The position numbers were made by a program, and so were the translations under genes. From Oxalobacter formigenes (GTDB lineage Bacteria; Pseudomonadota; Gammaproteobacteria; Burkholderiales; Burkholderiaceae_D), in assembly GCA_023667225.1 (NCBI GenBank), contig JAMPAN010000001.1, forward strand, positions 245,024 to 309,023: a stretch of 64,000 nucleotides of DNA. The letters run 5' to 3'. The notes below the pieces were generated by a model. The model worked only from the letters and a program-made list of their open reading frames with translations, was not told where the DNA came from and did not search any database. This document shows positions 1-64,000 of this stretch, in pieces (within the stretch, counting starts at the first letter, position 1; each line of letters begins with the position of its first letter).

Positions 1-100
1 CGGTTGATTTCGGGTTGTTCGCTGTCCATGTCAACCAGAAGCAGCCGGGCTTTCCAGGCAGGATGTGGTGCGCAGGTTTTTCTTTGCCTGCAATGTCATC

Positions 101-1246
101 ATGAGTTTGCCTTTGCCTTCTTCTGGTGCGCTGGCGGTCTCTTTGGCGTTACGGCGAAAGGTTATGGATGCTATTGCTGCTTCGGGCGGCTGGATACCGT
201 TTGCGCGTTATATGGAGATGGCGTTGTATGAACCGGGCCTGGGGTATTACCAGCGGGCAGCTTCATTGGGCAGGGATGGCGATTTTGTGACGGCTCCGGA
301 AATCTCTTCCCTGTTCGGGCAGACGCTGGCGCAGGCGGTTTTGCCTTTTTTGGAACAGTCTGCTTTCTTTTTGCTTGAGCTTGGCGCAGGCAGCGGCAAG
401 CTGGCGCACGATATGTTGTCTGAATGGGCGCGGGCAGGCGCAGTGCCTGAAGATTATGCTATTTTGGAAGTTTCACCGGCAATGCGGATGAGGCAACAGG
501 AGCGGCTTTCGGCTTTTCCGCAGGTGCGCTGGCTTTCTGCGCTGCCCAAGGCGTTTACGGGCGTTGTTTTGGCCAATGAGGTGCTGGATGCCATGCCGGT
601 TCACCGGATAGTCAGAAGGGGCGGCCGCTGGCAGGAGCTGGGTGTGGGCGTATCAGCGGGAGGGCTGGTTTTCCGTGAACAACCGGCCAGCGCCATCGTG
701 CGGGAGGCGGCAGCGCGGCAGATACCGGACGCGGAAGCGCTGCCGGAGGGGTATGTGACGGAGGTGCATGTTTATGCCTGTGCGCTGGTGCGGTCGCTGG
801 CGGCTATGCAGCTGGCGGGAGGGGGAAGCGCGGCAGTTCTGATTGATTACGGTTATCCGGCGCGGGAGTATTATCTGCCAAAGCGGCGCGATGGCACGCT
901 GTTGTCCTGTTACCGTCACCGGACGCATTCTGATACTCTTTGGCAGGCCGGATTGCAGGATATAACGGCTCATGTGGATTTTACGGCAATTGCGGGGGCC
1001 GCCATGGAAAGCGGGCTGGATTTGCTGTGCTATGCGAGCCAGGCGGATTTTTTGCTGGCAGGGGGAATAACGGAGCGTCTGGCGCAGTTATCGCCGCCGG
1101 GGACGGCGCGTTATCTTGCGGGCGCCAACGAGGCCAACCGGCTGCTGTCGCCGGCGGAAATGGGGGAGCTTTTCAAGGTGATGGTAATTGGCAACCTGGA
1201 TTTGCCTCCCCATTTGGCTGCGGCCGACCGCAGCGAAAGGCTGTAA
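101..1246 (+). CDS. SAM-dependent methyltransferase, MidA/NDUFAF7 family (COG1565)
   Basis: A 381-residue cytoplasmic protein of the COG1565 family, whose mitochondrial member NDUFAF7 methylates an arginine of complex I. The bacterial substrate is not established. The family hallmark YEPGLGYY lies at residues 43-50, followed by FVTAPEIS and the SAM-binding glycine motif LELGAGSGK at 92-100. ANEVLDAMPVHR and IDYGYPAREYY further on are also typical. The start at 101 is preferred over an upstream GTG because family homology begins there. No strong ribosome-binding site is visible. The gene converges on the lipoprotein gene 21 bp downstream. Confidence 0.88.
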   Translation: MSLPLPSSGALAVSLALRRKVMDAIAASGGWIPFARYMEMALYEPGLGYYQRAASLGRDGDFVTAPEISSLFGQTLAQAVLPFLEQSAFFLLELGAGSGKLAHDMLSEWARAGAVPEDYAILEVSPAMRMRQQERLSAFPQVRWLSALPKAFTGVVLANEVLDAMPVHRIVRRGGRWQELGVGVSAGGLVFREQPASAIVREAAARQIPDAEALPEGYVTEVHVYACALVRSLAAMQLAGGGSAAVLIDYGYPAREYYLPKRRDGTLLSCYRHRTHSDTLWQAGLQDITAHVDFTAIAGAAMESGLDLLCYASQADFLLAGGITERLAQLSPPGTARYLAGANEANRLLSPAEMGELFKVMVIGNLDLPPHLAAADRSERL

Positions 1247-1267
1247 CGCGCAGGGAATGGATTTTTC

Positions 1268-1864
1268 CTAGTGTGCGGCAGCGGCCAGGATTTTTCTGGG
1301 CACGGGGGCAGACAGGATGTATTTGGGGTCAACTTTGTCGCGGCGCATATCCATTTTCCAGCCGCTTCTGCCGGTGGACATTTCGGCCCAGCCTGTCATG
1401 TGGATGGTGACAGGAATTTCGATACCGGCTGTTTTTTTGTCGTGCATCTGGAGATAGGTGTGGATGGCGACCTGTTCCATGATTTTCTGGGCGGGCAGGG
1501 AGCAGCCGTCGCGGAGGTAGGCGCGGGCTTTGGGGTTTTCAAAGACTTTCTGCCAGTCGGTTTCTCCGGGGGCAGTGCGGTAGAGGCCCTGCATGAACTG
1601 TTTTGCGCCGTTTTCGCCTTCTGCCAGGTTCAAATCAAAGTTGTAGCGGATGACATAGCTCCATATTCCCGGCAGGGATTCGATTTTTTCATAGCCGTCC
1701 AGTGTGAGCCATTTGCACTGGTAGGCGGTGGAAAGCAGTTGTTTGACGTTTTCCTCGTTGGGGCGGGCGCAGCCTGTCAGGAGAAGGGCTGCCAGCAAAA
1801 GGCCGATGATGCCCAGTCTGAAGGGAAAGGGTTTTGCGGTGTTTTCTGCGGTAGTGGTTTTCAT
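1268..1864 (-). CDS. putative lipoprotein of unknown function
   Basis: A 198-residue protein with a lipoprotein signal peptide: a short charged N-terminus, a hydrophobic stretch at about residues 17-29, and the lipobox LLTGC with Cys32 as the predicted lipidated residue. The mature part has no domain I recognise. It is mostly polar, with two further cysteines (in YQCKW and DGCSL) that could form a disulfide. It is expected to be anchored in the inner or outer membrane and to face the periplasm. It is transcribed alone: a candidate terminator lies between it and the upstream DUF1840 gene, and it converges on the methyltransferase. The function is unknown. Confidence 0.8.
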   Translation of the reverse strand: MKTTTAENTAKPFPFRLGIIGLLLAALLLTGCARPNEENVKQLLSTAYQCKWLTLDGYEKIESLPGIWSYVIRYNFDLNLAEGENGAKQFMQGLYRTAPGETDWQKVFENPKARAYLRDGCSLPAQKIMEQVAIHTYLQMHDKKTAGIEIPVTIHMTGWAEMSTGRSGWKMDMRRDKVDPKYILSAPVPRKILAAAAH

Positions 1865-1884
1865 GGAACAAGATGATGAATGAC

Positions 1885-1911
1885 CGGAAAAGAACCCGGC
1901 TCAACCGGGCC
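1885..1911 (-). terminator. candidate intrinsic terminator after the DUF1840 gene
   Basis: Read on the minus strand, a 5-bp GC stem (CCCGG/CCGGG; arms 1895-1899 and 1905-1909) with a 5-nt loop is followed by a T-rich stretch interrupted by one C. It sits just ahead of the lipoprotein start. The short stem and broken T-run make this a weak call. Confidence 0.35.
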
Positions 1912-1995
1912 TGCAAAAATGACAGGTAGTATAAAGCACAATGCCGCCGCATAGCGTATGCCCGGTGTTTTTTTCATTTTTGTCTTTGCGGGCGG

Positions 1996-2412
1996 CTAGA
2001 CGCCCCAGACGATCTCGCGTTCTTTTTTCAGGGCGGTGCGAAGCATTTGCAGGAAGGGGAAGGCGCGTGCCGAGAAGGGGACGGGTCTTTCCGGGGGCGG
2101 GGGAGGCGGCGCTTTTTCTTCGCAGGGGTCTTCTTCCTCTTCTTCTTCATCGTTGAAAAAGGCTTCTTCGGCTTCTTTCCGGAGGCGTTCTTCTTCTTCG
2201 CGCTCGGCTTTTTCGCGTTCTTCCCTTTCTTTGGCTTCTTCTATTTTTTTGCGGGCGATTTCGGCTTCAAGAATCCGGATGGCTTCGGGCATTTCTTCTA
2301 CGGTGATGATGCCCTGGATGGTGTCTTTTCCGAAAAGGTCGAGGATTTGCATGGCATTTTCCTCGAACATGAAGAGGTTGCCTGTGGCTTTGGATTTGAA
2401 GGTGACCAGCAT
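1996..2412 (-). CDS. DUF1840 domain protein
   Basis: A 138-residue protein opening MLVTFKSKATGNLFMF, the conserved start of the beta-proteobacterial DUF1840 family. Residues 1-50 form the conserved part. They are followed by a highly charged, probably helical segment rich in Glu, Lys and Arg (about 50-90), an acidic run of six Glu residues, a run of six prolines and a final short hydrophobic helix. No signal peptide or membrane segment is visible. The function is unknown. It lies 40 bp downstream of comM on the same strand and is probably cotranscribed with it. Confidence 0.8.
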   Translation of the reverse strand: MLVTFKSKATGNLFMFEENAMQILDLFGKDTIQGIITVEEMPEAIRILEAEIARKKIEEAKEREEREKAEREEEERLRKEAEEAFFNDEEEEEEDPCEEKAPPPPPPERPVPFSARAFPFLQMLRTALKKEREIVWGV

Positions 2413-2452
2413 GTGTTGTCTCCTGTTTCAGGGTATGGCGGGGTGTTGTCTG

Positions 2453-3976
2453 TCAGGGGGTATGGAGGATTCTCCGGTACTGGATGGCTTCGGCAATGTG
2501 CCGCTGTCCGATACGGGGTTCTTCGCCAATGTCTGCAATGGTGCGGGCGACACGCAGAACCCGGTGGTAGGCGCGCGCCGACCAGTTGAGTTTTGTCATG
2601 GCCTGTTTGAGCCAGGCTTCTCCTTTTTCATCCGGCCTGCAAAGGATATCAATTTCCGGCGGCAGAAGCCGGCAGTTGGGTTTGCCCTGCCGGTTGTGCT
2701 GCAAAAGGCGGGCGCGGGCAACGCGGGAGGCAATACGGGCGGAAGGTTCGCCAGGAGAGGGCGTCATCAGTTCGGCCTGGGTTAGTGCCGGGATGGTTAT
2801 CTGAATGTCAATTCTGTCCAGAAGGGGGCCTGATAGCCGTGCCTGGTAACGCCTGACGGTATCCGGGGCGCAGCGGCACCGGCCGGTGTCATGCCCGAAG
2901 TAGCCGCAGGGGCAGGGGTTCATGGCGGCGATGAGCTGAAAGCGTGCCGGGAAGGTTGCCTGCCGTGCTGCGCGCGAGATGGTGATGGCACCGGATTCCA
3001 GAGGCTCGCGCAGGACTTCCAGCACCCGGCGGTCGAATTCCGGGAGTTCATCGAGGAAGAGGATGCCGCCATGTGCAAGGGAGATTTCCCCAGGGCGGGG
3101 CGTGCTGCCGCCGCCAACCAGGGCAACGCCCGATGCGGTATGGTGCGGGGAGCGGAAGGGACGGATTTTCCAGCGGGAGGCATCAAAGCGGCCGGTCAGG
3201 GACTGGATGGCTGCCGATTCCAGAGCTTCTTCATCTGTCATGGGCGGGAGAATGCCGGGAAGGCGGGCGGCCAGCATGGTTTTGCCGGCTCCCGGCGGGC
3301 CGCTCATCAATACGTTATGGCCGCCGGCGGCTGCAATTTCAAGCGCGCGTTTTGCCTGTGCCTGGCCTTTGACTTCGGCAAAGTCCGGACAGGAGGGCGC
3401 ACAAACCGGCATGGCATCCTGATACGGTTTCAGGCGGCACTCCGGCGCATCCGAACTGAAGTGGGCGCAGACTTCCAGCAAGGATTCGGCAGGAAGGATG
3501 GTGATGCCGCCTGCCAGGGCGGCTTCTTTTGCATTGCCGGCGGGCAGGATGAAGGCGGCCTGTTGGCGCCGGGTTTCGCCGGATTGCCGCATGGCGACGG
3601 CCATAGCCAGGGCGCCCCGTATGGGGCGAAGGCCGCCGGAGAGTGAAAGCTCTCCTGCAAATTCATAGCATTGCAGGTTTTCTTCCGGTATCTGGCCTGA
3701 TGCGGCCAGGATGCCCAGGGCAATGGGGAGATCAAACCGGCCGGATTCCTTGGGCAGGTCTGCCGGGGCCAGGTTGACGGTGATTCTTTTTGCCGGGAAA
3801 TCAAAGCGGGCGTTTTGTATGGCGGCCCTGACCCGTTCCCTGGCTTCCTTGACTTCGGTTTCTGCCAGGCCGACGATGGCAAAGGAGGGCAGGCCGTTGG
3901 CCAGATGCACTTCAACGGTGACTTCCGGCGCGCTGATGCCGGCGAGTGCCCGGCTTTTCAGGATGGCAAGGCTCAT
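2453..3976 (-). CDS. comM: ComM/YifB-family Mg-chelatase-like AAA+ ATPase
   Basis: A 507-residue protein of the usual family length. The N-terminal ChlI-like half starts with MSLAILKSRALAGI and carries the family motif GLPSFAIVGLAETEVKEARE. The AAA+ core has Walker A GPPGAGKT at about residues 224-231 and a Walker B region GGILFLDELPEF. The cysteine-rich CPCGYFGH...CRC segment follows, then the C-terminal helical domain. In naturally transformable bacteria ComM is a branch-migration helicase that widens the donor-strand heteroduplex. Most non-competent proteobacteria carry it too, so its presence does not prove competence. It lies 12 bp after ubiK. Confidence 0.93.
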   Translation of the reverse strand: MSLAILKSRALAGISAPEVTVEVHLANGLPSFAIVGLAETEVKEARERVRAAIQNARFDFPAKRITVNLAPADLPKESGRFDLPIALGILAASGQIPEENLQCYEFAGELSLSGGLRPIRGALAMAVAMRQSGETRRQQAAFILPAGNAKEAALAGGITILPAESLLEVCAHFSSDAPECRLKPYQDAMPVCAPSCPDFAEVKGQAQAKRALEIAAAGGHNVLMSGPPGAGKTMLAARLPGILPPMTDEEALESAAIQSLTGRFDASRWKIRPFRSPHHTASGVALVGGGSTPRPGEISLAHGGILFLDELPEFDRRVLEVLREPLESGAITISRAARQATFPARFQLIAAMNPCPCGYFGHDTGRCRCAPDTVRRYQARLSGPLLDRIDIQITIPALTQAELMTPSPGEPSARIASRVARARLLQHNRQGKPNCRLLPPEIDILCRPDEKGEAWLKQAMTKLNWSARAYHRVLRVARTIADIGEEPRIGQRHIAEAIQYRRILHTP

Positions 3977-3988
3977 GCGTCGGGAAGC

Positions 3989-4246
3989 TCAATCAGCCGG
4001 TTTTTCCTGCTGTTTTTCCAGTTTGTCTATCCTGGCTTCCAGCCGGCTGACCTGTTCGCGCAGCCGGGAAAGGAGGAGGGCCTGCGCTTCGTATTCTTCG
4101 CGGGGAACCATATCCAGGCGGGAAAGCGCCTGGGTGATCAGGGCGCGCAGGTTTTTTTCAATATCCCTGACAGGCGTTTGCTCAACTATTTGGCTGATGC
4201 GGGATTGCCAGTCTTCAAAAAGGTTTTTTTTGTCCATGTTTGTCAT
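3989..4246 (-). CDS. ubiK: UbiK (YqiC) ubiquinone biosynthesis accessory factor
   Basis: A small 85-residue protein. The N-terminal half matches UbiK: a helix with DWQSRISQIVEQTP and DIEKNLRALITQALSRLDMVPREEYE. The C-terminal half is a coiled coil (QALLLSRLREQVSRLEARIDKLE). UbiK is known to help UbiJ bring ubiquinone intermediates to the soluble Ubi complex. The start at 4246 has GGGAAA just upstream. The internal ATG at 4237 is an alternative and gives a start more like other family members. In many beta-proteobacteria glnK-amtB lies next to ubiK; here that space is empty and gshA follows divergently. Confidence 0.85.
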   Translation of the reverse strand: MTNMDKKNLFEDWQSRISQIVEQTPVRDIEKNLRALITQALSRLDMVPREEYEAQALLLSRLREQVSRLEARIDKLEKQQEKPAD

Positions 4247-4271
4247 TTTTCCCGGCGGCCGGGTGCAGGTA

Positions 4272-4289
4272 TGCCGGCGGACGCCGGCA
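4272..4289. repeat. 8-bp inverted repeat upstream of ubiK
   Basis: TGCCGGCG and its exact complement CGCCGGCA are separated by 2 bp, in the gap between ubiK and gshA. There is no T-tract on either side, so it is not a terminator. It could be an operator or chance in GC-rich DNA. The rest of the 257-bp gap holds only a possible gshA promoter. Confidence 0.35.
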
Positions 4290-4417
4290 GGGGTTATTTT
4301 ATCGGCACTGCGCTTTTCAGGAAAGGCAAAAGGGAGGAATAAGGGCAATCTGCACAGGTTTTCTTTTTTTGTGTCAAACTTGGCGTTAAGGATAAGGCAA
4401 TCTGCCTGGCGGCGCCC

Positions 4418-4447
4418 TTGATAAAATGAAAGGTTCCCTCATATTAA
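4418..4447 (+). promoter_or_regulatory. candidate sigma-70 promoter for gshA
   Basis: TTGATA (4418-4423; five of six consensus bases) and TATTAA (4442-4447; four of six) are separated by 18 bp. The pair lies about 55 bp upstream of the gshA start, in the gap divergent to ubiK. It was read by eye only. Confidence 0.35.
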
Positions 4448-4503
4448 TGGAGCTGTCTGTCTAATGAAAACGGAAGCGCTTTGGCGCATCACAAGAGGAT
4501 GAT

Positions 4504-5802
4504 ATGGATCCCCGTCTGGTTACGGCCCTAAACGGCCCGCTCCTTGAGCTGGAAAAGAAGATTATTGAGGCGACGCCGGCTATCGAAAGGTGGTTTCGCC
4601 TGGAATGGCAGGATCATACCCCGCCGTTTTATTGTTCGGTGGATTTGCGCAATGCCGGTTTCAAGCTGGCTCCGGTGGATACCAACCTGTTTCCGGGAGG
4701 TTTTAACAATCTTTCGGCAGAAATGGCCCCGCTGGCGGTGCAGGCAACGATGGCGGCCATTGAGAAATATTGCCCGGATGCCAAGAATCTGCTGCTGGTG
4801 CCTGAAAACCATACCCGCAACGGGTATTATCTGGAGAATCTGGCGCGTTTGATCAAATTGATGCGCATGGCAGGACTGAATGTACGGCTGGGGTCGCTTT
4901 CAAAAGAAATGACCGGCCCGACAGAACTTACGCTGCCGGACGGTTCTGTCCATGTGATTGAGCCGCTCATGAGAATTAATAACGGCAGGCGGGCCGGGCT
5001 GACGGATTTCAATCCCTGTACGATTCTGCTTAACAACGATTTGAGCGCAGGCAGCCCGGAAATACTGGATCAGATTTACGAGCAGAGCCTTTTCCCGCCG
5101 CTCCATGCCGGCTGGACGATTCGCCGAAAGAGCAACCATTTTGCCGCTTATGATGATGTGGCCAGGCGGTTTGCCAGGCTGATCGGGGTGGATTCCTGGA
5201 TTGTCAATCCTTTTTTCAGCCATTGCAGCGGCATTGATTTTGCGGCCAGGGAGAGCGGAGAATGTCTGGCGGCCAATGTGAATACGGTGTTGACGAAGAT
5301 TAGGCGCAAATACAAGGAATACGGGATTGCCGAAAAGCCGTTTGTCATTGTCAAGGCGGATGCCGGGACGTATGGCATGGGGGTAATGACGGTAACGGAT
5401 GCCAGCGAGGTTGAGAGCCTGAACCGCAAGCAGCGCAACAAGATGTCGGTTGTCAAGGACGGGCTTGAGGTCAGCGATGTGATTATCCAGGAAGGGGTGC
5501 ATTCTTTTGAGCGTATTGACAATGCGGTTGCCGAACCGGTGGTGTATATGATTGACCGCTATGTGGTGGGCGGTTTTTACCGGGTTCACGACCAGCGGAG
5601 CGAAACGGAAAACCTGAATGCTCCCGGCGCCCATTTTGTGCCGCTGGCGTTTTCGCATCCGCATTCGCTGCCGGACAAGACGGCAGAACCGGGCACGGCG
5701 GTGCCGAACCGTTTTTATATGTATGGCGTGGTGGCGCGCCTGGCGCTGCTTGCCGCTTCTATTGAGCTGGAGCGGACAGATCCGGATATGGCAACTCTCT
5801 GA
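4504..5802 (+). CDS. gshA: glutamate-cysteine ligase, proteobacterial ATP-grasp-like type
   Basis: A 432-residue enzyme that joins glutamate and cysteine using ATP, the first step of glutathione synthesis. It belongs to the distinct glutamate-cysteine ligase type found in beta-proteobacteria and acidithiobacilli (TIGR02049), unlike the E. coli GshA fold. Typical segments are NLFPGGFNNL near residue 62, PENHTRNGYYLENLARL near 99, KADAGTYGMGVMTV near 285 and the C-terminal GAHFVPLAFSHPHSLPD. The start has AGAGGATG immediately upstream. gshB follows after 14 bp, so the two enzymes of the pathway are made together. Confidence 0.93.
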   Translation: MDPRLVTALNGPLLELEKKIIEATPAIERWFRLEWQDHTPPFYCSVDLRNAGFKLAPVDTNLFPGGFNNLSAEMAPLAVQATMAAIEKYCPDAKNLLLVPENHTRNGYYLENLARLIKLMRMAGLNVRLGSLSKEMTGPTELTLPDGSVHVIEPLMRINNGRRAGLTDFNPCTILLNNDLSAGSPEILDQIYEQSLFPPLHAGWTIRRKSNHFAAYDDVARRFARLIGVDSWIVNPFFSHCSGIDFAARESGECLAANVNTVLTKIRRKYKEYGIAEKPFVIVKADAGTYGMGVMTVTDASEVESLNRKQRNKMSVVKDGLEVSDVIIQEGVHSFERIDNAVAEPVVYMIDRYVVGGFYRVHDQRSETENLNAPGAHFVPLAFSHPHSLPDKTAEPGTAVPNRFYMYGVVARLALLAASIELERTDPDMATL

Positions 5803-5816
5803 ACGATGGCGGCAGC

Positions 5817-6764
5817 ATGAGGAAGATTGCGTTTTTGGCCGATCCCCTGGATTCCTTCAAGGTTGCCAAGGATTCCACGTTTGCCATGATGACGGAGGCG
5901 GCAAGGCGGGGCTATGCGGTGTATGCTTTTGAGCTGCATGGTCTGGCTTTTTCTGCCGGGCAGGTGACGGCGCAGGCCCGGCAGGTTGCGCTGACGGGGG
6001 AGGAAAGCGGCCGCTGGTACGAAACGGTTCGGGAGGGACGGTACAGCCTGGCGGATTTTGACGCCGTTATTGTCCGGAAGGATCCGCCGTTTGATATGGA
6101 TTATCTTTATGGCACCTGCCTGCTGGACCTGGCAGAGGCGCAAGGCGTACGGGTGGTGAATAGGCCTTGTGCCTTGCGGAATTATAACGAGAAGCTGGCA
6201 ATCGGCCGTTTCCCGGAATTTATCCCGCCGACTTTGGCTGGCAGCGACGAGGCGCTGCTGCGGGCGTTTCATGCGCAGTATCGGGAGGTGATTTTCAAGC
6301 CGCTTGACGGGATGGGCGGAACCGGAATTTTCAGGGTGCAGCCTGACGGCATGAATATTGGCCCGGTGATTGAAACGCTGACTGGCAGGGGACGGCGTGC
6401 GATTATGGCCCAGCAGTTTATTCCGGATATCCGAAAAGGCGACAAGCGGGTGCTGGTAGTCGGCGGCAGGGTGGTTCCCTATGCGCTGGCGCGCATTCCG
6501 CAGGAAGGCGAGACCAGGGGAAACCTGGCGGCGGGCGCTTCGGGGGTATCGCAGCCGCTGTCGGCGCGGGACAGGGAGATTGCCGGGGCGCTGGCTCCCC
6601 GGCTGGCGGCAGACGGGGTTTTCCTGGCCGGTCTGGATATTATCGGGGACTGGCTGACGGAGATTAATGTGACCAGCCCCACCTGTTTCAGGGAAATTAC
6701 CCGGCAGACCGGTTTTGATGTGGCCGGCCTTTTTTTTGACGCGCTGGGTGAAATGTTGACCTGA
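5817..6764 (+). CDS. gshB: glutathione synthetase
   Basis: A 315-residue ATP-grasp enzyme that adds glycine to gamma-glutamylcysteine. Its length matches E. coli GshB (316). Recognisable segments are the N-terminal IAFLADPLDSF, KDPPFDMDYLYGTCLLD, NEKLAIGRFPEFIPPTL, the glycine-rich loop GMGGTGIFRV and the C-terminal metal and substrate region DIIGDWLTEINVTSPTCFREI. It lies 14 bp after gshA and overlaps a good promoter for the downstream PTS genes at its 3' end. It is soluble and cytoplasmic. Confidence 0.95.
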   Translation: MRKIAFLADPLDSFKVAKDSTFAMMTEAARRGYAVYAFELHGLAFSAGQVTAQARQVALTGEESGRWYETVREGRYSLADFDAVIVRKDPPFDMDYLYGTCLLDLAEAQGVRVVNRPCALRNYNEKLAIGRFPEFIPPTLAGSDEALLRAFHAQYREVIFKPLDGMGGTGIFRVQPDGMNIGPVIETLTGRGRRAIMAQQFIPDIRKGDKRVLVVGGRVVPYALARIPQEGETRGNLAAGASGVSQPLSARDREIAGALAPRLAADGVFLAGLDIIGDWLTEINVTSPTCFREITRQTGFDVAGLFFDALGEMLT

Positions 6765-6783
6765 CCGGTTTATTTATTACAAT
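6756..6783 (+). promoter_or_regulatory. sigma-70-like promoter for the PTS genes
   Basis: TTGACC (6756-6761) and TACAAT (6778-6783) with a 16-bp spacer; each box matches the consensus at five of six positions. The -35 box overlaps the end of gshB. The transcript would have an untranslated leader of about 100 nt, GC-rich, before the EIIA start at 6890. Confidence 0.5.
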
Positions 6784-6889
6784 AGGCAGCATGATATGAG
6801 CGGGCGGCGGCAGGCGGCCGGGCGGGTTCTGTTTCGGACAGGACTGGCAGACTCCCTGCATCCGGTTTCGGGACGCCGCAAACGGGAAG

Positions 6890-7285
6890 ATGATAGGCAT
6901 TTTATTGATTATGCATGAGCCGCTGGCCAATGCGTTTATGACAACGGCATCCCATATGTTTGAGGGCGGGCAGGAGCGGATTGAGGCGATTGACGTTCAT
7001 GCGGACCAGGATCTGGAAGATATTGACCGTATTGCTTCGCAGGCGATTGCCCGGCTGGACGACGGCTCAGGGGTGCTGGTGCTGACGGATGTGCTGGGCG
7101 GCACGCCTTCAAACTGCTGCCACCGTCTTACCGCGCCGGGGCGAATTGAGGTGATTGCCGGCGTAAGTCTGCCGATGCTGTTGCGTGCGATTACTTACCG
7201 GAAAGATGATCTGGAGACGGTTGTTGAAAAGGCGCTTTCCGGCGGGAAAAGCGGTGCGGTAAGGGTGGACAGCTGTGACGAATAG
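6890..7285 (+). CDS. PTS system EIIA component, mannose family
   Basis: A 131-residue EIIA domain of the mannose/fructose/sorbose family. His9 in LLIMHEPLA is the expected phosphorylated residue. GVLVLTDVLGGTPSN, the family's second signature, lies near residues 60-74. It would take a phosphoryl group from HPr. In beta-proteobacteria this gene typically sits, as here, between gshB and ptsH without cognate EIIB or EIIC genes, which points to a regulatory rather than sugar-transport role. The 90-bp gap to ptsH holds an inverted repeat TTCCGG...CCGGAA without a T-run. Confidence 0.92.
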   Translation: MIGILLIMHEPLANAFMTTASHMFEGGQERIEAIDVHADQDLEDIDRIASQAIARLDDGSGVLVLTDVLGGTPSNCCHRLTAPGRIEVIAGVSLPMLLRAITYRKDDLETVVEKALSGGKSGAVRVDSCDE

Positions 7286-7375
7286 CGCCTGTTTCCGGCC
7301 GGTTTTTCCGGAAGGGATCAGGAAGGGGTTTTGTTTTTAACCGTTTGGGCTGACAGACGGGCAGGCTTTATATAG

Positions 7376-7645
7376 ATGATTCAGAGAGAACTGGAAATTG
7401 TCAACAAGCTGGGGCTGCATGCCAGGGCTTCCGCCAAGCTGACGCAGCTTGCCTCCAAATATGCCTGCGAGGTGTGGATGACGCGCCATAACCAGAGAAT
7501 TAACGCCAAATCCATTATGGGCGTGATGATGCTGGCCGCCGGAAAGGGGGCGCGGGTAATGCTTGAGACAGACGGGCCGGACGAGGCGGCGTGCATGGAG
7601 GCGCTGGCGGCGCTGGTAAACGGCAAGTTCGGCGAGGCGGAGTAG
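7376..7645 (+). CDS. ptsH: phosphocarrier protein HPr
   Basis: An 89-residue HPr. His15 in NKLGLHARAS is the phosphotransfer residue that accepts phosphate from enzyme I. Ser46 in NAKSIMGVM is the regulatory serine phosphorylated by HPr kinase in organisms that have HprK, which many beta-proteobacteria do. No hprK gene is in this window. The start lacks a close ribosome-binding site; an AGG lies 11-12 nt upstream. The enzyme I gene starts within 25 bp of its stop. Confidence 0.95.
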   Translation: MIQRELEIVNKLGLHARASAKLTQLASKYACEVWMTRHNQRINAKSIMGVMMLAAGKGARVMLETDGPDEAACMEALAALVNGKFGEAE

Positions 7646-7665
7646 GGCAGATGCAGCCGGGGAAG

Positions 7666-9468
7666 ATGACGGCTTCTTTTGCGCTCCATGGCGCGACGGT
7701 TTCCCGCGGTATTGCGATTGGACGCGCGCATGTGATTGCGCGCGCCGCGCTGGATATCAAGCATTATCTGGTTCCGGAAGAAAAAATTGAGGCGGAGGTG
7801 CAGCGGCTTGAGGCGGCGATTGAGGCTGTGCGCTGCGAGCTGAAGAGTATCGGGGAAAATCTTCCTTCGGATGCGCCTGTCGAGCTTTCTGCTTTTCTTG
7901 ACGTTCATGCGCTGATTCTTTCGGATGCCATGATTGCGAAGGAGCCGCTCCAGATTATCCGGACACGGCAATATAACGCGGAATGGGCGCTTCTGACGCA
8001 GATTGAGGATTTGTCTGCCCAGTTTGACGGGATTGAAGACCCGTATCTCCGGGAGCGCAAGGCGGATATCCGGCAGGTGGCCGAGCGCGTGATGAAGAAT
8101 TTGCAGGGGCAGGCAGGGGAATCGCCTCCGGAGCCGCCGGTTCTGGCCGGGATGCCGGAAGACGAGCGCGTGGACATGATTGTGGTGGCTTATGATCTTT
8201 CGCCTGCCGACATGCTTCATTTCCGGGACCGGATTTTCAGCGGGTTTATTTCCGAGGTGGGCAGCCGCAATTCCCATGCCGCTATTGTGGCAAGAAGTAT
8301 TGATGTGCCGGCTGTTTTCGGGCTGCCCAATGCGCTTTCGCTTATCCGGCAGGACGATTGGCTGATTATTGACGCCGATACCGGCGTGGTGGTGGTAAAT
8401 CCGATGGCGCTGGTACTGGAGCAATACCGTATCAGGCAGGCGGCCAGGGAAAAGGCGCTGAAGAAGTTAAGCCGGTTAAGAAAGACGCCGGCGGCAACCT
8501 GCGACGGGACGCCGGTGACGCTGATGGCCAATATCGAGTTTCCGGACGATTGCAACGCAGCGCTGGAAAATGGCGCCAGCGGTATCGGCCTTTTCCGTTC
8601 CGAATTTCTCTTTATGAGCAAAACCGGCGATATCGGCAAATTGCCGGGTGAGGAAGAGCAGTTCGAGGCGTATAAAAAAGCGGTTTCCATCATGCGGGGC
8701 CGTCCGGTGACGATTCGCACGCTGGATATCGGCGCGGACAAGCCGGCGGGGATTTCGGATTTCAGCACGCTGAATCCGGCTTTGGGAAAGCGGGCTATCC
8801 GTTTTTGCCTGGCGGAGCCGGAGTTTTTCCTGACCCAGCTTCGCGCTATTTTGCGGGCTTCTGCTTTCGGGCCGGTGAAGCTGCTGGTTCCGATGCTGGT
8901 TCATGCCTTTGAGATTGACCAGACGCTGGCGATGATTGAGCAGGCCAAGTCGCAGTTAAAGGCGGACAAAATCAAGTATGACGACAAAATGCCCATCGGG
9001 GCCATGGTGGAGGTGCCCGCCGCTATTTTGGCGCTGCCGATGTTTACCAGGCGGCTGGATTTTCTTTCGATCGGCACCAATGACCTGATTCAGTATGCGC
9101 TGGCGATTGACAGGGTGGATCCGGAGGTGGCCCATTTGTACAATCCGCTGCATCCGGCGATTTTGTCTTTGCTTTCCCTTGCTATCCGGACGGGCGCCAG
9201 GGCAGGGATACCGGTTTCCCTCTGCGGGGAACTGGCGGGGGACCCTGCCATGACCCGGCTGCTTCTCGGCATGGGGCTGCGGGAGTTTTCCATGCATTCT
9301 ACCCAGCTGTTGACGGTGAAACAGGAAATTTTGAATGCCAGCCTGCCGCAGCTGGAATCCAGGGTAAAACGGATTCTGAAGCTGGTTGAGCCGGATGCGA
9401 TTGAACGGGCGGTGGAAAAAATCAGGCAGCTGCCGCCGGCAGAACAAGCCGGGAAAGGGGCGGTTTGA
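7666..9468 (+). CDS. ptsI: phosphoenolpyruvate-protein phosphotransferase (enzyme I)
   Basis: A 600-residue enzyme I that transfers phosphate from PEP to HPr. The N-terminal domain carries His204 in GSRNSHAAIVARS, the active-site histidine. The C-terminal TIM barrel has the PEP-binding segments GIGLFRSEFLFM and SIGTNDLIQYALAIDR and the catalytic cysteine near residue 520 in SLCGELAGDP. The start at 7666 (MTASFALHG) has GGGGAAG directly upstream and fits the family. An ATG at 7651 is an alternative. All three soluble PTS parts are present; no permease component is seen. Confidence 0.95.
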   Translation: MTASFALHGATVSRGIAIGRAHVIARAALDIKHYLVPEEKIEAEVQRLEAAIEAVRCELKSIGENLPSDAPVELSAFLDVHALILSDAMIAKEPLQIIRTRQYNAEWALLTQIEDLSAQFDGIEDPYLRERKADIRQVAERVMKNLQGQAGESPPEPPVLAGMPEDERVDMIVVAYDLSPADMLHFRDRIFSGFISEVGSRNSHAAIVARSIDVPAVFGLPNALSLIRQDDWLIIDADTGVVVVNPMALVLEQYRIRQAAREKALKKLSRLRKTPAATCDGTPVTLMANIEFPDDCNAALENGASGIGLFRSEFLFMSKTGDIGKLPGEEEQFEAYKKAVSIMRGRPVTIRTLDIGADKPAGISDFSTLNPALGKRAIRFCLAEPEFFLTQLRAILRASAFGPVKLLVPMLVHAFEIDQTLAMIEQAKSQLKADKIKYDDKMPIGAMVEVPAAILALPMFTRRLDFLSIGTNDLIQYALAIDRVDPEVAHLYNPLHPAILSLLSLAIRTGARAGIPVSLCGELAGDPAMTRLLLGMGLREFSMHSTQLLTVKQEILNASLPQLESRVKRILKLVEPDAIERAVEKIRQLPPAEQAGKGAV

Positions 9469-9493
9469 CGTTGGCGGGGGACTTCGCTATGCT
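9465..9493 (+). promoter_or_regulatory. sigma-70-like promoter for the metX riboswitch transcript
   Basis: TTGACG (9465-9470) and TATGCT (9488-9493) with an exact 17-bp spacer. The predicted transcription start is near 9500, which is the first base of the riboswitch stem. That coincidence strengthens both calls. Confidence 0.55.
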
Positions 9494-9500
9494 TGCACTG

Positions 9501-9574
9501 TTGCGCCGATTTGAACTTGTCAGCTTGCGGGCGCAAAGGGATACCTGAAAACAAATGCGGCTAAAGCGAGCTTG
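9501..9574 (+). promoter_or_regulatory. SAM-II-like riboswitch ahead of metX
   Basis: A stem TTGCGCC/GGCGCAA (9501-9507 with 9530-9536) closes a 22-nt loop beginning GATTTGAAC. It is followed by AAATGCGGCTAAA (9553-9565), close to the conserved 3' half of SAM-II (metA-motif) aptamers, whose crystallised metX member has AAATGTAGCTAAA. The loop segment AGCTTGC (9522-9528) can pair with GCGAGCT (9566-9572), giving the H-type pseudoknot expected of SAM-II. It lies directly upstream of metX, a classic SAM-II target. SAM-II is best known from alpha-proteobacteria. The class assignment is by eye and needs a covariance-model search. Confidence 0.72.
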
Positions 9575-9579
9575 AAGAC

Positions 9580-9612
9580 AAGCCCGACGGCCCGCTGCTT
9601 TCGGGCTTTTTT
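9580..9612 (+). terminator. intrinsic terminator of the metX leader
   Basis: An 8-bp stem AAGCCCGA/TCGGGCTT (9580-9587 with 9601-9608) runs into six T residues (9607-9612). A competing hairpin GCTTG-AAGA-CAAGC (9570-9583) uses the last bases of the pseudoknot strand and the first bases of the terminator stem. Ligand binding should therefore favour termination and ligand absence read-through into metX. Confidence 0.75.
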
Positions 9613-9661
9613 CATCAGGAAAAGAGAAGCATTATGCGGTTTGTAAAGGCAGGATAGGGAA

Positions 9662-10798
9662 ATGACTTCTGTTGGCGTTGTAACTGCCCGTTCCATGGAT
9701 TTTGATGTGCCGCTGTCTTTGCAAAGCGGCGCGGTGATTGCCCGTTATACGCTGATGTACGAGACTTACGGGCAGCTGAATGCGGATAAATCCAATGCAG
9801 TGCTGATTTGCCATGCCCTGAATGCTTCCCACCATGTGGCGGGCTATTATGCCGGGCAGCCCAAAAATACCGGGTGGTGGGACAATATGGTCGGGCCGGG
9901 CAAGCCGGTGGATACGAACCGCTTTTTTGTGATTGGTGTCAATAATCTGGGTTCCTGTTTTGGCTCAACGGGACCGATGCATGTCAATCCGGAAACCGGC
10001 AAACCGTACGGCCTGGATTTTCCGGTGGTGACGGTGGAAGACTGGGTGCGCTCGCAAGCCCGCCTGGCGGATGCGCTGGGGATTAAAAAGTTTGCGGCGG
10101 TGATGGGCGGTTCGCTCGGCGGAATGCAGGCGCTGGCCTGGAGCATGATGTTTCCTGACCGGCTGGAACATTGTATTGCCATTGCCTCGACTGCCAAGCT
10201 GACTGCGCAGAATATTGCGTTTAATGATGTGGCGCGCCAGGCAATTTTATCTGACCCGGATTTTTATGGCGGGGATTTTTATTCGCACGGGGTAGTGCCG
10301 AAGAACGGTTTGCGTGTGGCACGCATGATTGGCCATATTACGTACCTTTCCAATGCGGATATGTCCGAAAAGTTTGGCCGGATGCTGCGTTCGGGACAGT
10401 ATCTTTTCGGTTTTGGCGTGGAGTTCGAGATTGAATCCTACCTGCATTATCAGGGGGACAAGTTTTCTTCCTATTTTGACGCCAATACGTATCTCCTGAT
10501 TACGCGGGCGCTGGATTATTTTGACCCGGCGGCGGCTTGCGGCGGCGATTTGACGCAGGCGCTGGCAGGAACGCAGGCCAGGTTTTTGCTGGTTTCCTTT
10601 ACGACTGACTGGCGTTTTTCTTCGGAGGCCAGCCAGGCGATTGTCCGGGCGCTGGTGGATAACCGCCGCCATGTGACTTATGCCAATATTGACGCACCGC
10701 ACGGGCATGATGCCTTTTTGCTGGAGGATGCGCGTTATCATGGCCTGATCCGCTCTTATTTCGACAGGATGTGGCAGGAAACCGGGGGGCAGGAATGA
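9662..10798 (+). CDS. metX: homoserine O-acyltransferase MetX, probably succinyltransferase
   Basis: A 378-residue alpha/beta-hydrolase that acylates homoserine to enter methionine synthesis. The nucleophile serine sits in [12 protein letters not shown] near residue 147. [23 protein letters not shown] and [12 protein letters not shown] form the family's acyl-CoA and homoserine pocket. Proteobacterial MetX proteins linked to metW are often succinyltransferases despite their common annotation as acetyltransferases, so succinyl-CoA is my preferred donor. The gene is controlled by the riboswitch and terminator just upstream and overlaps metW by 4 bp. Confidence 0.92.
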
Positions 10799-11412
10799 TG
10801 GGGCCGGTAAAATTGCGGGAGCTGCGGGCAGACCTGGCGTTTATTGCCCACTGGGTGCCGGAAAAGGCGCATGTGCTGGATTTGGGATGCGGCGACGGCG
10901 CTATGCTGGAACATTTGCGGGTAACCAAGGGGTGTACCGGCTACGGGGTGGACATTGACGATGAGAAGATTTTAGGCTGCGCCAGCCGGGGGGTGGCGGT
11001 GATTCAGCAGGATCTGGAGAAGGGCCTGGATTTTTTTGCCGATGATGCCTTTGATACGGTTTTGTGCCTGTCTGCCTTGCAGATGATGGAGAATGTGGAA
11101 CAGCTGCTTCAGGATATTGCCCGTGTCGGCAAGGAGGCGGTGGTTTCTTTTCCCAATTTCGCCTATTGGCAAAACCGGCTGACTTTGTTGACCGGGCGGA
11201 TGCCGGTGACCCGCGCTATGCCGTATGAATGGTACGATACGCCGAATTTGCGCTGTGCCACGATCCATGATTTTGAAAGGCTGGCCAATCAGGTGGGGCT
11301 GGCTGTGACGGATTGCGTAGCGCTGCATTACGGCAGGCCGGTCTCTTTTCTGCGGAATTTGCGGGGATCGCTGGCGGTTTTCCGGCTGGGGAAGGCTTTT
11401 CCGCGTTTATGA
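10795..11412 (+). CDS. metW: methionine biosynthesis protein MetW
   Basis: A 205-residue class I SAM-methyltransferase-fold protein. [15 protein letters not shown] is the nucleotide-binding glycine motif. [10 protein letters not shown] follows, and [34 protein letters not shown] is characteristic of MetW. MetW works with MetX in methionine synthesis in proteobacteria that lack MetA; its exact reaction is not settled. The start overlaps the metX stop in an ATGA, and a second in-frame ATG follows at once. It overlaps the next gene in the same way. Confidence 0.92.
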
Positions 11413-12665
11413 ACCTGCCGGATCGCTTCTTTTTTAACGCATTTCACCGGCGGATGCTGGTTTGTGTGTTTATCGGCTTTTCATCCGGGCTGCCGCTTTT
11501 TATCCTGTTGAATCTGCTGCAGGCCTGGCTGGCCAAATCCGGGCTGGATGTGAAATCGCTGGGGTTGTTTGCGCTGGTGATGTTTCCCTATACCTGGAAG
11601 TTTTTCTGGGCGCCATTGATGGATCGTTTCAGTCTGGGGCGGATGGGCCGCCGCAGGGGGTGGATGGCAGCCACCCAGCTGGCGCTGTTTTTTTCGATTG
11701 GTTTTATGGGGATGCTTGACCCTTTGCGGCATTTGCCGGCCGTTGGGGTGCTTTGCACGCTTGTCGCCTTTTTGTCTTCCAGCCAGGATATTGTGCTGGA
11801 TGCTTTCCGGCGGGAGCTTTTGCCGGACAATGAGCAGGGCCTGGGCAGCGCGATTCATGTGAATGCCTACCGTATTGCCGGGATGGTTCCCGGCGCGCTT
11901 TCCCTGATTCTGGCTGACCGGATGAGCTGGCAGGGGGTTTTCTGGATTACGGCGGCATTCATGATTCCGGGGTTTGTCTGCACGCTTTTGGTGAAGGAGC
12001 CGGAGATTTATGGCGCGCCGCCGGCCAGCCTGCGCGAGGCTATTGTGCTGCCGTTTCGGGAATTTATTACGCGGGCCGGATGGCGGCAGGCGGTTTTGGC
12101 GCTTGGGTTTATTTTTTTGTACAAGCTGGGCGACAGCCTGGCAACGGCGCTGGCCACGAAGTTTTATCTGGATTTGGGCTTTTCCATGACGCAGATTGGG
12201 GTGATTGCCAAGACGACCGGTTTCTGGGCGAGCCTGCTGGGCGGGATGCTGGGCGGGGCCTGGATGGTGCGGCTGGGCATTAACCGGGCGTTGTGGCTGT
12301 ATGGTGCGGCGCAGGCGCTTTCCATTCTCGGTTTTTCGTGGATATCCCTGGCAGGGGCCGATCCGTATATTCTGGCGTTTGTGATTGGTTTTGAGGCGTT
12401 GGGCGTGGGGCTGGGTACGGCTGCTTTTGTGGCCTATATTGCCAGCACGACCGACAAGCGCTACAGCGCGACGCAGTTTGCCCTGTTTACCAGTCTTTCC
12501 GCCATTCCCCGCACGTTTATCAATGCCTCGGCTGGCTTTATTGTCGAGCAGACGGGATGGTTTATGTTTTTCAATCTGTGTTTTGTGCTGGCGCTGCCGG
12601 GGATGCTGCTATTGCCAAAGATTGCGCCCTGGCGCGGGAGCAGCCCAGGGAACAGGCTGAAATGA
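11409..12665 (+). CDS. AmpG-like major facilitator permease
   Basis: A 418-residue membrane protein with about 12 predicted transmembrane helices. Motifs such as GFSSGLPLFILLNLLQAWLA at the first helix and MFPYTWKFFWAPLMDRF match AmpG, the inner-membrane importer of anhydromuropeptides in wall recycling. Such AmpG homologues commonly follow metX-metW in beta-proteobacteria. Substrate specificity here is inferred. The start overlaps the metW stop (ATGA), so all three genes share one riboswitch-controlled transcript. Confidence 0.85.
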   Translation: MNLPDRFFFNAFHRRMLVCVFIGFSSGLPLFILLNLLQAWLAKSGLDVKSLGLFALVMFPYTWKFFWAPLMDRFSLGRMGRRRGWMAATQLALFFSIGFMGMLDPLRHLPAVGVLCTLVAFLSSSQDIVLDAFRRELLPDNEQGLGSAIHVNAYRIAGMVPGALSLILADRMSWQGVFWITAAFMIPGFVCTLLVKEPEIYGAPPASLREAIVLPFREFITRAGWRQAVLALGFIFLYKLGDSLATALATKFYLDLGFSMTQIGVIAKTTGFWASLLGGMLGGAWMVRLGINRALWLYGAAQALSILGFSWISLAGADPYILAFVIGFEALGVGLGTAAFVAYIASTTDKRYSATQFALFTSLSAIPRTFINASAGFIVEQTGWFMFFNLCFVLALPGMLLLPKIAPWRGSSPGNRLK

Positions 12666-12746
12666 CGGCCGGGCATTCGACACGGAAGGCTATCGGGGTT
12701 ATGATTTTCGCTTGTCCGGATTATCCATATCATGGAAGGGAAAAGT

Positions 12747-13949
12747 ATGTCGCAACAGTTTGGGGAAATGCCTGATAAAGCAGGTTTTTTTGGCGAGTAT
12801 GGCGGGCAGATGGTGCCGCCGGAACTGAAAGCCGCCATGGACAAGATCAGCAAGGCGTATGAGGAAGTCCGGCAGACGCAGGCTTTCCAGGATGAATTGC
12901 AGGAGTTGTACACTCATTATGTCGGCCGCCCAAGCCCGCTTTATTTTGCACGGAAACTCTCTGACAGGCAGGGAGGCGCACGTATTTTTATCAAGCGTGA
13001 GGATTTGAATCATACCGGGGCGCACAAGATCAATCATTGCCTGGGGCAGGCGCTGCTGGCGAAGTTTATGGGAAAGACCAAGGTGCTGGCTGAGACCGGC
13101 GCCGGGCAGCACGGGGTTGCCATGGCAACGGCCTGCGCACTGGTGGGGATTCCCTGTGAAGTTCATATGGGCGTGGTGGATATGGAAAAGGAACGCCCGA
13201 ATGTGACGAAGATGAAAATCCTGGGAGCGAAGATGGTGCCGGTCAGCCGGGGCACCCAAACCTTAAAGGATGCGGTTGACAGCGCTTTTGAGGAATATAT
13301 CCGGGATCCGGACAATTTCCTGTATGCGATTGGTTCGGCTGTGGGGCCCCACCCGTTTCCCAAGATGGTGCGCGACTTTCAGATGATTATCGGCAGGGAA
13401 GCCAGGGCGCAGTTTCTGGAGCGGGAAAAGAAGCTGCCGGATGTGGTGACGGCCTGTGTGGGCGGCGGTTCCAATTCCATCGGGATGTTTACGGAGTTTT
13501 TGCCGGATGAATCGGTGAAGCTGGTCGGGGTGGAGCCCGCCGGCAGGGGACTGGATACGCCTGACCATGCCGCAACGATGGCGCTGGGCAAAAAAGGCGT
13601 GCTGCATGGTTACAGGTGTTATGCCCTTCAGGATAAGGATGGCGAGCCGCTGCCGGTTTATTCGATTGCGTCCGGCCTGGATTATCCGGGAGTGGGGCCG
13701 CAGCACTGTTATCTGAAGGATTTGGGCCGGGTACAGTATGAGACGGCAACAGATGAGGAATGCCTGGACGCATTTTTGACGCTTTCGCGGGTGGAGGGCA
13801 TTATTCCTGCGCTGGAAAGCGCCCATGCGGTTGCCTATGCCATGAGGACGGCAAAGGGACTGGGGCCGGACAAGACGATTTTGGTGAATCTGTCGGGCCG
13901 GGGGGACAAGGACGCGGAGTTTGTGGCCTCTCATCCGGGTTTGTTGTAA
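12747..13949 (+). CDS. trpB: tryptophan synthase beta chain, stand-alone and divergent
   Basis: A 400-residue PLP enzyme that joins indole and serine. The PLP lysine is Lys94 in [17 protein letters not shown], the phosphate-binding GGGSNS and the C-terminal NLSGRGDKD are intact. The start at 12747 is chosen for GGAAGGGAAAAG just upstream; an ATG at 12732 is possible. It is unusual in two ways. There is no trpA or trpF beside it, whereas beta-proteobacteria normally have trpF-trpB-trpA. The lysine motif reads HKINHCLG rather than the usual proteobacterial HKVNN. Transfer or replacement is possible. It may act with a TrpA encoded elsewhere or as an indole-scavenging enzyme. Confidence 0.88.
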
Positions 13950-13972
13950 GGCTTTTTGCGCAAGCGGAGGGA

Positions 13973-14641
13973 ATGGTGAAGAGTCTGCGGCAGGATTTTA
14001 TCCGTTTTTCAGTGGATGCCGGGGTGCTGCGTTTTGGCGAATTTGTGACCAAGGCCGGGCGTACGTCCCCCTATTTTTTCAATGCGGGTCTTTTTAATGA
14101 CGGGCAGTCTCTTGGCAGGCTGGCCGGTTTTTATGCGCAGACGCTTTTGGATGCCGGTGTGGATTTTGATATGCTGTATGGCCCGGCCTACAAGGGGATT
14201 CCACTGGTGGCGGCTGTTGCAGTGGCCCTGGCGGAGAGGGGGCGCAATGTGCCTTTTGCCTATAACCGGAAGGAGGCCAAGGATCACGGGGAAGGCGGTA
14301 CGCTGGTGGGCGCACCGGTCAAGGGACGGGTTGTGATTGTGGATGATGTGATTTCCGCAGGCACTTCTGTCAATGAATCGGTTGAGGTGATCCGGCAGGC
14401 TGGCGGGCAGCCTGCTGCCGTTTTGATTGCGCTTGACCGGATGGAGCGTTCCGGCAGGGATGGGGCGTTGTCTGACCTTTCCGCTGTGCAGGAGGTAATG
14501 AAAGCCTGCCGGATGCCGGTGCTGTCTATTGCCAATTTGGATGACCTGATGGCTTATCTGGAGCAGGCCGGGGAAGATTTGGCCTTCTCGCAGTACAGGG
14601 GGGCGGTGGAGGCGTACCGTGCCCGCTATGGCGCTGTCTGA
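13973..14641 (+). CDS. pyrE: orotate phosphoribosyltransferase
   Basis: A 222-residue enzyme that converts orotate and PRPP to OMP in pyrimidine synthesis. The PRPP-binding signature [13 protein letters not shown] lies near residues 119-131. [21 protein letters not shown] near the N-terminus and [10 protein letters not shown] are family motifs. The start has the ribosome-binding site GGAGGG four bases upstream. It lies 23 bp after trpB and ends 4 bp before the stop of moeB on the other strand. Confidence 0.95.
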
Positions 14642-14645
14642 CAGC

Positions 14646-15401
14646 TCAGGCGCTCTGGCTGCCGCAGACCGGGCAGGCGGCGTTGCGGTCAAGGTTCATT
14701 TGCGTCCAGGTCATTTTGAGGCCGTCCAAAAGCAGGAGTCTGCCAGCCAGCGATTCGCCGATGCCGGCAACGATCTTTAGGGCTTCTGCCGCCTGGGTAA
14801 CGCCAATTAGGCCGACTATCGGGGCAAAGACGCCAAATTGTGCGGCTTTTCTGTCCTGGAAGGGCTGATCGGCCGGAAAGAGGCAGGAATAGCAGGGCGC
14901 TGCCGGGTTTCTCATGTCATAGACGGATACCTGTCCGTCAAACCGGAGTACGGAGCCTGATACCAGCGGGAGGCGGCGTTTGACGCAAATCCGGTTGATG
15001 GTATGGCGGGTGGCAAAGTTGTCGCTGCAATCCAGGACAACGGAGGCGGTCTGTGCCAGCTCAAGCAGGCGGGATTCGTTTGGCCTTTCATTGAGGGCAA
15101 TGACTTCCACATCCGGATTGAGACGGGCCAGTGTCTGTTTTCCTGAAAGGACTTTGGGAATGCCAATGCTGTCTGTCATGTGCAGGATCTGACGGTGCAG
15201 GTTGGTCAGGTCAACGGTGTCATCGTCTACCAGGGTGATTTTGCCGATGCCGCTTGATGCCAGGTAGCAGCAGGCGGGCGACCCCAGGCCGCCCGCGCCG
15301 ATGACCAGCGCATGGGCTGCCAGGATGTTTTCCTGGCCTGTTTCTCCCATTTCCTTTAACAGGATGTGGCGGGAATACCGTTCGGCCTGATGGCTGTTCA
15401 T
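14646..15401 (-). CDS. moeB: MoeB/ThiF-family sulfur-carrier adenylyltransferase
   Basis: A 251-residue E1-like enzyme that adenylates the C-terminus of a MoaD- or ThiS-type sulfur carrier. The nucleotide site GAGGLGSPACCYLASSGIG lies near residues 36-54, followed by VDDDTVDLTNLHRQ and CSDNFATRHTIN. Two CxxC pairs (CYSCLFP and CPVCG) should bind structural zinc. The short length without a rhodanese domain fits MoeB. Its partner cannot be told from context. It lies 12 bp after ctpA on the same strand. Confidence 0.87.
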   Translation of the reverse strand: MNSHQAERYSRHILLKEMGETGQENILAAHALVIGAGGLGSPACCYLASSGIGKITLVDDDTVDLTNLHRQILHMTDSIGIPKVLSGKQTLARLNPDVEVIALNERPNESRLLELAQTASVVLDCSDNFATRHTINRICVKRRLPLVSGSVLRFDGQVSVYDMRNPAAPCYSCLFPADQPFQDRKAAQFGVFAPIVGLIGVTQAAEALKIVAGIGESLAGRLLLLDGLKMTWTQMNLDRNAACPVCGSQSA

Positions 15402-15413
15402 TTGGTGTATTGC

Positions 15414-16838
15414 CTATTTTCCGGTTTTTTCATTTTTTTTGCCGCTTTTTTCCTCGGCCTGGTTTTTGGAAAGTTTGACCGGCAGGCCTTTGAGGTGATT
15501 CAAGGCCTGTTTTAACTGGAAGTCGTCTTTGCTGCCGTATTCAAGCGGTTTGTATTTGCCGCTTAAGATGCGTTCTTCTTCCTCGCTGTTGATTTGCCGG
15601 GTTTCGGGATCGGCCGGAGCGGCATCGTTGGAGAGGTGTTTCAAAAGGTCGGCTTCTCTCAGGCGCAGGCTGTTGTAGCCGTCGCCTTCCGGGGTTTCTT
15701 CCACAATCAGATCGGGGACGATGCCTTTGGCCTGGATGGAACGTCCGCTTGGCGTGTAATAGCGCGCGGTGGTGAGTTTGATGGCGGTATCAGGCGAGAT
15801 CTGGCGGACAGTCTGCACAGAGCCTTTGCCAAAGGTTTGCGTGCCCATGATAACGGCCCGTTTGTGGTCTTGCAGCGCACCGGCCACAATTTCGGATGCG
15901 GAAGCGGAACCGGTGTTGACCAGCACAACCATGGGAACGGTTTTGATTTGTTTCGGGAGGGCGGAAAGGGGATCGTTCATCTGCCGCCCCGCATAAAATT
16001 CGGGACGGGCAAAGAAGGCGGCTTTGGATTCGGGCAGCTGGCCGTTGGTGGAAACGACAAGCACATCCTGCGGCAGGAAGATGGAAGCCACGCCGATGGC
16101 GCCCGGCAGGATGCCGCCCGGATCGTTTCGCAGATCCAGAACCAGCCCTTTAAGATGCGGATTCCTGGCATAGATGGCGTTAATTTTTGCCGACAGGTCT
16201 TCTACGGTGGGTTCCTGGAACTGGGCGACCCGCAGCCAGGCATAGCCCGGTTCAATGATTCTGGATTTGACGCTCCGGACACGGATTTCCTCGCGCACGA
16301 TGGTGAGCACCAGCGGCTTGTTCCCGTTTTTCCGGACGATGGTCAGCACGATTTTGGTTTGCGGTTCTCCCCGCATTCTTTTGACGGCTTCATCCAATGT
16401 CATGTCTTTGACGGAAACGCCGTCCAGCCGGGTAATCAGGTCTCCCGGTTTGATTCCTGCGCGGTAGGCAGGAGTGTCTTCAATGGGGGAAATGACCTTG
16501 ATGAAGCCGTCTTCGGTTCCCACTTCGATGCCCAGGCCGCCAAAGCGTCCCTGGGTGCCTTCTTTCAGTTCTTTGAGCGCTTTGGCATCAAGGTAGGCGG
16601 AGTGCGGATCAAGCGAGGCGACCATGCCGGAGATGGCTTCGGTGAGCAGCTTTTTATCGTCAACCGGCTCGACGTAGTCGGTTTTGATAAGCCCGAAGAC
16701 ATCGGAGAGCTGCCTTAATTCGTCCAAAGGAAGCGGTGCCGTCTGTTTCTGCGCCATAGCAGAAAATTGTGTGGAGGCGGCAATGCCTGTCAGTATGCCT
16801 AATCCGATCAGGATGAAATTGCGAAATTTTCCCTTCAT
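15414..16838 (-). CDS. ctpA: C-terminal processing peptidase, S41 family
   Basis: A 474-residue exported serine protease. An N-terminal hydrophobic helix (about residues 7-28) is a signal peptide or anchor. A PDZ domain (GGLGIEVGTEDGFIKVISP through RLDGVSV) spans about 95-180. The protease core has the catalytic serine in GSASASEIVAG and the lysine in TFGKGSVQ. The C-terminus is very lysine-rich. Such enzymes trim periplasmic proteins and act in wall turnover. The start has AGGTGAG just upstream and lies 3 bp after the envC stop, so the two are probably translated together. Confidence 0.92.
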   Translation of the reverse strand: MKGKFRNFILIGLGILTGIAASTQFSAMAQKQTAPLPLDELRQLSDVFGLIKTDYVEPVDDKKLLTEAISGMVASLDPHSAYLDAKALKELKEGTQGRFGGLGIEVGTEDGFIKVISPIEDTPAYRAGIKPGDLITRLDGVSVKDMTLDEAVKRMRGEPQTKIVLTIVRKNGNKPLVLTIVREEIRVRSVKSRIIEPGYAWLRVAQFQEPTVEDLSAKINAIYARNPHLKGLVLDLRNDPGGILPGAIGVASIFLPQDVLVVSTNGQLPESKAAFFARPEFYAGRQMNDPLSALPKQIKTVPMVVLVNTGSASASEIVAGALQDHKRAVIMGTQTFGKGSVQTVRQISPDTAIKLTTARYYTPSGRSIQAKGIVPDLIVEETPEGDGYNSLRLREADLLKHLSNDAAPADPETRQINSEEEERILSGKYKPLEYGSKDDFQLKQALNHLKGLPVKLSKNQAEEKSGKKNEKTGK

Positions 16839-16841
16839 ATC

Positions 16842-18263
16842 TCACCTAGTGGTTACCCAGCCCATCGGGTCAAAAGCCTGCCCGTTTCTGCGCATTTCGA
16901 AGTATAAACCGGTTTGTGTATTATCGCTGCTGTTGCCTACGCTGGCGATGACATCGCCGCCTTTGACATTGTCGCCGACCTTCCTTTTTAAGGTTTGCGC
17001 ATTGGCATAGATGGTCATGTATTGTGCGCCGTGATCGACAATGATCAGGTTGCCGAAACCGCGCAGCCAGTCGGCAAAAACGACTTCGCCGTTGGCTACG
17101 CAGCGTATTTCCGCCCCATGCGGGCTTTGGATGAAGATGCCTTTCCAGCTTGGCCCGTCGGCCCGCCTGGAACCGTAATGCGCTGTGATGGTTCCCCTGA
17201 CCGGCAGTTTCATGCGGCCCCGCTGTTTGGCGAAGGTGCTTTTTGCCGATTCGGCATCGGCCACGGCTTCTACTTGCTGCGGTTTTTTGCCGGTTTTTTG
17301 CGCTCTTTTTCGGGCTTCAGCCGCTTTTCTTGCCGCTGCCGCCTTGCGCTGTTCCGCTATTTTTTTCGCCAGGGTGTCAACCAGGGCGGAGAGGCGTTTT
17401 TCGTCCTGTTGCAGTTTTTCTGCCTGTTTGCGCTGCTGTTCAAGCCGGGAAGAAAGCTGTGCCAGCAGTACGGCGTGTCCGGCTTTTTCTTTTTCGAGTT
17501 TTTGCTTTTGTGTCAGTTTTTCGCGGGAGATTTTTTCCAGTTCCTGTTTGGCTGAAGCGGTTTGGACGCGCTTGTTGTCAACGGCGTTCAGGTTGGCTCG
17601 AAGCGACAGGGTCAGCTCGGCCTGTGCTTCGGAAAGGTAGGTCATGTATTGCAGCTCGCGGATGATCCGGTTGGGGTTGTCGCCGGACAGGAGGAGTTTC
17701 ATGCGGTCTTCATTTCCGGAAATGTACTGGTTTTGCAGCAGGCTGGCGAGTTTTTCCTGTTGTTGGGCAATGGTGGTTTCAAGCCGTGACTGTTCGGCTG
17801 TCAGGCGGTCCAGGCGGGCAACGGTAGAGGACTGTTTTTTTTCCAGCTCCTGGATGGTGCGGTTGGTGTTTTTGATGGCTTCTTCTGACTGGGCAAGGGT
17901 ATCGGCAGCTTTGCCTTTTTCTGTTTCGGTTTTGCCGATTTCCTTTTTCAGGTTGGAGAGCTGTTCGCGTACTTTCCCCCGCTCTGTTTCGGCAGCCTGT
18001 TTCTGGCGGGTGCTGTCAGCGGGTTTTGCCGTTTTTTTTGCCGCCGGTTTGGCTGTTTTGGATGAGGTGCTTTTCGCTGATTTGGAGGCGGCGGCCTGCG
18101 GTTTGGCGGTTCCTTTTTTTGCCTGCTGGGCAGCAGCAGGCAAAGATGCAAATATGACCGGCAAAAAGAGGGCAAACAGGCAGGCAAAAAAGCCGTGCCC
18201 GGTTTTGTTTGCGGTGACCGGCAGGCAGGAAAGGGGGCGGCAGGCCTTTCTAGACGGTTTCAT
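16842..18263 (-). CDS. envC: EnvC-like murein hydrolase activator
   Basis: A 473-residue periplasmic protein. A signal peptide (about residues 22-46, cleaved near AAAQQ) is followed by a Lys/Ala/Pro-rich low-complexity stretch, a long coiled coil (about 85-290) and a C-terminal LytM/M23 domain. The LytM domain lacks the zinc-binding histidines: [14 protein letters not shown] replaces the usual HxGxD site and LYFEMRR replaces HxH. This is typical of EnvC, which activates amidases at the septum instead of cutting wall itself. It overlaps the end of gpmA by 14 bp. Confidence 0.88.
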
Positions 18264-18948
18264 CCAGATAATAGTGCCGGACAGGTTTTAAGCTGCTGTC
18301 CAGTTCATAGACGATCGGGCGCCCGGTGGGAATATTCAGTCCGGCAATGTTTTCATCACTGATTTGATCCAGTTCTTTTATCAGGGCGCGCAGGCTGTTG
18401 CCGTGGGCGGCAATCAAAATGCGCTTGCCTTCCCGGATTCGGGGGGCGATGGTCTCGTTCCATAGCGGCATGACGCGGGCAACGGTGTCTTTTAAGCTTT
18501 CCGTGAGGGGGATTTGTTCGCGGGCAAGCGCACGGTAAGCCGGATCGGAAAAAGAGGCGCGCGGATCATCCGGCGAAAGGGAATTGGGCGGGGTGGCATA
18601 GCTTCTCCGCCAGATGTGAACCTGCTCATCGCCGTATTGCCTGGCTGTTTCTGCCTTGTTCAGCCCCTGGAGCGCGCCATAGTGCCTTTCATTGAGACGC
18701 CACTCGCACGAGACCGGCAGCCACATTCTGTCCATTTCTTCCAGGACTGTCCAGAGAGTCCGGATGGCGCGTTTCAGAACGGAGGTGTAGGCGAGGTCGA
18801 ATTCAAACCCGGCCTGGCGCAGGATACGGCCTGCCTGCCGGGCTTCGTTTTTTCCCTGTTCGGTCAGATCAACGTCTGTCCATCCTGTAAAGCGGTTTTC
18901 CAGGTTCCAGGCGGATTGCCCGTGCCGCATAAATACGATTTTGTGCAT
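18250..18948 (-). CDS. gpmA: 2,3-bisphosphoglycerate-dependent phosphoglycerate mutase
   Basis: A 232-residue glycolytic and gluconeogenic enzyme interconverting 3- and 2-phosphoglycerate. His9 in MRHGQSAWN is the phosphorylated residue. [13 protein letters not shown] and [13 protein letters not shown] provide the second histidine and substrate contacts. The length suits the cofactor-dependent family. It is the first gene of a minus-strand set gpmA-envC-ctpA-moeB and is divergent from the rhodanese gene across a 90-bp AT-rich gap. Confidence 0.95.
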
Positions 18949-18996
18949 AGTTGAAAATGAAATGGAAGTATCACGAATGTCTGCTGGTTTCTATTT

Positions 18997-19002
18997 TATA
19001 AT
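18997..19002 (+). promoter_or_regulatory. candidate -10 box for the rhodanese-grxC-secB genes
   Basis: A perfect TATAAT lies in the AT-rich gap between gpmA and the rhodanese gene, 36 bp before the start codon. No -35 box is recognisable at 16-18 bp spacing. An overlapping TATAAA on the minus strand could serve gpmA. Confidence 0.35.
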
Positions 19003-19038
19003 GTACCGGTTTTGTAATCGATAATCCAGACGGGAAAT

Positions 19039-19440
19039 ATGCTGAATTTTATTTGGGATAATATTTTTTTGATTGGTGTGGCGGCCTATTGCATTCTGGC
19101 TTTGCTGTGGCCGAAAATCCGCCGGGGAGCCCGCATCAGCCATACGGCGGCAACCAGCCTGATTAACAAGGGAAAGGCGGCCATTATTGATATCCGGAGC
19201 CAGCAGGACTACAAGGCGGGACATTTGTTAAACGCTATCCATCTCCCTTACGATTCGCTGGAAAAGCAGCTTTCCCGTATTGACAAGCTCAAGTCGCAGC
19301 CAGTGATTGTGGTGTGCGGCGACGGCAAACTTTCCCGGACGGCTTCGGCTTTCCTGAGAAAATCCGGTTTTACGCAGGTTTACAGCCTGGATGGCGGCAT
19401 GGACGGCTGGCGCAAGAACGGCCTGCCGGTTACCCAGTAG
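19039..19440 (+). CDS. membrane-anchored rhodanese-like protein
   Basis: A 133-residue protein with one N-terminal transmembrane helix (about residues 5-24) and a single rhodanese domain. Cys93 in VVCGDGKLSRTA is the expected sulfur-accepting residue. The domain ends with YSLDGGMDGWRKNGLPV, as in the E. coli YibN type. It is probably cytoplasmic-facing and tethered to the inner membrane. In beta- and gamma-proteobacteria this gene usually precedes grxC and secB, as here. The sulfur donor and acceptor are unknown. Confidence 0.88.
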   Translation: MLNFIWDNIFLIGVAAYCILALLWPKIRRGARISHTAATSLINKGKAAIIDIRSQQDYKAGHLLNAIHLPYDSLEKQLSRIDKLKSQPVIVVCGDGKLSRTASAFLRKSGFTQVYSLDGGMDGWRKNGLPVTQ

Positions 19441-19455
19441 CGGCGCGGGGAAGGT

Positions 19456-19719
19456 ATGGCGGCGCGTGTTGTGATGTACACCAGGAAGGTGTGTCCTTAC
19501 TGTGTGATGGCGGAAAAGCTGTTGCAATCGAGAGGGGTGCAGCAGATTGAAAAAATTTTTATTGACGGGGACGAGCGCCTTCGCGACCAGATGATGGCAA
19601 AAACCGGACGGCGCACTGTCCCGCAAATCTATATTGGCGGAAGGCATGTCGGCGGGTATGACGATCTGGCAGCCCTGGACAAGCAGGGCTGCCTGGCACC
19701 CATGCTGGAGGAAAACTGA
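19456..19719 (+). CDS. grxC: glutaredoxin 3
   Basis: An 87-residue dithiol glutaredoxin. The redox site is CPYC at residues 13-16. RRTVPQIYIGGRHVGGYDDL supplies the cis-proline and glutathione-binding residues. It uses glutathione to reduce disulfides, which links it to the gshA-gshB genes earlier in the window. It lies 15 bp after the rhodanese gene and 36 bp before secB in one probable operon. Confidence 0.95.
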   Translation: MAARVVMYTRKVCPYCVMAEKLLQSRGVQQIEKIFIDGDERLRDQMMAKTGRRTVPQIYIGGRHVGGYDDLAALDKQGCLAPMLEEN

Positions 19720-19755
19720 CGCCTTTTGTTTATCAATCAACCGGAGCCTATTGAT

Positions 19756-20250
19756 ATGTCTTCTGAAGCAACACCTGAAAATTCCCAGCCGATATTCCAG
19801 CTTCAAACGGTTTATCTGAAAGATCTTTCGCTGGAGCAGCCGAATTCGCCGGCCATTTTCCTGGAACAAAAAATGCCGGATTTGCAGATTGCCGTTAATG
19901 TCGGTGTGGAAGCGCTGGGGGAAACAACTTATGAGACTTCGGTGCGGGTGACGCTGACGGCGACGGTCGGCGACAAGACGGCTTATCTGATTGAAGGCAA
20001 GCAGGCCGGGATATTTGAGGTGCGCAATTTGCCCAGGGAAACGCTGGACAAGGTGCTTTATATTTCCTGTGCCAGCATTGTGTATCCTTACCTCAGAGCC
20101 AATATTGCGGATATTGTGCTGCGTTCCGGTTTCCCGCCTGTTCATCTGGTGGAAATCAATTTCGAGGCTTATTACCACGAGCGCGTGAAGCAGGAACAGG
20201 CACGGCAGCAGCAAGGGGCGCCTGCTGCTTCTGATGCGCCGCAATCATGA
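19756..20250 (+). CDS. secB: protein-export chaperone SecB
   Basis: A 164-residue cytosolic chaperone that keeps precursor proteins unfolded and delivers them to SecA. FQLQTVYLKDLSLEQPNSP near the N-terminus, YLIEGKQAGIFEVRNLP and SCASIVYPYLRANIADIVLRSGFPPVHL are strongly conserved. The start at ATG 19756 has GGAG eight bases upstream; a TTG at 19726 in the same frame is less likely. The C-terminus ends in a Gln/Ala-rich tail. Its position after grxC and before gpsA is the usual proteobacterial arrangement. Confidence 0.95.
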   Translation: MSSEATPENSQPIFQLQTVYLKDLSLEQPNSPAIFLEQKMPDLQIAVNVGVEALGETTYETSVRVTLTATVGDKTAYLIEGKQAGIFEVRNLPRETLDKVLYISCASIVYPYLRANIADIVLRSGFPPVHLVEINFEAYYHERVKQEQARQQQGAPAASDAPQS

Positions 20251-20315
20251 TTTGTTTTGTCTGCACAGCGGCAGGCCTATCTGCCAGCCTGGGCCGTTGA
20301 GTGCAGGTACAGGCC

Positions 20316-21323
20316 ATGAATATTACGGTTTTGGGCGCGGGTTCCTGGGGAACGGCTATGGCCATGGCGCTGGCCAGGCGTCATGCGGTGATGCTGTGGG
20401 GCCGGAATGCCGCCGCCATGTCCGAGGTGGCGGCACTCAGGGAAAACCGGCCGGCGCTGCCGGGATTCGCTTTGCCGGAAGGCCTTGTGCCAACGGCAGA
20501 TTTTGACGCGGCGGTTGCTCATGCACAGGGCGGGGACGCGCTTCTCTTTATTGCGACGTCTGTTGCCGGATTGCGGGAGGTGGCGCAAAGGCTGAAGGAG
20601 GCAGGAGGCGCCAATCTGGTTTGGCTGTGCAAGGGGTTTGAGGAAAAGACCGGGCTGCTTCCCCACCAGGTGATTGCCCAGGTTTTTCCTGAAACGGTGA
20701 GGCGCGGGGTTTTATCCGGCCCTTCGTTTGCCCAGGAGGTGGCAGCCGGGCTGCCATGTGCGCTGACGATTGCGTCTGCTTCGCCCGGCCTGCGGCAGCA
20801 GGTGGTGGAGGCGGCGAATTCCGGCAATATGCGGATTTATTCCAGCCATGACGTGACAGGCGTTGAGGTGGGCGGCGCGGTCAAGAATATCCTGGCAATT
20901 GCTGCCGGTTTATCGGACGGTATGGGATTGGGAGCCAATGCGCGGGCGGCCCTGATGACGCGCGGGCTGGCCGAGATGACCCGGCTTGGCATGGCGCTGG
21001 GCGGCCGGCAGGAAACTTTTATGGGGTTGACCGGCATGGGCGACCTGATTTTAACCTGTACCGGCGATTTGTCGCGCAATCGCCGTGTGGGACTGGCTTT
21101 GGCAAAGGGCAAGCCGCTGGCGGCCATTGTTGAAGAGCTGGGCCATGTTGCCGAAGGGGTGCGCTGTGCGCAGGCAGTGAGCGCCCTTGCACATCAGTAT
21201 CGGGTGGAAATGCCGGTTACCCATGCTGTGGCAGGGGTGTTGTTTGACGGTGTGCCGCCGGATGAAACGGTGGCACGGCTGCTTGCCCGTCATGCGCGGG
21301 ATGAGGCAGATACGGTTTATTGA
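20316..21323 (+). CDS. gpsA: NAD(P)-dependent glycerol-3-phosphate dehydrogenase
   Basis: A 335-residue enzyme reducing dihydroxyacetone phosphate to glycerol-3-phosphate for phospholipid synthesis. The Rossmann motif [10 protein letters not shown] begins at residue 7. GPSFAQEVA, the catalytic-lysine region [13 protein letters not shown] and [14 protein letters not shown] are conserved. The start at 20316 has AGG close upstream; a GTG at 20301 is less likely. It follows secB by 65 bp and converges on glnE with a 17-bp gap, where no clear terminator is visible. The trmL gene that often follows gpsA is absent. Confidence 0.95.
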
Positions 21324-21340
21324 GCCGGTTTTTTTTCCTG

Positions 21341-24061
21341 CTATGCCGCAGTAAAGACTTTGTCCCACAGTTTTTTGACGCAGGCGATTTCTTCTTCAAC
21401 TTCGCCGGTTTCAACGCGCGAGACTTCTGCTCCCTGCATCCGGATCTGGTGCTGCCGCCGCCTGAAATGCCGGTAGATACCGGCGGCAGCCTCTCCCTTT
21501 TCCGGGGGAATGAGCCCGATTTTCCCGCACAGGACAAGCAGGGCAATGTTGCCGATGTTGCCGGTGAGTTCCGGGTAGGCCCAGGCATGCGCCAGGATGA
21601 GGTACTGGACGATGAATTCGATATCAATCATGCCGCCGGTATCGTGCTTCAGGTCAAAAAGCTGCGAATGGTTCGGGTGGGCATGGTGCATTTTTTCCCG
21701 GATGGAAAAGACGTCCTGTTTCAGCCGGTTGATATCGCGGGGCTGCTGCAGGATGGCGCTGCGGACGGCTTCGAACTGTTCGCCGATGAGCTTGTCGCCG
21801 GCGCAAAAGCGGGCGCGGGTCAGCGCCTGGTGTTCCCAGGTCCAGGCGGCTTCTTTCTGGTATTTTTTGAATGAGGCCAGGCTGGAAACCATCAGTCCGC
21901 TGGCGCCGTCCGGACGCAGGGCAATATCAATATCAAACAGCCGTCCGGCCGAGGTCGGGCTGGTCATCCAGGTGATGAAGCGCTGCGCCAGGCGGGCGTA
22001 CAGCACGGGCGCATCGGCGTGATCATCATCGTAAAGAAAGATGAGGTCAAGGTCGGAGGCGTATCCCAGTTCCTTTCCGCCCAGTTTCCCGTAGGCAATG
22101 ACGGCAAAGCGGGGGGTATCGGTGTGGCGGCCGGGCATGGCCAGCCAGGCTTCGCGAATGACGGCCTCGATCATGATATCGGCCAGCCGGGAGAGGTGGT
22201 CTGCCAGGCGTTCGACTGTCAGCGCGCCTTCCAGGTCTTGCGCCAGGAGCCGGAAGAGCTGGGCATGGTGCATATCTCGCAAAATATCCATCTGGCGTTC
22301 TGTATCGCCCCTGCCGGCGGCAAGCTGGCTGTCAAGCTCGGCGGTGAAGGCCTGCCAGTCCGGTGGGGAAAGCAGGGTTCGTACATCCAGCAGTTCGTCT
22401 AGCAGGATGGGATGGCGGGCCAGGTAGCGGGCGGCCCAGTCGCTGGCATCCATCATGCGGATGACCCGGCTTAGGGTGCCAGGGTATTCTGTCAGAAGCG
22501 AGAGGTAGGCGGCGCGCCGGGCAATGGATTCAAGGAAGTCTATCAGCCGTGACAGGCACAAGGGCGGGTGGGCGCAATGGGCAGTTATCTGGGGAAGCGC
22601 CAGGTTGATGAGGGCAATAAGGCGGGAACGGCTGGTATCGGACAGTGACTGGATGCGGGCGGTTTTCCATAGCGACAGGATGCGGCGGGCTGCTTCACCG
22701 GCTTCGTGAAAGCCGATGGCAGACAGCCTGGCTTCCATGGCGGCGAGTTGTTCGCTTTCGTCCTGGTTGACAAGGACGGGCTGGTGCAGCACTTCTTCCC
22801 GTGGAGCGGTTTTGTCGCTGAAGATGGCGTCAAATTGTGCAGCGACAAAAGCGCGGTGTTCCTGGAGCGCCTGGGTAAGGGCATTTTCATCAGGAAACCC
22901 CATCATGGCGGCAATGCGCGCCATGTCTTCTGCCGGGGAAGGCAGGACATGCGTCTGGGCGTCGTCCAGGTATTGCAGGCGGTGCTCAAGATTGCGCAGG
23001 AAGGTGTAGGACTCAAGAAGTTTTGCGGCAACTTCCGGTTCAATCTGCTGTTTTTCGGCAAGCACTTGCAGCATTTTGCGGGTAGAACGGTTCCGGAAAG
23101 CGATATCCCGCCCGCCCCGAATGAGCTGGAACACCTGGGTTAAAAATTCGATTTCACGGATGCCTCCCCGCCCCAGTTTGACGTTGTTGTTGCGTTCCGG
23201 ATGCATTTTTTCCTGCCGCAGAACTTCGGCGCGGATTTGCCGGTGCATGTCGCGGATGGCGTCGATGACGCCGTAATCCAGGTAACGCCGGTAAATGAAT
23301 GGCAGTACGACTTTTTTTAGCGCTTCCCGGTCTTTTATCTTGCCGGTCAGCGCGCGGGCCTTGATCCAGGCGTAGCGTTCCCATTCGCGTCCCTGAACGA
23401 TAAGGTATTGTTCAACGGCATTGATGCTGCTGACCAGTGGGCCGGAGGCACCGTTGGGGCGCAGGGCCATGTCAACGCGGAAGACCAGGCCGTCTTCGCT
23501 GATTTCAGAGAGGGCATTAATGAGGCGTTTGCCCAGACGGGTGAAAAATTCCTGGTTTGATAAGCCCCTTTGCCCCGGTTCTGTACGGGTTTCGCCGTTT
23601 TCGGGGTAGACAAAGATGAGGTCAATATCGGAGGAGACGTTCAGTTCGCCGCCGCCCAGCTTGCCCATGCCCAAGACGATGAGTTCCTGTGTTTCTCCGG
23701 AAACGGCCCCAATGGGGACGCCGTGGGCTGCGGTCATTTCTGCTGTTAGGGCGTCAAGCAGGGTGGAGACGGCAAATTCTGCAAAGGCTGTCATGGCGCT
23801 GACGACTTCGTTTAGGCCGGCTTTGCCAGCCAGATCCCGGCAGATTAACCCGGCGACGACCAGGTTTCTCACCCGGCGCATGGCGCGGGGAAGCAAAAAG
23901 CCCACTTCTGTTTCCTGTTGAAGAAGGGCGGCAAAATCCAGCACGGAAAAATCCAGGGGGAAGAGGGATTCAATTTGTTTTTCTCTTGCGGGCTGGTCGG
24001 CGTTGAGCCAGTGCATGTAAAATCGGGAAGCGGCTGTTGCCGGTAAAAGAGAAGGTGCCAT
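21341..24061 (-). CDS. glnE: bifunctional glutamine synthetase adenylyltransferase/adenylyl-removing enzyme
   Basis: A 906-residue enzyme controlling glutamine synthetase by adding or removing AMP. Two nucleotidyltransferase domains are visible: the N-terminal adenylyl-removing one with GMGKLGGGELNVSSDIDLIF at residues 131-150, and the C-terminal adenylyl-transferring one with GKELGYASDLDLIFLYD near 660. GRGGIREIEFLTQVFQLIRGG lies between them. E. coli GlnE has 946 residues, so both halves are complete. It is normally driven by a PII protein, but no glnB or glnK is in this window. It is divergent from yhdP across 112 bp. Confidence 0.95.
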   Translation of the reverse strand: MAPSLLPATAASRFYMHWLNADQPAREKQIESLFPLDFSVLDFAALLQQETEVGFLLPRAMRRVRNLVVAGLICRDLAGKAGLNEVVSAMTAFAEFAVSTLLDALTAEMTAAHGVPIGAVSGETQELIVLGMGKLGGGELNVSSDIDLIFVYPENGETRTEPGQRGLSNQEFFTRLGKRLINALSEISEDGLVFRVDMALRPNGASGPLVSSINAVEQYLIVQGREWERYAWIKARALTGKIKDREALKKVVLPFIYRRYLDYGVIDAIRDMHRQIRAEVLRQEKMHPERNNNVKLGRGGIREIEFLTQVFQLIRGGRDIAFRNRSTRKMLQVLAEKQQIEPEVAAKLLESYTFLRNLEHRLQYLDDAQTHVLPSPAEDMARIAAMMGFPDENALTQALQEHRAFVAAQFDAIFSDKTAPREEVLHQPVLVNQDESEQLAAMEARLSAIGFHEAGEAARRILSLWKTARIQSLSDTSRSRLIALINLALPQITAHCAHPPLCLSRLIDFLESIARRAAYLSLLTEYPGTLSRVIRMMDASDWAARYLARHPILLDELLDVRTLLSPPDWQAFTAELDSQLAAGRGDTERQMDILRDMHHAQLFRLLAQDLEGALTVERLADHLSRLADIMIEAVIREAWLAMPGRHTDTPRFAVIAYGKLGGKELGYASDLDLIFLYDDDHADAPVLYARLAQRFITWMTSPTSAGRLFDIDIALRPDGASGLMVSSLASFKKYQKEAAWTWEHQALTRARFCAGDKLIGEQFEAVRSAILQQPRDINRLKQDVFSIREKMHHAHPNHSQLFDLKHDTGGMIDIEFIVQYLILAHAWAYPELTGNIGNIALLVLCGKIGLIPPEKGEAAAGIYRHFRRRQHQIRMQGAEVSRVETGEVEEEIACVKKLWDKVFTAA

Positions 24062-24173
24062 ATTGCTGAACCGGGAAATGACTTTATCAGGGAAAACAGG
24101 CGGTAATGCCGGCCAGAAGCTGGCTGGCAGTTAGCCTTTATCCCATTTTACGCTTAACTACCCGTTTTTATCC

Positions 24174-27100
24174 ATGCAGACAGTATCCTCGCGGTTATTC
24201 AGGTTTTGGCACAGGTGGCGGCCTGTCTGGCAATGGTGCTGCCAGGCGGCGGCCAGCCCGGAATCCGGTGTGATGCGGGTGTGCCGGGTGCTGCTTAAGG
24301 TGCTGTTTGCCGCTTATCTGGTTTTTTGCTTTTTGTTTCTGGGATTGCGTTATGCGGTGCTGCCGCAGATTGCCCGGTACAAGCCGAATGTGGAAAGTAT
24401 GATCAGCGAGGGAATCGGCCGGCAGGTGACGATTGCCCGGATTGACGCGTCCTGGTACGGTTTTTATCCGCAGCTTGAATTAAACGGTCTGGTGATACAT
24501 GACGCTGAAGGCCTGCCTGCCTTGCGGCTGCCGGAAGTAAAGGCGCTGGTTTCATGGCGTTCGTTTGCGGTTTTTGACCTTTGCCTTGCCATGCTGGAGA
24601 TTGACCGGCCAGAGCTGGATATCCGCCGCGACCGTAACGGGAAGCTGTTTGTCGCCGGATTGCCGGTGGATACCCATACGCGGAAAGAGGGGGGCGGCAT
24701 CGACTGGGTTTTGAGACAGGGAAAGATTGCCATTCGGGACGGCATTATCCGATGGCAGGATGAAAGGCGAAATGCGCCAGGGCTGGCGCTTGAGAATTTG
24801 AATTTTATGCTGGAAAACAGCGCGCGGCAGCATCGTTTGCGCATGGTGGCGCATTCTTCTCTTGTCCGCTCTGGGGAAATTGATATCCGGGCCCGTTTTT
24901 CTCATCCGTTTTTTGCAGGGAGCCTTTCGGATATTTCGGGGTGGAAGGGGGAATTGTATGTTGCCTTGCCGGAGGCGGAACTGGAACCGTTAAAACCCTA
25001 TGTTGATTTTCCTCAGTGCTTGCAGGACGGCGCCGGGGCAGTCAATGTCTGGATGGCGTTTGACCGGGGACGGATTGCGGATGTGGCGGCAGATGTTGAT
25101 CTAAAGCGGGTGACGTTTCGTTTTTCCCGGAATTTGCCGCTTCTGGCGTTAAAGCAGGTTGCCGGACGTATTACGGCAAGGGCGCTGCCGGATGAAGATG
25201 CGCCGGAGGATACGCCGTTGTTTACCGGGCGCGCCCACACGATTGCGCTTGAGCGGTTTTCTCTGGAAACGGCAGATGGTATCAGGTTAAAAGACCTGGA
25301 TTTTGCGGAAACTTATTTTCCGGCCGCAGAGGGGCGGCAGGCGAGAACGGAATTAAAAACGGCCAATCTGGATTTGGCAACGCTGGTGGCGCTGGCGGGT
25401 TATCTGCCGCTGCCGCCGGAGCAGCGGAAAATGCTGGATGAGTTTTCGCCTTCCGGCCGACTTGAGGAGTTTTCGCTGCGCTGGGAAGGGCAATTTCCTG
25501 ATCTGGTTTCTTATCAGCTAAGCGGTGGTTTTTCCCAGGCCGGCATACGTGCGGTTCCGGCCAGGCCTGCATCCGGTGAAGCAGGGGATTTGCCGCGTGA
25601 AGAGGCAAGGCCGGCGATTCCCGGTTTTGCCAATCTTTCGGGGCAGGTTTTTCTCAATGAAAAAGGCGGTTCCCTGGAGCTGGATGCTGCCGGCGCGGTA
25701 TTGCATTTGCCGGCCTATTTTCCTCAGGCGGACTGGGTTTTTGATGAAATGAAGATGCGGGCGAACTGGTCCAGGCAGGCGGAGGGGCAGTTTGTTTTTG
25801 CCCTGGAGAAGATGGATTTTTTGCTTGACGGGATGGCGGTTTCCCTTTCCGGCAGGCATACCTGTTGGCCGGATGCTGAAAAGCCGGCGGGTCCGGGAAT
25901 GATTGATCTGACGGCGGCTGTCAGGCAGATTGATATGACCAAAACGGGACGGTATGTGCCGCTTGGAACAAAAGAGGCGCTGCGCGTTTGGCTGACCAAA
26001 GCGTTTGAGGCCGGAACGGCAAGTAATGTGGTTGTCCGCCTCAAGGGGGATTTGGCGCAGTTTCCTTTTTCGGGTTCCCAAAAAACATCGGACAGCGAAT
26101 TTCGTGTCAGTATGGATGTGCATGATGCCCGCCTGAATTATGCACCCACGTTGTTTGGCAAGGATGGCAAGCCGGTATGGCAGCCGATTGAAAAAATCAA
26201 TGGCCGTTTTGCCATTGATGGAGGAAAGATTCTGATCCATGCCGATACGGCGATGCTGGAAGGGGCGGTATTGTCTGATGTGGATGTGACGGTGCCGGAT
26301 ATGCTGGCGGAGGAGGTTTTGCTGGATATTGCCGGTACGGCGGGCGGGGAGTTGCAGGATTTTGTCCGTTTTGCCAATGCCTCGCCCATCAATGAGGTGA
26401 TTGGCGGGCTGACGGAGGAGGCGGAAACAAAGGGCAGGGCTGCTCTCCTTTTGAAGATGCAGATGCCGCTTTCCCGGATGGCGGAAACGCAGGTAAAGGG
26501 GACGCTCCAGTTTGATGGCAACGAGATTCATTTGTTTCCGGATTTGCCGGTGCTGACGCTGGCGCAGGGCAAGGTGCATTTTTCTGACAAAGGATTTGAG
26601 CTGGAGGGCGTCCGCGCCCAGTTTTTGGGCGGGGAGGTGTCGTTTTCCGGCGGAACGCAGGAGGGCGCTTCGAAGGTGCTTGCCAGCGGTGTGCTGACGG
26701 CGGAAGGGCTGCGCAGGAATTATGCGGGCGAGACGCTGGGCAGGCTGATGGAGCGCATGTCTGGCAGGCTGCCTTATACGCTTTCCATTATCCGGAAGAA
26801 GGATGCGCCCGGCGGCGGTTATCCGGATATTTCCCTGGAATCCGGTTTGAACGGGTTCGGGATTGATCTGCCTGCCCCGCTGGGGAAGAAGCGCGGGGAA
26901 TCCCGGCCGCTGAAGGTGACGGCGCATATGCTCCCGCCGGTTGGGAAGAACCGGCGGGACGAGATTCGGATAGCTTATGGCGATTCGGTATTTGCCCGGT
27001 ATGAGCGGCAAAAGACAGGCAAGGGGTGGCAGCTGGCGCGCGGCGGGCTTGGCGTGAATGTGGAGCCGGTTCTCCAGCCGGGGTTGTCGTTTCATTTCAG

Positions 27101-28361
27101 GGCGCCGCTTCTGGATGTGAATGCCTGGCAGGACGTGCTGGAGCCGCTGGCGGCAGATACCGGCAGGGCAAAGGGCAGCGCCAAAACCGGCGGGGGCGCT
27201 CTCCAGTATCTGATGCCTGGGCAGTTTTTCATTGAGGCGGATGAATTGAATGCCATGGAGTTCAGGCTGACCCATGCGGCGGTGACCGGCGCGCATCAGG
27301 AAGGGCGGTGGCTGGCCAATGTGGGGTCCAGAGAAATGAAGGGACAGCTGGTGTGGACAGAGCCTGAAGGCTCGCGGGCTGCAGGCAAGCTGGCCGGGCG
27401 CTTTGCTTTTTTGACGATACCGCGTTCGGAGCCGCAAAAGATAGAGGATATTATCCGGCAGGATAATGTGAGCCATATCCCGGCAATTGATTTGATTGTG
27501 GATGATTTGAGGTTGTTTGATATCAGGCTTGGCCGCGTGGAGCTGGTGGCGAGCAGCCAGGCCGGGAAGGGGGAAAGGGAGTGGCGTATCAGCCGCCTGG
27601 CAGTTTCCAATCCGGACGGCCGCCTGCAATCCGAGGGAAGATGGACGGCGGCGCAGTCGGGCGCTTCGAAAACCCGTCTGGCTTATGATCTGGAGATTCA
27701 CGATGCCGGCAGGCTGTTGAGCCGGTTCGGTTATAAGGATATTATCCGGGGAGGGAAGGGGAAAATGCACGGAGATATCAGCTGGGACGGGCTGCCTTAT
27801 TCCCTTGATATTCCCAGCCTTTCCGGAAAAATTGACCTGCATGTCAACAAGGGGCAGTTTCTCAAGGTGGAGCCGGGTATCGGACGGCTGCTTGGGGTGT
27901 TAAGTATGCAGTCGCTGCCGCAGCGCCTGACGCTGGACTTCAGGGATATTTTTTCGGAAGGGTTTGCGTTTGACGAGGTGACGGTGCTGGCAGAGATTGC
28001 CAAAGGCATTGCCAAAACGGAGAATCTGACCATGAGGGGGGTGCAGGCGACGGTGCTGATGGATGGCAGTGTGGATATTGCCGGGGAAACGCAGAATCTG
28101 CATGTTGCGGTGCTGCCGGAAATTAATGCAGGGATGGCTTCGCTTGCCTACAGTGTGATTAACCCGGCTATCGGGGTGGGGACTTTCCTGGCGCAGTTGT
28201 TTCTGAAAGACCCGCTTTCAAAAACATTTACATATGAATACCAGATAACCGGATCGTGGGCCGAGCCGAATATCAGTAAAATCAAGAACCGGGACAACCC
28301 GAAAGGCAAGGGGACGGATGCGGCAACGCCGACCAGCAAGGAGGAAACATGGCAAAGGTAG
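24174..28361 (+). CDS. yhdP: YhdP-family AsmA-like envelope lipid-transport protein
   Basis: A 1395-residue protein with one N-terminal transmembrane helix (about residues 41-62) and a very long periplasmic part, ending in the family's C-terminal AsmA-like region (IDLHVNKGQFLKVEPGIGRLLGVLSMQSLP). E. coli YhdP (about 1270 residues), together with TamB and YdbH, forms bridges that move phospholipid to the outer membrane. A late start at 24273 (MRVCRVLLK) would fit the family's short N-terminus better; neither start has a strong ribosome-binding site. It is the first gene of yhdP-nit-tldD and overlaps the next gene by 13 bp. Confidence 0.88.
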   Translation: MQTVSSRLFRFWHRWRPVWQWCCQAAASPESGVMRVCRVLLKVLFAAYLVFCFLFLGLRYAVLPQIARYKPNVESMISEGIGRQVTIARIDASWYGFYPQLELNGLVIHDAEGLPALRLPEVKALVSWRSFAVFDLCLAMLEIDRPELDIRRDRNGKLFVAGLPVDTHTRKEGGGIDWVLRQGKIAIRDGIIRWQDERRNAPGLALENLNFMLENSARQHRLRMVAHSSLVRSGEIDIRARFSHPFFAGSLSDISGWKGELYVALPEAELEPLKPYVDFPQCLQDGAGAVNVWMAFDRGRIADVAADVDLKRVTFRFSRNLPLLALKQVAGRITARALPDEDAPEDTPLFTGRAHTIALERFSLETADGIRLKDLDFAETYFPAAEGRQARTELKTANLDLATLVALAGYLPLPPEQRKMLDEFSPSGRLEEFSLRWEGQFPDLVSYQLSGGFSQAGIRAVPARPASGEAGDLPREEARPAIPGFANLSGQVFLNEKGGSLELDAAGAVLHLPAYFPQADWVFDEMKMRANWSRQAEGQFVFALEKMDFLLDGMAVSLSGRHTCWPDAEKPAGPGMIDLTAAVRQIDMTKTGRYVPLGTKEALRVWLTKAFEAGTASNVVVRLKGDLAQFPFSGSQKTSDSEFRVSMDVHDARLNYAPTLFGKDGKPVWQPIEKINGRFAIDGGKILIHADTAMLEGAVLSDVDVTVPDMLAEEVLLDIAGTAGGELQDFVRFANASPINEVIGGLTEEAETKGRAALLLKMQMPLSRMAETQVKGTLQFDGNEIHLFPDLPVLTLAQGKVHFSDKGFELEGVRAQFLGGEVSFSGGTQEGASKVLASGVLTAEGLRRNYAGETLGRLMERMSGRLPYTLSIIRKKDAPGGGYPDISLESGLNGFGIDLPAPLGKKRGESRPLKVTAHMLPPVGKNRRDEIRIAYGDSVFARYERQKTGKGWQLARGGLGVNVEPVLQPGLSFHFRAPLLDVNAWQDVLEPLAADTGRAKGSAKTGGGALQYLMPGQFFIEADELNAMEFRLTHAAVTGAHQEGRWLANVGSREMKGQLVWTEPEGSRAAGKLAGRFAFLTIPRSEPQKIEDIIRQDNVSHIPAIDLIVDDLRLFDIRLGRVELVASSQAGKGEREWRISRLAVSNPDGRLQSEGRWTAAQSGASKTRLAYDLEIHDAGRLLSRFGYKDIIRGGKGKMHGDISWDGLPYSLDIPSLSGKIDLHVNKGQFLKVEPGIGRLLGVLSMQSLPQRLTLDFRDIFSEGFAFDEVTVLAEIAKGIAKTENLTMRGVQATVLMDGSVDIAGETQNLHVAVLPEINAGMASLAYSVINPAIGVGTFLAQLFLKDPLSKTFTYEYQITGSWAEPNISKIKNRDNPKGKGTDAATPTSKEETWQR

Positions 28362-29146
28362 CGGCAATACAAATGGTTTCAACGCCGGAGGTGGCGGAAA
28401 ATATCGCGACAGCGCGCAGGCTGGTGACAGAGGCGGCACAGCAGGGGGCCGAACTGGTGTTGTTGCCGGAATACTGGCCGAGTATCGGCCGGCGTGATGC
28501 GGAAAAGCTGGAACATGCCGAGCAGCCCGGAACGGGGCCGATACAGGATTTTATGTCGGCCATTGCGCGGGAGCAGGGCATCTGGCTGATTGGCGGCACT
28601 CTGCCGCTGGCAGCGCCGGTGGAGAACAAGGTATTGAATACGACGCTGGTTTATGACCCGGCGGGCAAACAGGTTTCCCGTTATGACAAGATCCATCTTT
28701 TCAGCTTTGCTTCCGGCAAGGAGGCGTATGATGAATCTGCCTATATTTGCAGCGGGGACAAGGCGGTGTCGTTTGAGGCGCCGTTTGGCCGCGTTGGCCT
28801 GACGGTTTGCTACGATTTGCGTTTTCCAGAGCTTTTCCGGGCTTTCGGGGCGTGCGCCCTGATTGTGGTGCCTGCCGCCTTTACCTATACGACAGGCAAG
28901 GTGCATTGGGAAATCCTGCTGCGCGCCCGCGCAATTGAGAACCAGTGCTATATTCTGGCGGCTGCCCAGGGGGGGCGTCACCAGACAGGACGGCGTACCT
29001 GGGGGCAGACCATGCTGATTGATCCGTGGGGAGAAATCAAGGCTGTGCAAATGGAAGGGGAAGGGGTTGTGGCTGGCGAGATTGAACAGGGCGTGCTGAA
29101 TACGGTGCGGGAAAAACTGCCTGCGTTAAAGCACCGGCGGCTGTAA
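28349..29146 (+). CDS. Nit1-type carbon-nitrogen hydrolase (probable deaminated-glutathione amidase)
   Basis: A 265-residue nitrilase-superfamily enzyme. The catalytic triad is Glu41 (LLPEYWPS), Lys114 (RYDKIHLF) and Cys154 (VCYDLRFPE). RARAIENQCYILAAAQGG and GRRTWGQTMLIDPWG match the Nit1 branch, whose members repair deaminated glutathione, a by-product of transaminases. That role would fit the glutathione genes in this window. It overlaps yhdP by 13 bp, so the two are translated together. Confidence 0.88.
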   Translation: MAKVAAIQMVSTPEVAENIATARRLVTEAAQQGAELVLLPEYWPSIGRRDAEKLEHAEQPGTGPIQDFMSAIAREQGIWLIGGTLPLAAPVENKVLNTTLVYDPAGKQVSRYDKIHLFSFASGKEAYDESAYICSGDKAVSFEAPFGRVGLTVCYDLRFPELFRAFGACALIVVPAAFTYTTGKVHWEILLRARAIENQCYILAAAQGGRHQTGRRTWGQTMLIDPWGEIKAVQMEGEGVVAGEIEQGVLNTVREKLPALKHRRL

Positions 29147-29239
29147 GGCTGGCCGGGCGTTTCCTGTACCGGAAAGGCTGCCGGTTTGATGCTGCGCAGG
29201 ACAGGCGTGCGCCTGCCGGCGCAACGGGAGGCAATCCGT

Positions 29240-29245
29240 TACAAT
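29240..29245 (+). promoter_or_regulatory. candidate -10 box for tldD
   Basis: TACAAT lies 42 bp before the tldD start, in the 141-bp gap after the nitrilase gene. No convincing -35 box is seen at the usual spacing. Nothing else is recognisable in the gap. Confidence 0.3.
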
Positions 29246-29287
29246 CCCGTCTGATGACGATGCTTTCTAAAATAGGACGATAGACAC

Positions 29288-30748
29288 ATGCCTGATACGG
29301 AAAACCGGCGGCTGGCTACGGCACGCCGCATTCTTCTGACGCCGAACGGCCTGGATGACGCCAGGTTGATCCAGACGCTGGGAACGGTGTTTACCCGCCA
29401 GGTGGATTATGCGGATTTGTATTTCCAGTTTACCAGAAACGAGAGCTGGAGCCTGGATGAGGGGATTGTCAAGACAGGCAGTTTTTCCATTGACCAGGGT
29501 GTTGGCGTCAGGGCGGTTTCCGGCGACAGGACGGCTTTTTCCTATTCGGACGAGATTTCCCTGCCTGCGCTTCTTTCGGCTGCCGAAACGACGCGTTCTA
29601 TTGCCCGGCAGGGAGGGAGCGGCGTAAAAGCGGCGTCATCCCTTCGCAGGGTGAGCGGCCATGATTTGTATCGGGATATTGACCCGATGCCATCAATCAG
29701 CGCTGCCCAGAAGGTGGCAATCCTTGAGCGGGTGGATAAGAAAGCGAGGGCGGCTGATCCCCGGATTGTGCAGGTGATGGCCGGGCTGGCCAGTGAATAT
29801 GATGTGGTGCTGGTGGTGCGGAGCGACGGCGTGCTTGCGGCGGATATCCGGCCGCTGGTCCTCCTCTCTGTGACGGTGATTGCCGAACAGGATGGCCGCC
29901 GCGAGATGGGCTCAAGCGGCGGAGGCGGACGTTATGATTACGGCTATTTTACTGACGTCCAGGTTGACCAGTATATTGACGAGGCAGTGCATACGGCACT
30001 GGTGAATCTGGATGCCCGCCCGGCCCCGGCGGGAACCATGACGGTGGTTGTTGGGCCGGGCTGGCCGGGGGTGCTGCTGCATGAGGCGGTGGGGCATGGC
30101 CTGGAGGGCGATTTCAACCGGAAAGGCTCCAGTGCATTTTCCGGCATGCTGGGAGAGCAGGTGGCTGCCAGGGGGATTACGGTGGTGGATGACGGTACGA
30201 TTGCCAACCGGCGGGGATCGCTCAATATGGATGATGAGGGCACACCGACAGAAAATACGGTGCTGATTGAAGACGGGGTGTTAAAGGGCTATCTCCAGGA
30301 CAGCCTGAATGCGCGGCTGATGAATATGCCGCTTACCGGAAACGCCCGCAGGGAATCTTATGCGCATTTGCCGATGCCCCGGATGACCAATACGCTTATG
30401 CTGGGCGGCAGGCATGAGCCCGGCGAAATTATTGAATCGGTCAGGCACGGTATTTATGCGGTCAATTTCGGCGGCGGCCAGGTGGATATTACGAACGGCA
30501 AATTTGTTTTTTCGGCCAGCGAGGCTTATCTGGTGGAAAACGGACGGATTGTCCATCCGGTGGTCGGGGCGACGCTGATCGGGAATGGCCCGGATATTTT
30601 GCGCCGTGTTTCCATGGTGGGCAACGATATGTGCCTGGATGCCGGGGTAGGTGTGTGCGGAAAGGATGGGCAAAGCGTGCCGGTCGGCGTGGGGCAGCCT
30701 ACGCTTCGGATTGAGGAGGTGACGGTGGGGGGAACCGGCCGGACGTAA
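29288..30748 (+). CDS. tldD: metalloprotease TldD
   Basis: A 486-residue zinc protease subunit. The HExxxH motif is at residues 265-270 ([16 protein letters not shown]), and a C-terminal cysteine region follows ([23 protein letters not shown]). TldD pairs with TldE (PmbA) to degrade unfolded peptides, and in some bacteria to process modified peptides such as microcins. No pmbA gene is seen nearby. The start has AGGA ten bases upstream. glnE-yhdP-nit-tldD is a familiar beta-proteobacterial arrangement. Confidence 0.95.
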
Positions 30749-30787
30749 TGGCAAATGGCCGGCATATCCCCTGAAAATGCGTTATAC

Positions 30788-30793
30788 TATAAT
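30788..30793 (+). promoter_or_regulatory. candidate -10 box of the aroG leader transcript
   Basis: A perfect TATAAT lies 17 bp before the first ATG of the leader peptide, which puts the transcript start near 30800. No clear -35 box is seen at normal spacing. Confidence 0.4.
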
Positions 30794-30810
30794 TGAATAA
30801 TGATTCAGCC

Positions 30811-30906
30811 ATGATGTTAACGATGCTGCGTTCTGCCTGCTTTTTCTTTTTTTACTTTAGCTATTCCAGCCCGTTGGCGGTGGAAGAGCGGTTGTTGTCA
30901 CGATAA
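30811..30906 (+). CDS. Phe/Tyr-rich leader peptide of the aroG attenuator
   Basis: A 31-codon open frame whose codons 11-18 read Phe-Phe-Phe-Phe-Tyr-Phe-Ser-Tyr (30841-30864): five Phe and two Tyr codons in eight. It ends at TAA 30904-30906. This resembles the E. coli pheL leader peptide, where a ribosome stalled on Phe codons prevents termination. It lies between a TATAAT box and a terminator, directly upstream of the DAHP synthase gene. No good ribosome-binding site precedes the ATG at 30811; an internal ATG at 30823 is an alternative. The peptide itself need have no function. Confidence 0.72.
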   Translation: MMLTMLRSACFFFFYFSYSSPLAVEERLLSR

Positions 30907-30954
30907 GAAAAACAGACCGATTTTCAGCAAACCGCCAGCGATGGCGGTTTTTTT
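30875..30954 (+). terminator. attenuator: terminator with competing antiterminator
   Basis: The terminator stem is AACCGCCA/TGGCGGTT (30930-30937 with 30942-30949, loop GCGA) followed by seven T residues (30948-30954). An upstream TGGCGGT (30875-30881), inside the leader reading frame, is identical to the 3' terminator arm and can pair with ACCGCCA (30931-30937) instead. A ribosome stalled at the Phe/Tyr codons would leave 30875-30881 free to form this antiterminator. A ribosome reaching the stop codon would cover or pass it. Confidence 0.75.
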
Positions 30955-30977
30955 GTTTTTGAAAAAGGATACGGAAA

Positions 30978-32054
30978 ATGTTGCACAACACGGATGACTT
31001 ACGAATTCTTGCCATGAAGGAATTGACGCCGGCTTCCCACCTGATTCGCGAATTTCCCTGTACGGAAAGGGTTGCCAGGACGGTGGCGGATTGCCGGACG
31101 GCGCTGCATCGTATTTTGCACCGGAAGGATGACCGCCTGATTGTTATTATCGGTCCCTGTTCTATCCATGACCCGCAGGCAGCGCTGGAATATGCCTACC
31201 GTTTGAAGGAGGTCCGCGAGCGGCTGAACAAGCAGCTGGAGATTGTGATGCGGGTTTATTTTGAAAAGCCCCGCACGACGGTCGGCTGGAAGGGGTTGAT
31301 CAATGATCCCCATATGGATCACAGTTTCGAGATTAACGAGGGGCTGCATATGGCCAGGGAGCTGCTTTTGAATATCAATGACCTGGGGGTGCCGGCGGCA
31401 ACCGAGTTTCTGGATACGATCAGCCCGCAGTATGTGGCTGATATGATCAGCTGGGGAGCGATCGGCGCACGGACGACAGAATCGCAGGTACACCGGGAAT
31501 TGTCTTCCGGATTGTCTTGCCCGGTGGGGTTCAAGAACGGGACGGACGGCAATATCAAGATTGCGATTGATGCGATCAAGGCGGCTTCCCATCCCCACCA
31601 TTTCCTCTCGGTGACCAAGGGGGGGCATACCGCTATTTTCTCGACTTCGGGCAATGACGACTGCCATATTATTCTGCGTGGCGGAACCCGCCCGAATTAT
31701 GACCGGAGCAGTGTTGAGGCAGCCTGCCGGGAAGTGGCCGAGGCCGGGTTGCCGCCGCGTATCATGATTGACGCTTCCCACGGCAACAGCTCGAAAAAGG
31801 CGGAAAACCAGGTGCCGGTTTGCGCAACGATTGGCCGGAGTGTTGCAGCAGGCGATGTGCGGATTATCGGGGTGATGGTGGAATCGCATCTTGTTGCCGG
31901 GCGGCAGGATATTGTGCCGGGACAGCCGCTGACTTACGGCCAGTCGGTAACTGATGCCTGCATTGGCTGGGATGACAGCGTAATGATTCTGGAGCGGCTT
32001 GCGGAAGCTTCGGCAAAACGCCAGGAAAAAGTACGGTACAGTAACGGGGACTGA
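30978..32054 (+). CDS. aroG: 3-deoxy-7-phosphoheptulonate synthase, class I AroG/AroF type
   Basis: A 358-residue enzyme condensing PEP and erythrose-4-phosphate, the entry step of aromatic amino acid synthesis. It closely resembles E. coli AroG throughout: DDLRI at the N-terminus, IIGPCSIHDP, MRVYFEKPRTTVGWKGLIND, SWGAIGARTTESQVHRELSS, GFKNGTDGNIKIA and IIGVMVESHLV. Which aromatic amino acid inhibits the enzyme cannot be read safely. The Phe/Tyr leader suggests expression responds to both. It converges on the HAD gene 19 bp away. Confidence 0.95.
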   Translation: MLHNTDDLRILAMKELTPASHLIREFPCTERVARTVADCRTALHRILHRKDDRLIVIIGPCSIHDPQAALEYAYRLKEVRERLNKQLEIVMRVYFEKPRTTVGWKGLINDPHMDHSFEINEGLHMARELLLNINDLGVPAATEFLDTISPQYVADMISWGAIGARTTESQVHRELSSGLSCPVGFKNGTDGNIKIAIDAIKAASHPHHFLSVTKGGHTAIFSTSGNDDCHIILRGGTRPNYDRSSVEAACREVAEAGLPPRIMIDASHGNSSKKAENQVPVCATIGRSVAAGDVRIIGVMVESHLVAGRQDIVPGQPLTYGQSVTDACIGWDDSVMILERLAEASAKRQEKVRYSNGD

Positions 32055-32073
32055 CAGGCAGGGCTCTTTTTCC

Positions 32074-32898
32074 CTACCGTATCCTGGCGGTGGCTTCAAT
32101 CCGGTCCAGGATGGCGGTAACGGCGCGGTCTATGCCTTGGCCGGGGCGGTAATCGGCTGCAGTAAAAAGGGTGGCGCGCCCTTCGCTGGCAAGCTGCCGG
32201 GCGTGGTCTTTGGCACCGGTTTTTTCCGGATGATAGACGGCAATGGCGTGTCCGCCCTGTTCCTTGACCAGCCTCATGCAGGGGATATCGGTTTCCCCGT
32301 CCCCGATGAAGATCATGTTTTCAAAGGGGACCGGCCGCTCGTTCATCGGCACGAATTTGTTGATGACCGAGTTGTCATGCACATCCAGGGTGCCTTTGTT
32401 GATGCGGAAAAGGTATTGGGTTTTTGTGGTGTAGTTGACGGCCAGCGCCGGCCAGCAGGCAATGTTGTTGTGGTCAAACATGAAGGCGGAAGCATACACT
32501 TTCCGGAATTCATGGTAGATCGGGGTGGCTTCCAGCATTTCCCGGATGCCGGACGAGATGATGAAGTGCTCAAGCCGGATGCCTTTTTCCTGTGCATACC
32601 GGTTGATGTGCCCGAACCATTTTTCGACGCCGGGGAAAAACCGGATTTGTTTGCCAAAGTCGTGGAAGTCTGATTTCCGGACAGGGATATCCTTTTTGTC
32701 GGCAGCCCGTATCATGAGCCACATGTAGGCCAGGATGGTATCCATCTGGTGGGTTTTGGCCAGTTCGCCGGCTTTGGCCCAGAAGTCTTTCGGGGAGATA
32801 TCCAGCTTGGGGATGAAGTCGTATTCCTGCATGTTGCCGGGCGACAACGTGCCGTCGAAGTCATAGGCGATGGCGACAGGAATGGGGGCGCTTTTCAT
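32074..32898 (-). CDS. HAD-family hydrolase of unknown substrate
   Basis: A 274-residue phosphatase-like protein. Asp13 and Asp15 in AYDFDGTLS form motif I. IISSGIREML is motif II, and FIGDGETDIPCM is motif IV with the metal-binding acids. A large insertion between motifs I and II (residues about 22-115) should form the cap domain. The start at 32898 has GGAAAAAGG upstream and excludes a non-conserved extension. Substrates of HAD enzymes cannot be told from such motifs. It lies 61 bp downstream of yajQ on the same strand. Confidence 0.82.
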   Translation of the reverse strand: MKSAPIPVAIAYDFDGTLSPGNMQEYDFIPKLDISPKDFWAKAGELAKTHQMDTILAYMWLMIRAADKKDIPVRKSDFHDFGKQIRFFPGVEKWFGHINRYAQEKGIRLEHFIISSGIREMLEATPIYHEFRKVYASAFMFDHNNIACWPALAVNYTTKTQYLFRINKGTLDVHDNSVINKFVPMNERPVPFENMIFIGDGETDIPCMRLVKEQGGHAIAVYHPEKTGAKDHARQLASEGRATLFTAADYRPGQGIDRAVTAILDRIEATARIR

Positions 32899-32959
32899 CC
32901 TTTTTCCTTGTTTGCTGTGGCAACAGGGCATTTTGTTGCTGGCTGTGCCGTGGCGGAGG

Positions 32960-33445
32960 TCAGTCACGGAAGTTGTTGTATTCCAGCGGCAGGTCTTTCA
33001 CTTCCTTTTTCAGCAGGGCAATGGCGGACTGGAGGTCATCCCGTTTTGCGCCGCTGACCCGTACAGTGTCGCCCTGGATGCTGGCCTGGACTTTGAGTTT
33101 GCTGTCTTTGACCAGGCGGACGATTTTTTTTGCGGCATCCGATTCCAGGCCATTTCGGATGCGGATGACCTGCTTGACTTTGTCGCCGCCGATTTTTTCC
33201 ACTTTGCCTTCATCCATGAAGCGGACGTCAACTTTTCTGCGGGTCATTTTCCCGGTCAGGACATCTTTGAGCTGGTTGAGCTGGAATTCGGAATCGGCAA
33301 AGGCGGTCAGTTCACGCTCTTTTTGTTCTACCCGTGCATCGCTTCCCTTAAAGTCGAAGCGGGTGCTGATTTCCTTGTTGGTCTGCTCAATGGCGTTTCG
33401 GACTTCAACCATGTTGGCTTCCAGTACAACATCAAATGACGGCAT
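32960..33445 (-). CDS. YajQ-family nucleotide-binding protein
   Basis: A 161-residue cytoplasmic protein opening [18 protein letters not shown], the diagnostic start of the YajQ/DUF520 family. [14 protein letters not shown] and [31 protein letters not shown] are also conserved. Xanthomonas and Pseudomonas members bind cyclic di-GMP and act through LysR-type regulators. The start at 33445 has AGGAAAAA upstream. The gene is divergent from murB across 105 bp. Confidence 0.92.
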
Positions 33446-33538
33446 GTTTTTCCTTTCGCTTGTTGTGGCGGGATAAAAGCAGAGTGTCATTTTATAAAAC
33501 AAAATCCGCTTCTGCTACCCGGTCTGTGTGATTGCCCC

Positions 33539-33550
33539 TATAATCCCCGT
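33539..33550 (+). promoter_or_regulatory. -10 box immediately upstream of murB, possible leaderless start
   Basis: A perfect TATAAT (33539-33544) ends only six bases before the murB ATG at 33551, so transcription would begin at or next to the start codon. The sequence between is CCCCGT with no ribosome-binding site. A matching -35 box is not evident. Confidence 0.4.
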
Positions 33551-34591
33551 ATGATTGATGCCAGGTTTCCCGTGAAGACGGCTTTTCCTTTAAAGGCGCT
33601 CAATACGTTTGGTATTGCTGCCCAGGCAGCCTGTTATCTTGCCGTTGACGGGGTGAAGACGCTTTTTTCTGTTCAGGCTGATCCTGTTCTGGGTCGTTTG
33701 CCCCGGCTGGTTTTGGGCGGCGGCAGCAATCTGCTTTTTGTGGGGGATTTTCCCGGTTTGGTGCTGCATATGCGCCTAAAAGGGAAGAAGGCGGAAAGAG
33801 AGGATGATTCCTGGGTTTATGTGACTGCGGCGGCGGGGGAAAACTGGCATGAGTTTGTTTTATGGACGCTTTCAAACGGCTGGGGCGGCCTGGAAAATCT
33901 TTCCCTGATTCCCGGTACAGTCGGCGCGGCGCCGGTGCAGAATATCGGCGCGTACGGGGTTGAGCTGGAATCGGTGTTTTATTCTCTGCGTGCGTTTGAT
34001 TTTGAAACGGGAAAAATTTGTGTTTTCAACAGGCAGGATTGCCGGTTTGCCTATCGCAACAGTATGTTCAAGCAGGAAAAGGCAGGACGCTACGCGATTA
34101 TTGAAGTGACGTTTGCCTTGCCCAAACAGTGGCGGCCGAATTTATCTTATGCCGACTTGGCTGCCCGGTTTTCTGATGGCGGTAAAACGGTCTCTCCCGG
34201 TGAGGTGAGCAGGGCTGTGATGGCGATTCGCCAGGGGAAGCTGCCTGATCCGGCTGTGCAGGGCAATGCAGGCAGTTTTTTCAAGAATCCGACGGTGCCG
34301 GCGGCGGCGCTTGACGCGTTGAAGAGGCAGTATCCTTCCATGCCGGCATATCTTCAGCCGGATGGCGCTTACCGTATTGCGGCAGGCTGGCTGATTGACC
34401 AGTGCGGCTGGAAAGGCCGGGCGCATGGCCGCGCCGGGGTGTGCGAGACGCAGGCTTTGGTGCTGGTGAATCTTGGCGGCGCATCCGGAAAAGATATTGC
34501 CGGGCTGGCGTACCGGATTCAGCAGGATGTGCAGGCGCGTTTTGGTTTGTGGCTGGAGCCGGAGCCGGTGTTTGCTGGCGGGTTTTCCTAG
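33551..34591 (+). CDS. murB: UDP-N-acetylenolpyruvoylglucosamine reductase
   Basis: A 346-residue FAD enzyme of the type I (E. coli-like) group. It reduces the enolpyruvyl group to give UDP-MurNAc, the substrate that MurC of the dcw cluster uses. NTFGI near the N-terminus, VLGGGSNLLF, SLIPGTVGAAPVQNIGAYGVE and the catalytic serine in GNAGSFFKNP are present. The C-terminal AGWLIDQCGWKG is type I. It lies outside the dcw cluster, about 13 kb upstream of it. Its stop overlaps the mtnA stop on the other strand in a shared CTAG. Confidence 0.94.
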   Translation: MIDARFPVKTAFPLKALNTFGIAAQAACYLAVDGVKTLFSVQADPVLGRLPRLVLGGGSNLLFVGDFPGLVLHMRLKGKKAEREDDSWVYVTAAAGENWHEFVLWTLSNGWGGLENLSLIPGTVGAAPVQNIGAYGVELESVFYSLRAFDFETGKICVFNRQDCRFAYRNSMFKQEKAGRYAIIEVTFALPKQWRPNLSYADLAARFSDGGKTVSPGEVSRAVMAIRQGKLPDPAVQGNAGSFFKNPTVPAAALDALKRQYPSMPAYLQPDGAYRIAAGWLIDQCGWKGRAHGRAGVCETQALVLVNLGGASGKDIAGLAYRIQQDVQARFGLWLEPEPVFAGGFS

Positions 34592-35667
34592 GTATTGGCG
34601 TTTTCCTGGACGAAAGCGGCAAGCCCGCCGGTGACCAAGGTGCGGTTGGGGACAATGCCTTTTTCGGTGATGAGCGCGGTGACCAGTTCGGCCGGTGTGA
34701 CGTCAAAGGCCGGGTTGCGGATAGCGACGCCGTCAGGCGCCCAGATGCAATCCCGAAAGCCTTTGACTTCACCGGCATTGCGTTCTTCAATGGGGATATC
34801 TTTGCCGGTTTCGCAGGCAAGATCAATGGTGGAAAGCGGGCAGGCGACGTAAAAGGGGATATGGTGCCGGCGGGCCAAAACGGCGATCATGTAGGTGCCG
34901 ATTTTGTTGGCGACATCGCCATTGGCGGTAACCCGGTCTGTGCCGACGACAATGGCATCAATTTCCCCGGTTTGCATCATGCGGCCTGCCATGTTGTCGG
35001 TAATGAGGGTGACCGGGATGTTTTCCTGGACCATTTCCCAGGCGGTTAATCTTGCGCCCTGGAGGAAGGGGCGGGTTTCGTCGGCAATGACGCTGATTTT
35101 TTTGCCTTGTGCAACGGCGGAGCGGAAAACGCCCAGTGCGGTTCCGTGCCCGGCAGTGGCGAGCGCGCCGGCATTGCAATGGGTAAGCACCCGCGCACCG
35201 TCTGGCAGCAGCGCCGCGCCGTAATTGCCGATGGCCTGGTTGATGCGGATATCTTCTTCCCTGATGCGGTGGGCTTCGGAAAGCAGCTGTAAAGCGATTT
35301 CCGGCGGCGGGAGGTGAGCGAGTGTCTGCAAAAGCGATTGCATCCGGTGAAGCGCCCAGAAGAGGTTGACAGCTGTCGGGCGGCTTTTCCCCAGGTGCAG
35401 GATGCCTTTGGCGATGCCGGACAGAAACTGGGTGGATGAGGTGTTTTGCAGCCGGAGGGCTTCCAGCGCAACGCCATACGCGGCGGCTACGCCAATGGCT
35501 GGCGCGCCGCGGATGACCATGCTGCGGATGGCATCGGCAACCGATGCGGCTGAATCGGCGCGGACATATTCCAGTGTGGCAGGCAACAGGCGCTGGTCTA
35601 TCATTTCCAGCGTATTTTTGTTCCATCGCAGTGTTTCGACGGCACAGGCAGGCGCAGCGGATGGCAT
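34588..35667 (-). CDS. mtnA: methylthioribose-1-phosphate isomerase
   Basis: A 359-residue enzyme of the eIF2B-like fold converting methylthioribose-1-phosphate to methylthioribulose-1-phosphate. IRGAPAIGVAAAYGVAL, the catalytic cysteine in THCNAGALATAGHGTALG and the aspartate in VVGTDRVTANGDVANKIGTY identify it. The start at 35667 has GAAGGAAAA upstream and overlaps the apt stop. It is the last gene of mtnP-aldolase-apt-mtnA on the minus strand. No mtnC, mtnD or mtnE gene for the oxygen-dependent remainder of methionine salvage is nearby. Confidence 0.93.
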   Translation of the reverse strand: MPSAAPACAVETLRWNKNTLEMIDQRLLPATLEYVRADSAASVADAIRSMVIRGAPAIGVAAAYGVALEALRLQNTSSTQFLSGIAKGILHLGKSRPTAVNLFWALHRMQSLLQTLAHLPPPEIALQLLSEAHRIREEDIRINQAIGNYGAALLPDGARVLTHCNAGALATAGHGTALGVFRSAVAQGKKISVIADETRPFLQGARLTAWEMVQENIPVTLITDNMAGRMMQTGEIDAIVVGTDRVTANGDVANKIGTYMIAVLARRHHIPFYVACPLSTIDLACETGKDIPIEERNAGEVKGFRDCIWAPDGVAIRNPAFDVTPAELVTALITEKGIVPNRTLVTGGLAAFVQENANT

Positions 35668-35668
35668 G

Positions 35669-36196
35669 TTATTTTCCTTCGAACCGGGCAAGGGTGAAAA
35701 CGGTGTAGCCATTGTTTTTCAGCCGGTTTTTCCCGCCAAGGTAGGGAAGGTCAACCAAAAAGGCGGTTTCATGGATGATGCCACCGCTTTGTTCGATTAG
35801 GCGGATGGCTGCCATAGCAGTGCCTGCGGTTGCCAGCAGGTCGTCCACGAGAAGGACGCGCTCGCCAGGCTGGATGGCATCATCGTGCATTTCAATCCGG
35901 GCGGTGCCGTATTCCAGCGCATAGTCCTGGCCGATGGTGCGGCACGGCAGTTTGCCGGGTTTGCGGATCAGCACCAGGCCGCAGTTTAAGGCGTAGGCCA
36001 GCGGCGCGCCGACCAGGAAGCCGCGTGCTTCGATGGCGGCGATTTTGGTAAGGGGCGCGCCGGCATACCGGTTGGCAAGGGTGTCTATGGCTTCGCGCAG
36101 GCCGCGGGGACTGGAAAACAGGGTGGTGATGTCGCGAAAGAGGACGCCTTTTTTGGGGTAGTCGGGGATGGTGCGGATATAGGATGTGATGGACAT
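35669..36196 (-). CDS. apt: adenine phosphoribosyltransferase
   Basis: A 175-residue enzyme turning adenine and PRPP into AMP. The PRPP motif is RVLLVDDLLATAGTA near residues 112-126. IRTIPDYPKKGVLFRDITTL at the N-terminus and EARGFLVGAPLAY are family hallmarks. Here it sits between the aldolase and mtnA, so its natural substrate is the adenine released by MtnP upstream. This makes functional sense of the cluster. It overlaps mtnA at the stop and start. Confidence 0.95.
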   Translation of the reverse strand: MSITSYIRTIPDYPKKGVLFRDITTLFSSPRGLREAIDTLANRYAGAPLTKIAAIEARGFLVGAPLAYALNCGLVLIRKPGKLPCRTIGQDYALEYGTARIEMHDDAIQPGERVLLVDDLLATAGTAMAAIRLIEQSGGIIHETAFLVDLPYLGGKNRLKNNGYTVFTLARFEGK

Positions 36197-36217
36197 GGCA
36201 ATGCTTTCAAAGGAGAA

Positions 36218-36892
36218 TCAGGGCGCGTGCCCGCGCCATTGGCCGTAGTGCCTGAATTGTTCCTGCACTTCCTGCATTTGGGTTTCGGAGAGGAGAATGG
36301 GCTCGCCCAGCTGGAGAATGCGCCAGTATTGTTCGCACAGGGATTCGGTTTCAACCGCTACAGACAGGGCATGTTTGAGGTCGCGCCCGATGGCAACCAT
36401 GCCGTGGTGTGCCAGGAGGCAGGCGTTTCTTTCCCTGATGGCTTCAAGTGCCCTGTCGGAGAGGGCCTGGGTGCCGAAAAGCGCGTAGGGAGCGCAGCGG
36501 ACGGAGTCGCCGCCAGCGGCGGCAATCATGTAGTGAAAGGGCGGGATGGTCTTGTGAAGGCAGGCCAGGGTCACGGCAAAGGGAGAATGGACATGGATGA
36601 CGGCGTTGGCGTCCGGCCGCCGGGCAAGCAGGTCGCGGTGCAGCCGCCATTCTGTGCTGGGACGGCAGGGACTTGTGCTGTTTCCGGAAAAGGAGAGGGC
36701 AACCAGGGTTCCGGTTGTCATGTCTTCCGGCGGCAGACCGCTTGGCGTGATTAAAAAGGTATCGGTATCCAGCCTGACGCTGGCATTGCCGGCGCTTCCT
36801 TTGTTCAGGCCGAGGCTGACCAGTTTGCGTGCGGTTTGCAGGAGGGTTTCCCGCAGGGTGCTTTCACTGGCAGGGGTGGTGGGGTCAGCCAT
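36218..36892 (-). CDS. class II aldolase/adducin-family protein, candidate methylthioribulose-1-phosphate aldolase
   Basis: A 224-residue zinc enzyme of the fuculose-phosphate aldolase family. GLNKGSAGNASVR (28-40) binds the phosphate. Glu81 in TEWRLH is the likely acid-base residue, and His100, His102 (HVHS) and His162 (AHHGMVAIG) are the expected zinc ligands. The family includes aldolases and MtnB dehydratases, which sequence motifs do not separate cleanly. The setting between mtnP and apt-mtnA, with no mtnC or mtnD, favours an aldolase that splits methylthioribulose-1-phosphate to DHAP and methylthioacetaldehyde. The start overlaps the mtnP stop by 8 bp. Confidence 0.75.
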   Translation of the reverse strand: MADPTTPASESTLRETLLQTARKLVSLGLNKGSAGNASVRLDTDTFLITPSGLPPEDMTTGTLVALSFSGNSTSPCRPSTEWRLHRDLLARRPDANAVIHVHSPFAVTLACLHKTIPPFHYMIAAAGGDSVRCAPYALFGTQALSDRALEAIRERNACLLAHHGMVAIGRDLKHALSVAVETESLCEQYWRILQLGEPILLSETQMQEVQEQFRHYGQWRGHAP

Positions 36893-37769
36893 TTTGCAGT
36901 ATCCTGCCTGCAACGGCGTCAAGCCGTTTGAGGGCAGCCTTGTCCCGTGAGGCGGATGCGGTAATGACGGCATGTTCCAGCGAGAAACGGCAGGCGCAGG
37001 AAGGGGCGGCGGTATCGCTGCCGAGGAGGGGGATGGCTTGCCGCACCAGGGATGTTGCTTTTTCGGCGTTGTCGTTCAGGATACGGACTATCTGGCTGAC
37101 AGAGACGTTGTCATGCTCAGGGTGCCAGCAGTCGTAGTCTGTGACCATGGCAATGCTGGCATAGCACATTTCGGCTTCCCGTGCGAGCCTGGCTTCGGGC
37201 ATGTTGGTCATGCCGATAACGTCGCAGCCCCAGCTTCGATAGAGTTCGGATTCTGCCCTGGTGGAAAACTGGGGGCCTTCCATAGCCAGATAGGTGCCGC
37301 CAAGGATTGCCGGTATGCCGGTTTGCCCGGCCAGATTGTGGATGAGCCGGTTCATGCGGGAGCAGGTGGGATGCGCCAGCGAGATGTGCGCAACGCAGCC
37401 GGATTCGAAAAAGGTGTTGTCCCGCCGGGATGTGCGGTCAATGTATTGGTCAACCAGGACAAAGGTACCGGGTTTGAGGTTTTCTTTCAGGGAACCGACA
37501 GCGCTGACAGAAATGATCTGGCTGGCCCCGGCCCGTTTGAGTGCGTCGATATTGGCGCGATAGTTGATTTGGGAGGGAGGCAGGCGGTGCCCCCGGCCAT
37601 GCCGGGGGAGGAAGACGACTTTGTGCCCGCTGATTTCCCCGAACAACAGGGCATCGGAGGGCTCGCCAAAGGGAGAGGCGATTTTTTCCCAGCGGGTATG
37701 CGTCAGTTCCGGTATGTTATAAAGCCCGCTGCCGCCGATGATGGCGGTGATGCCTGCGTTTGTCCCCAT
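36885..37769 (-). CDS. mtnP: S-methyl-5'-thioadenosine phosphorylase
   Basis: A 294-residue phosphorylase of the trimeric PNP/MTAP family that splits MTA into adenine and methylthioribose-1-phosphate. GGSGLYNIPEL at the N-terminus, the phosphate site LPRHGRGHRLPPSQINYRAN, YLAMEGPQFSTRAESELYR and GMTNMPEARLAREAEMCYA mark MTAP rather than purine nucleoside phosphorylase. It starts only 14 bp after the argG stop, so it is probably cotranscribed with the arginine genes, and it overlaps the aldolase gene by 8 bp. Confidence 0.92.
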   Translation of the reverse strand: MGTNAGITAIIGGSGLYNIPELTHTRWEKIASPFGEPSDALLFGEISGHKVVFLPRHGRGHRLPPSQINYRANIDALKRAGASQIISVSAVGSLKENLKPGTFVLVDQYIDRTSRRDNTFFESGCVAHISLAHPTCSRMNRLIHNLAGQTGIPAILGGTYLAMEGPQFSTRAESELYRSWGCDVIGMTNMPEARLAREAEMCYASIAMVTDYDCWHPEHDNVSVSQIVRILNDNAEKATSLVRQAIPLLGSDTAAPSCACRFSLEHAVITASASRDKAALKRLDAVAGRILQNG

Positions 37770-37783
37770 CCTCTTTTGTTTCC

Positions 37784-39013
37784 CTATTTTTTCTGTTTTT
37801 CCCGCAGGTTGGCAGCAACCCGCATACGGAGCGCATTGAGTTTGATGAAGCCGCCGGCGTCTTTCTGGTCGTATGCGCCTGCATCGTCCTCAAAGGTGGC
37901 AATGGTCGGGTCAAACAGGGAATCGGCTGATTCGCGGCCGGTAACGGTGACGTTGCCTTTGTAGAGTTTCAGGTTGACGGTGCCGTTGACATGTTCCTGG
38001 GTATGGTCAATCAAGGTTTGCAGGGCAACCCGTTCGGGCGACCACCAGTAGCCGTTATAGATGATGGCAGCGTAGCGGGGCATCAGGTCGTCTTTTAAGT
38101 GTGCCACTTCGCGGTCCAGCGTCAGGGATTCCATTGCGCGGCGGGCCGGCAGGAGGATGGTGCCCCCCGGTGTTTCGTAGCATCCGCGCGATTTCATGCC
38201 GACGTAGCGGTTTTCTACCAGGTCGAGGCGGCCGATGCCGTGTTTGCCGCCCAGGCGGTTCAATTCTGCCAACAGGACAGCCGGGGACATCTTTTTGCCG
38301 TTTAACGAGACCGGGTCGCCTTTTTCAAAGCCGATCCGGATGTGCTCGGCCTGGTCGGGGGCTTCTTCCGGGCTGACTGTCCAGCGCCACATGGATGCTT
38401 CGGGTTCTGCGCCCGGATTTTCAAGGTGGCGTCCTTCGTAGCTGATGTGCAGCAGGTTGGCGTCCATTGAATAGGGTGCGCCGCCCTGGCGGTGTTTCAT
38501 TTCGATTTCAATGCCGGCTTTTTCAGCATACTGGAGCAGTTTTTCCCGGGAAAGCAGATCCCACTCGCGCCAGGGGGCAATGACTCTCACATTGGGCATG
38601 AGCGCATAGGCGCCCAGTTCGAAACGGATTTGGTCGTTTCCCTTGCCTGTTGCGCCGTGGGCAATGGCATCTGCGCCGGTCTGGCGGGCAATTTCAACCA
38701 GCCGTTTGGCAATCAGGGGGCGGGCGATGCTGGTGCCGAGGAGGTATTCCCCTTCGTACAGGGTGTTGGCGCGAAACATCGGGAAAACGAAGTCACGGAC
38801 AAATTCTTCACGCAGGTCGTCAATGAAGATATTTTCCGGGCGGATGCCGAATTTCAGGGCTTTTTGCCGGGCCGGTTCCAGTTCTTCGCCTTGCCCCAGA
38901 TCGGCTGTGAAGGTAATAACTTCGCAGCGGTAGGTGTCCTGGAGCCATTTCAGGATGACGGAGGTGTCCAGTCCGCCTGAGTATGCCAGGACGACTTTTT
39001 TTACATCGCTCAT
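37784..39013 (-). CDS. argG: argininosuccinate synthase
   Basis: A 409-residue enzyme joining citrulline and aspartate. The ATP pyrophosphatase loop AYSGGLDTS is at residues 10-18. [25 protein letters not shown] and [18 protein letters not shown] are family segments. The length is that of the common 400-residue type. It follows argF after 128 bp; that gap contains a palindrome and a perfect TTGACA on the minus strand, so argG may have its own promoter. The mtn genes follow directly. Confidence 0.96.
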
Positions 39014-39065
39014 GTTTTTCTTTCGTTTTTTTTCGTTCAGGTTGAAAAGGAATGCCGCAACCGCA

Positions 39066-39089
39066 ACCGGCCGGCCAGGCCGGTGTCAA
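39066..39089 (-). promoter_or_regulatory. palindrome and -35-like box upstream of argG
   Basis: ACCGGCC and GGCCGGT (39066-39072 and 39078-39084) form a perfect 7-bp inverted repeat with a 5-bp spacer. A consensus TTGACA on the minus strand (39084-39089) abuts it. No -10 box is seen at 16-18 bp. It may be a regulator site or chance in GC-rich sequence. Confidence 0.3.
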
Positions 39090-39141
39090 GGCAGGATATG
39101 CCCCATTTTATGCCTATTTGGCGCAAACCGGAATACGGGCG

Positions 39142-40053
39142 CTATACCCGTCCGAGAACGAGGTATTCCAGGAGGGCTTTCTGGACGTGCAGCCGGTTTT
39201 CGGCTTCTTCCCAGACAACGGATTGCGGCCCGTCTATGACTTCGGGGGTGACTTCTTCTCCCCGGTGGGCGGGCAGGCAGTGCATGAAGAGGGCATTTGG
39301 CGCGGCGCGCTGCATTTTTTCGGTATCCACACACCAGCCTTCAAACGCTTTCATGCGGTCGGCATTTTCGGCTTCGAATCCCATGCTGGTCCAGACATCG
39401 GTAGTGACCAGGTGGGCGCCGTCGCAGGCTTTGGCAGGGTCGTCAAAAAGGGTGAAATGGCTGTGGTCGGGGGCGACCAGGCCGTAATTGATGTCGTAGC
39501 CCTTCGGGGTGGAGACGTTGACGTGAAAGCCGAATATGCCGGCAGCCTGGAGCCAGGAATACAGCATGTTGTTGGCGTCGCCGATCCAGGTGACGGTTTT
39601 TCCCCGGATGGCCTGGCGGTGTTCGATGAAGGTGAAGACGTCTGCCAGCACCTGGCAGGGATGGTGTTCGTTTGTCAGCCCGTTAATGACGGGTACGCGG
39701 GAGCAGGCGGCGAAGCGCTCGATGATATCGTGCCCGAAGGTGCGGACCATGATGACGTCGCACATTCTGGACATGACTTGCGCTGCGTCTTCAACGGGTT
39801 CTCCCCGGCCGAGCTGGCTGTCTCTGGTGTTGAGGTAAATGGCGGTGCCGCCCAGCTGGGCCATGCCGGCCTCAAAGGAGAGGCGGGTGCGGGTGGAGCT
39901 TTTCTCGAATACCATGACCAGCGTGCGGTCTAAAAGCGGGTGGTAGGTTTCGTAGTTCTTGAATTTACGCTTGATGATGCGGGCACGCTCCATCAGGTAT
40001 TCGTATTCGGATAGCGTGAGGTCGGAAAATTGCAGGTAGTGTTTGATCGTCAT
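39142..40053 (-). CDS. argF: ornithine carbamoyltransferase
   Basis: A 303-residue enzyme making citrulline from ornithine and carbamoyl phosphate. The carbamoyl-phosphate loop SSTRTR is at residues 52-57; HPCQVLAD and the C-terminal MHCLPAHRGEEV complete the site. The start at 40053 (MTIKHYLQF) matches the family; an in-frame ATG three codons upstream at 40062 is possible. Neither has a strong ribosome-binding site. It is the first gene of argF-argG-mtnP-aldolase-apt-mtnA, with a candidate promoter in the gap after rsgA. Confidence 0.95.
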   Translation of the reverse strand: MTIKHYLQFSDLTLSEYEYLMERARIIKRKFKNYETYHPLLDRTLVMVFEKSSTRTRLSFEAGMAQLGGTAIYLNTRDSQLGRGEPVEDAAQVMSRMCDVIMVRTFGHDIIERFAACSRVPVINGLTNEHHPCQVLADVFTFIEHRQAIRGKTVTWIGDANNMLYSWLQAAGIFGFHVNVSTPKGYDINYGLVAPDHSHFTLFDDPAKACDGAHLVTTDVWTSMGFEAENADRMKAFEGWCVDTEKMQRAAPNALFMHCLPAHRGEEVTPEVIDGPQSVVWEEAENRLHVQKALLEYLVLGRV

Positions 40054-40102
40054 AAATGACATGCCAGGCTGTCAGCCCGGACACGTAGGAGTTAAATTGC
40101 TG

Positions 40103-40132
40103 ATTATATGGGATTTGTCCGGGTTATACCAA
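40103..40132 (-). promoter_or_regulatory. candidate promoter for argF
   Basis: On the minus strand TTGGTA (40127-40132) and a perfect TATAAT (40103-40108) lie 18 bp apart, about 50 bp upstream of the argF start. This is the only promoter-like sequence seen between rsgA and argF. Confidence 0.45.
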
Positions 40133-40178
40133 GGGGCGGGCAAAAAGGGCTGGTTGCCGTGCTTTTGTGTGTGCGGCG

Positions 40179-41072
40179 TCAGTATGTTTTCTGTGAGGAT
40201 TCGTGGAGCAGCCGGGTGTAAAGCCGGTGGCGCATGGCGGCAATTTGCCCGCCGGCTACGGCTTCAAGGATGGCGCAGCCAGGTTCGGCGAGGTGCCGGC
40301 AGTTGTGGAAGCGGCAATGGCCGAGGCAGGGATGAAATTCCCGGAAAGCCTGTTCCAGCGCCGCCTTGTCGAGATGGTACAGGCCGAATTCCTGGAATCC
40401 GGGGGAATCAATGAGGGCTGTGCCGGGCGAAACCGGGTAAAGGCGTGTAAAGGTGGTGGTGTGTTTGCCTGAATTGAGGGCGGCCGATATTTCACGGGTG
40501 GCAATATCAGCACCGGGAACGAGGGTGTTGACGAGGGAGGATTTGCCCATGCCGGACTGGCCGATGAGGATGGTTGTATGGTTTTCGATGAGCGGCATCA
40601 GTATCCGGCGGCAGGCGGCGGGGTCGGCGGCCGCTGTGATTTCGCAAAGCGGGTAACCCAGCGAGAGATAGGGCAGGAGACGCTCGCGGGCACGGGGAAG
40701 GCGTGCTGCGAGGTCTGTTTTGTTCAGGAGAATGTGTACCGGAATGCGCGCTGCTTCTGCCGCCACAAGCGAACGGGAAATCAGGTCGTCTGAAAAGAAA
40801 GGTTCGGTGGCGGCAACGATGAAAATACGGGTGACGTTGGCAGCGAGCAGTTTGGATTTGTATTGGTCGGAACGAAAGAGCAGGGTCTGGCGCGGCCTGA
40901 CGGATTCGATGACAGCCTGCCCTTTGGCGGCAGGTGTGATGACAACGTTGTCGCCAACGGCAATCTGGCCTTTTTTCCCCCGCGTGACGCTGTGTATCAG
41001 CTCGCCGTTTTTTTCCGCCACATAATGCCGGCCGTGGGCGGCGATAATCCGGGCTGTCATGGCAGGGGTCAT
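40179..41072 (-). CDS. rsgA: ribosome small subunit-dependent GTPase RsgA
   Basis: A 297-residue circularly permuted GTPase that checks late 30S maturation. It has an N-terminal OB domain, then NKTD (117-120, G4), the P-loop GQSGMGKSS (171-179, G1) and DSPGFQEF (222-229, G3), in the permuted order typical of the family. A C-terminal zinc site follows, with Cys249, Cys253, Cys258 and nearby histidines. The start overlaps the stop of the M48 protease gene in an ATGA. Confidence 0.94.
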   Translation of the reverse strand: MTPAMTARIIAAHGRHYVAEKNGELIHSVTRGKKGQIAVGDNVVITPAAKGQAVIESVRPRQTLLFRSDQYKSKLLAANVTRIFIVAATEPFFSDDLISRSLVAAEAARIPVHILLNKTDLAARLPRARERLLPYLSLGYPLCEITAAADPAACRRILMPLIENHTTILIGQSGMGKSSLVNTLVPGADIATREISAALNSGKHTTTFTRLYPVSPGTALIDSPGFQEFGLYHLDKAALEQAFREFHPCLGHCRFHNCRHLAEPGCAILEAVAGGQIAAMRHRLYTRLLHESSQKTY

Positions 41073-42325
41073 GACCGGGCAAGCAGCCTGTCTATGCGCG
41101 CGCCGGCAGGCGGATGGGAATCGTAAAAAGCCGAATAAAGCGGGTCTGGCGTTAAGGTGGAGGCGTTGTCTTCATACATGCTGACAAGGGCAAGGGCCAG
41201 ATCCTGCGCGGAGGTGTGTTGTGAGGAAAAGGCGTCGGCCTCAAATTCATGTTTGCGGGAGCCTGAAGCGAGAAGCGGCGAGAAGAAGAAGGTGAAAAGG
41301 GGCAATACCAGTACGAACAGCAGGAGGGCCAGGGCGTTGCTGCTATCGGCCAAAGGTGTGACATGCAGGCCGAGATAGAACCAGCCTTGTGTTTTCAGAT
41401 AACCCAAAAGCGCGAGGAAGCCGAGCGAAACCACGGCCATCAGCGCCATGCGTTTGGCAATATGCCGGAGTTTGAAGTGGCCAAGTTCGTGTGCCAGGAC
41501 GGCTTCAATCTGGGGGGGAGACAGGCGGGAGATGAGCGTATCGTAAAAGACGATACGGCGGGAAGCGCCAAAGCCGGTGAAGTAGGCGTTGCCGTGGGCG
41601 CTGCGTCTGGAACCATCCATGACAAACAGGCCGCCTGCCTTAAAGCCGGTTCTTTCAAGCAGGCGTTCGATACGTTCTTTCAGCGCCTGATCCTGTAACG
41701 GGGTGAAGGTATTAAACAGCGGCGCTATCAGGGCGGGATAAAGGATCATCATGAGGAGCTGGAAGGCGTTCCAGACGAGCCAGGCGTAAAACCACCATCC
41801 GTTTGACGCTTTTTCCATGAGAACCAGCACCAGCCAGGCCAGCGGCAGGCCGATTAAGGCGCTCATGAGCATGTTTTTTGCCAGGTCGGCGAAAAAAAGT
41901 TTCGGCGTCATATTGTTAAAGCCGAATTTTTCTTCAATAACGAATTGGCTGTAGTAGTCAAATGGCAGGTCAATGAGCCCGGAAATGAGGGCAAAGGCGG
42001 CCAGAAGGCCGATCTGGCACAGTATGCCCGGCCCGGTGATGCCGTATATCCATGTGTGCAGGAGTTCCAGGCCGCCAAACAGGGTAAAGCACAGTAAGAC
42101 CAGGGTGTCTGCCAATATGGTGAAGATGGCAAAACGGCGTTTGGCTATCGTATAATCGGCCGCTTTCCTGTGCGCTGCCAGCGGGATATCACGGGCAAAT
42201 TGCGCCGGAACGCTGCCGCGGTGAAGGCGCACATGGCGGATTTGCCGCAGGGAGAGCCAAAGGCGCACTGAAAGGGTTAATGCAAGGAAAAAAATAAAAA
42301 TCAGTGTAAAAGCACAGGGTGTCAT
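41069..42325 (-). CDS. M48-family membrane metallopeptidase (Ste24/CAAX protease type 1-like)
   Basis: A 418-residue integral membrane protease with about six to seven predicted helices. The zinc motif HELGH lies in [19 protein letters not shown], and the third ligand is the glutamate in [27 protein letters not shown] precedes the zinc motif as in Ste24 enzymes, which cleave next to or within membranes. Its bacterial substrate is unknown; turnover of damaged membrane proteins is a reasonable guess. The start at 42325 is the first ATG. The gene lies divergently 48 bp from orn and overlaps rsgA. Confidence 0.9.
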
Positions 42326-42373
42326 GAGGGGTCTTGTGAGAGAATGCGTAATCAAGCCTACAAGGATCGAATT

Positions 42374-42973
42374 ATGTCACAAGCAGAAAATTTACAATCG
42401 GAATCAGCTCAGGTTTTGGGCAAAACGGCTTTTTTGAGCGAATTTAACCTGGTTTGGGTGGATATGGAAATGACCGGCCTGGACCCGGACAGGGATGCGA
42501 TTATTGAGATTGCCGTGATTGTGACGGATCCCGGATTGCAGGTGCTGGCCGAGGGGCCGGTTCTGGCTATCCATCAGCCGGACGCCGTGCTTGACGGCAT
42601 GGATGCCTGGAATAAGGGAACGCATGGCCGCTCCGGCCTGATTGAGCGGGTGAGGGCTTCGACGGTGACAGAGGCCGCAGCAGAGGAGGCGGTTATGGAT
42701 TTTTTAAGGTCGTATGTGCCGAAAGGAAAATCTCCCATGTGCGGCAATACGATCTGCCAGGACCGCCGTTTTATGGCAAGGGGGATGCCGCGCCTGGAGG
42801 CGTATTTCCACTATCGCAACCTGGATGTTTCCACTATCAAGGAATTGTGCCGCCGCTGGAAGCCAGAGATTGCTGCCGGGTTCAAGAAGCAGCAAAAGCA
42901 TACGGCGCTGGAGGATATCCGGGAATCAATTGAGGAACTGCGCTATTACCGGCAGCATTTTATCCGTTTTTGA
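42374..42973 (+). CDS. orn: oligoribonuclease
   Basis: A 199-residue 3'-5' exonuclease of the DEDDh group that degrades RNA dinucleotides, including pGpG from cyclic di-GMP. Asp30 and Glu32 in [13 protein letters not shown] are metal ligands. [28 protein letters not shown] and the final HTALEDI segment complete the active site. The start has AAGGA eight bases upstream. Orn divergent from rsgA is common; here the M48 protease gene lies between them. Confidence 0.95.
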
Positions 42974-42987
42974 TTGCCGGATGGACG

Positions 42988-43692
42988 ATGGAAGCAGACT
43001 CGGCGAACCAGGAAGAGCTGCGCGAACTGATTGATTATCAGGCGCGTATTCGCGAGGATGAGCGCAAGCGTATTGCACGTGAGATTCATGATGAGCTGGG
43101 CCAGTACCTTCTCGCTTTGCGTATTGATGTCTCGTTGCTCAAGGAGGAGAGCAATAATGAGCCTTCCCTCCGGGCAAAGCGGGTGGACCGGATTTTGGCG
43201 CATGTGGATTCAACGGTCAAAAGTGTGAGGACGATTATCAATAACCTGCGGCCGGCAGTGCTGGATTTGGGGCTGGTGCCTTCGCTGGAGTGGCAGGCGC
43301 GGGATTTTGAGCGCCGTAACGGAATACGCTGCCAGTTTCATACAACCGATGAAAACCTGGCGCTGGATGATGAGCTTTCGACGGTGCTTTTCCGCGTTTT
43401 GCAGGAAGCGTTAACCAATGTGGTGCGCCATGCCAAGGCAACCTGTGTGGATATTGCGCTGTCAACCGGAAATGACAGGTTGGTGATGCGGGTTGCCGAC
43501 AATGGGGTGGGGATGCCCAGGGTGCGCAATCGCCGGGTCAAGTCTTTCGGGCTGGCCGGTATCCGCGAGCGGGTGGGGATGCTGGGCGGCGAATTTTCCA
43601 TTGAGAGCGGCCCGGCCGGCACGGCGCTGACTTTTGTTATTCCTTACGGGGTGTCGCCGGGATTGTTTGACGATCAGCCAGAAGAGGAGTGA
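42988..43692 (+). CDS. cytoplasmic orphan histidine kinase (NarX/DegS-type HisKA_3)
   Basis: A 234-residue protein made of little more than a kinase core. The dimerisation helix has His34 in ERKRIAREIHDELGQYLLALRIDVSLL. The ATPase domain has VLQEALTNVVRHAKA (N box), VADNGVGMP (G1) and FGLAGIRERVGMLGGEF (G2). There is no membrane segment and only about 20 residues before the H-box region, so no sensor domain. No response regulator is adjacent. It could be a soluble kinase sensing through partners or the remnant of a longer one. Its last 56 bp overlap the end of waaA on the other strand. Confidence 0.85.
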   Translation: MEADSANQEELRELIDYQARIREDERKRIAREIHDELGQYLLALRIDVSLLKEESNNEPSLRAKRVDRILAHVDSTVKSVRTIINNLRPAVLDLGLVPSLEWQARDFERRNGIRCQFHTTDENLALDDELSTVLFRVLQEALTNVVRHAKATCVDIALSTGNDRLVMRVADNGVGMPRVRNRRVKSFGLAGIRERVGMLGGEFSIESGPAGTALTFVIPYGVSPGLFDDQPEEE

Positions 43693-44950
43693 GAACGGCT
43701 ATTGTCCGTTCGGTTGCGCCCCGCTGGCGAAAGGCAAATTGCTGTGCCTTTTTCCCCATTTCATGGCGTTTTTCCGGCCTGTTGAAGAGGCTGGCGGCTT
43801 GTTGCATCAGTTCGGGGGCGCTGGCAATGCGAAGCGCGGCGCCCTGTTTTACGGCGTCTTCTGTAATGGCCTCAAAGTTGAAGGTGTATTTGCCGGTGAG
43901 TACCGGCAAACCGAGCGCGCAGGCTTCGATCAGGTTCTGGCCGCCAAAGGGGTTCAGGCTGCCGCCGATAAAGGCCAGGTCGGACGCGGCATAGTAGGAG
44001 AACATTTCTCCCATAGAATCGCCAAGAAGAATCCGGACGCCGGACGGGACAGGCCCGGCAAGGGCAAAATCTCCTGGCAGTTCGGAGCGGCGCACCATGC
44101 GCAGTTTTCGTCCGGCAATCAGGGCTGCCACTTCGTCGAAGCGCCGGGGGTGGCGGGGAACCAGGATGAGCAGGGTATTGTCCGGTTTGAGTTGCCCCAA
44201 GGCGTCCAGGATCTGCGCTTCTTCTCCATCGCGGGTGCTGGCGCATATCAGGACGGGTCTTGAGCCGATCAGGCGGCGGAGCTGTTTGCCCTGACAGATG
44301 GCGGCTTCAGGCGGGGTAACGTCAAATTTGACGCTGCCGGTTACGGTGATGCTGCCGGAGCCGAATTGCGCAAGGCGTGCCGCATCGGTTTCTGTCTGGG
44401 CGGCAACGCGCTGGATGCCGGCGGCAGCCGGGCGGATGAGGGGAGCCAGGCGCTGCCCTTTTTTCAGGGAGCGTTCGGAAAGCCGGGCATTGACGAGCGC
44501 AACCGGGATGCGGTGTTTGTTGCACTGGTTTATCAGGTTTGGCCAGATTTCGGTTTCCATGAGGATGCACAGGCCGGGTGTAAAGTGGCGGATGAAGCGG
44601 CGCATCATGAGCGGGGTATCATAGGGCAGATAGGCTTGCGTCACGCGGGGAATGCCGCCAAACAGTTCGTGTCCGGCCGTGCGGCCGGCGGGGGTCATGC
44701 AGGTGAGCAGGATATCTTTTTGGGGACAGGCAGATAGCAGGGCGCGTACCAGCGGTTCGGCAGCGCGGGTTTCGCCTACGGAAACGGCGTGGATCCAGAT
44801 GCCGTTTTTGCGAAGGCGGGCAGGCGGGTAGTATCCCAGCCGCTCTGCAATGTGCCGGCGGTAACCGGGTTCTTTCCGGCCGCGCCACCACAGACGGAAA
44901 AGGGCAAGCGGCAGGATGAGCCACCAGAGGAGGGAATACAGGGTTCGCAT
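43637..44950 (-). CDS. waaA: 3-deoxy-D-manno-octulosonic-acid transferase
   Basis: A 437-residue glycosyltransferase (GT-B fold, GT30) that attaches Kdo to lipid A. An N-terminal membrane anchor covers about residues 4-22. Glu60 in HAVSVGETRAAEPL corresponds to the catalytic base known in other WaaA proteins. METEIWPN, LVNARLSERS and the C-terminal GGSLNPFGGQNLIEACALGLPV are conserved. The start at 44950 (MRTLYSLLWW) is chosen by family fit over an 89-codon in-frame extension. It ends inside the 3' end of the histidine kinase gene. Confidence 0.93.
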   Translation of the reverse strand: MRTLYSLLWWLILPLALFRLWWRGRKEPGYRRHIAERLGYYPPARLRKNGIWIHAVSVGETRAAEPLVRALLSACPQKDILLTCMTPAGRTAGHELFGGIPRVTQAYLPYDTPLMMRRFIRHFTPGLCILMETEIWPNLINQCNKHRIPVALVNARLSERSLKKGQRLAPLIRPAAAGIQRVAAQTETDAARLAQFGSGSITVTGSVKFDVTPPEAAICQGKQLRRLIGSRPVLICASTRDGEEAQILDALGQLKPDNTLLILVPRHPRRFDEVAALIAGRKLRMVRRSELPGDFALAGPVPSGVRILLGDSMGEMFSYYAASDLAFIGGSLNPFGGQNLIEACALGLPVLTGKYTFNFEAITEDAVKQGAALRIASAPELMQQAASLFNRPEKRHEMGKKAQQFAFRQRGATERTIAVLTPLLADRQTIPATPRKE

Positions 44951-45052
44951 AGGCTTTTCAGTTGCAGAATCAGTGCGTATTATCCCTGAAAGCGGGCTTG
45001 ACGCGCATCCATTTGCCGTTTTTGCGAAGGCGGGCAGGAAGAAAGAATCACG

Positions 45053-45058
45053 TATAAT
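45053..45058 (+). promoter_or_regulatory. candidate -10 box for the EEP-clsB genes
   Basis: A perfect TATAAT lies 62 bp before the EEP gene in the 170-bp gap divergent to waaA. No -35 box at normal spacing is visible. The gap also holds one copy of a 25-bp direct repeat shared with waaA. Confidence 0.3.
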
Positions 45059-45120
45059 GGTCTGATGGGGGATAAAAACGGGGAAACCGGGGCAGGCTGC
45101 CCGGATGGCGATGCCGGCGT

Positions 45121-45921
45121 ATGATGAAATTACGGATTGCAACCTACAATATTCACAAGGGGGTTTCCTCTGTCGGAGGCTTGCCGCGTGTACACGACCT
45201 GAAAAAGACGATGGCAACGCTTGCGGCGGATGTGATTTTTCTTCAGGAGGTGCAGGGACGGCATGACTGGCTGGCGCTAAGCCAGTCAGGACAATGGCCC
45301 AAAGAGGCGCAGTATGATTATCTGGCCGGAGACTACCGTTATGCCGCGTACGGGAAAAATGCGGTATATCACTATGGCCACCACGGTAACGCGCTGCTTA
45401 GCGCTTACCCGATTGTTGCACAGGATAACCATGATATTTCGGATCATGCGCTGGAATCGCGAGGGGTGCTGCATTGCGTGCTCCAGATGCCTTCCTCGAA
45501 GGTACATTGTTATGTTGTGCATCTGGGGCTTTTTGAGGGCAGCCGCCGCCGCCAGACACAGATGCTGATTGAGCGGGTCAATGCTTCTGCGCTGCCGCAT
45601 GAGCCGGTGATTATTGCCGGTGATTTTAACGACTGGGGCAACCATCTTTCTGACGCCATTCGGAATGCGCTTGATGTGAAGGAGGTTTTTGATGACAGCC
45701 CCCAGAAGAAAAATCTGATGTTTTATCTGAGAAAGCTGGCAGGCAAGACGCCCCGTCCGCAGCCGGCAAAAACTTTCCCGGCCGCTTTCCCGTGCCTGCC
45801 GCTGGACAGGATTTATATCCGGGGATTCGCGGTGGAAGCTGCTGCCGTTATACATGGCCGCCGCTGGGCGAAGGTATCGGATCATGCGCCGGTTGTAGCG
45901 TCGCTGATCATGCGGCCATGA
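45121..45921 (+). CDS. endonuclease/exonuclease/phosphatase-family protein (YbhP-like)
   Basis: A 266-residue metal-dependent phosphodiesterase-fold protein. The family motifs are in order: ATYNIHKG, FLQEVQG, the catalytic GDFNDW, LDRIYIRG and the C-terminal SDHAPVVA. No signal peptide is visible. The gene normally lies next to clsB, as in E. coli ybhP-clsB, and here precedes it by 37 bp. A link to phospholipid metabolism is plausible but the substrate is unknown. A second in-frame ATG at 45124 would shorten it by one residue. Confidence 0.9.
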   Translation: MMKLRIATYNIHKGVSSVGGLPRVHDLKKTMATLAADVIFLQEVQGRHDWLALSQSGQWPKEAQYDYLAGDYRYAAYGKNAVYHYGHHGNALLSAYPIVAQDNHDISDHALESRGVLHCVLQMPSSKVHCYVVHLGLFEGSRRRQTQMLIERVNASALPHEPVIIAGDFNDWGNHLSDAIRNALDVKEVFDDSPQKKNLMFYLRKLAGKTPRPQPAKTFPAAFPCLPLDRIYIRGFAVEAAAVIHGRRWAKVSDHAPVVASLIMRP

Positions 45922-45958
45922 GAGGAACGGTGATGGTTTTGGGAGGGCGCTAGCCAGG

Positions 45959-47134
45959 ATGGGTATGCTGGTACGCCCCGGTTCCCTTGTTTCGGACAAT
46001 CACCTGACGCTTCTGGAGGGCGGGCGGGAGTATTTTCCAGAGCTGATCCGGCAGATTCACCGGGCCCGGACGGATATTTATCTGGAAACGTATATTTTTT
46101 ATCCGGACGAGGCGGGGCGCGCTGTCATGCGCTCGCTTCAGCAGGCAGCCCGGCGGGGCGTCAGGGTGCATGTGATTGCCGACTGGGTGGGAACCGGTAT
46201 GGGCCTGTGCCGGTTGCTGGCGGAGGAATTCGGGAAGGCAGGCGTTGCTTTCAGGGTGTTCAATCCGTGGTTTTCCCGCGGCCTGGCGCGCCAGCACCGG
46301 AAGGTGTGCGTGATTGACCATGAGTGCGCCTTTGTCGGCGGTATTAATATTCTGGATGATTTCCGGTGTGACTATGGCAAAAAGCCGGGGTTTCTGAAAG
46401 CGCCGCGCTGGGATTTTGCCGTAATGGCGGAAGGCCCCATTCTTAATCTGATCCAGCAGGAAGCCGAGGCATTCTGGGAGCAGGCAGGCGTTATGCCGAT
46501 TCGCCGGCGTTTCCGCCAGTACCGGATTTCATTTCGCCGCAAGTTTGCTCTGGCCAGGGTGGTGCTGGCCGGGTTTGTTGTGCGGGATAATTTTCGTAAC
46601 CGCCGGACAATCAAACGGGCTTATTTGCGGGCTATCGGGCAGGCGCGCAGCGAGGTGGTAATGGCTACGCCTTATTTTTCTCCAGGGCGGAAGTTCCGTT
46701 CGGCGCTGGTAGCGGCTGCACGGCGCGGGGTGAAGGTGGCGCTTCTGGTCGGGACGGGCGAATTCTGGTGGCAGGATGCAGTGGCGCGCTCTTTTTTTCC
46801 GGTGCTGCTGGAAAACGGGGTGCGGGTTTATGAGTACCGCAAGACGCAGCTGCACGGGAAGGTAGCGGTTGTGGACGGGAACTGGGCGACGGTGGGTTCC
46901 AGTAATTGCGACGGCCTGAGCCTTTTTATTAATCATGAGGCGAACCTGATTGTGGAGGATGCCGGATTTGCCTGTGCCTTGCGGGAACGTATTTGTTCGG
47001 GGATGGCGGATGCGGTGGAAGTCCGCAAGGAGGAGATAAAAAGGCAATCCTGGCTGTGCCGGCTGGGATATGGCGCAGCCGGTTTTGTTTACCGCCGGAT
47101 TATGCGGATTATGACCTGGGGGGATTACAGTTGA
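45959..47134 (+). CDS. clsB: cardiolipin synthase B-type phospholipase D protein
   Basis: A 391-residue enzyme with two HKD motifs: His113, Lys115, Asp120 in RQHRKVCVID and His299, Lys301, Asp306 in LHGKVAVVD. FVGGIN and VGSSN follow each motif as expected. ClsB makes cardiolipin, and in E. coli can also make phosphatidylglycerol. It lacks N-terminal transmembrane helices, as ClsB does. ATG 45965, with AGGATGGG upstream, is an alternative start two codons in. Its stop lies 37 bp before RNase P RNA, whose promoter overlaps the gap. Confidence 0.92.
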   Translation: MGMLVRPGSLVSDNHLTLLEGGREYFPELIRQIHRARTDIYLETYIFYPDEAGRAVMRSLQQAARRGVRVHVIADWVGTGMGLCRLLAEEFGKAGVAFRVFNPWFSRGLARQHRKVCVIDHECAFVGGINILDDFRCDYGKKPGFLKAPRWDFAVMAEGPILNLIQQEAEAFWEQAGVMPIRRRFRQYRISFRRKFALARVVLAGFVVRDNFRNRRTIKRAYLRAIGQARSEVVMATPYFSPGRKFRSALVAAARRGVKVALLVGTGEFWWQDAVARSFFPVLLENGVRVYEYRKTQLHGKVAVVDGNWATVGSSNCDGLSLFINHEANLIVEDAGFACALRERICSGMADAVEVRKEEIKRQSWLCRLGYGAAGFVYRRIMRIMTWGDYS

Positions 47135-47156
47135 GCTGGTATCCGGGCAGCTGGGG

Positions 47157-47162
47157 TACAAT
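47157..47162 (+). promoter_or_regulatory. -10 box for rnpB
   Basis: TACAAT lies 7-8 bases before the predicted 5' end of RNase P RNA, at the expected distance. A TTGAGC further upstream (47131-47136) is 20 bp away, longer than ideal. Confidence 0.45.
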
Positions 47163-47168
47163 AGAGGA

Positions 47169-47490
47169 AAAGCAGGCCAGACAGCCGCCGGTCATGAAGG
47201 TGACGGGAGGAAGGTCCGGACACCGCAGGGCAGGGTGGCGGCTAACAGCCGTCCGCTGAAAGCCGCAAGGTATAAGGCGAGGAACAGGGCCACAGAGACG
47301 AGCGTATTCGGTTACGGTGAAACGCGGTAACCTCCACCTGGTGCAATTCCAAATAGGCACGCAATGAGGCGGCCCGCGGAGCGTGCGGGTAGGAAGCTTG
47401 AGCGCCGGAGTAATCCGGCGCCTAGATGAATGGCTGTCATAGCAGAGGTTTTGCCTCTGCCGTAACAGAATCCGGCCTATCGGCCTGCTT
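47169..47490 (+). ncRNA. rnpB: RNase P RNA, bacterial type A
   Basis: The catalytic RNA that trims tRNA 5' leaders. The ends pair as P1 (AGCAGGCC 47171-47178 with GGCCTGCT 47482-47489). Conserved cores are recognisable: CCAGACAGCCGCC at the 5' end, GGGAGGAAGGTCCGGACACC, GGGCAGGGTG, ACAGAGACGAGCG, AACCTCCACCTGGTGCAA, CAAATAGGC, and the 3' P4 strand CCTAGATGAATGGCTGTC followed by ACAGAATCCGGCCTATCGG. At about 320 nt it is shorter than the 377-nt E. coli RNA. It lies between clsB and the dcw cluster. Confidence 0.96.
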
Positions 47491-47502
47491 TTTTCCAACC
47501 GG

Positions 47503-47535
47503 GTGCAGCGGCATTAGCCGCTGCGCTTTTTTTTT
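47503..47535 (+). terminator. intrinsic terminator after rnpB
   Basis: A perfect stem GCAGCGGC-atta-GCCGCTGC (47505-47512 with 47517-47524), extendable by two pairs, is followed after GC by nine T residues (47527-47535). It begins 14 bp after the mature rnpB end. Confidence 0.88.
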
Positions 47536-47752
47536 GTTCTGTCAGTGGGAAAGGCGCTGTTGTTTGTTGTCTCTTTTTGCCGACAGGAAAGCGGCAGGCC
47601 CCGCATTTTTTCGCCTTATTTCATACACCACTTTCAGAGTGTTTTGTAAGTGGCTAATTTTTATAAGAATTTTTATCCTGTTTTTGTGGCAAAAGTGCGC
47701 TAAGTTATTGAGTTTATTGCGCTTTTTTTTGATTCTTTTTGATTGAAAACGC
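47536..47752. other. AT-rich non-coding gap between rnpB and the dcw promoter
   Basis: No gene is seen here. The stretch from about 47630 to 47750 is markedly AT-rich, with several T runs, in contrast to its GC-rich surroundings. It could act as an UP-element-like region for the strong dcw promoter just downstream. Confidence 0.5.
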
Positions 47753-47781
47753 TTGACCCGGCATAGGCCTTCCTCTAAAGT
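47753..47781 (+). promoter_or_regulatory. promoter of the dcw cluster (Pmra)
   Basis: TTGACC (47753-47758; five of six) and TAAAGT (47776-47781; four of six) with an exact 17-bp spacer. The MraZ repeat array begins within its -10 box, so bound MraZ would block RNA polymerase. Confidence 0.6.
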
Positions 47782-47826
47782 GGGAAAAAGTGTAAAAAAG
47801 TGGAATTTTGTGGGATTGGGTGTGGT
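47780..47826 (+). promoter_or_regulatory. MraZ operator: five direct repeats at 10-bp spacing
   Basis: Five consecutive units begin GTG at 47780, 47790, 47800, 47810 and 47820: GTGGGA, GTGTAA, GTGGAA, GTGGGA and GTGTGG. MraZ is known to bind tandem TGGG/GTGG-type repeats upstream of its own gene and repress the operon. The array overlaps the -10 box and initial transcribed region. Confidence 0.75.
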
Positions 47827-47870
47827 TTCCTTTCCTGGCGGTGTGGTGTTTTTTTTTCAACGGGGCTTGC

Positions 47871-48299
47871 GTGTTTCAGGGTACATCCTCCATCAGTCTT
47901 GATGCCAAGGGCCGGATGGCTATTCCGGCGCGGCACCGGGATGCCTTGCTGCTGCAATGCGATGGGCGCATGACGTTGACCCGCCATCCGGACGGGTGCC
48001 TGCTGTTTTTTCCGCGTCCGGTTTGGGAAGCCAAACGGGAGCAGATTGCCGCTTTGCCAATTTCTGCCAGGGCATGGCAGCGTATTTTTTTGGGCAGCGC
48101 GCTGGATGTGGAGATGGATGCTTCGGGACGGATTCTGATTTCGCCGGAACTGCGTGCGGCAGCGGGCCTGAAACGGGGGGTGATGCTGATCGGGATGGGT
48201 TCGCATTTTGAGATATGGGATGCGGAAAAGCTGGCAGAAAACGAGGCGGCAGCAATCGCTTCCGGAACGCCGGATGTTTTGCAGAATTTCTCTTTTTAG
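47871..48299 (+). CDS. mraZ: transcriptional regulator MraZ
   Basis: A 142-residue AbrB-like DNA-binding protein, first gene of the dcw cluster. Two MraZ repeats are visible: [23 protein letters not shown] near the N-terminus and [22 protein letters not shown] near residues 77-98. The start is GTG at 47871 with GGGG six bases upstream; upstream in-frame codons encode a non-conserved extension. MraZ represses its own operon through repeats that are present at 47780-47826. RsmH, made from the next gene, antagonises MraZ in E. coli. Confidence 0.93.
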
Positions 48300-48319
48300 G
48301 CGTCGTTGGGAGCAGGTTT

Positions 48320-49273
48320 TTGCCAGAGTTGACGCATCAGCCGGTGTTGCTTGAGGAAGCCGTAAACGCGCTTTCTATTGAGGGCGCGCGCGCCGGAGGG
48401 GTTTTTCTTGACGGGACGTACGGCCGGGGCGGTCACAGCCGGTTGATTCTTGACAAGCTGGGAAAGGACGGACGGCTGATTGCGTTTGACAAGGATCCTG
48501 AGGCGATTGCGGCTGCCGGCAGGCTGGATGATCCGCGTTTTGAGGCGGTGCATGGCAGTTTTGCCGATCTTGACAGGGTGATGGAGGCGCGCGGCATTAA
48601 AAGGGTGGATGGGATATTGCTGGATTTGGGGGTGTCTTCTCCCCAGGTTGAAAAAGCACAGCGCGGGTTCAGTTTTCGTCTGGACGGCCCGCTTGATATG
48701 CGCATGGATCCGACAAGGGGGATATCTGCCGCTAAGTGGCTGGCGTCCGAAAATGAACAGAAGATTGCGGAGGTAATACATGAATACGGGGAAGAACGGT
48801 TTGCTGTTCAGATTGCAAAGGCGATTGTTGCTGGCCGGATGGCAGCGCCCATTACCGGCACCCGGCAGCTTGCCGACATTGTGGCAAAAGCAGTCCGCAC
48901 GCGCGAAGCAGGCAAAAATCCTGCAACGCGGACCTTTCAGGCTATACGGATTTTTATCAACAGGGAGCTTGAGGACCTGGCGGTAGGACTGGAAAAAGGG
49001 TGGAAGCGGCTGGCTTTGCACGGGAGAATGGCGGTGATCAGTTTTCATTCGCTTGAAGACCGCATGGTCAAACGGTTTTTTGCCGGCAGGGCGCATGTCA
49101 GGCAGCCTGACAGGCGTTTGCCGATCAGGGCAAAGGATTTGCCCTGTGCGGAGATGCGCCTGCTTGGCAGGGTGAAACCCTCTCCTTTTGAGGTGGATGG
49201 CAATCCGCGGTCCCGCTCGGCGGTGCTTCGTGCAGCCGAGCGGGTTGCGCTTTCCGAAGAGGCAGCGGTATGA
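48320..49273 (+). CDS. rsmH: 16S rRNA (cytosine-1402-N4)-methyltransferase RsmH
   Basis: A 317-residue SAM methyltransferase acting on C1402 in the ribosomal decoding centre. [10 protein letters not shown], the SAM loop [36 protein letters not shown] and [15 protein letters not shown] are diagnostic. The start is most likely TTG at 48320, preceded by GGGAGCAGG; the nearest in-frame ATG lies inside mraZ and would add 35 non-conserved residues. Its stop overlaps the ftsL start (ATGA). Confidence 0.93.
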
Positions 49274-49545
49274 GAAGCGGACGGTTGCAGATTGTGCTGG
49301 TGGCTGCGCTGCTTTTGTGTGCTCTGATGCTGGTTCATGCGCGCTATCAGTCCCGCCGCCTGTTTGTTGATCTGGAGTTTGAGTTGAACCAGGCCAGGCA
49401 GCTGGATGTGGAATGGTCGCAGTTGCAGCTGGATCAATCCAGCCTGGGGCAGCATGCCCGTATTGAGGGCCGCGCCCGGCGGGATCTGAATATGGTGCAT
49501 GTGACGCCGGCCAATACGCGCTTTGTGACGGTGGCAACCCAATGA
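49270..49545 (+). CDS. ftsL: cell division protein FtsL
   Basis: A 91-residue bitopic membrane protein. One transmembrane helix (about residues 6-22) is followed by a leucine-zipper-like coiled coil (about 33-60), and a short C-terminus typical of FtsL ends in [16 protein letters not shown]. FtsL forms a complex with FtsB and FtsQ that activates FtsWI. It overlaps rsmH and ftsI by 4 bp each (ATGA). Identity rests on position, topology and the short C-terminal pattern. Confidence 0.9.
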
Positions 49546-51317
49546 GGCGCATCATGAATTTTCCGGGAAATGGGCGCGTTGCGGCGTCAAAAGGCGTTTC
49601 GTTTTCCGATACGCCTGAATTGAAGGTCAGCCTTTCCAGGTGGCGCTCGCATATTGTCCTGTTTTTTCTCTTTTTTATTTTTATGTGCCTGATTGCCCGC
49701 GCGCTTTGGCTTCAGGTGTTGTCCACGGATTTCCTGCAGAAACAGGGGGAATCGCGGTATGCCCGTACGCTGAAATTGCCGGCAACACGCGGGAAGATTA
49801 CGGACAGGAACGGGATTGTGCTGGCTTCCAGTGTGCCGGCCAGGGCAATATGGGCTATCCCTGATGATGTGCTGTCGCAGCCCAAGGAGAAAATAGGCCA
49901 GCTGGCCCGGCTTTTGGGGATGAGCGAGAAGAAGCTGTATGCCCGCCTTGACTCTGACCGTGCCTTTGTTTATCTGAAGCGGCAGGTGGAAATAGAAACG
50001 GCCGATGCGATTCTCAAGCTGGGGATCAAGGGGATCCAGACCCGGAAGGAATACAAACGGTATTACCCGGAAGGGGAGGTGATGTCCCATATTATCGGGT
50101 TTACGAATATTGAGGATATCGGGCAGGAGGGAATGGAGCTGGCTTCCCAGAAAGCGCTGTCCGGGGTAAATGGCAGCAGGCGGGTTATCAAGGATCGCCT
50201 GGGCAATATTGTGGAGGATTTGCGGGCAGTCAAGGAACCCAGGGACGGGAGCGACCTGGCACTTTCTATTGACAGCGGCGTTCAGTATATTGCCTACAAG
50301 CAGCTTAAGGAGGCTGTGGCTCTGCACAAGGCGAAGGCCGGGGCGGTGGTGGTGCTGGATGTCCGCACGGGCGAGGTGCTGGCGCTGGCCAATCTGCCCA
50401 GCTACAACCCCAATGACCGGAGCCAGTTGAAGGGGGGAAGACTGCGCAACCGGGCGCTGACGGATACTTATGAGCCGGGTTCAACGTTAAAGCCTTTTAC
50501 TGTGGCGCTGGCGCTGGAGAAGGGGTATGCCACGCCCCAGACGAGGATACAGACAGCACCGGGGAAAATGGTGATTGGCGAAGCGGTGATTGGCGATGCC
50601 CACCCGCATGGTTTGCTGACTGTTGCCCAGGTTATTGAGAAATCATCCAATGTCGGCACGGCCAAGCTGGCGTTGGGGATGAAGGCCAGGGAAATGTGGG
50701 AAATGTTTATGGCGCTGGGTTTTGGGCAGCAGCCTGAATTTGGTTTTCCAGGGACGACCGCCGGGCGGGTTCGTCCCTATAAGTCCTGGCAGCCTGTGGA
50801 GCAGGCAACCATGAGCTATGGACATGGGATATCGGCTTCGCTGATGCAGGTGGCGCGTTCCTATATGATTTTTGCCCGGAACGGGGATATGGTGCCGCTT
50901 TCGCTGTCGCGGGTGGATGAGGTGCCTGCCGGGCAGCGGATTATTTCGGAAAAGACGGCAAAACAGATGCGCAGTATGCTGGAGATGGCGGCCGGGCCGG
51001 GCGGCACGGCGCCCCGCGCCCAGGTGCCGGGATACCGTGTGGCAGGCAAGACAGGGACAACGCTCAAGCTTGAGGACGGCAAGTATGTCAACAAGTATGT
51101 CGCTTCTTTTGTTGGTTTCGCGCCGGTTTCCGATCCCCGGATTATTGTGGCGGTGATGCTCGATGAACCGGCGCCGGGACAGCATTATGGCGGGATGGTT
51201 GCCGCGCCGGTTTTTTCCCGGATTGTGGCCAATGCCTTGCGTTCAATGAATGTGACGCCGGATTCTTCTGTTACGAATATTGTTATCCCGCAGGATAGCC
51301 CGATGGAGAGTGTGTGA
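49542..51317 (+). CDS. ftsI: penicillin-binding protein 3, septal transpeptidase FtsI
   Basis: A 591-residue class B penicillin-binding protein. A transmembrane helix (about residues 36-57) is followed by the pedestal domain with RGKITDRNG and the transpeptidase domain. The catalytic serine is Ser314 in STLKPF, followed by SSNVG and KTGTT, the three penicillin-binding motifs. It cross-links septal wall together with FtsW. The start overlaps the ftsL stop; ATG 49554 is an alternative. The stop overlaps the murE start by one base. Confidence 0.95.
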   Translation: MRRIMNFPGNGRVAASKGVSFSDTPELKVSLSRWRSHIVLFFLFFIFMCLIARALWLQVLSTDFLQKQGESRYARTLKLPATRGKITDRNGIVLASSVPARAIWAIPDDVLSQPKEKIGQLARLLGMSEKKLYARLDSDRAFVYLKRQVEIETADAILKLGIKGIQTRKEYKRYYPEGEVMSHIIGFTNIEDIGQEGMELASQKALSGVNGSRRVIKDRLGNIVEDLRAVKEPRDGSDLALSIDSGVQYIAYKQLKEAVALHKAKAGAVVVLDVRTGEVLALANLPSYNPNDRSQLKGGRLRNRALTDTYEPGSTLKPFTVALALEKGYATPQTRIQTAPGKMVIGEAVIGDAHPHGLLTVAQVIEKSSNVGTAKLALGMKAREMWEMFMALGFGQQPEFGFPGTTAGRVRPYKSWQPVEQATMSYGHGISASLMQVARSYMIFARNGDMVPLSLSRVDEVPAGQRIISEKTAKQMRSMLEMAAGPGGTAPRAQVPGYRVAGKTGTTLKLEDGKYVNKYVASFVGFAPVSDPRIIVAVMLDEPAPGQHYGGMVAAPVFSRIVANALRSMNVTPDSSVTNIVIPQDSPMESV

Positions 51318-52834
51318 TGGATGCTTTTCCGCAGATTGCCTCCGTTGTGAAATGGCTTGACCGGGTTTGTCCGGGAGGGGATCTTTTCTCGGATTCGCGC
51401 GAGATTGCCGGTGCGGCAAAACCGCCGGTTTTTCTGGCTTATCCTGCCGGGACGGCAGACGGCAGGCAATATATTGCGCAGGCGGTTGAACAGGGGGCAA
51501 GGGCGGTTGTTTATGAAGCGGACGGCTTTGTGTGGAACCCGAAGTGGGAGGTGCCGCATCAGGCGGTGGCGGGGTTAAGGGATGCGGCCGGTTTTATTGC
51601 CGATGCTTATTACGGGCATCCTTCCGCTTCCCTGTTTGTGGTTGCTGTGACGGGGACGAACGGAAAGACTTCCTGTGCGCAATGGGTAGGAAGCGCGCTT
51701 TCCCGCCTGGGAAAAAAGACGGCGGTTATCGGCACACTGGGCGTGACGCTTTTTGAGAGAGGCGAGGCGAAAGCGGCAGGGATAACGGGTTATACCACAC
51801 CGGAACAAATCCAGTTGCAGCGGCGGCTGGCCGCGCTGGTTAAAGAGGGGGTTTCCTGCCTGGCGATTGAGGCGTCGTCTATCGGTATTGAGGAAGGCCG
51901 GTTAAACGGGCTGGCGGTGGATGTGGCGCTTTATACCAACCTGAGCCGGGACCATCTGGATTATCACAAGGAGATGGCTGCCTATAAGGCGGCAAAGCGG
52001 AAGCTGTTTGACTGGCCGGGATTGAAACATGCCGTGATGAATCTGGATGACGCCTGCGGGCAGGAGTGGGCTAAAGCCTTGCAGGGGAAACTGCCGGTTT
52101 TGGGTTATGCCGCAGGGCCGGGCGAAGCTGCCGGTATTCCGGTATTGCGGGCACTGGAGATTCAGTCCCGCCTGGGCGGAACCAGCTTTGTGGCTGTGGG
52201 GCCTGAAGGGCGTGCGCGGATACAGACCCGGCTGGTGGGGTGTTTTAACGTCAGCAATATGCTGGGTGTGCTGGGTGTGCTGCTTTTATATGGCGCGGGA
52301 TGGAAGGCGGCTGTTGCGGCGGTTGCCGGTTTGCAGCCGCCGCCGGGCCGGATGCAGGCGCTGGGAGGCCAGGATGCGCCGCTGGTGGTGATTGATTATG
52401 CGCATACGCCGGATGCGCTGGAAAAGGGGCTGGATGCGCTGCGGCCGGTTGCAGAGGACAGAAAGGGCGCTTTGTGGTGTGTGTTTGGCTGCGGCGGCGG
52501 CCGCGACAGGGGAAAACGCCAAGAGATGGGGCGGATAGCCGAAAAGGCGGATCATGTGATTGTGACCAGCGATAATCCCAGAAACGAGATGCCGCTGAAT
52601 ATTATCGGGGAAATTGAGGCCGGTATGACGCGGCCGCACCAGGTGATAGAAGACCGGGCTTCCGCTATTTTGCAGGCGGTCAAGCAGGCATCGTCTCATG
52701 ATGTGATTTTTCTGGCGGGGAAGGGGCATGAGGTTTATCAGGAGATTGGCGGCGTGAAATATCCGTTTGTGGATGCGGAACATGCGGCTTTGGCGCTTGG
52801 TGCGTTTGATGCCATGAAGAGGGGAAGCCGATGA
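51317..52834 (+). CDS. murE: UDP-MurNAc-tripeptide ligase MurE (diaminopimelate-adding)
   Basis: A 505-residue Mur ligase that adds the third residue of the wall peptide. The P-loop GTNGKT is at 113-118. YTTPEQIQLQRRLAAL and LSRDHLDYH follow. The motif DNPR near residue 419 indicates meso-diaminopimelate as substrate rather than lysine, in line with a Gram-negative wall. The first ATG overlaps the ftsI stop as TGATG, and the stop overlaps the murF start. Confidence 0.95.
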   Translation: MDAFPQIASVVKWLDRVCPGGDLFSDSREIAGAAKPPVFLAYPAGTADGRQYIAQAVEQGARAVVYEADGFVWNPKWEVPHQAVAGLRDAAGFIADAYYGHPSASLFVVAVTGTNGKTSCAQWVGSALSRLGKKTAVIGTLGVTLFERGEAKAAGITGYTTPEQIQLQRRLAALVKEGVSCLAIEASSIGIEEGRLNGLAVDVALYTNLSRDHLDYHKEMAAYKAAKRKLFDWPGLKHAVMNLDDACGQEWAKALQGKLPVLGYAAGPGEAAGIPVLRALEIQSRLGGTSFVAVGPEGRARIQTRLVGCFNVSNMLGVLGVLLLYGAGWKAAVAAVAGLQPPPGRMQALGGQDAPLVVIDYAHTPDALEKGLDALRPVAEDRKGALWCVFGCGGGRDRGKRQEMGRIAEKADHVIVTSDNPRNEMPLNIIGEIEAGMTRPHQVIEDRASAILQAVKQASSHDVIFLAGKGHEVYQEIGGVKYPFVDAEHAALALGAFDAMKRGSR

Positions 52835-54186
52835 AAGCGGCCTTAAAGGATGTGGCGGCATGGGTCCAGGGCAGCCGGATGCAGAAAGACGCGGTGTTTG
52901 ACGGGGTTTCGACGGACAGCCGCACGGCGCCGGCGGGTAGCCTGTTTGTGGCGCTGAAGGGCGAGCATTTTGACGCGCATGATTTTTTGCCAGGCCTGCC
53001 GGAAAAGGGGGTGGCTGCTGTTGTTGCCGAGAGGGTTCCCGGCGGGTTTCCCCTGCCGGCGCTGATGGTTGAAGATACCCGCCGTGCGCTGGGGGAAATG
53101 GCTGCGCAATGGCGCAGGCGTTTTGTTCTGCCGGTTGTCGGGGTGACCGGCAGCAATGGCAAGACAACGGTCAAGGAAATGATTGCCTCGGTTTTCAGGG
53201 CGGCTTATGGGGAAGACGGTTTTTTGGCAACGGCAGGCAATTTGAATAATGATATCGGCGTGCCGCAGACGCTTTTCAGGCTGCAGGCCAGGCAGCGGGC
53301 GGCTGTGGTTGAGCTGGGCATGAACCATCCGGGGGAAATGGCCGGGCTGGCAGCGATGGCGCAGCCGACGGTGGGCCTGGTGAATAACGCGCAGCGCGAG
53401 CATCAGGAATTTATGGCCAGTGTCCGGGCGGTGGCCGAGGAAAATGGCGGTGTGATTCGGGCTTTGCCGGAGGACGGTACGGCGGTTTTTCCGGCGGAGG
53501 CGGATTTTTCCGGATTGTGGGAGCAGTATGCCAAAGAGAGCGGGAAGCGGAGAATTGTCACGTTCGGATTTGGCGGGACGGCATCGGTAAGGGGCCGGTA
53601 TGACATGGCAGACGGCCGGCTGGAGATACAGATTGGCGGGCAGGCTGCGGTTGCCCGGCTGGCGGTGATGGGCGTGCATAATGCGCATAATGCACTGGCC
53701 GCCGCCGCCTGCTGCCATGCTGTGGGAATCGGCCTGGAGGATATGGTGCGCGGGCTGGAGGTTTTCCGTCCTGTGCGGGGACGCCTCCAGCGCAGGCAGG
53801 CGGCAAATGGCGCTTTGCTGATTGACGATACCTATAATGCGAATCCGGATTCGGTGCGGGCTGCAATTGATGTGCTGGCCCAGGCGGCTTCCCCCCGTGT
53901 GCTGGTATTGGGCGATATGGGCGAGGTGGGCAGCCAGGGGATACCTTTTCATGAGGAGGCTGGCGCTTATGCCCTGGAGAAGGGGATTGATTATTTTTTC
54001 ACGCTGGGCGACCTGGCGCGATATGCGGCGCGGGCATATGGTGAAAAAGCGGTGCATTTTGGCGGGGCAGAGGAGCTGCTGCGGTATCTGCGGGAATGGA
54101 TGCAGCCTTCTGCAACGGCGCTTGTGAAGGGCTCCCGCTTCATGAAGATGGAACGTATTGTCAATGGCCTGATTGAGAGAGGATAA
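52831..54186 (+). CDS. murF: UDP-MurNAc-tripeptide:D-Ala-D-Ala ligase MurF
   Basis: A 451-residue Mur ligase that adds D-Ala-D-Ala to finish the pentapeptide. STDSRTAPAGSLFVALKGEHFDAHDF in the N-terminal domain and the P-loop GSNGKT (107-112) followed by VKEMIAS are typical. NLNNDIGVP, DDTYNANPDS and LGDMGEVG mark the family. It uses the dipeptide made by DdlB, encoded later in the same cluster. It overlaps murE by 4 bp and is followed by mraY after 9 bp. Confidence 0.95.
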   Translation: MKAALKDVAAWVQGSRMQKDAVFDGVSTDSRTAPAGSLFVALKGEHFDAHDFLPGLPEKGVAAVVAERVPGGFPLPALMVEDTRRALGEMAAQWRRRFVLPVVGVTGSNGKTTVKEMIASVFRAAYGEDGFLATAGNLNNDIGVPQTLFRLQARQRAAVVELGMNHPGEMAGLAAMAQPTVGLVNNAQREHQEFMASVRAVAEENGGVIRALPEDGTAVFPAEADFSGLWEQYAKESGKRRIVTFGFGGTASVRGRYDMADGRLEIQIGGQAAVARLAVMGVHNAHNALAAAACCHAVGIGLEDMVRGLEVFRPVRGRLQRRQAANGALLIDDTYNANPDSVRAAIDVLAQAASPRVLVLGDMGEVGSQGIPFHEEAGAYALEKGIDYFFTLGDLARYAARAYGEKAVHFGGAEELLRYLREWMQPSATALVKGSRFMKMERIVNGLIERG

Positions 54187-54195
54187 GGAACGCAA

Positions 54196-55365
54196 ATGCT
54201 GCATTGGCTGGCGCAACAATTCCAGCAGGATATGAGCTGGTTGAGGATTTTCGGATATATCACGTTCAGGGCGGTTTTTGCCGCGCTGACGGCACTGGTG
54301 ATCGGCCTGATGGCAGGCCCTGCCGTTATCCGCCTGTTGACCCGCTTAAAGGTGGGGCAGGCTGTGCGGCAGGACGGGCCGCAGACGCACCTGGCCAAAT
54401 CCGGTACGCCGACGATGGGCGGTCTGCTTATCCTGATCGGGATCAGCGTTGCGACGCTTTTGTGGTGTGATTTGTCCAACCGTTTTATATGGGTGGTGCT
54501 GGTTGTGATGCTGGGATATGGCGTAATCGGATGGGTGGATGATTACCGCAAGGTTGTTTACAAGGACCCCAACGGCATGTCTTCAAGGGAAAAGTATTTC
54601 TGGCAGTCGCTTATCGGTATTTTCGCTGCGGTTTATCTGGCTTTTTGTGTTTCCGGGGCAAGCAACCAGGAAGTATGGGCGCTGTTTGTGGAATGGATAC
54701 GTTCGGGTTTGAGTGCCGGCCTGCCAGCCAAGGCTGACCTGATTGTGCCGTTTTTCAAGACGATCAGTTATCCGCTGGGAATCTGGGGGTTTATTACGCT
54801 GACGTATTTTGTGATTGTCGGCAGCAGTAATGCGGTCAATCTGACAGACGGGCTGGACGGGCTGGTGATTATGCCGACTATCCTGGTCGGGACGGCGCTG
54901 GGTATTTTTGCTTATCTGACAGGCAATTTTACTTATGCCCATTATTTGTTTATTCCTTTTATTCCGGGGGCGGGGGAATTGCTGGTTTTTTGCGGCGCGA
55001 TGGCAGGAGCCGGGCTGGCTTTTCTCTGGTTTAACGCCCATCCGGCCCAGATGTTCATGGGCGATGTCGGCGCGCTGGCATTGGGAGGTGCGCTGGGAGC
55101 GATTGCGGTAATTGTCCGCCAGGAAATTGTGCTTTTTATTATGGGCGGTATTTTTGTGGTTGAGACGCTTTCGGTGATGCTGCAGGTGGTTTTTTTCAAG
55201 TACACCAAAAGGAAATATGGTGTCGGCCGCCGGATTTTCCTGATGGCGCCGCTGCATCACCATTTTGAGCAGAAAGGCTGGAAGGAGACGCAGGTTGTCG
55301 TGCGTTTCTGGATTATTACGATCATTCTGGTTTTGCTGGGACTTTCTACATTGAAATTGCGCTGA
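54196..55365 (+). CDS. mraY: phospho-N-acetylmuramoyl-pentapeptide transferase MraY
   Basis: A 389-residue membrane enzyme with about ten helices that makes lipid I from UDP-MurNAc-pentapeptide and undecaprenyl phosphate. [11 protein letters not shown], the aspartate pair in [28 protein letters not shown] and [15 protein letters not shown] are its conserved catalytic and binding segments. The start has AAGGAA four bases upstream. One base separates its stop from the murD start. Confidence 0.96.
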
Positions 55366-55366
55366 T

Positions 55367-56809
55367 ATGAATTACGCGGGCAAAAAGGCACTGGTATTGG
55401 GGCTTGGCGAATCGGGCCTGGCGATGGCGCGCTGGCTGGCGTATTGCGGCGCAAATGTGCGGGTTGCCGATACCCGCGAGCGGCCGGAAAGGCTGGCGGT
55501 GTGGCAAAAGGAAGCGCCGGATGCCGAATTTTTCCACGGGGCTTTTTCTGCCGCGCTGGCTGAAGGCATGGATATGATTGCCCTCAGTCCGGGCCTGGCG
55601 CCGGAGACGGATCTGGCGGAAATTTGCCGTACGGCGCGCGCCGCCCATATTCCGCTATGGAGTGAAATCGAGATTTTTGCCCAGACGCTGGAGAGCCTTC
55701 GTGAGACGCAGGGGTATTGCCCGAAGGTGATTGCCATTACCGGTACCAATGGCAAGACAACGGTGACAAGCCTGACCGGCCGGATGTGCGCGCAGGCAGG
55801 CAAGACGGTGAAGGTGGCAGGCAATATCAGCCCGGCGGTGCTGGATGTGCTGCGGGAGTCGCTCAAGGCAGGGGCGCTGCCGGAGGTATGGGTGCTGGAA
55901 TTGTCCAGTTTCCAGTTGTGGAGTACCTGGAGCCTGGATGCCGATGCGGCGGCGGTGTTGAATGTGACGCAGGATCATCTGGACTGGCACGGGAATATGG
56001 ATGCCTACGCGGCAGCCAAGGCGCGGATATTTGGCAGGAAGACAATCAGGCTGTTAAACCGCAATGACAGCCGGGTGATGGCGATGGCCGGAGCAGACGG
56101 CGGGAAGGCAGTGACGTTTGGCCTGGATTTGCCGCGCCGCCCCGGAGACGGGGGGGTGCGCCGCAGCCGGGGGATGGACTGGCTTTGTGTGGCGGATGCA
56201 GCGGGCGGGTATCAGGATTTGATGCCGGTTCCGGCACTGCATATCCGGGGGCGGCACAATGCCGGCAATGCGCTGGCTGCGCTGGGGCTGTGCCGTGCCG
56301 CCGGCTTGCCCATGCCGCCGCTTCTGGCGGCTTTGCAGGCGTATCGCGGCGAACCGCACAGGGTGGAGATGGTAAGAAGTGTTGCCGGTGTGTGTTATGT
56401 GGATGACAGCAAGGGAACGAATGTCGGGGCGACTGTGGCGGCGGTGGAAGGCCTGGGGGCGGAAAAGGCGGGCAGGCCGTTGCTGCTGATTGCCGGCGGG
56501 GATGGCAAGAACCAGGATTTTTCTCCTTTGCTGCCGGCGGTTTCCCGGTATGTTCATACGGTTTTTCTGATTGGCAAGGATGCCGAGGTGATTCGGCTGG
56601 CGCTGAAGGAAAGCGGCGCCGAGCTGGTTTTGTGCACTTCGCTTGAAGAGGCGGTTCATCTGGCGGCCGGCAGGGCCAAAGAGGGCGAGACTGTTTTGTT
56701 GTCTCCTGCCTGTGCCAGCTGGGATATGTTCAGGCATTACGCGCATCGTGCCGAGGTGTTTGCTTCGGCGGTGCGGGAGGTCGCCTTGTTACGGGGAGAG
56801 GCGGCATGA
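55367..56809 (+). CDS. murD: UDP-MurNAc-L-Ala:D-Glu ligase MurD
   Basis: A 480-residue Mur ligase adding D-glutamate. An N-terminal UDP-binding fold with [14 protein letters not shown] is followed by SPGLAP and the P-loop GTNGKTT (126-132). [25 protein letters not shown] and [13 protein letters not shown] are diagnostic for MurD. Its N-terminus immediately follows mraY, and its stop overlaps the ftsW start (ATGA). It is soluble and cytoplasmic. Confidence 0.95.
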
Positions 56810-58029
56810 ACGGGATCAGGAAATGGGCGGCGAATTTGTCCGGGTTTGCTTTCCGGCCGCGTTCTTTTGATCAGCGCTCCAGGATGATGCTTTTTGACCA
56901 GCATTTGCTTGGCGCGGCGCTGGCGCTGGCGCTGCTGGGGCTGGTGATGGTTTATTCGGCATCTATTTCTCTGCCGGATTCGCCCAAGTATGCCAGTTAC
57001 CGGCAGACGCATTTTCTGATCCGGCAGAGTATTTTTATTGTGATGGGTATTCTGGCCGGGCTGGCGGTTTTCCGTATCCCGCTGCGCGTCTGGCAAAAGT
57101 ATGCGCCGCACCTGTTTATTTTTGCGCTGGTTTTGCTCATTCTGGTGCTGGTCCCCGGCATTGGCAAGGGCGTTAACGGCGCACGGCGCTGGCTGCCTTT
57201 CAGGATATTCAATTTGCAGCCGTCCGAGCTGATGAAGCTGTTTATTGTGCTTTATGCGGCGGACTATACGGTTCGCAAGCAGAATGTGATGAAGAAGCTG
57301 ACCAAGGGGTTTTTGCCGATGGCCAGCGCGCTGGGGTTAATTGGGCTTTTGCTTTTGCTGGAGCCGGATCTGGGGGCGCTGGTGGTGATTGTGGCGATTG
57401 CCATGGCGATTCTTTTTCTCGGCGGCTTCAACGGCGTGTGGTTTTTCGGGATTATTGCCACGCTGGTGGGTATTTTCAGCGCGGTTATCATGCTTTCTCC
57501 CTGGCGGCGGGAAAGGATTTTTGCTTATTTGAATCCGTGGGATGGCGCGCATGCGCTGGGCAAGGCTTACCAGTTGTCGCATTCGCTGATTGCGTTTGGC
57601 CGGGGGGAATGGTTTGGCGTGGGGCTGGGAGGCAGTGTGGAAAAGCTGCATTATCTGCCGGAAGCGCATACGGATTTTCTGATGGCGATTATCGGCGAGG
57701 AGTTCGGTTTTGCCGGCGTGGCGGTGGTGCTGCTGTTGTTTTACTGGCTGATCAAGCGGGCGTTTGATATCGGGCGCCAGGCCATTGCGATGGATCGGAT
57801 TTTTGCGGGGCTGGCTGCCCAGGGGATTGCTGTCTGGATCGGGGTTCAGGCGTTTATCAATATCGGTGTGAATGTGGGCTTGTTGCCGACAAAGGGCCTG
57901 ACGCTGCCTTTGATGAGTTATGGCGGTTCAGGCATTGTGATTAATTGTGTGGCGCTGGCTGTGCTGCTGCGGGTGGATTATGAGAACCGCCTGATTATGC
58001 GGGGAGGGCGCGGCCATGAGGAAGGATAG
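56806..58029 (+). CDS. ftsW: septal peptidoglycan polymerase FtsW
   Basis: A 407-residue SEDS-family membrane protein with about ten helices. [10 protein letters not shown] in the first helix, GANGARRWL-like [23 protein letters not shown], and [21 protein letters not shown] with GEEFGFAG are the SEDS signatures, the last including the loop with the catalytic acid. It polymerises glycan strands at the septum with FtsI. The hydrophilic N-terminal 35 residues are cytoplasmic. It overlaps murD by 4 bp and murG by 14 bp. Confidence 0.95.
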
Positions 58030-59116
58030 CCCGGTGAGACCCAAACGGCTGATGATTATGGCGGCTGGCACCGGCGGACATATTTTCCCTGGACTGGCGA
58101 TTGCGCGCACGATGCGGGAGAAGGGCTGGGAGGTGACCTGGCTGGGGACGCGCCGCGGGATGGAAAACGGCCTGGTGCCGGCACAGGGGATTGCGCTGGA
58201 TTGCATTGGCTTTGCCGGGATGCGCGGCAAGGGGCTGGCGCATATGGTAACGGGCGCTTTCAGGCTGTTTGGCAGTATGGCTGCCTGTTTGGGGATTTTA
58301 GGACGCCGCAAGCCGGATCTGGTGGTGGGGATGGGCGGCTATGTGACGGTGCCGGGCGGCTTTGCCTGCAAGGTGACGGGAACGCCGCTGGTGCTGGTGA
58401 ATGCGGATGCGGGTCTCCTGCTTTCCAACAAGGCGTTATTGCCGGCCGCCAGAAAGATTTTGTTCGGGTTTCCGGCTGACCCGGCTGTGATGACGCAAAA
58501 GGGGGTGGTGACCGGCAATCCTGTCCGGCAGGAGATTGTGGATTTGCCTCCGCCGGATGTGCGGTATGCGCAAAGGAGCGGGCGCCTGAAGGTGCTGGTG
58601 GTCGGCGGCAGTCTTGGCGCGCGCTCCCTGAATGAATGTGTGCCCCTGGCGCTGGCGGCGCTTTCGCCTGATGTCCGGCCGGTGGTGACGCACCAGACAG
58701 GAAAAGAGCATGCCGCCGGGGTCTGCCAGGCTTATATGGCCGCCGGGGTAGAGGCGCAGGTGGTGGAATTTATTGACGATATGGCGCATCAGTATGCCGC
58801 TGCGGATCTGGTGGTTTGCCGGGCAGGCGCAATTACGGTTTCCGAACTGACGGCGGCCGGTCTTGCCAGCATTCTGGTGCCGTTTATTGCTTCCAGTACG
58901 GCGCACCAGCGTGACAATGCTGTGTATATGGCGTCGCACAGCGCAGCGCTTCATTTGCCGCAGGCCGAACTGACGCCTGAACGGCTGGCGGCGCTGCTGC
59001 AAAAGATGACGCGGGAAAAATGCGCCCGGATGGCGGGCATTGCCTATTCGCTTGGCAGGCGGGAGGCGAATTCATGTATTGCGGCAGAGCTGGAAGCGGC
59101 GGCAGGAACAGTGTGA
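58016..59116 (+). CDS. murG: UDP-GlcNAc:lipid I N-acetylglucosaminyltransferase MurG
   Basis: A 366-residue GT-B enzyme at the inner membrane that makes lipid [42 protein letters not shown] and [23 protein letters not shown] are the family motifs. The usual HEQNA segment is replaced by [13 protein letters not shown], a variant I associate with Burkholderiales. The ATG at 58016 follows GGGGAGGG; a GTG at 58034 after AAGGA is an alternative start placed just after the ftsW stop. Confidence 0.94.
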
Positions 59117-59126
59117 TGGGAATGAG

Positions 59127-60524
59127 ATGAAACACAAGGTCAAGAAAATCCATTTTGTGGGCATTGGCGGAAGCGGGATGAGCGGTATTGCGGAAGTGCT
59201 GCTGAATCTGGGCTATGCTATTTCCGGTTCGGATTTGGCCAGCAATGCGGCGACGCGGCGGCTGGCCTCTTTGGGCGCGAAGGTGGCGCAGGGCCATGAT
59301 CCTGCCCATATAGGCGATGCGGACGCTGTGGTGATTTCGTCTGCTGTGGCGCAGGATAATCCAGAGGTGCTGGCGGCGCGGAGGAAATGTGTTCCTGTTG
59401 TGCCCCGCGCGATTATGCTGGCCGAGCTGATGCGGTTAAAGCGCGGGATTGCCATTGCAGGCACGCATGGCAAGACGACGACGACGAGCCTGGTTGCCAG
59501 TGTGCTGGCGGCCGGGGGATTTGATCCGACTTTTGTGATAGGCGGGCGGTTAAACAGTGTGAATGCCAATGCGGCTTTGGGCACGGGAGATTTTATTGTG
59601 GCAGAGGCGGATGAATCAGATGCCTCTTTCCTGAATCTTCATCCGGTGATTGAGGTGGTTACCAATATTGACGCCGACCACATGGATACTTATGACCATG
59701 ATTTTGCCCGTTTGAAGCAGGCGTTTATTGCGTTTACCCAGCGTTTGCCTTTTTATGGCCGGGCGGTTTTGTGTATTGACAACAGTAATGTCAGGGAGAT
59801 CAAGCCGTTTGTTTCCAAGCCGGTGACGACTTATGGTTTTCATGAGGAGGCGGATGTCAGGGCTGTCGGGGCGCAGGCGGACGGGGCCAGGATGCACTTT
59901 ACGGTTGTCCAGCGGCAATTTCCAGATATGGCGGTCAGCCTGAATTTGCCCGGTATGCACAATGTCCAGAATGCCTGTGCGGCGGTGGCGATTGCGCGGG
60001 AGCTGGGAATTGCCGACAGCGCGACGCAACGGGCGCTGGAAGGGTTTACGGGGGTAAACCGCCGCTTTACCCGGCTTGGCGAAATCAGTCTGCCTGGCGG
60101 CGGCAGGGCCGAGCTGATTGACGATTACGGACATCATCCGGCTGAAGTGGCGGCAACGATTGCCGCTGCGCGGGGGGCTTATCCGGGGCGCCGGCTGGTT
60201 GTGGCGTTTCAGCCGCACCGTTATACCCGTACCCGGGATTTGTTTGAGGATTTTGTCCGGGTGCTGTCGGCGGTGGATGTGCTGCTTTTGGCGGAGGTGT
60301 ATCCGGCTGGCGAGCAGCCGATTGTTGCGGCGGACGGCCGTTCTCTTTCCAGGGCGATCAGGGTGGCGGGCAAGGTGGATCCGGTTTTTGTCGAGCATCT
60401 GGAGGAGATGCCGGCGTCTATCCTGAATGTGGCAAAAGCCGGCGATGTGGTTGTGGTGATGGGGGCGGGGGCGATCAGCCGTGTTCCTGCCAGGTTGATG
60501 GAATTAACGATGGGCAAGTCATGA
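59127..60524 (+). CDS. murC: UDP-MurNAc:L-alanine ligase MurC
   Basis: A 465-residue Mur ligase adding the first residue of the wall peptide. The N-terminal UDP-binding motif [17 protein letters not shown] starts at residue 9, and the P-loop GTHGKTTTT is at 112-120. [34 protein letters not shown] and FQPHRYTRT are diagnostic. It takes the product of MurB, whose gene lies apart at 33.5 kb. The start is chosen at 59127 by family fit. The stop overlaps the ddlB start (ATGA). Confidence 0.96.
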
Positions 60525-61483
60525 ACGATAAAGAAAGGGCTGGCAGGTTGGGCCGGGTCGGCGTGCTGTTTGGCGGCCGTTCCGGCGAGCGGGAAATTTC
60601 CCTTTTATCAGGCAACGGGGTGCTTGAGGCTTTGCGGAGCAAGGGGGTTGACGCGCATCCGTTTGATACGGGCAAGCATACGGTGGCAGAGTTGGCGGCA
60701 GGGAAGTTTGACCGTGTTTTCATTGCGCTGCACGGGCCTTATGGGGAAGACGGCACGATGCAGGGGGTGCTGGAGCAGCTGGGGGTTCCTTATACCGGCC
60801 CCGGTGTGATGGCTTCTGCCATGGCGATGGACAAGGTGATGACGAAACGGATATGGCTTGCCGGCGGGTTGCCAACGCCGCGCTATGTGGTGCTGCATCC
60901 GGATTCGGATTGGCAGGCGGTTGTTTCGGAGCTGGGGCTGCCGCTGATAGTGAAACCGGCGCATGAGGGGTCAACGCTGGGGGTGACGCGGGTAAAGGCG
61001 GCCGGCGAGCTGCCGCAGGCATACAGGACGGCTGCCGGGTATGACAGGCTGGTGCTGGCGGAGGAATTTATTGACGGGATGGAGCTGACCTGCCCGGTGC
61101 TGGAAAGGGACGGCAAGCCGCAGGCGCTGCCGCTGGTGAGGATTGTTGCGCCTGATGCCAACTATGATTACCAGAACAAGTATTTCAGCGAGGAGACGAA
61201 GTATCTTTGTCCCTGCGGGCTGGATGCGCGCCTGGAAAAGGAGATACAGGCTTATACGCTTGAGGCTTACCGGGCGCTGGGATGCCGGGGATGGAGCCGG
61301 GCAGATATTATGCTGCGCGCTTCTGACGAAAAACCGTATCTGCTGGAAATGAATACGTCGCCGGGCATGACCGGGCATTCTCTGGTTCCCCTTTCTGCGC
61401 GGGCGGCCGGTATTGATTATGCGGAGTTATGCCTGATGATTCTGGAATCGGCATCGCTGGATCGCAGCCAGGACGGAAAGTAG
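60521..61483 (+). CDS. ddlB: D-alanine-D-alanine ligase B
   Basis: A 320-residue ATP-grasp ligase making D-Ala-D-Ala for Mur[18 protein letters not shown] at the N-terminus, [39 protein letters not shown] and [17 protein letters not shown] are its nucleotide- and substrate-binding motifs. The length is close to E. coli DdlB (306). It is coupled to murC by a 4-bp overlap and followed by ftsQ after 12 bp. Confidence 0.96.
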
Positions 61484-61495
61484 GGGCGTGACGGT

Positions 61496-62260
61496 ATGTG
61501 GTGGCATGATGTCAGACTGTTAAACACGGTGACCAGGGTGCTGCTGGCCTTGTTTGCTGCCATAGTGCTGGCAGGTTGTTTTTCATGGCTGGCACAGCAG
61601 CCGTTTTTCACGCTTAAGGTGATACAGGTGCAGGAGGCGGATGGCAATGAATTGCGGCATGTGAATGCCATGACGATCCGGGGTATTGCGCTTCCGCGGA
61701 TCAAAGGGCATTTTTTTTCGGTGGATCTGGAAGCGGTTCGCGAGGCTTTCAAGGCGGTGCCGTGGGTACGCGAGGTGACGGTACGGCGCAAGTGGCCTGA
61801 CGGATTGCTTGTTTTTCTGGAGGAACACAGGCCGCTGGGAGTCTGGGGAAGGGACGGACAGCTGCTGTCGGTGAAGGGAGATGTTTTTACAGCCAATCTT
61901 GCCGAGGCGGAGGAAGAGGTTAATTTGCTGAAGTTTTATGGCCCGGAGGGAAGCGAAAAAGAGGTGGCGGTGCGTTATGGCGAATTGAAACAGGGACTGG
62001 CTGCTATCCGGCTGGAGCCGGTTGTGCTGGAATTGTCGGATCGCTATGCCTGGCGTGCTGTCCTGAATAATGGTGTGATGCTGCGTTTTGGCAGGCAGGA
62101 GGAGCCGGTTTCCATGCGCGAGCAGACAGCGCGCCTGCTGGCGGCGTATCCCCGCCTGTCAGCGCAGTTGAAAAACGGGATTCGGGTGATTGATTTGCGT
62201 TATCCAAACGGGCTGGCGCTGACGGCGGACAATCTGATGCCGGGACCTGGCATACAGTGA
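61496..62260 (+). CDS. ftsQ: cell division protein FtsQ
   Basis: A 254-residue bitopic membrane protein. A short cytoplasmic N-terminus and one transmembrane helix (about residues 13-33) are followed by a POTRA domain (FTLKVIQV through VPWVREVTVRRKWPDGLLVFLEEHRPLGVWG) and the beta domain ending near VIDLRYPNGLAL. FtsQ links early and late divisome proteins through FtsBL. The stop overlaps an in-frame GTG that could start ftsA, but a better ftsA start lies at 62281. Confidence 0.93.
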   Translation: MWWHDVRLLNTVTRVLLALFAAIVLAGCFSWLAQQPFFTLKVIQVQEADGNELRHVNAMTIRGIALPRIKGHFFSVDLEAVREAFKAVPWVREVTVRRKWPDGLLVFLEEHRPLGVWGRDGQLLSVKGDVFTANLAEAEEEVNLLKFYGPEGSEKEVAVRYGELKQGLAAIRLEPVVLELSDRYAWRAVLNNGVMLRFGRQEEPVSMREQTARLLAAYPRLSAQLKNGIRVIDLRYPNGLALTADNLMPGPGIQ

Positions 62261-62280
62261 AGGGAAAAAAGGATGCGGCG

Positions 62281-63516
62281 ATGACGAAAGAACTGAAAAA
62301 CGGGATAGTGGCCCTGGATATCGGCACATCCAAGGTGGTGGCGCTGGTGGCCGAGGTATTGCCTGACGGCCGGCATGAGATTATTGGCCTGGGGCAGTAT
62401 GAGTCAAAGGGCCTGAAAAAAGGCATGGTTGTCAATATTGATGCGACGGTTGAATCTATCCAGCGGGCGCTGGAGGAAGCCGAGCTGATGGCAGACTGCA
62501 AGATAACGAATGTTTATACCGGGATTGCCGGAAGCCATATCCGCAGTTTCAATTCCGAGGGGATGGTGGTCGTCAAGAAGGATAACGAGGTGACGGCTGA
62601 CGATGTCAGGCGGGTGATTGAGGCGGCAAAGACGGTCAATATTCCGAATGACCAGCAGCTTTTGCATGTGGTGTCGCAGGAATTTACTGTGGATAACCAG
62701 GATGGGGTGCGCGAGCCGATTGGCATGAGCGGGATGCGCCTGGATGTGAATGTGCATATTGTGACCGGGGCAGTGGCTGCTGTGCAGAATATTGTGAAGT
62801 GTGTGCGGCGGTGCGGTCTGGAGGTGGCGGATCTGATGTTGCAGCCGATGGCGTCGGCTGAAGCCGTGTTGACAGCTGATGAGAAGGAGCTGGGCGTTGT
62901 GCTGGTTGATATTGGCGGCGGCACGACGGATATTGCGGTTTTTACCGAGGGCGCTATCCGCCATACGGCGGTGATTCCGATTGCCGGAGACCAGATTACG
63001 AATGATATTGCCATGGCGCTGCGTACGCCGACTCATGAGGCAGAGGAGATCAAGCGCCGCTATGGCATTGCCAGGCAGTCGATGGTTGATCCGTCGGAAA
63101 CAATAGAAGTGCCGGGACTCGGTGACAGGGGCCCCCGCACTATGTCGCGCCAGATGCTGGCGGCAGTGATTGAGCCGCGCGTGGAAGAATTGTTCGCGCT
63201 GGCTTTGCAGGTGGTGCGGGAATCGAAATATGAGGAAGTGTTGTCTTCCGGGATTGTGTTGACGGGCGGATCTGCCTTGATGCCGGGTATGGCGGAGCTG
63301 GCCGAGGAGGTTTTTCTCAAGCCGGTCAGGATCGGGGTTCCGGAGTATCAGGGACAGCTTGCCGATATTGTGAGGAGCCCGCGTTATTCAACGGCGCATG
63401 GTTTGCTGCTTGAGGCGAAAAAGCAGCTGCTGCGGGGACCGGTGGTTACCCAGCAGCAGGGGACTGCCAAGACATTTTGGCAGGGTATAAAGGAATGGTT
63501 TGCAGGGAATTTCTAG
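62281..63516 (+). CDS. ftsA: cell division protein FtsA
   Basis: A 411-residue actin-like ATPase that tethers FtsZ to the membrane. IVALDIGTSKVVALVAE (phosphate 1), DIGGGTTDIAVFTEGA (phosphate 2), IAGDQITNDIA and LTGGSALMPGM (adenosine) are present. The 1C subdomain lies at about 85-165. The C-terminus ends TFWQGIKEWFAGNF, the amphipathic membrane-targeting helix. The start at 62281 has AAGGA upstream; a GTG at 62257 in frame is less likely. Confidence 0.95.
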   Translation: MTKELKNGIVALDIGTSKVVALVAEVLPDGRHEIIGLGQYESKGLKKGMVVNIDATVESIQRALEEAELMADCKITNVYTGIAGSHIRSFNSEGMVVVKKDNEVTADDVRRVIEAAKTVNIPNDQQLLHVVSQEFTVDNQDGVREPIGMSGMRLDVNVHIVTGAVAAVQNIVKCVRRCGLEVADLMLQPMASAEAVLTADEKELGVVLVDIGGGTTDIAVFTEGAIRHTAVIPIAGDQITNDIAMALRTPTHEAEEIKRRYGIARQSMVDPSETIEVPGLGDRGPRTMSRQMLAAVIEPRVEELFALALQVVRESKYEEVLSSGIVLTGGSALMPGMAELAEEVFLKPVRIGVPEYQGQLADIVRSPRYSTAHGLLLEAKKQLLRGPVVTQQQGTAKTFWQGIKEWFAGNF

Positions 63517-63615
63517 TATCAGGGTATTTTGTGATAACGGGCAGTTTTAGGCGGGATGCGGTATCGCCGCAAGGCAGTCTCCGGTTTAAAACTTTATTCA
63601 GACAGGAGCAGAACA

Positions 63616-64000
<385 letters not shown>

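Follow-up and report, generated by a model that had tools for sequence, protein, structure and literature searches.

The DNA analysed here, a stretch of 64,000 nucleotides from Oxalobacter formigenes referred to as the window, carries on its forward strand the gene aroG (30978..32054), which encodes a class I DAHP synthase of 358 residues (NCBIfam NF006723, 579 bits for a cut-off of 568 bits), the enzyme of the first step of aromatic amino acid synthesis. A Shine-Dalgarno sequence, AAGGA, was recognised by eye in front of it at 30965-30969. The gene upstream, tldD, runs in the same direction up to 30748, and a short open reading frame rich in aromatic codons adjoins aroG on the 5' side. According to profile searches, this AroG is the sole DAHP synthase found in the genome: no class II DAHP synthase was found there, and a second match to PF00793 was rejected as a DAHP synthase, being kdsA, located between pyrG and eno. 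Searches of the genome for TrpR (PF01371) and for the TyrR-type helix-turn-helix domain (TIGR04381) gave no match while the E. coli controls were positive, a missing match not being equivalent to the lack of a repressor. Elsewhere in the window, bacterial class A RNase P RNA (47169-47495) is the sole Rfam match at gathering level. A stretch of 54 or more uninterrupted T bases (G000:C11:244870-244923) lies about 100 bases to the left of the window, where it may reflect an assembly artefact or the joining of contigs.

Anatomy of the aroG leader

The leader peptide frame (30811..30906, forward strand) comprises 31 codons, MMLTMLRSACFFFFYFSYSSPLAVEERLLSR, with Phe-Phe-Phe-Phe-Tyr-Phe-Ser-Tyr at codons 11-18 (30841..30864), as was confirmed by re-reading the sequence for a frame and a run that a previous sequence-only reading had described. 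Seven of these eight residues are aromatic, the leader contains Phe and Tyr codons with no Trp codon, the aromatic run is kept in relatives, and the peptide continues for about 13 residues after it. Three start codons are candidates (30811, 30814 and 30823); the ATG at 30823 gives a peptide of 27 residues whose length and position fit those of relatives better (MLNFAYFYFFYF...), which suggests that translation starts there. No clear Shine-Dalgarno sequence was seen 5' of the leader frame. The hexamer TATACT (30783..30788, forward strand), kept in relatives in sequence and position, is the probable -10 element of the leader promoter; a consensus promoter scan did not report it. The corresponding region reads AAAATGCGTTATACT in relatives L003-L005 and TTGTCA-17 nt-TACAAT in L009.

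To compare this arrangement with chance expectation, dinucleotide-shuffled windows were used, in which short frames with at least 7 aromatic residues in 8 occurred at 0.017 per 64 kb, in no case with a terminator behind them. The real window holds exactly one aromatic-dense short frame with a terminator, that of aroG, a combination far above chance, which is thereby excluded as its origin. A pattern search with inspection of the same genome yielded no other leader with a Phe/Tyr run and a strong terminator.

The intrinsic terminator, for which the sequence-only reading had given 30930-30954, is a stem-loop of 9 bp at 30929..30950 on the forward strand (arms 3 and 4), with a T tract behind it that extends to about 30959. 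Upstream of it, the 5' arm of the antiterminator, or arm 2 (CGUUGGCGGU, 30872..30881, forward strand), includes TGGCGGT (30875-30881), a copy of the 3' terminator arm complementary to ACCGCCA at 30931-30937. This pairing had also been pointed out from the letters alone and was found as described; the helix can be extended to 10 bp with 30931-30940. In the window, the duplex energy of the antiterminator is -17.6 kcal/mol vs -14.2 kcal/mol for the terminator. Equilibrium folding of the window leader with a ribosome set on the codons of 30841-30858 predicts the antiterminator with a probability of 0.86-0.99, and the terminator with a probability of 1.0 once the ribosome is at codon 30862 or beyond. 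In most relatives the terminator is favoured at equilibrium, stalled ribosome included, and the folding energy of the full leader is ordinary (z = -0.83 vs shuffles); full-leader equilibrium folding was consequently discarded as proof, being uninformative. Since plain folding energy is not unusual, the support for the element comes from conservation and geometry and not from stability.

A possible hairpin between arms 1 and 2 (UUCCA...UGGAA, 30864..30885, forward strand, -7.8 kcal/mol) can also be drawn in the window, where it might sequester arm 2 in the absence of a stalled ribosome. Stems of this type are similarly placed in relatives with a stability no better than that of shuffles, and the hairpin was not retained as a conserved element.

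Conservation and spread among relatives

Comparison with the aroG leaders of related genomes, the check that the sequence-only reading had proposed, revealed conserved aromatic runs, antiterminator arm and terminator 5' of aroG across many families. Within the genus, aroG occurs in all 13 genomes and the leader in 12 of them. It is absent from G010 (same genus) and from G113 (same family), where an aroG whose protein is about 75% identical stands without leader or terminator (L007 and L186); both are apparent leader losses and could show replacement control. The leader is also found in Paraburkholderia, Ralstonia, Cupriavidus, Mycetohabitans, Derxia and Paracandidimonas (for example MSAKFYFYFFWHLTPLADREGQL), and a related form with YWYF occurs in Devosia and Bradyrhizobium. 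A covariance model (R1) built from 34 leaders matches 112 of the 399 genomes examined from the order, in 65 of 159 genera. Among 89 inspected matches of the order, the window being one, 86 have aroG just downstream together with an aromatic-rich frame, weaker in L156 and L177, and the remaining 3 are ordinary sequence. In a sample of the phylum the model matches 56 of 399 genomes; 15 of 20 inspected stretches from other classes precede aroG and 2 are pheA leaders, the spread reaching some gamma- and alphaproteobacteria. Weak matches without aroG (L182, L184, L185, L228, L230 and L231) were rejected as ordinary terminators or chance. Thirty genomes without a model match were inspected as well, with AroG in 19 and an aromatic frame with terminator in none. 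The leader element is widespread but patchy. YWYF-type cores with GCCGCC terminators were noted in the aroG leaders L056-L063, L075, L081 (Devosia), L091 and L216-L226 (alphaproteobacteria); the Devosia leaders have GGCAG in place of GGCGG as their second arm, which pairs weakly with arm 3.

The peptide cores vary widely within one type of composition. The 144 leaders display 104 distinct ten-residue cores, of which 99 contain both F and Y (51 with F, Y and W; 48 with F and Y only), and F, Y and W are swapped freely between cores while the peptide stays aromatic. At the codon level, synonymous TTT/TTC and TAT/TAC changes are seen in relatives, and in 19 distinct AKFYFYF leaders the changes in aromatic codons are almost only synonymous. 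These data bear on whether the nascent peptide itself might arrest the ribosome on sensing a free aromatic amino acid instead of uncharged tRNA, as TnaC does with tryptophan. The strong conservation of the aromatic run and the residues that follow it in the window would suit such an arrest. However, arrest peptides keep particular residues at set places, whereas here F, Y and W replace one another freely between cores and both the tail and the position of the stop vary (quartiles of 20-32 nt from arm 2 to the leader stop codon), so that arrest by the peptide is considered highly improbable.

Compensatory changes occur in the terminator across 34 leaders, with 98.2% of cells paired. The pair of arms 2 and 3 lying beside GGCGG/CCGCC is T-A in 63 leaders, C-G in 23 and crossed in 13 (5 and 8), a co-variation with a Fisher p of 2e-11 when kinship is ignored; leaders with C-G belong to several families. 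The match between arms 2 and 3 averages -13.5 vs -8.9 kcal/mol in shuffles, with p <= 0.05 in 83 of 131 leaders. These direct duplex and co-variation tests superseded an earlier measure of antitermination, the mean pairing of arm 3 (0.57 vs 0.42 in shuffles, a modest excess). Counting antiterminator pairs in alignment A1 gave a weak result beyond conservation, 3 to 328 of 500 shuffles reaching the observed value according to the measure used, and the signal came from the wider leader set. The distance from the first base of the last aromatic codon to the start of arm 2 is narrowly distributed (median 12 nt, quartiles 10-14), a fixed spacing which the ribosome footprint demands, and that from the terminator to aroG is variable (quartiles 40-95).

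Two further explanations can be weighed with these results. The small frame could encode a functional microprotein and the terminator could serve tldD, with any control of aroG incidental, a proposal that suits the co-directional tldD, which finishes at 30748, and the hydrophobic peptide. Against it, aroG and the arrangement are kept together throughout the order, even in leaders whose peptide tails lack similarity; co-variation links arm 2 to the terminator, and the peptides were matched by no protein family, leaving this proposal with hardly any probability. Alternatively, a regulatory protein or a small molecule could bind the leader RNA and control the terminator, the frame being a mere vehicle. 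A terminator with an antiterminator would suit any such switch, but no Rfam family reaches its gathering score at the window site or in 20 relatives, and conservation is confined to the codons and arms with no separate aptamer-like domain; this explanation is given almost no weight either. The anatomy, position and conservation of the leader and the co-variation of arms 2 and 3 are established.

Proposed control of aroG by aromatic amino acid supply

The leader brings together codons for products of the pathway, a terminator before the gene and, after the control codons, an antiterminator arm that excludes the terminator, features by which an attenuator is recognised. Taken together with the conserved runs and arms 5' of aroG, they support the attenuation of aroG put forward by the sequence-only reading, and the element is, with high confidence, a ribosome-mediated transcription attenuator. 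Because this arrangement is shared by many related bacteria, it is almost certainly an aroG switch that is on when aromatic amino acids are short.

In the mechanism proposed, RNA polymerase would start at about 30795 and a ribosome would begin the aromatic-rich leader. When charged tRNA-Phe, and probably tRNA-Tyr as well, is scarce, the ribosome would stall within 30841-30858 and leave arm 2 (30872-30881) free to pair with the emerging arm 3 (30931-30940), so that the terminator would not form and aroG would be transcribed. With an ample supply of aromatic amino acids, the ribosome would proceed over arm 2, arm 3 would pair with arm 4 and transcription would stop at about 30958. The choice would be set during transcription, before arm 4 is made. 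Indeed, the equilibrium preference for the terminator in most relatives implies that antitermination must depend on the order of folding during transcription. As judged from its codons, the window leader would sense both Phe and Tyr.

The label of a Phe/Tyr attenuator holds for the window and is too narrow for the family, for which "aromatic" fits better, many relatives adding Trp codons. Codons for each of Phe, Tyr and Trp are found 13 nt or more before arm 2 in 58 of 119 leaders, and this zone holds 64 of 65 Trp codons. There is about an even chance that these leaders form a widespread proteobacterial family, each leader responding to the supply of Phe, Tyr and Trp alike, so that a shortage of any of them would open the shared pathway. 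If so, the window leader would be a Phe/Tyr form, other species of the genus having Trp. The element offers a concrete control, open to testing, for the first step of aromatic synthesis in a bacterium where the repressors of E. coli were not found, and across a large group of hosts with Burkholderia, Ralstonia, Cupriavidus and Oxalobacter among them. With more than 100 distinct leaders, it would also provide an unusually well-sampled natural series relating mixed control codons to a response to several amino acids.

Comparison with known leaders

The attenuation mechanism is classic. The trp operon leader (trpL) has the same four-arm logic and a similar spacing between control codons and arm 2; unlike the aroG leader, it reads Trp only and belongs to the trp operon, and its Rfam model (RF00513, Trp_leader) scores 16.2 bits on the window for a gathering score of 41. 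The gammaproteobacterial pheA leader (RF01859, Phe_leader) resembles the aroG leader in its Phe-rich peptide, antiterminator and terminator, and differs in its gene and in the mixed aromatic codons of the aroG leader. RF01859 matches the window over its full length at 31.9 bits, below its gathering score of 55, which no aroG leader reached among the 20 relatives scanned, while two true pheA leaders also recovered by model R1 (L223 and L225) score 79 and 80.5 bits. The leader peptides match no Pfam or NCBIfam model. The proteobacterial aroG leader is not covered by Rfam (at its thresholds), Pfam or NCBIfam, and the family libraries used in annotating RNAs and proteins lack it. No paper describing the betaproteobacterial aroG leader was found in the freely readable literature, and older subscription papers may hold an earlier prediction.

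The DAHP synthase attenuator as a kind is already known. In Acholeplasma, the uORFC-13-1 motif is a predicted leader with Phe codons before a terminator and aroF (PMC8632094); it comes from another phylum, has 24 representatives with at least one Phe codon and differs in sequence. The contrast drawn by the sequence-only reading with enterics, where repressors mainly control DAHP synthase genes, is apt but incomplete, such an attenuator being known outside enterics in Corynebacterium glutamicum. There, a leader peptide with Phe-Tyr-Phe (aroR) is reported to attenuate the DAHP synthase gene aroF (PMC4046766; PMC11802643 citing Neshat et al. 2014), and Phe mattered while Tyr did not (PMC11802643 citing Neshat 2014). 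Both systems place an aromatic leader 5' of a DAHP synthase gene under ribosome-mediated attenuation, a likeness of logic only: aroR-aroF belongs to an actinobacterium, serves one of two DAHP synthases and has a short run, whereas the aroG leader has a long run, occurs in proteobacteria and in many relatives includes Trp too.
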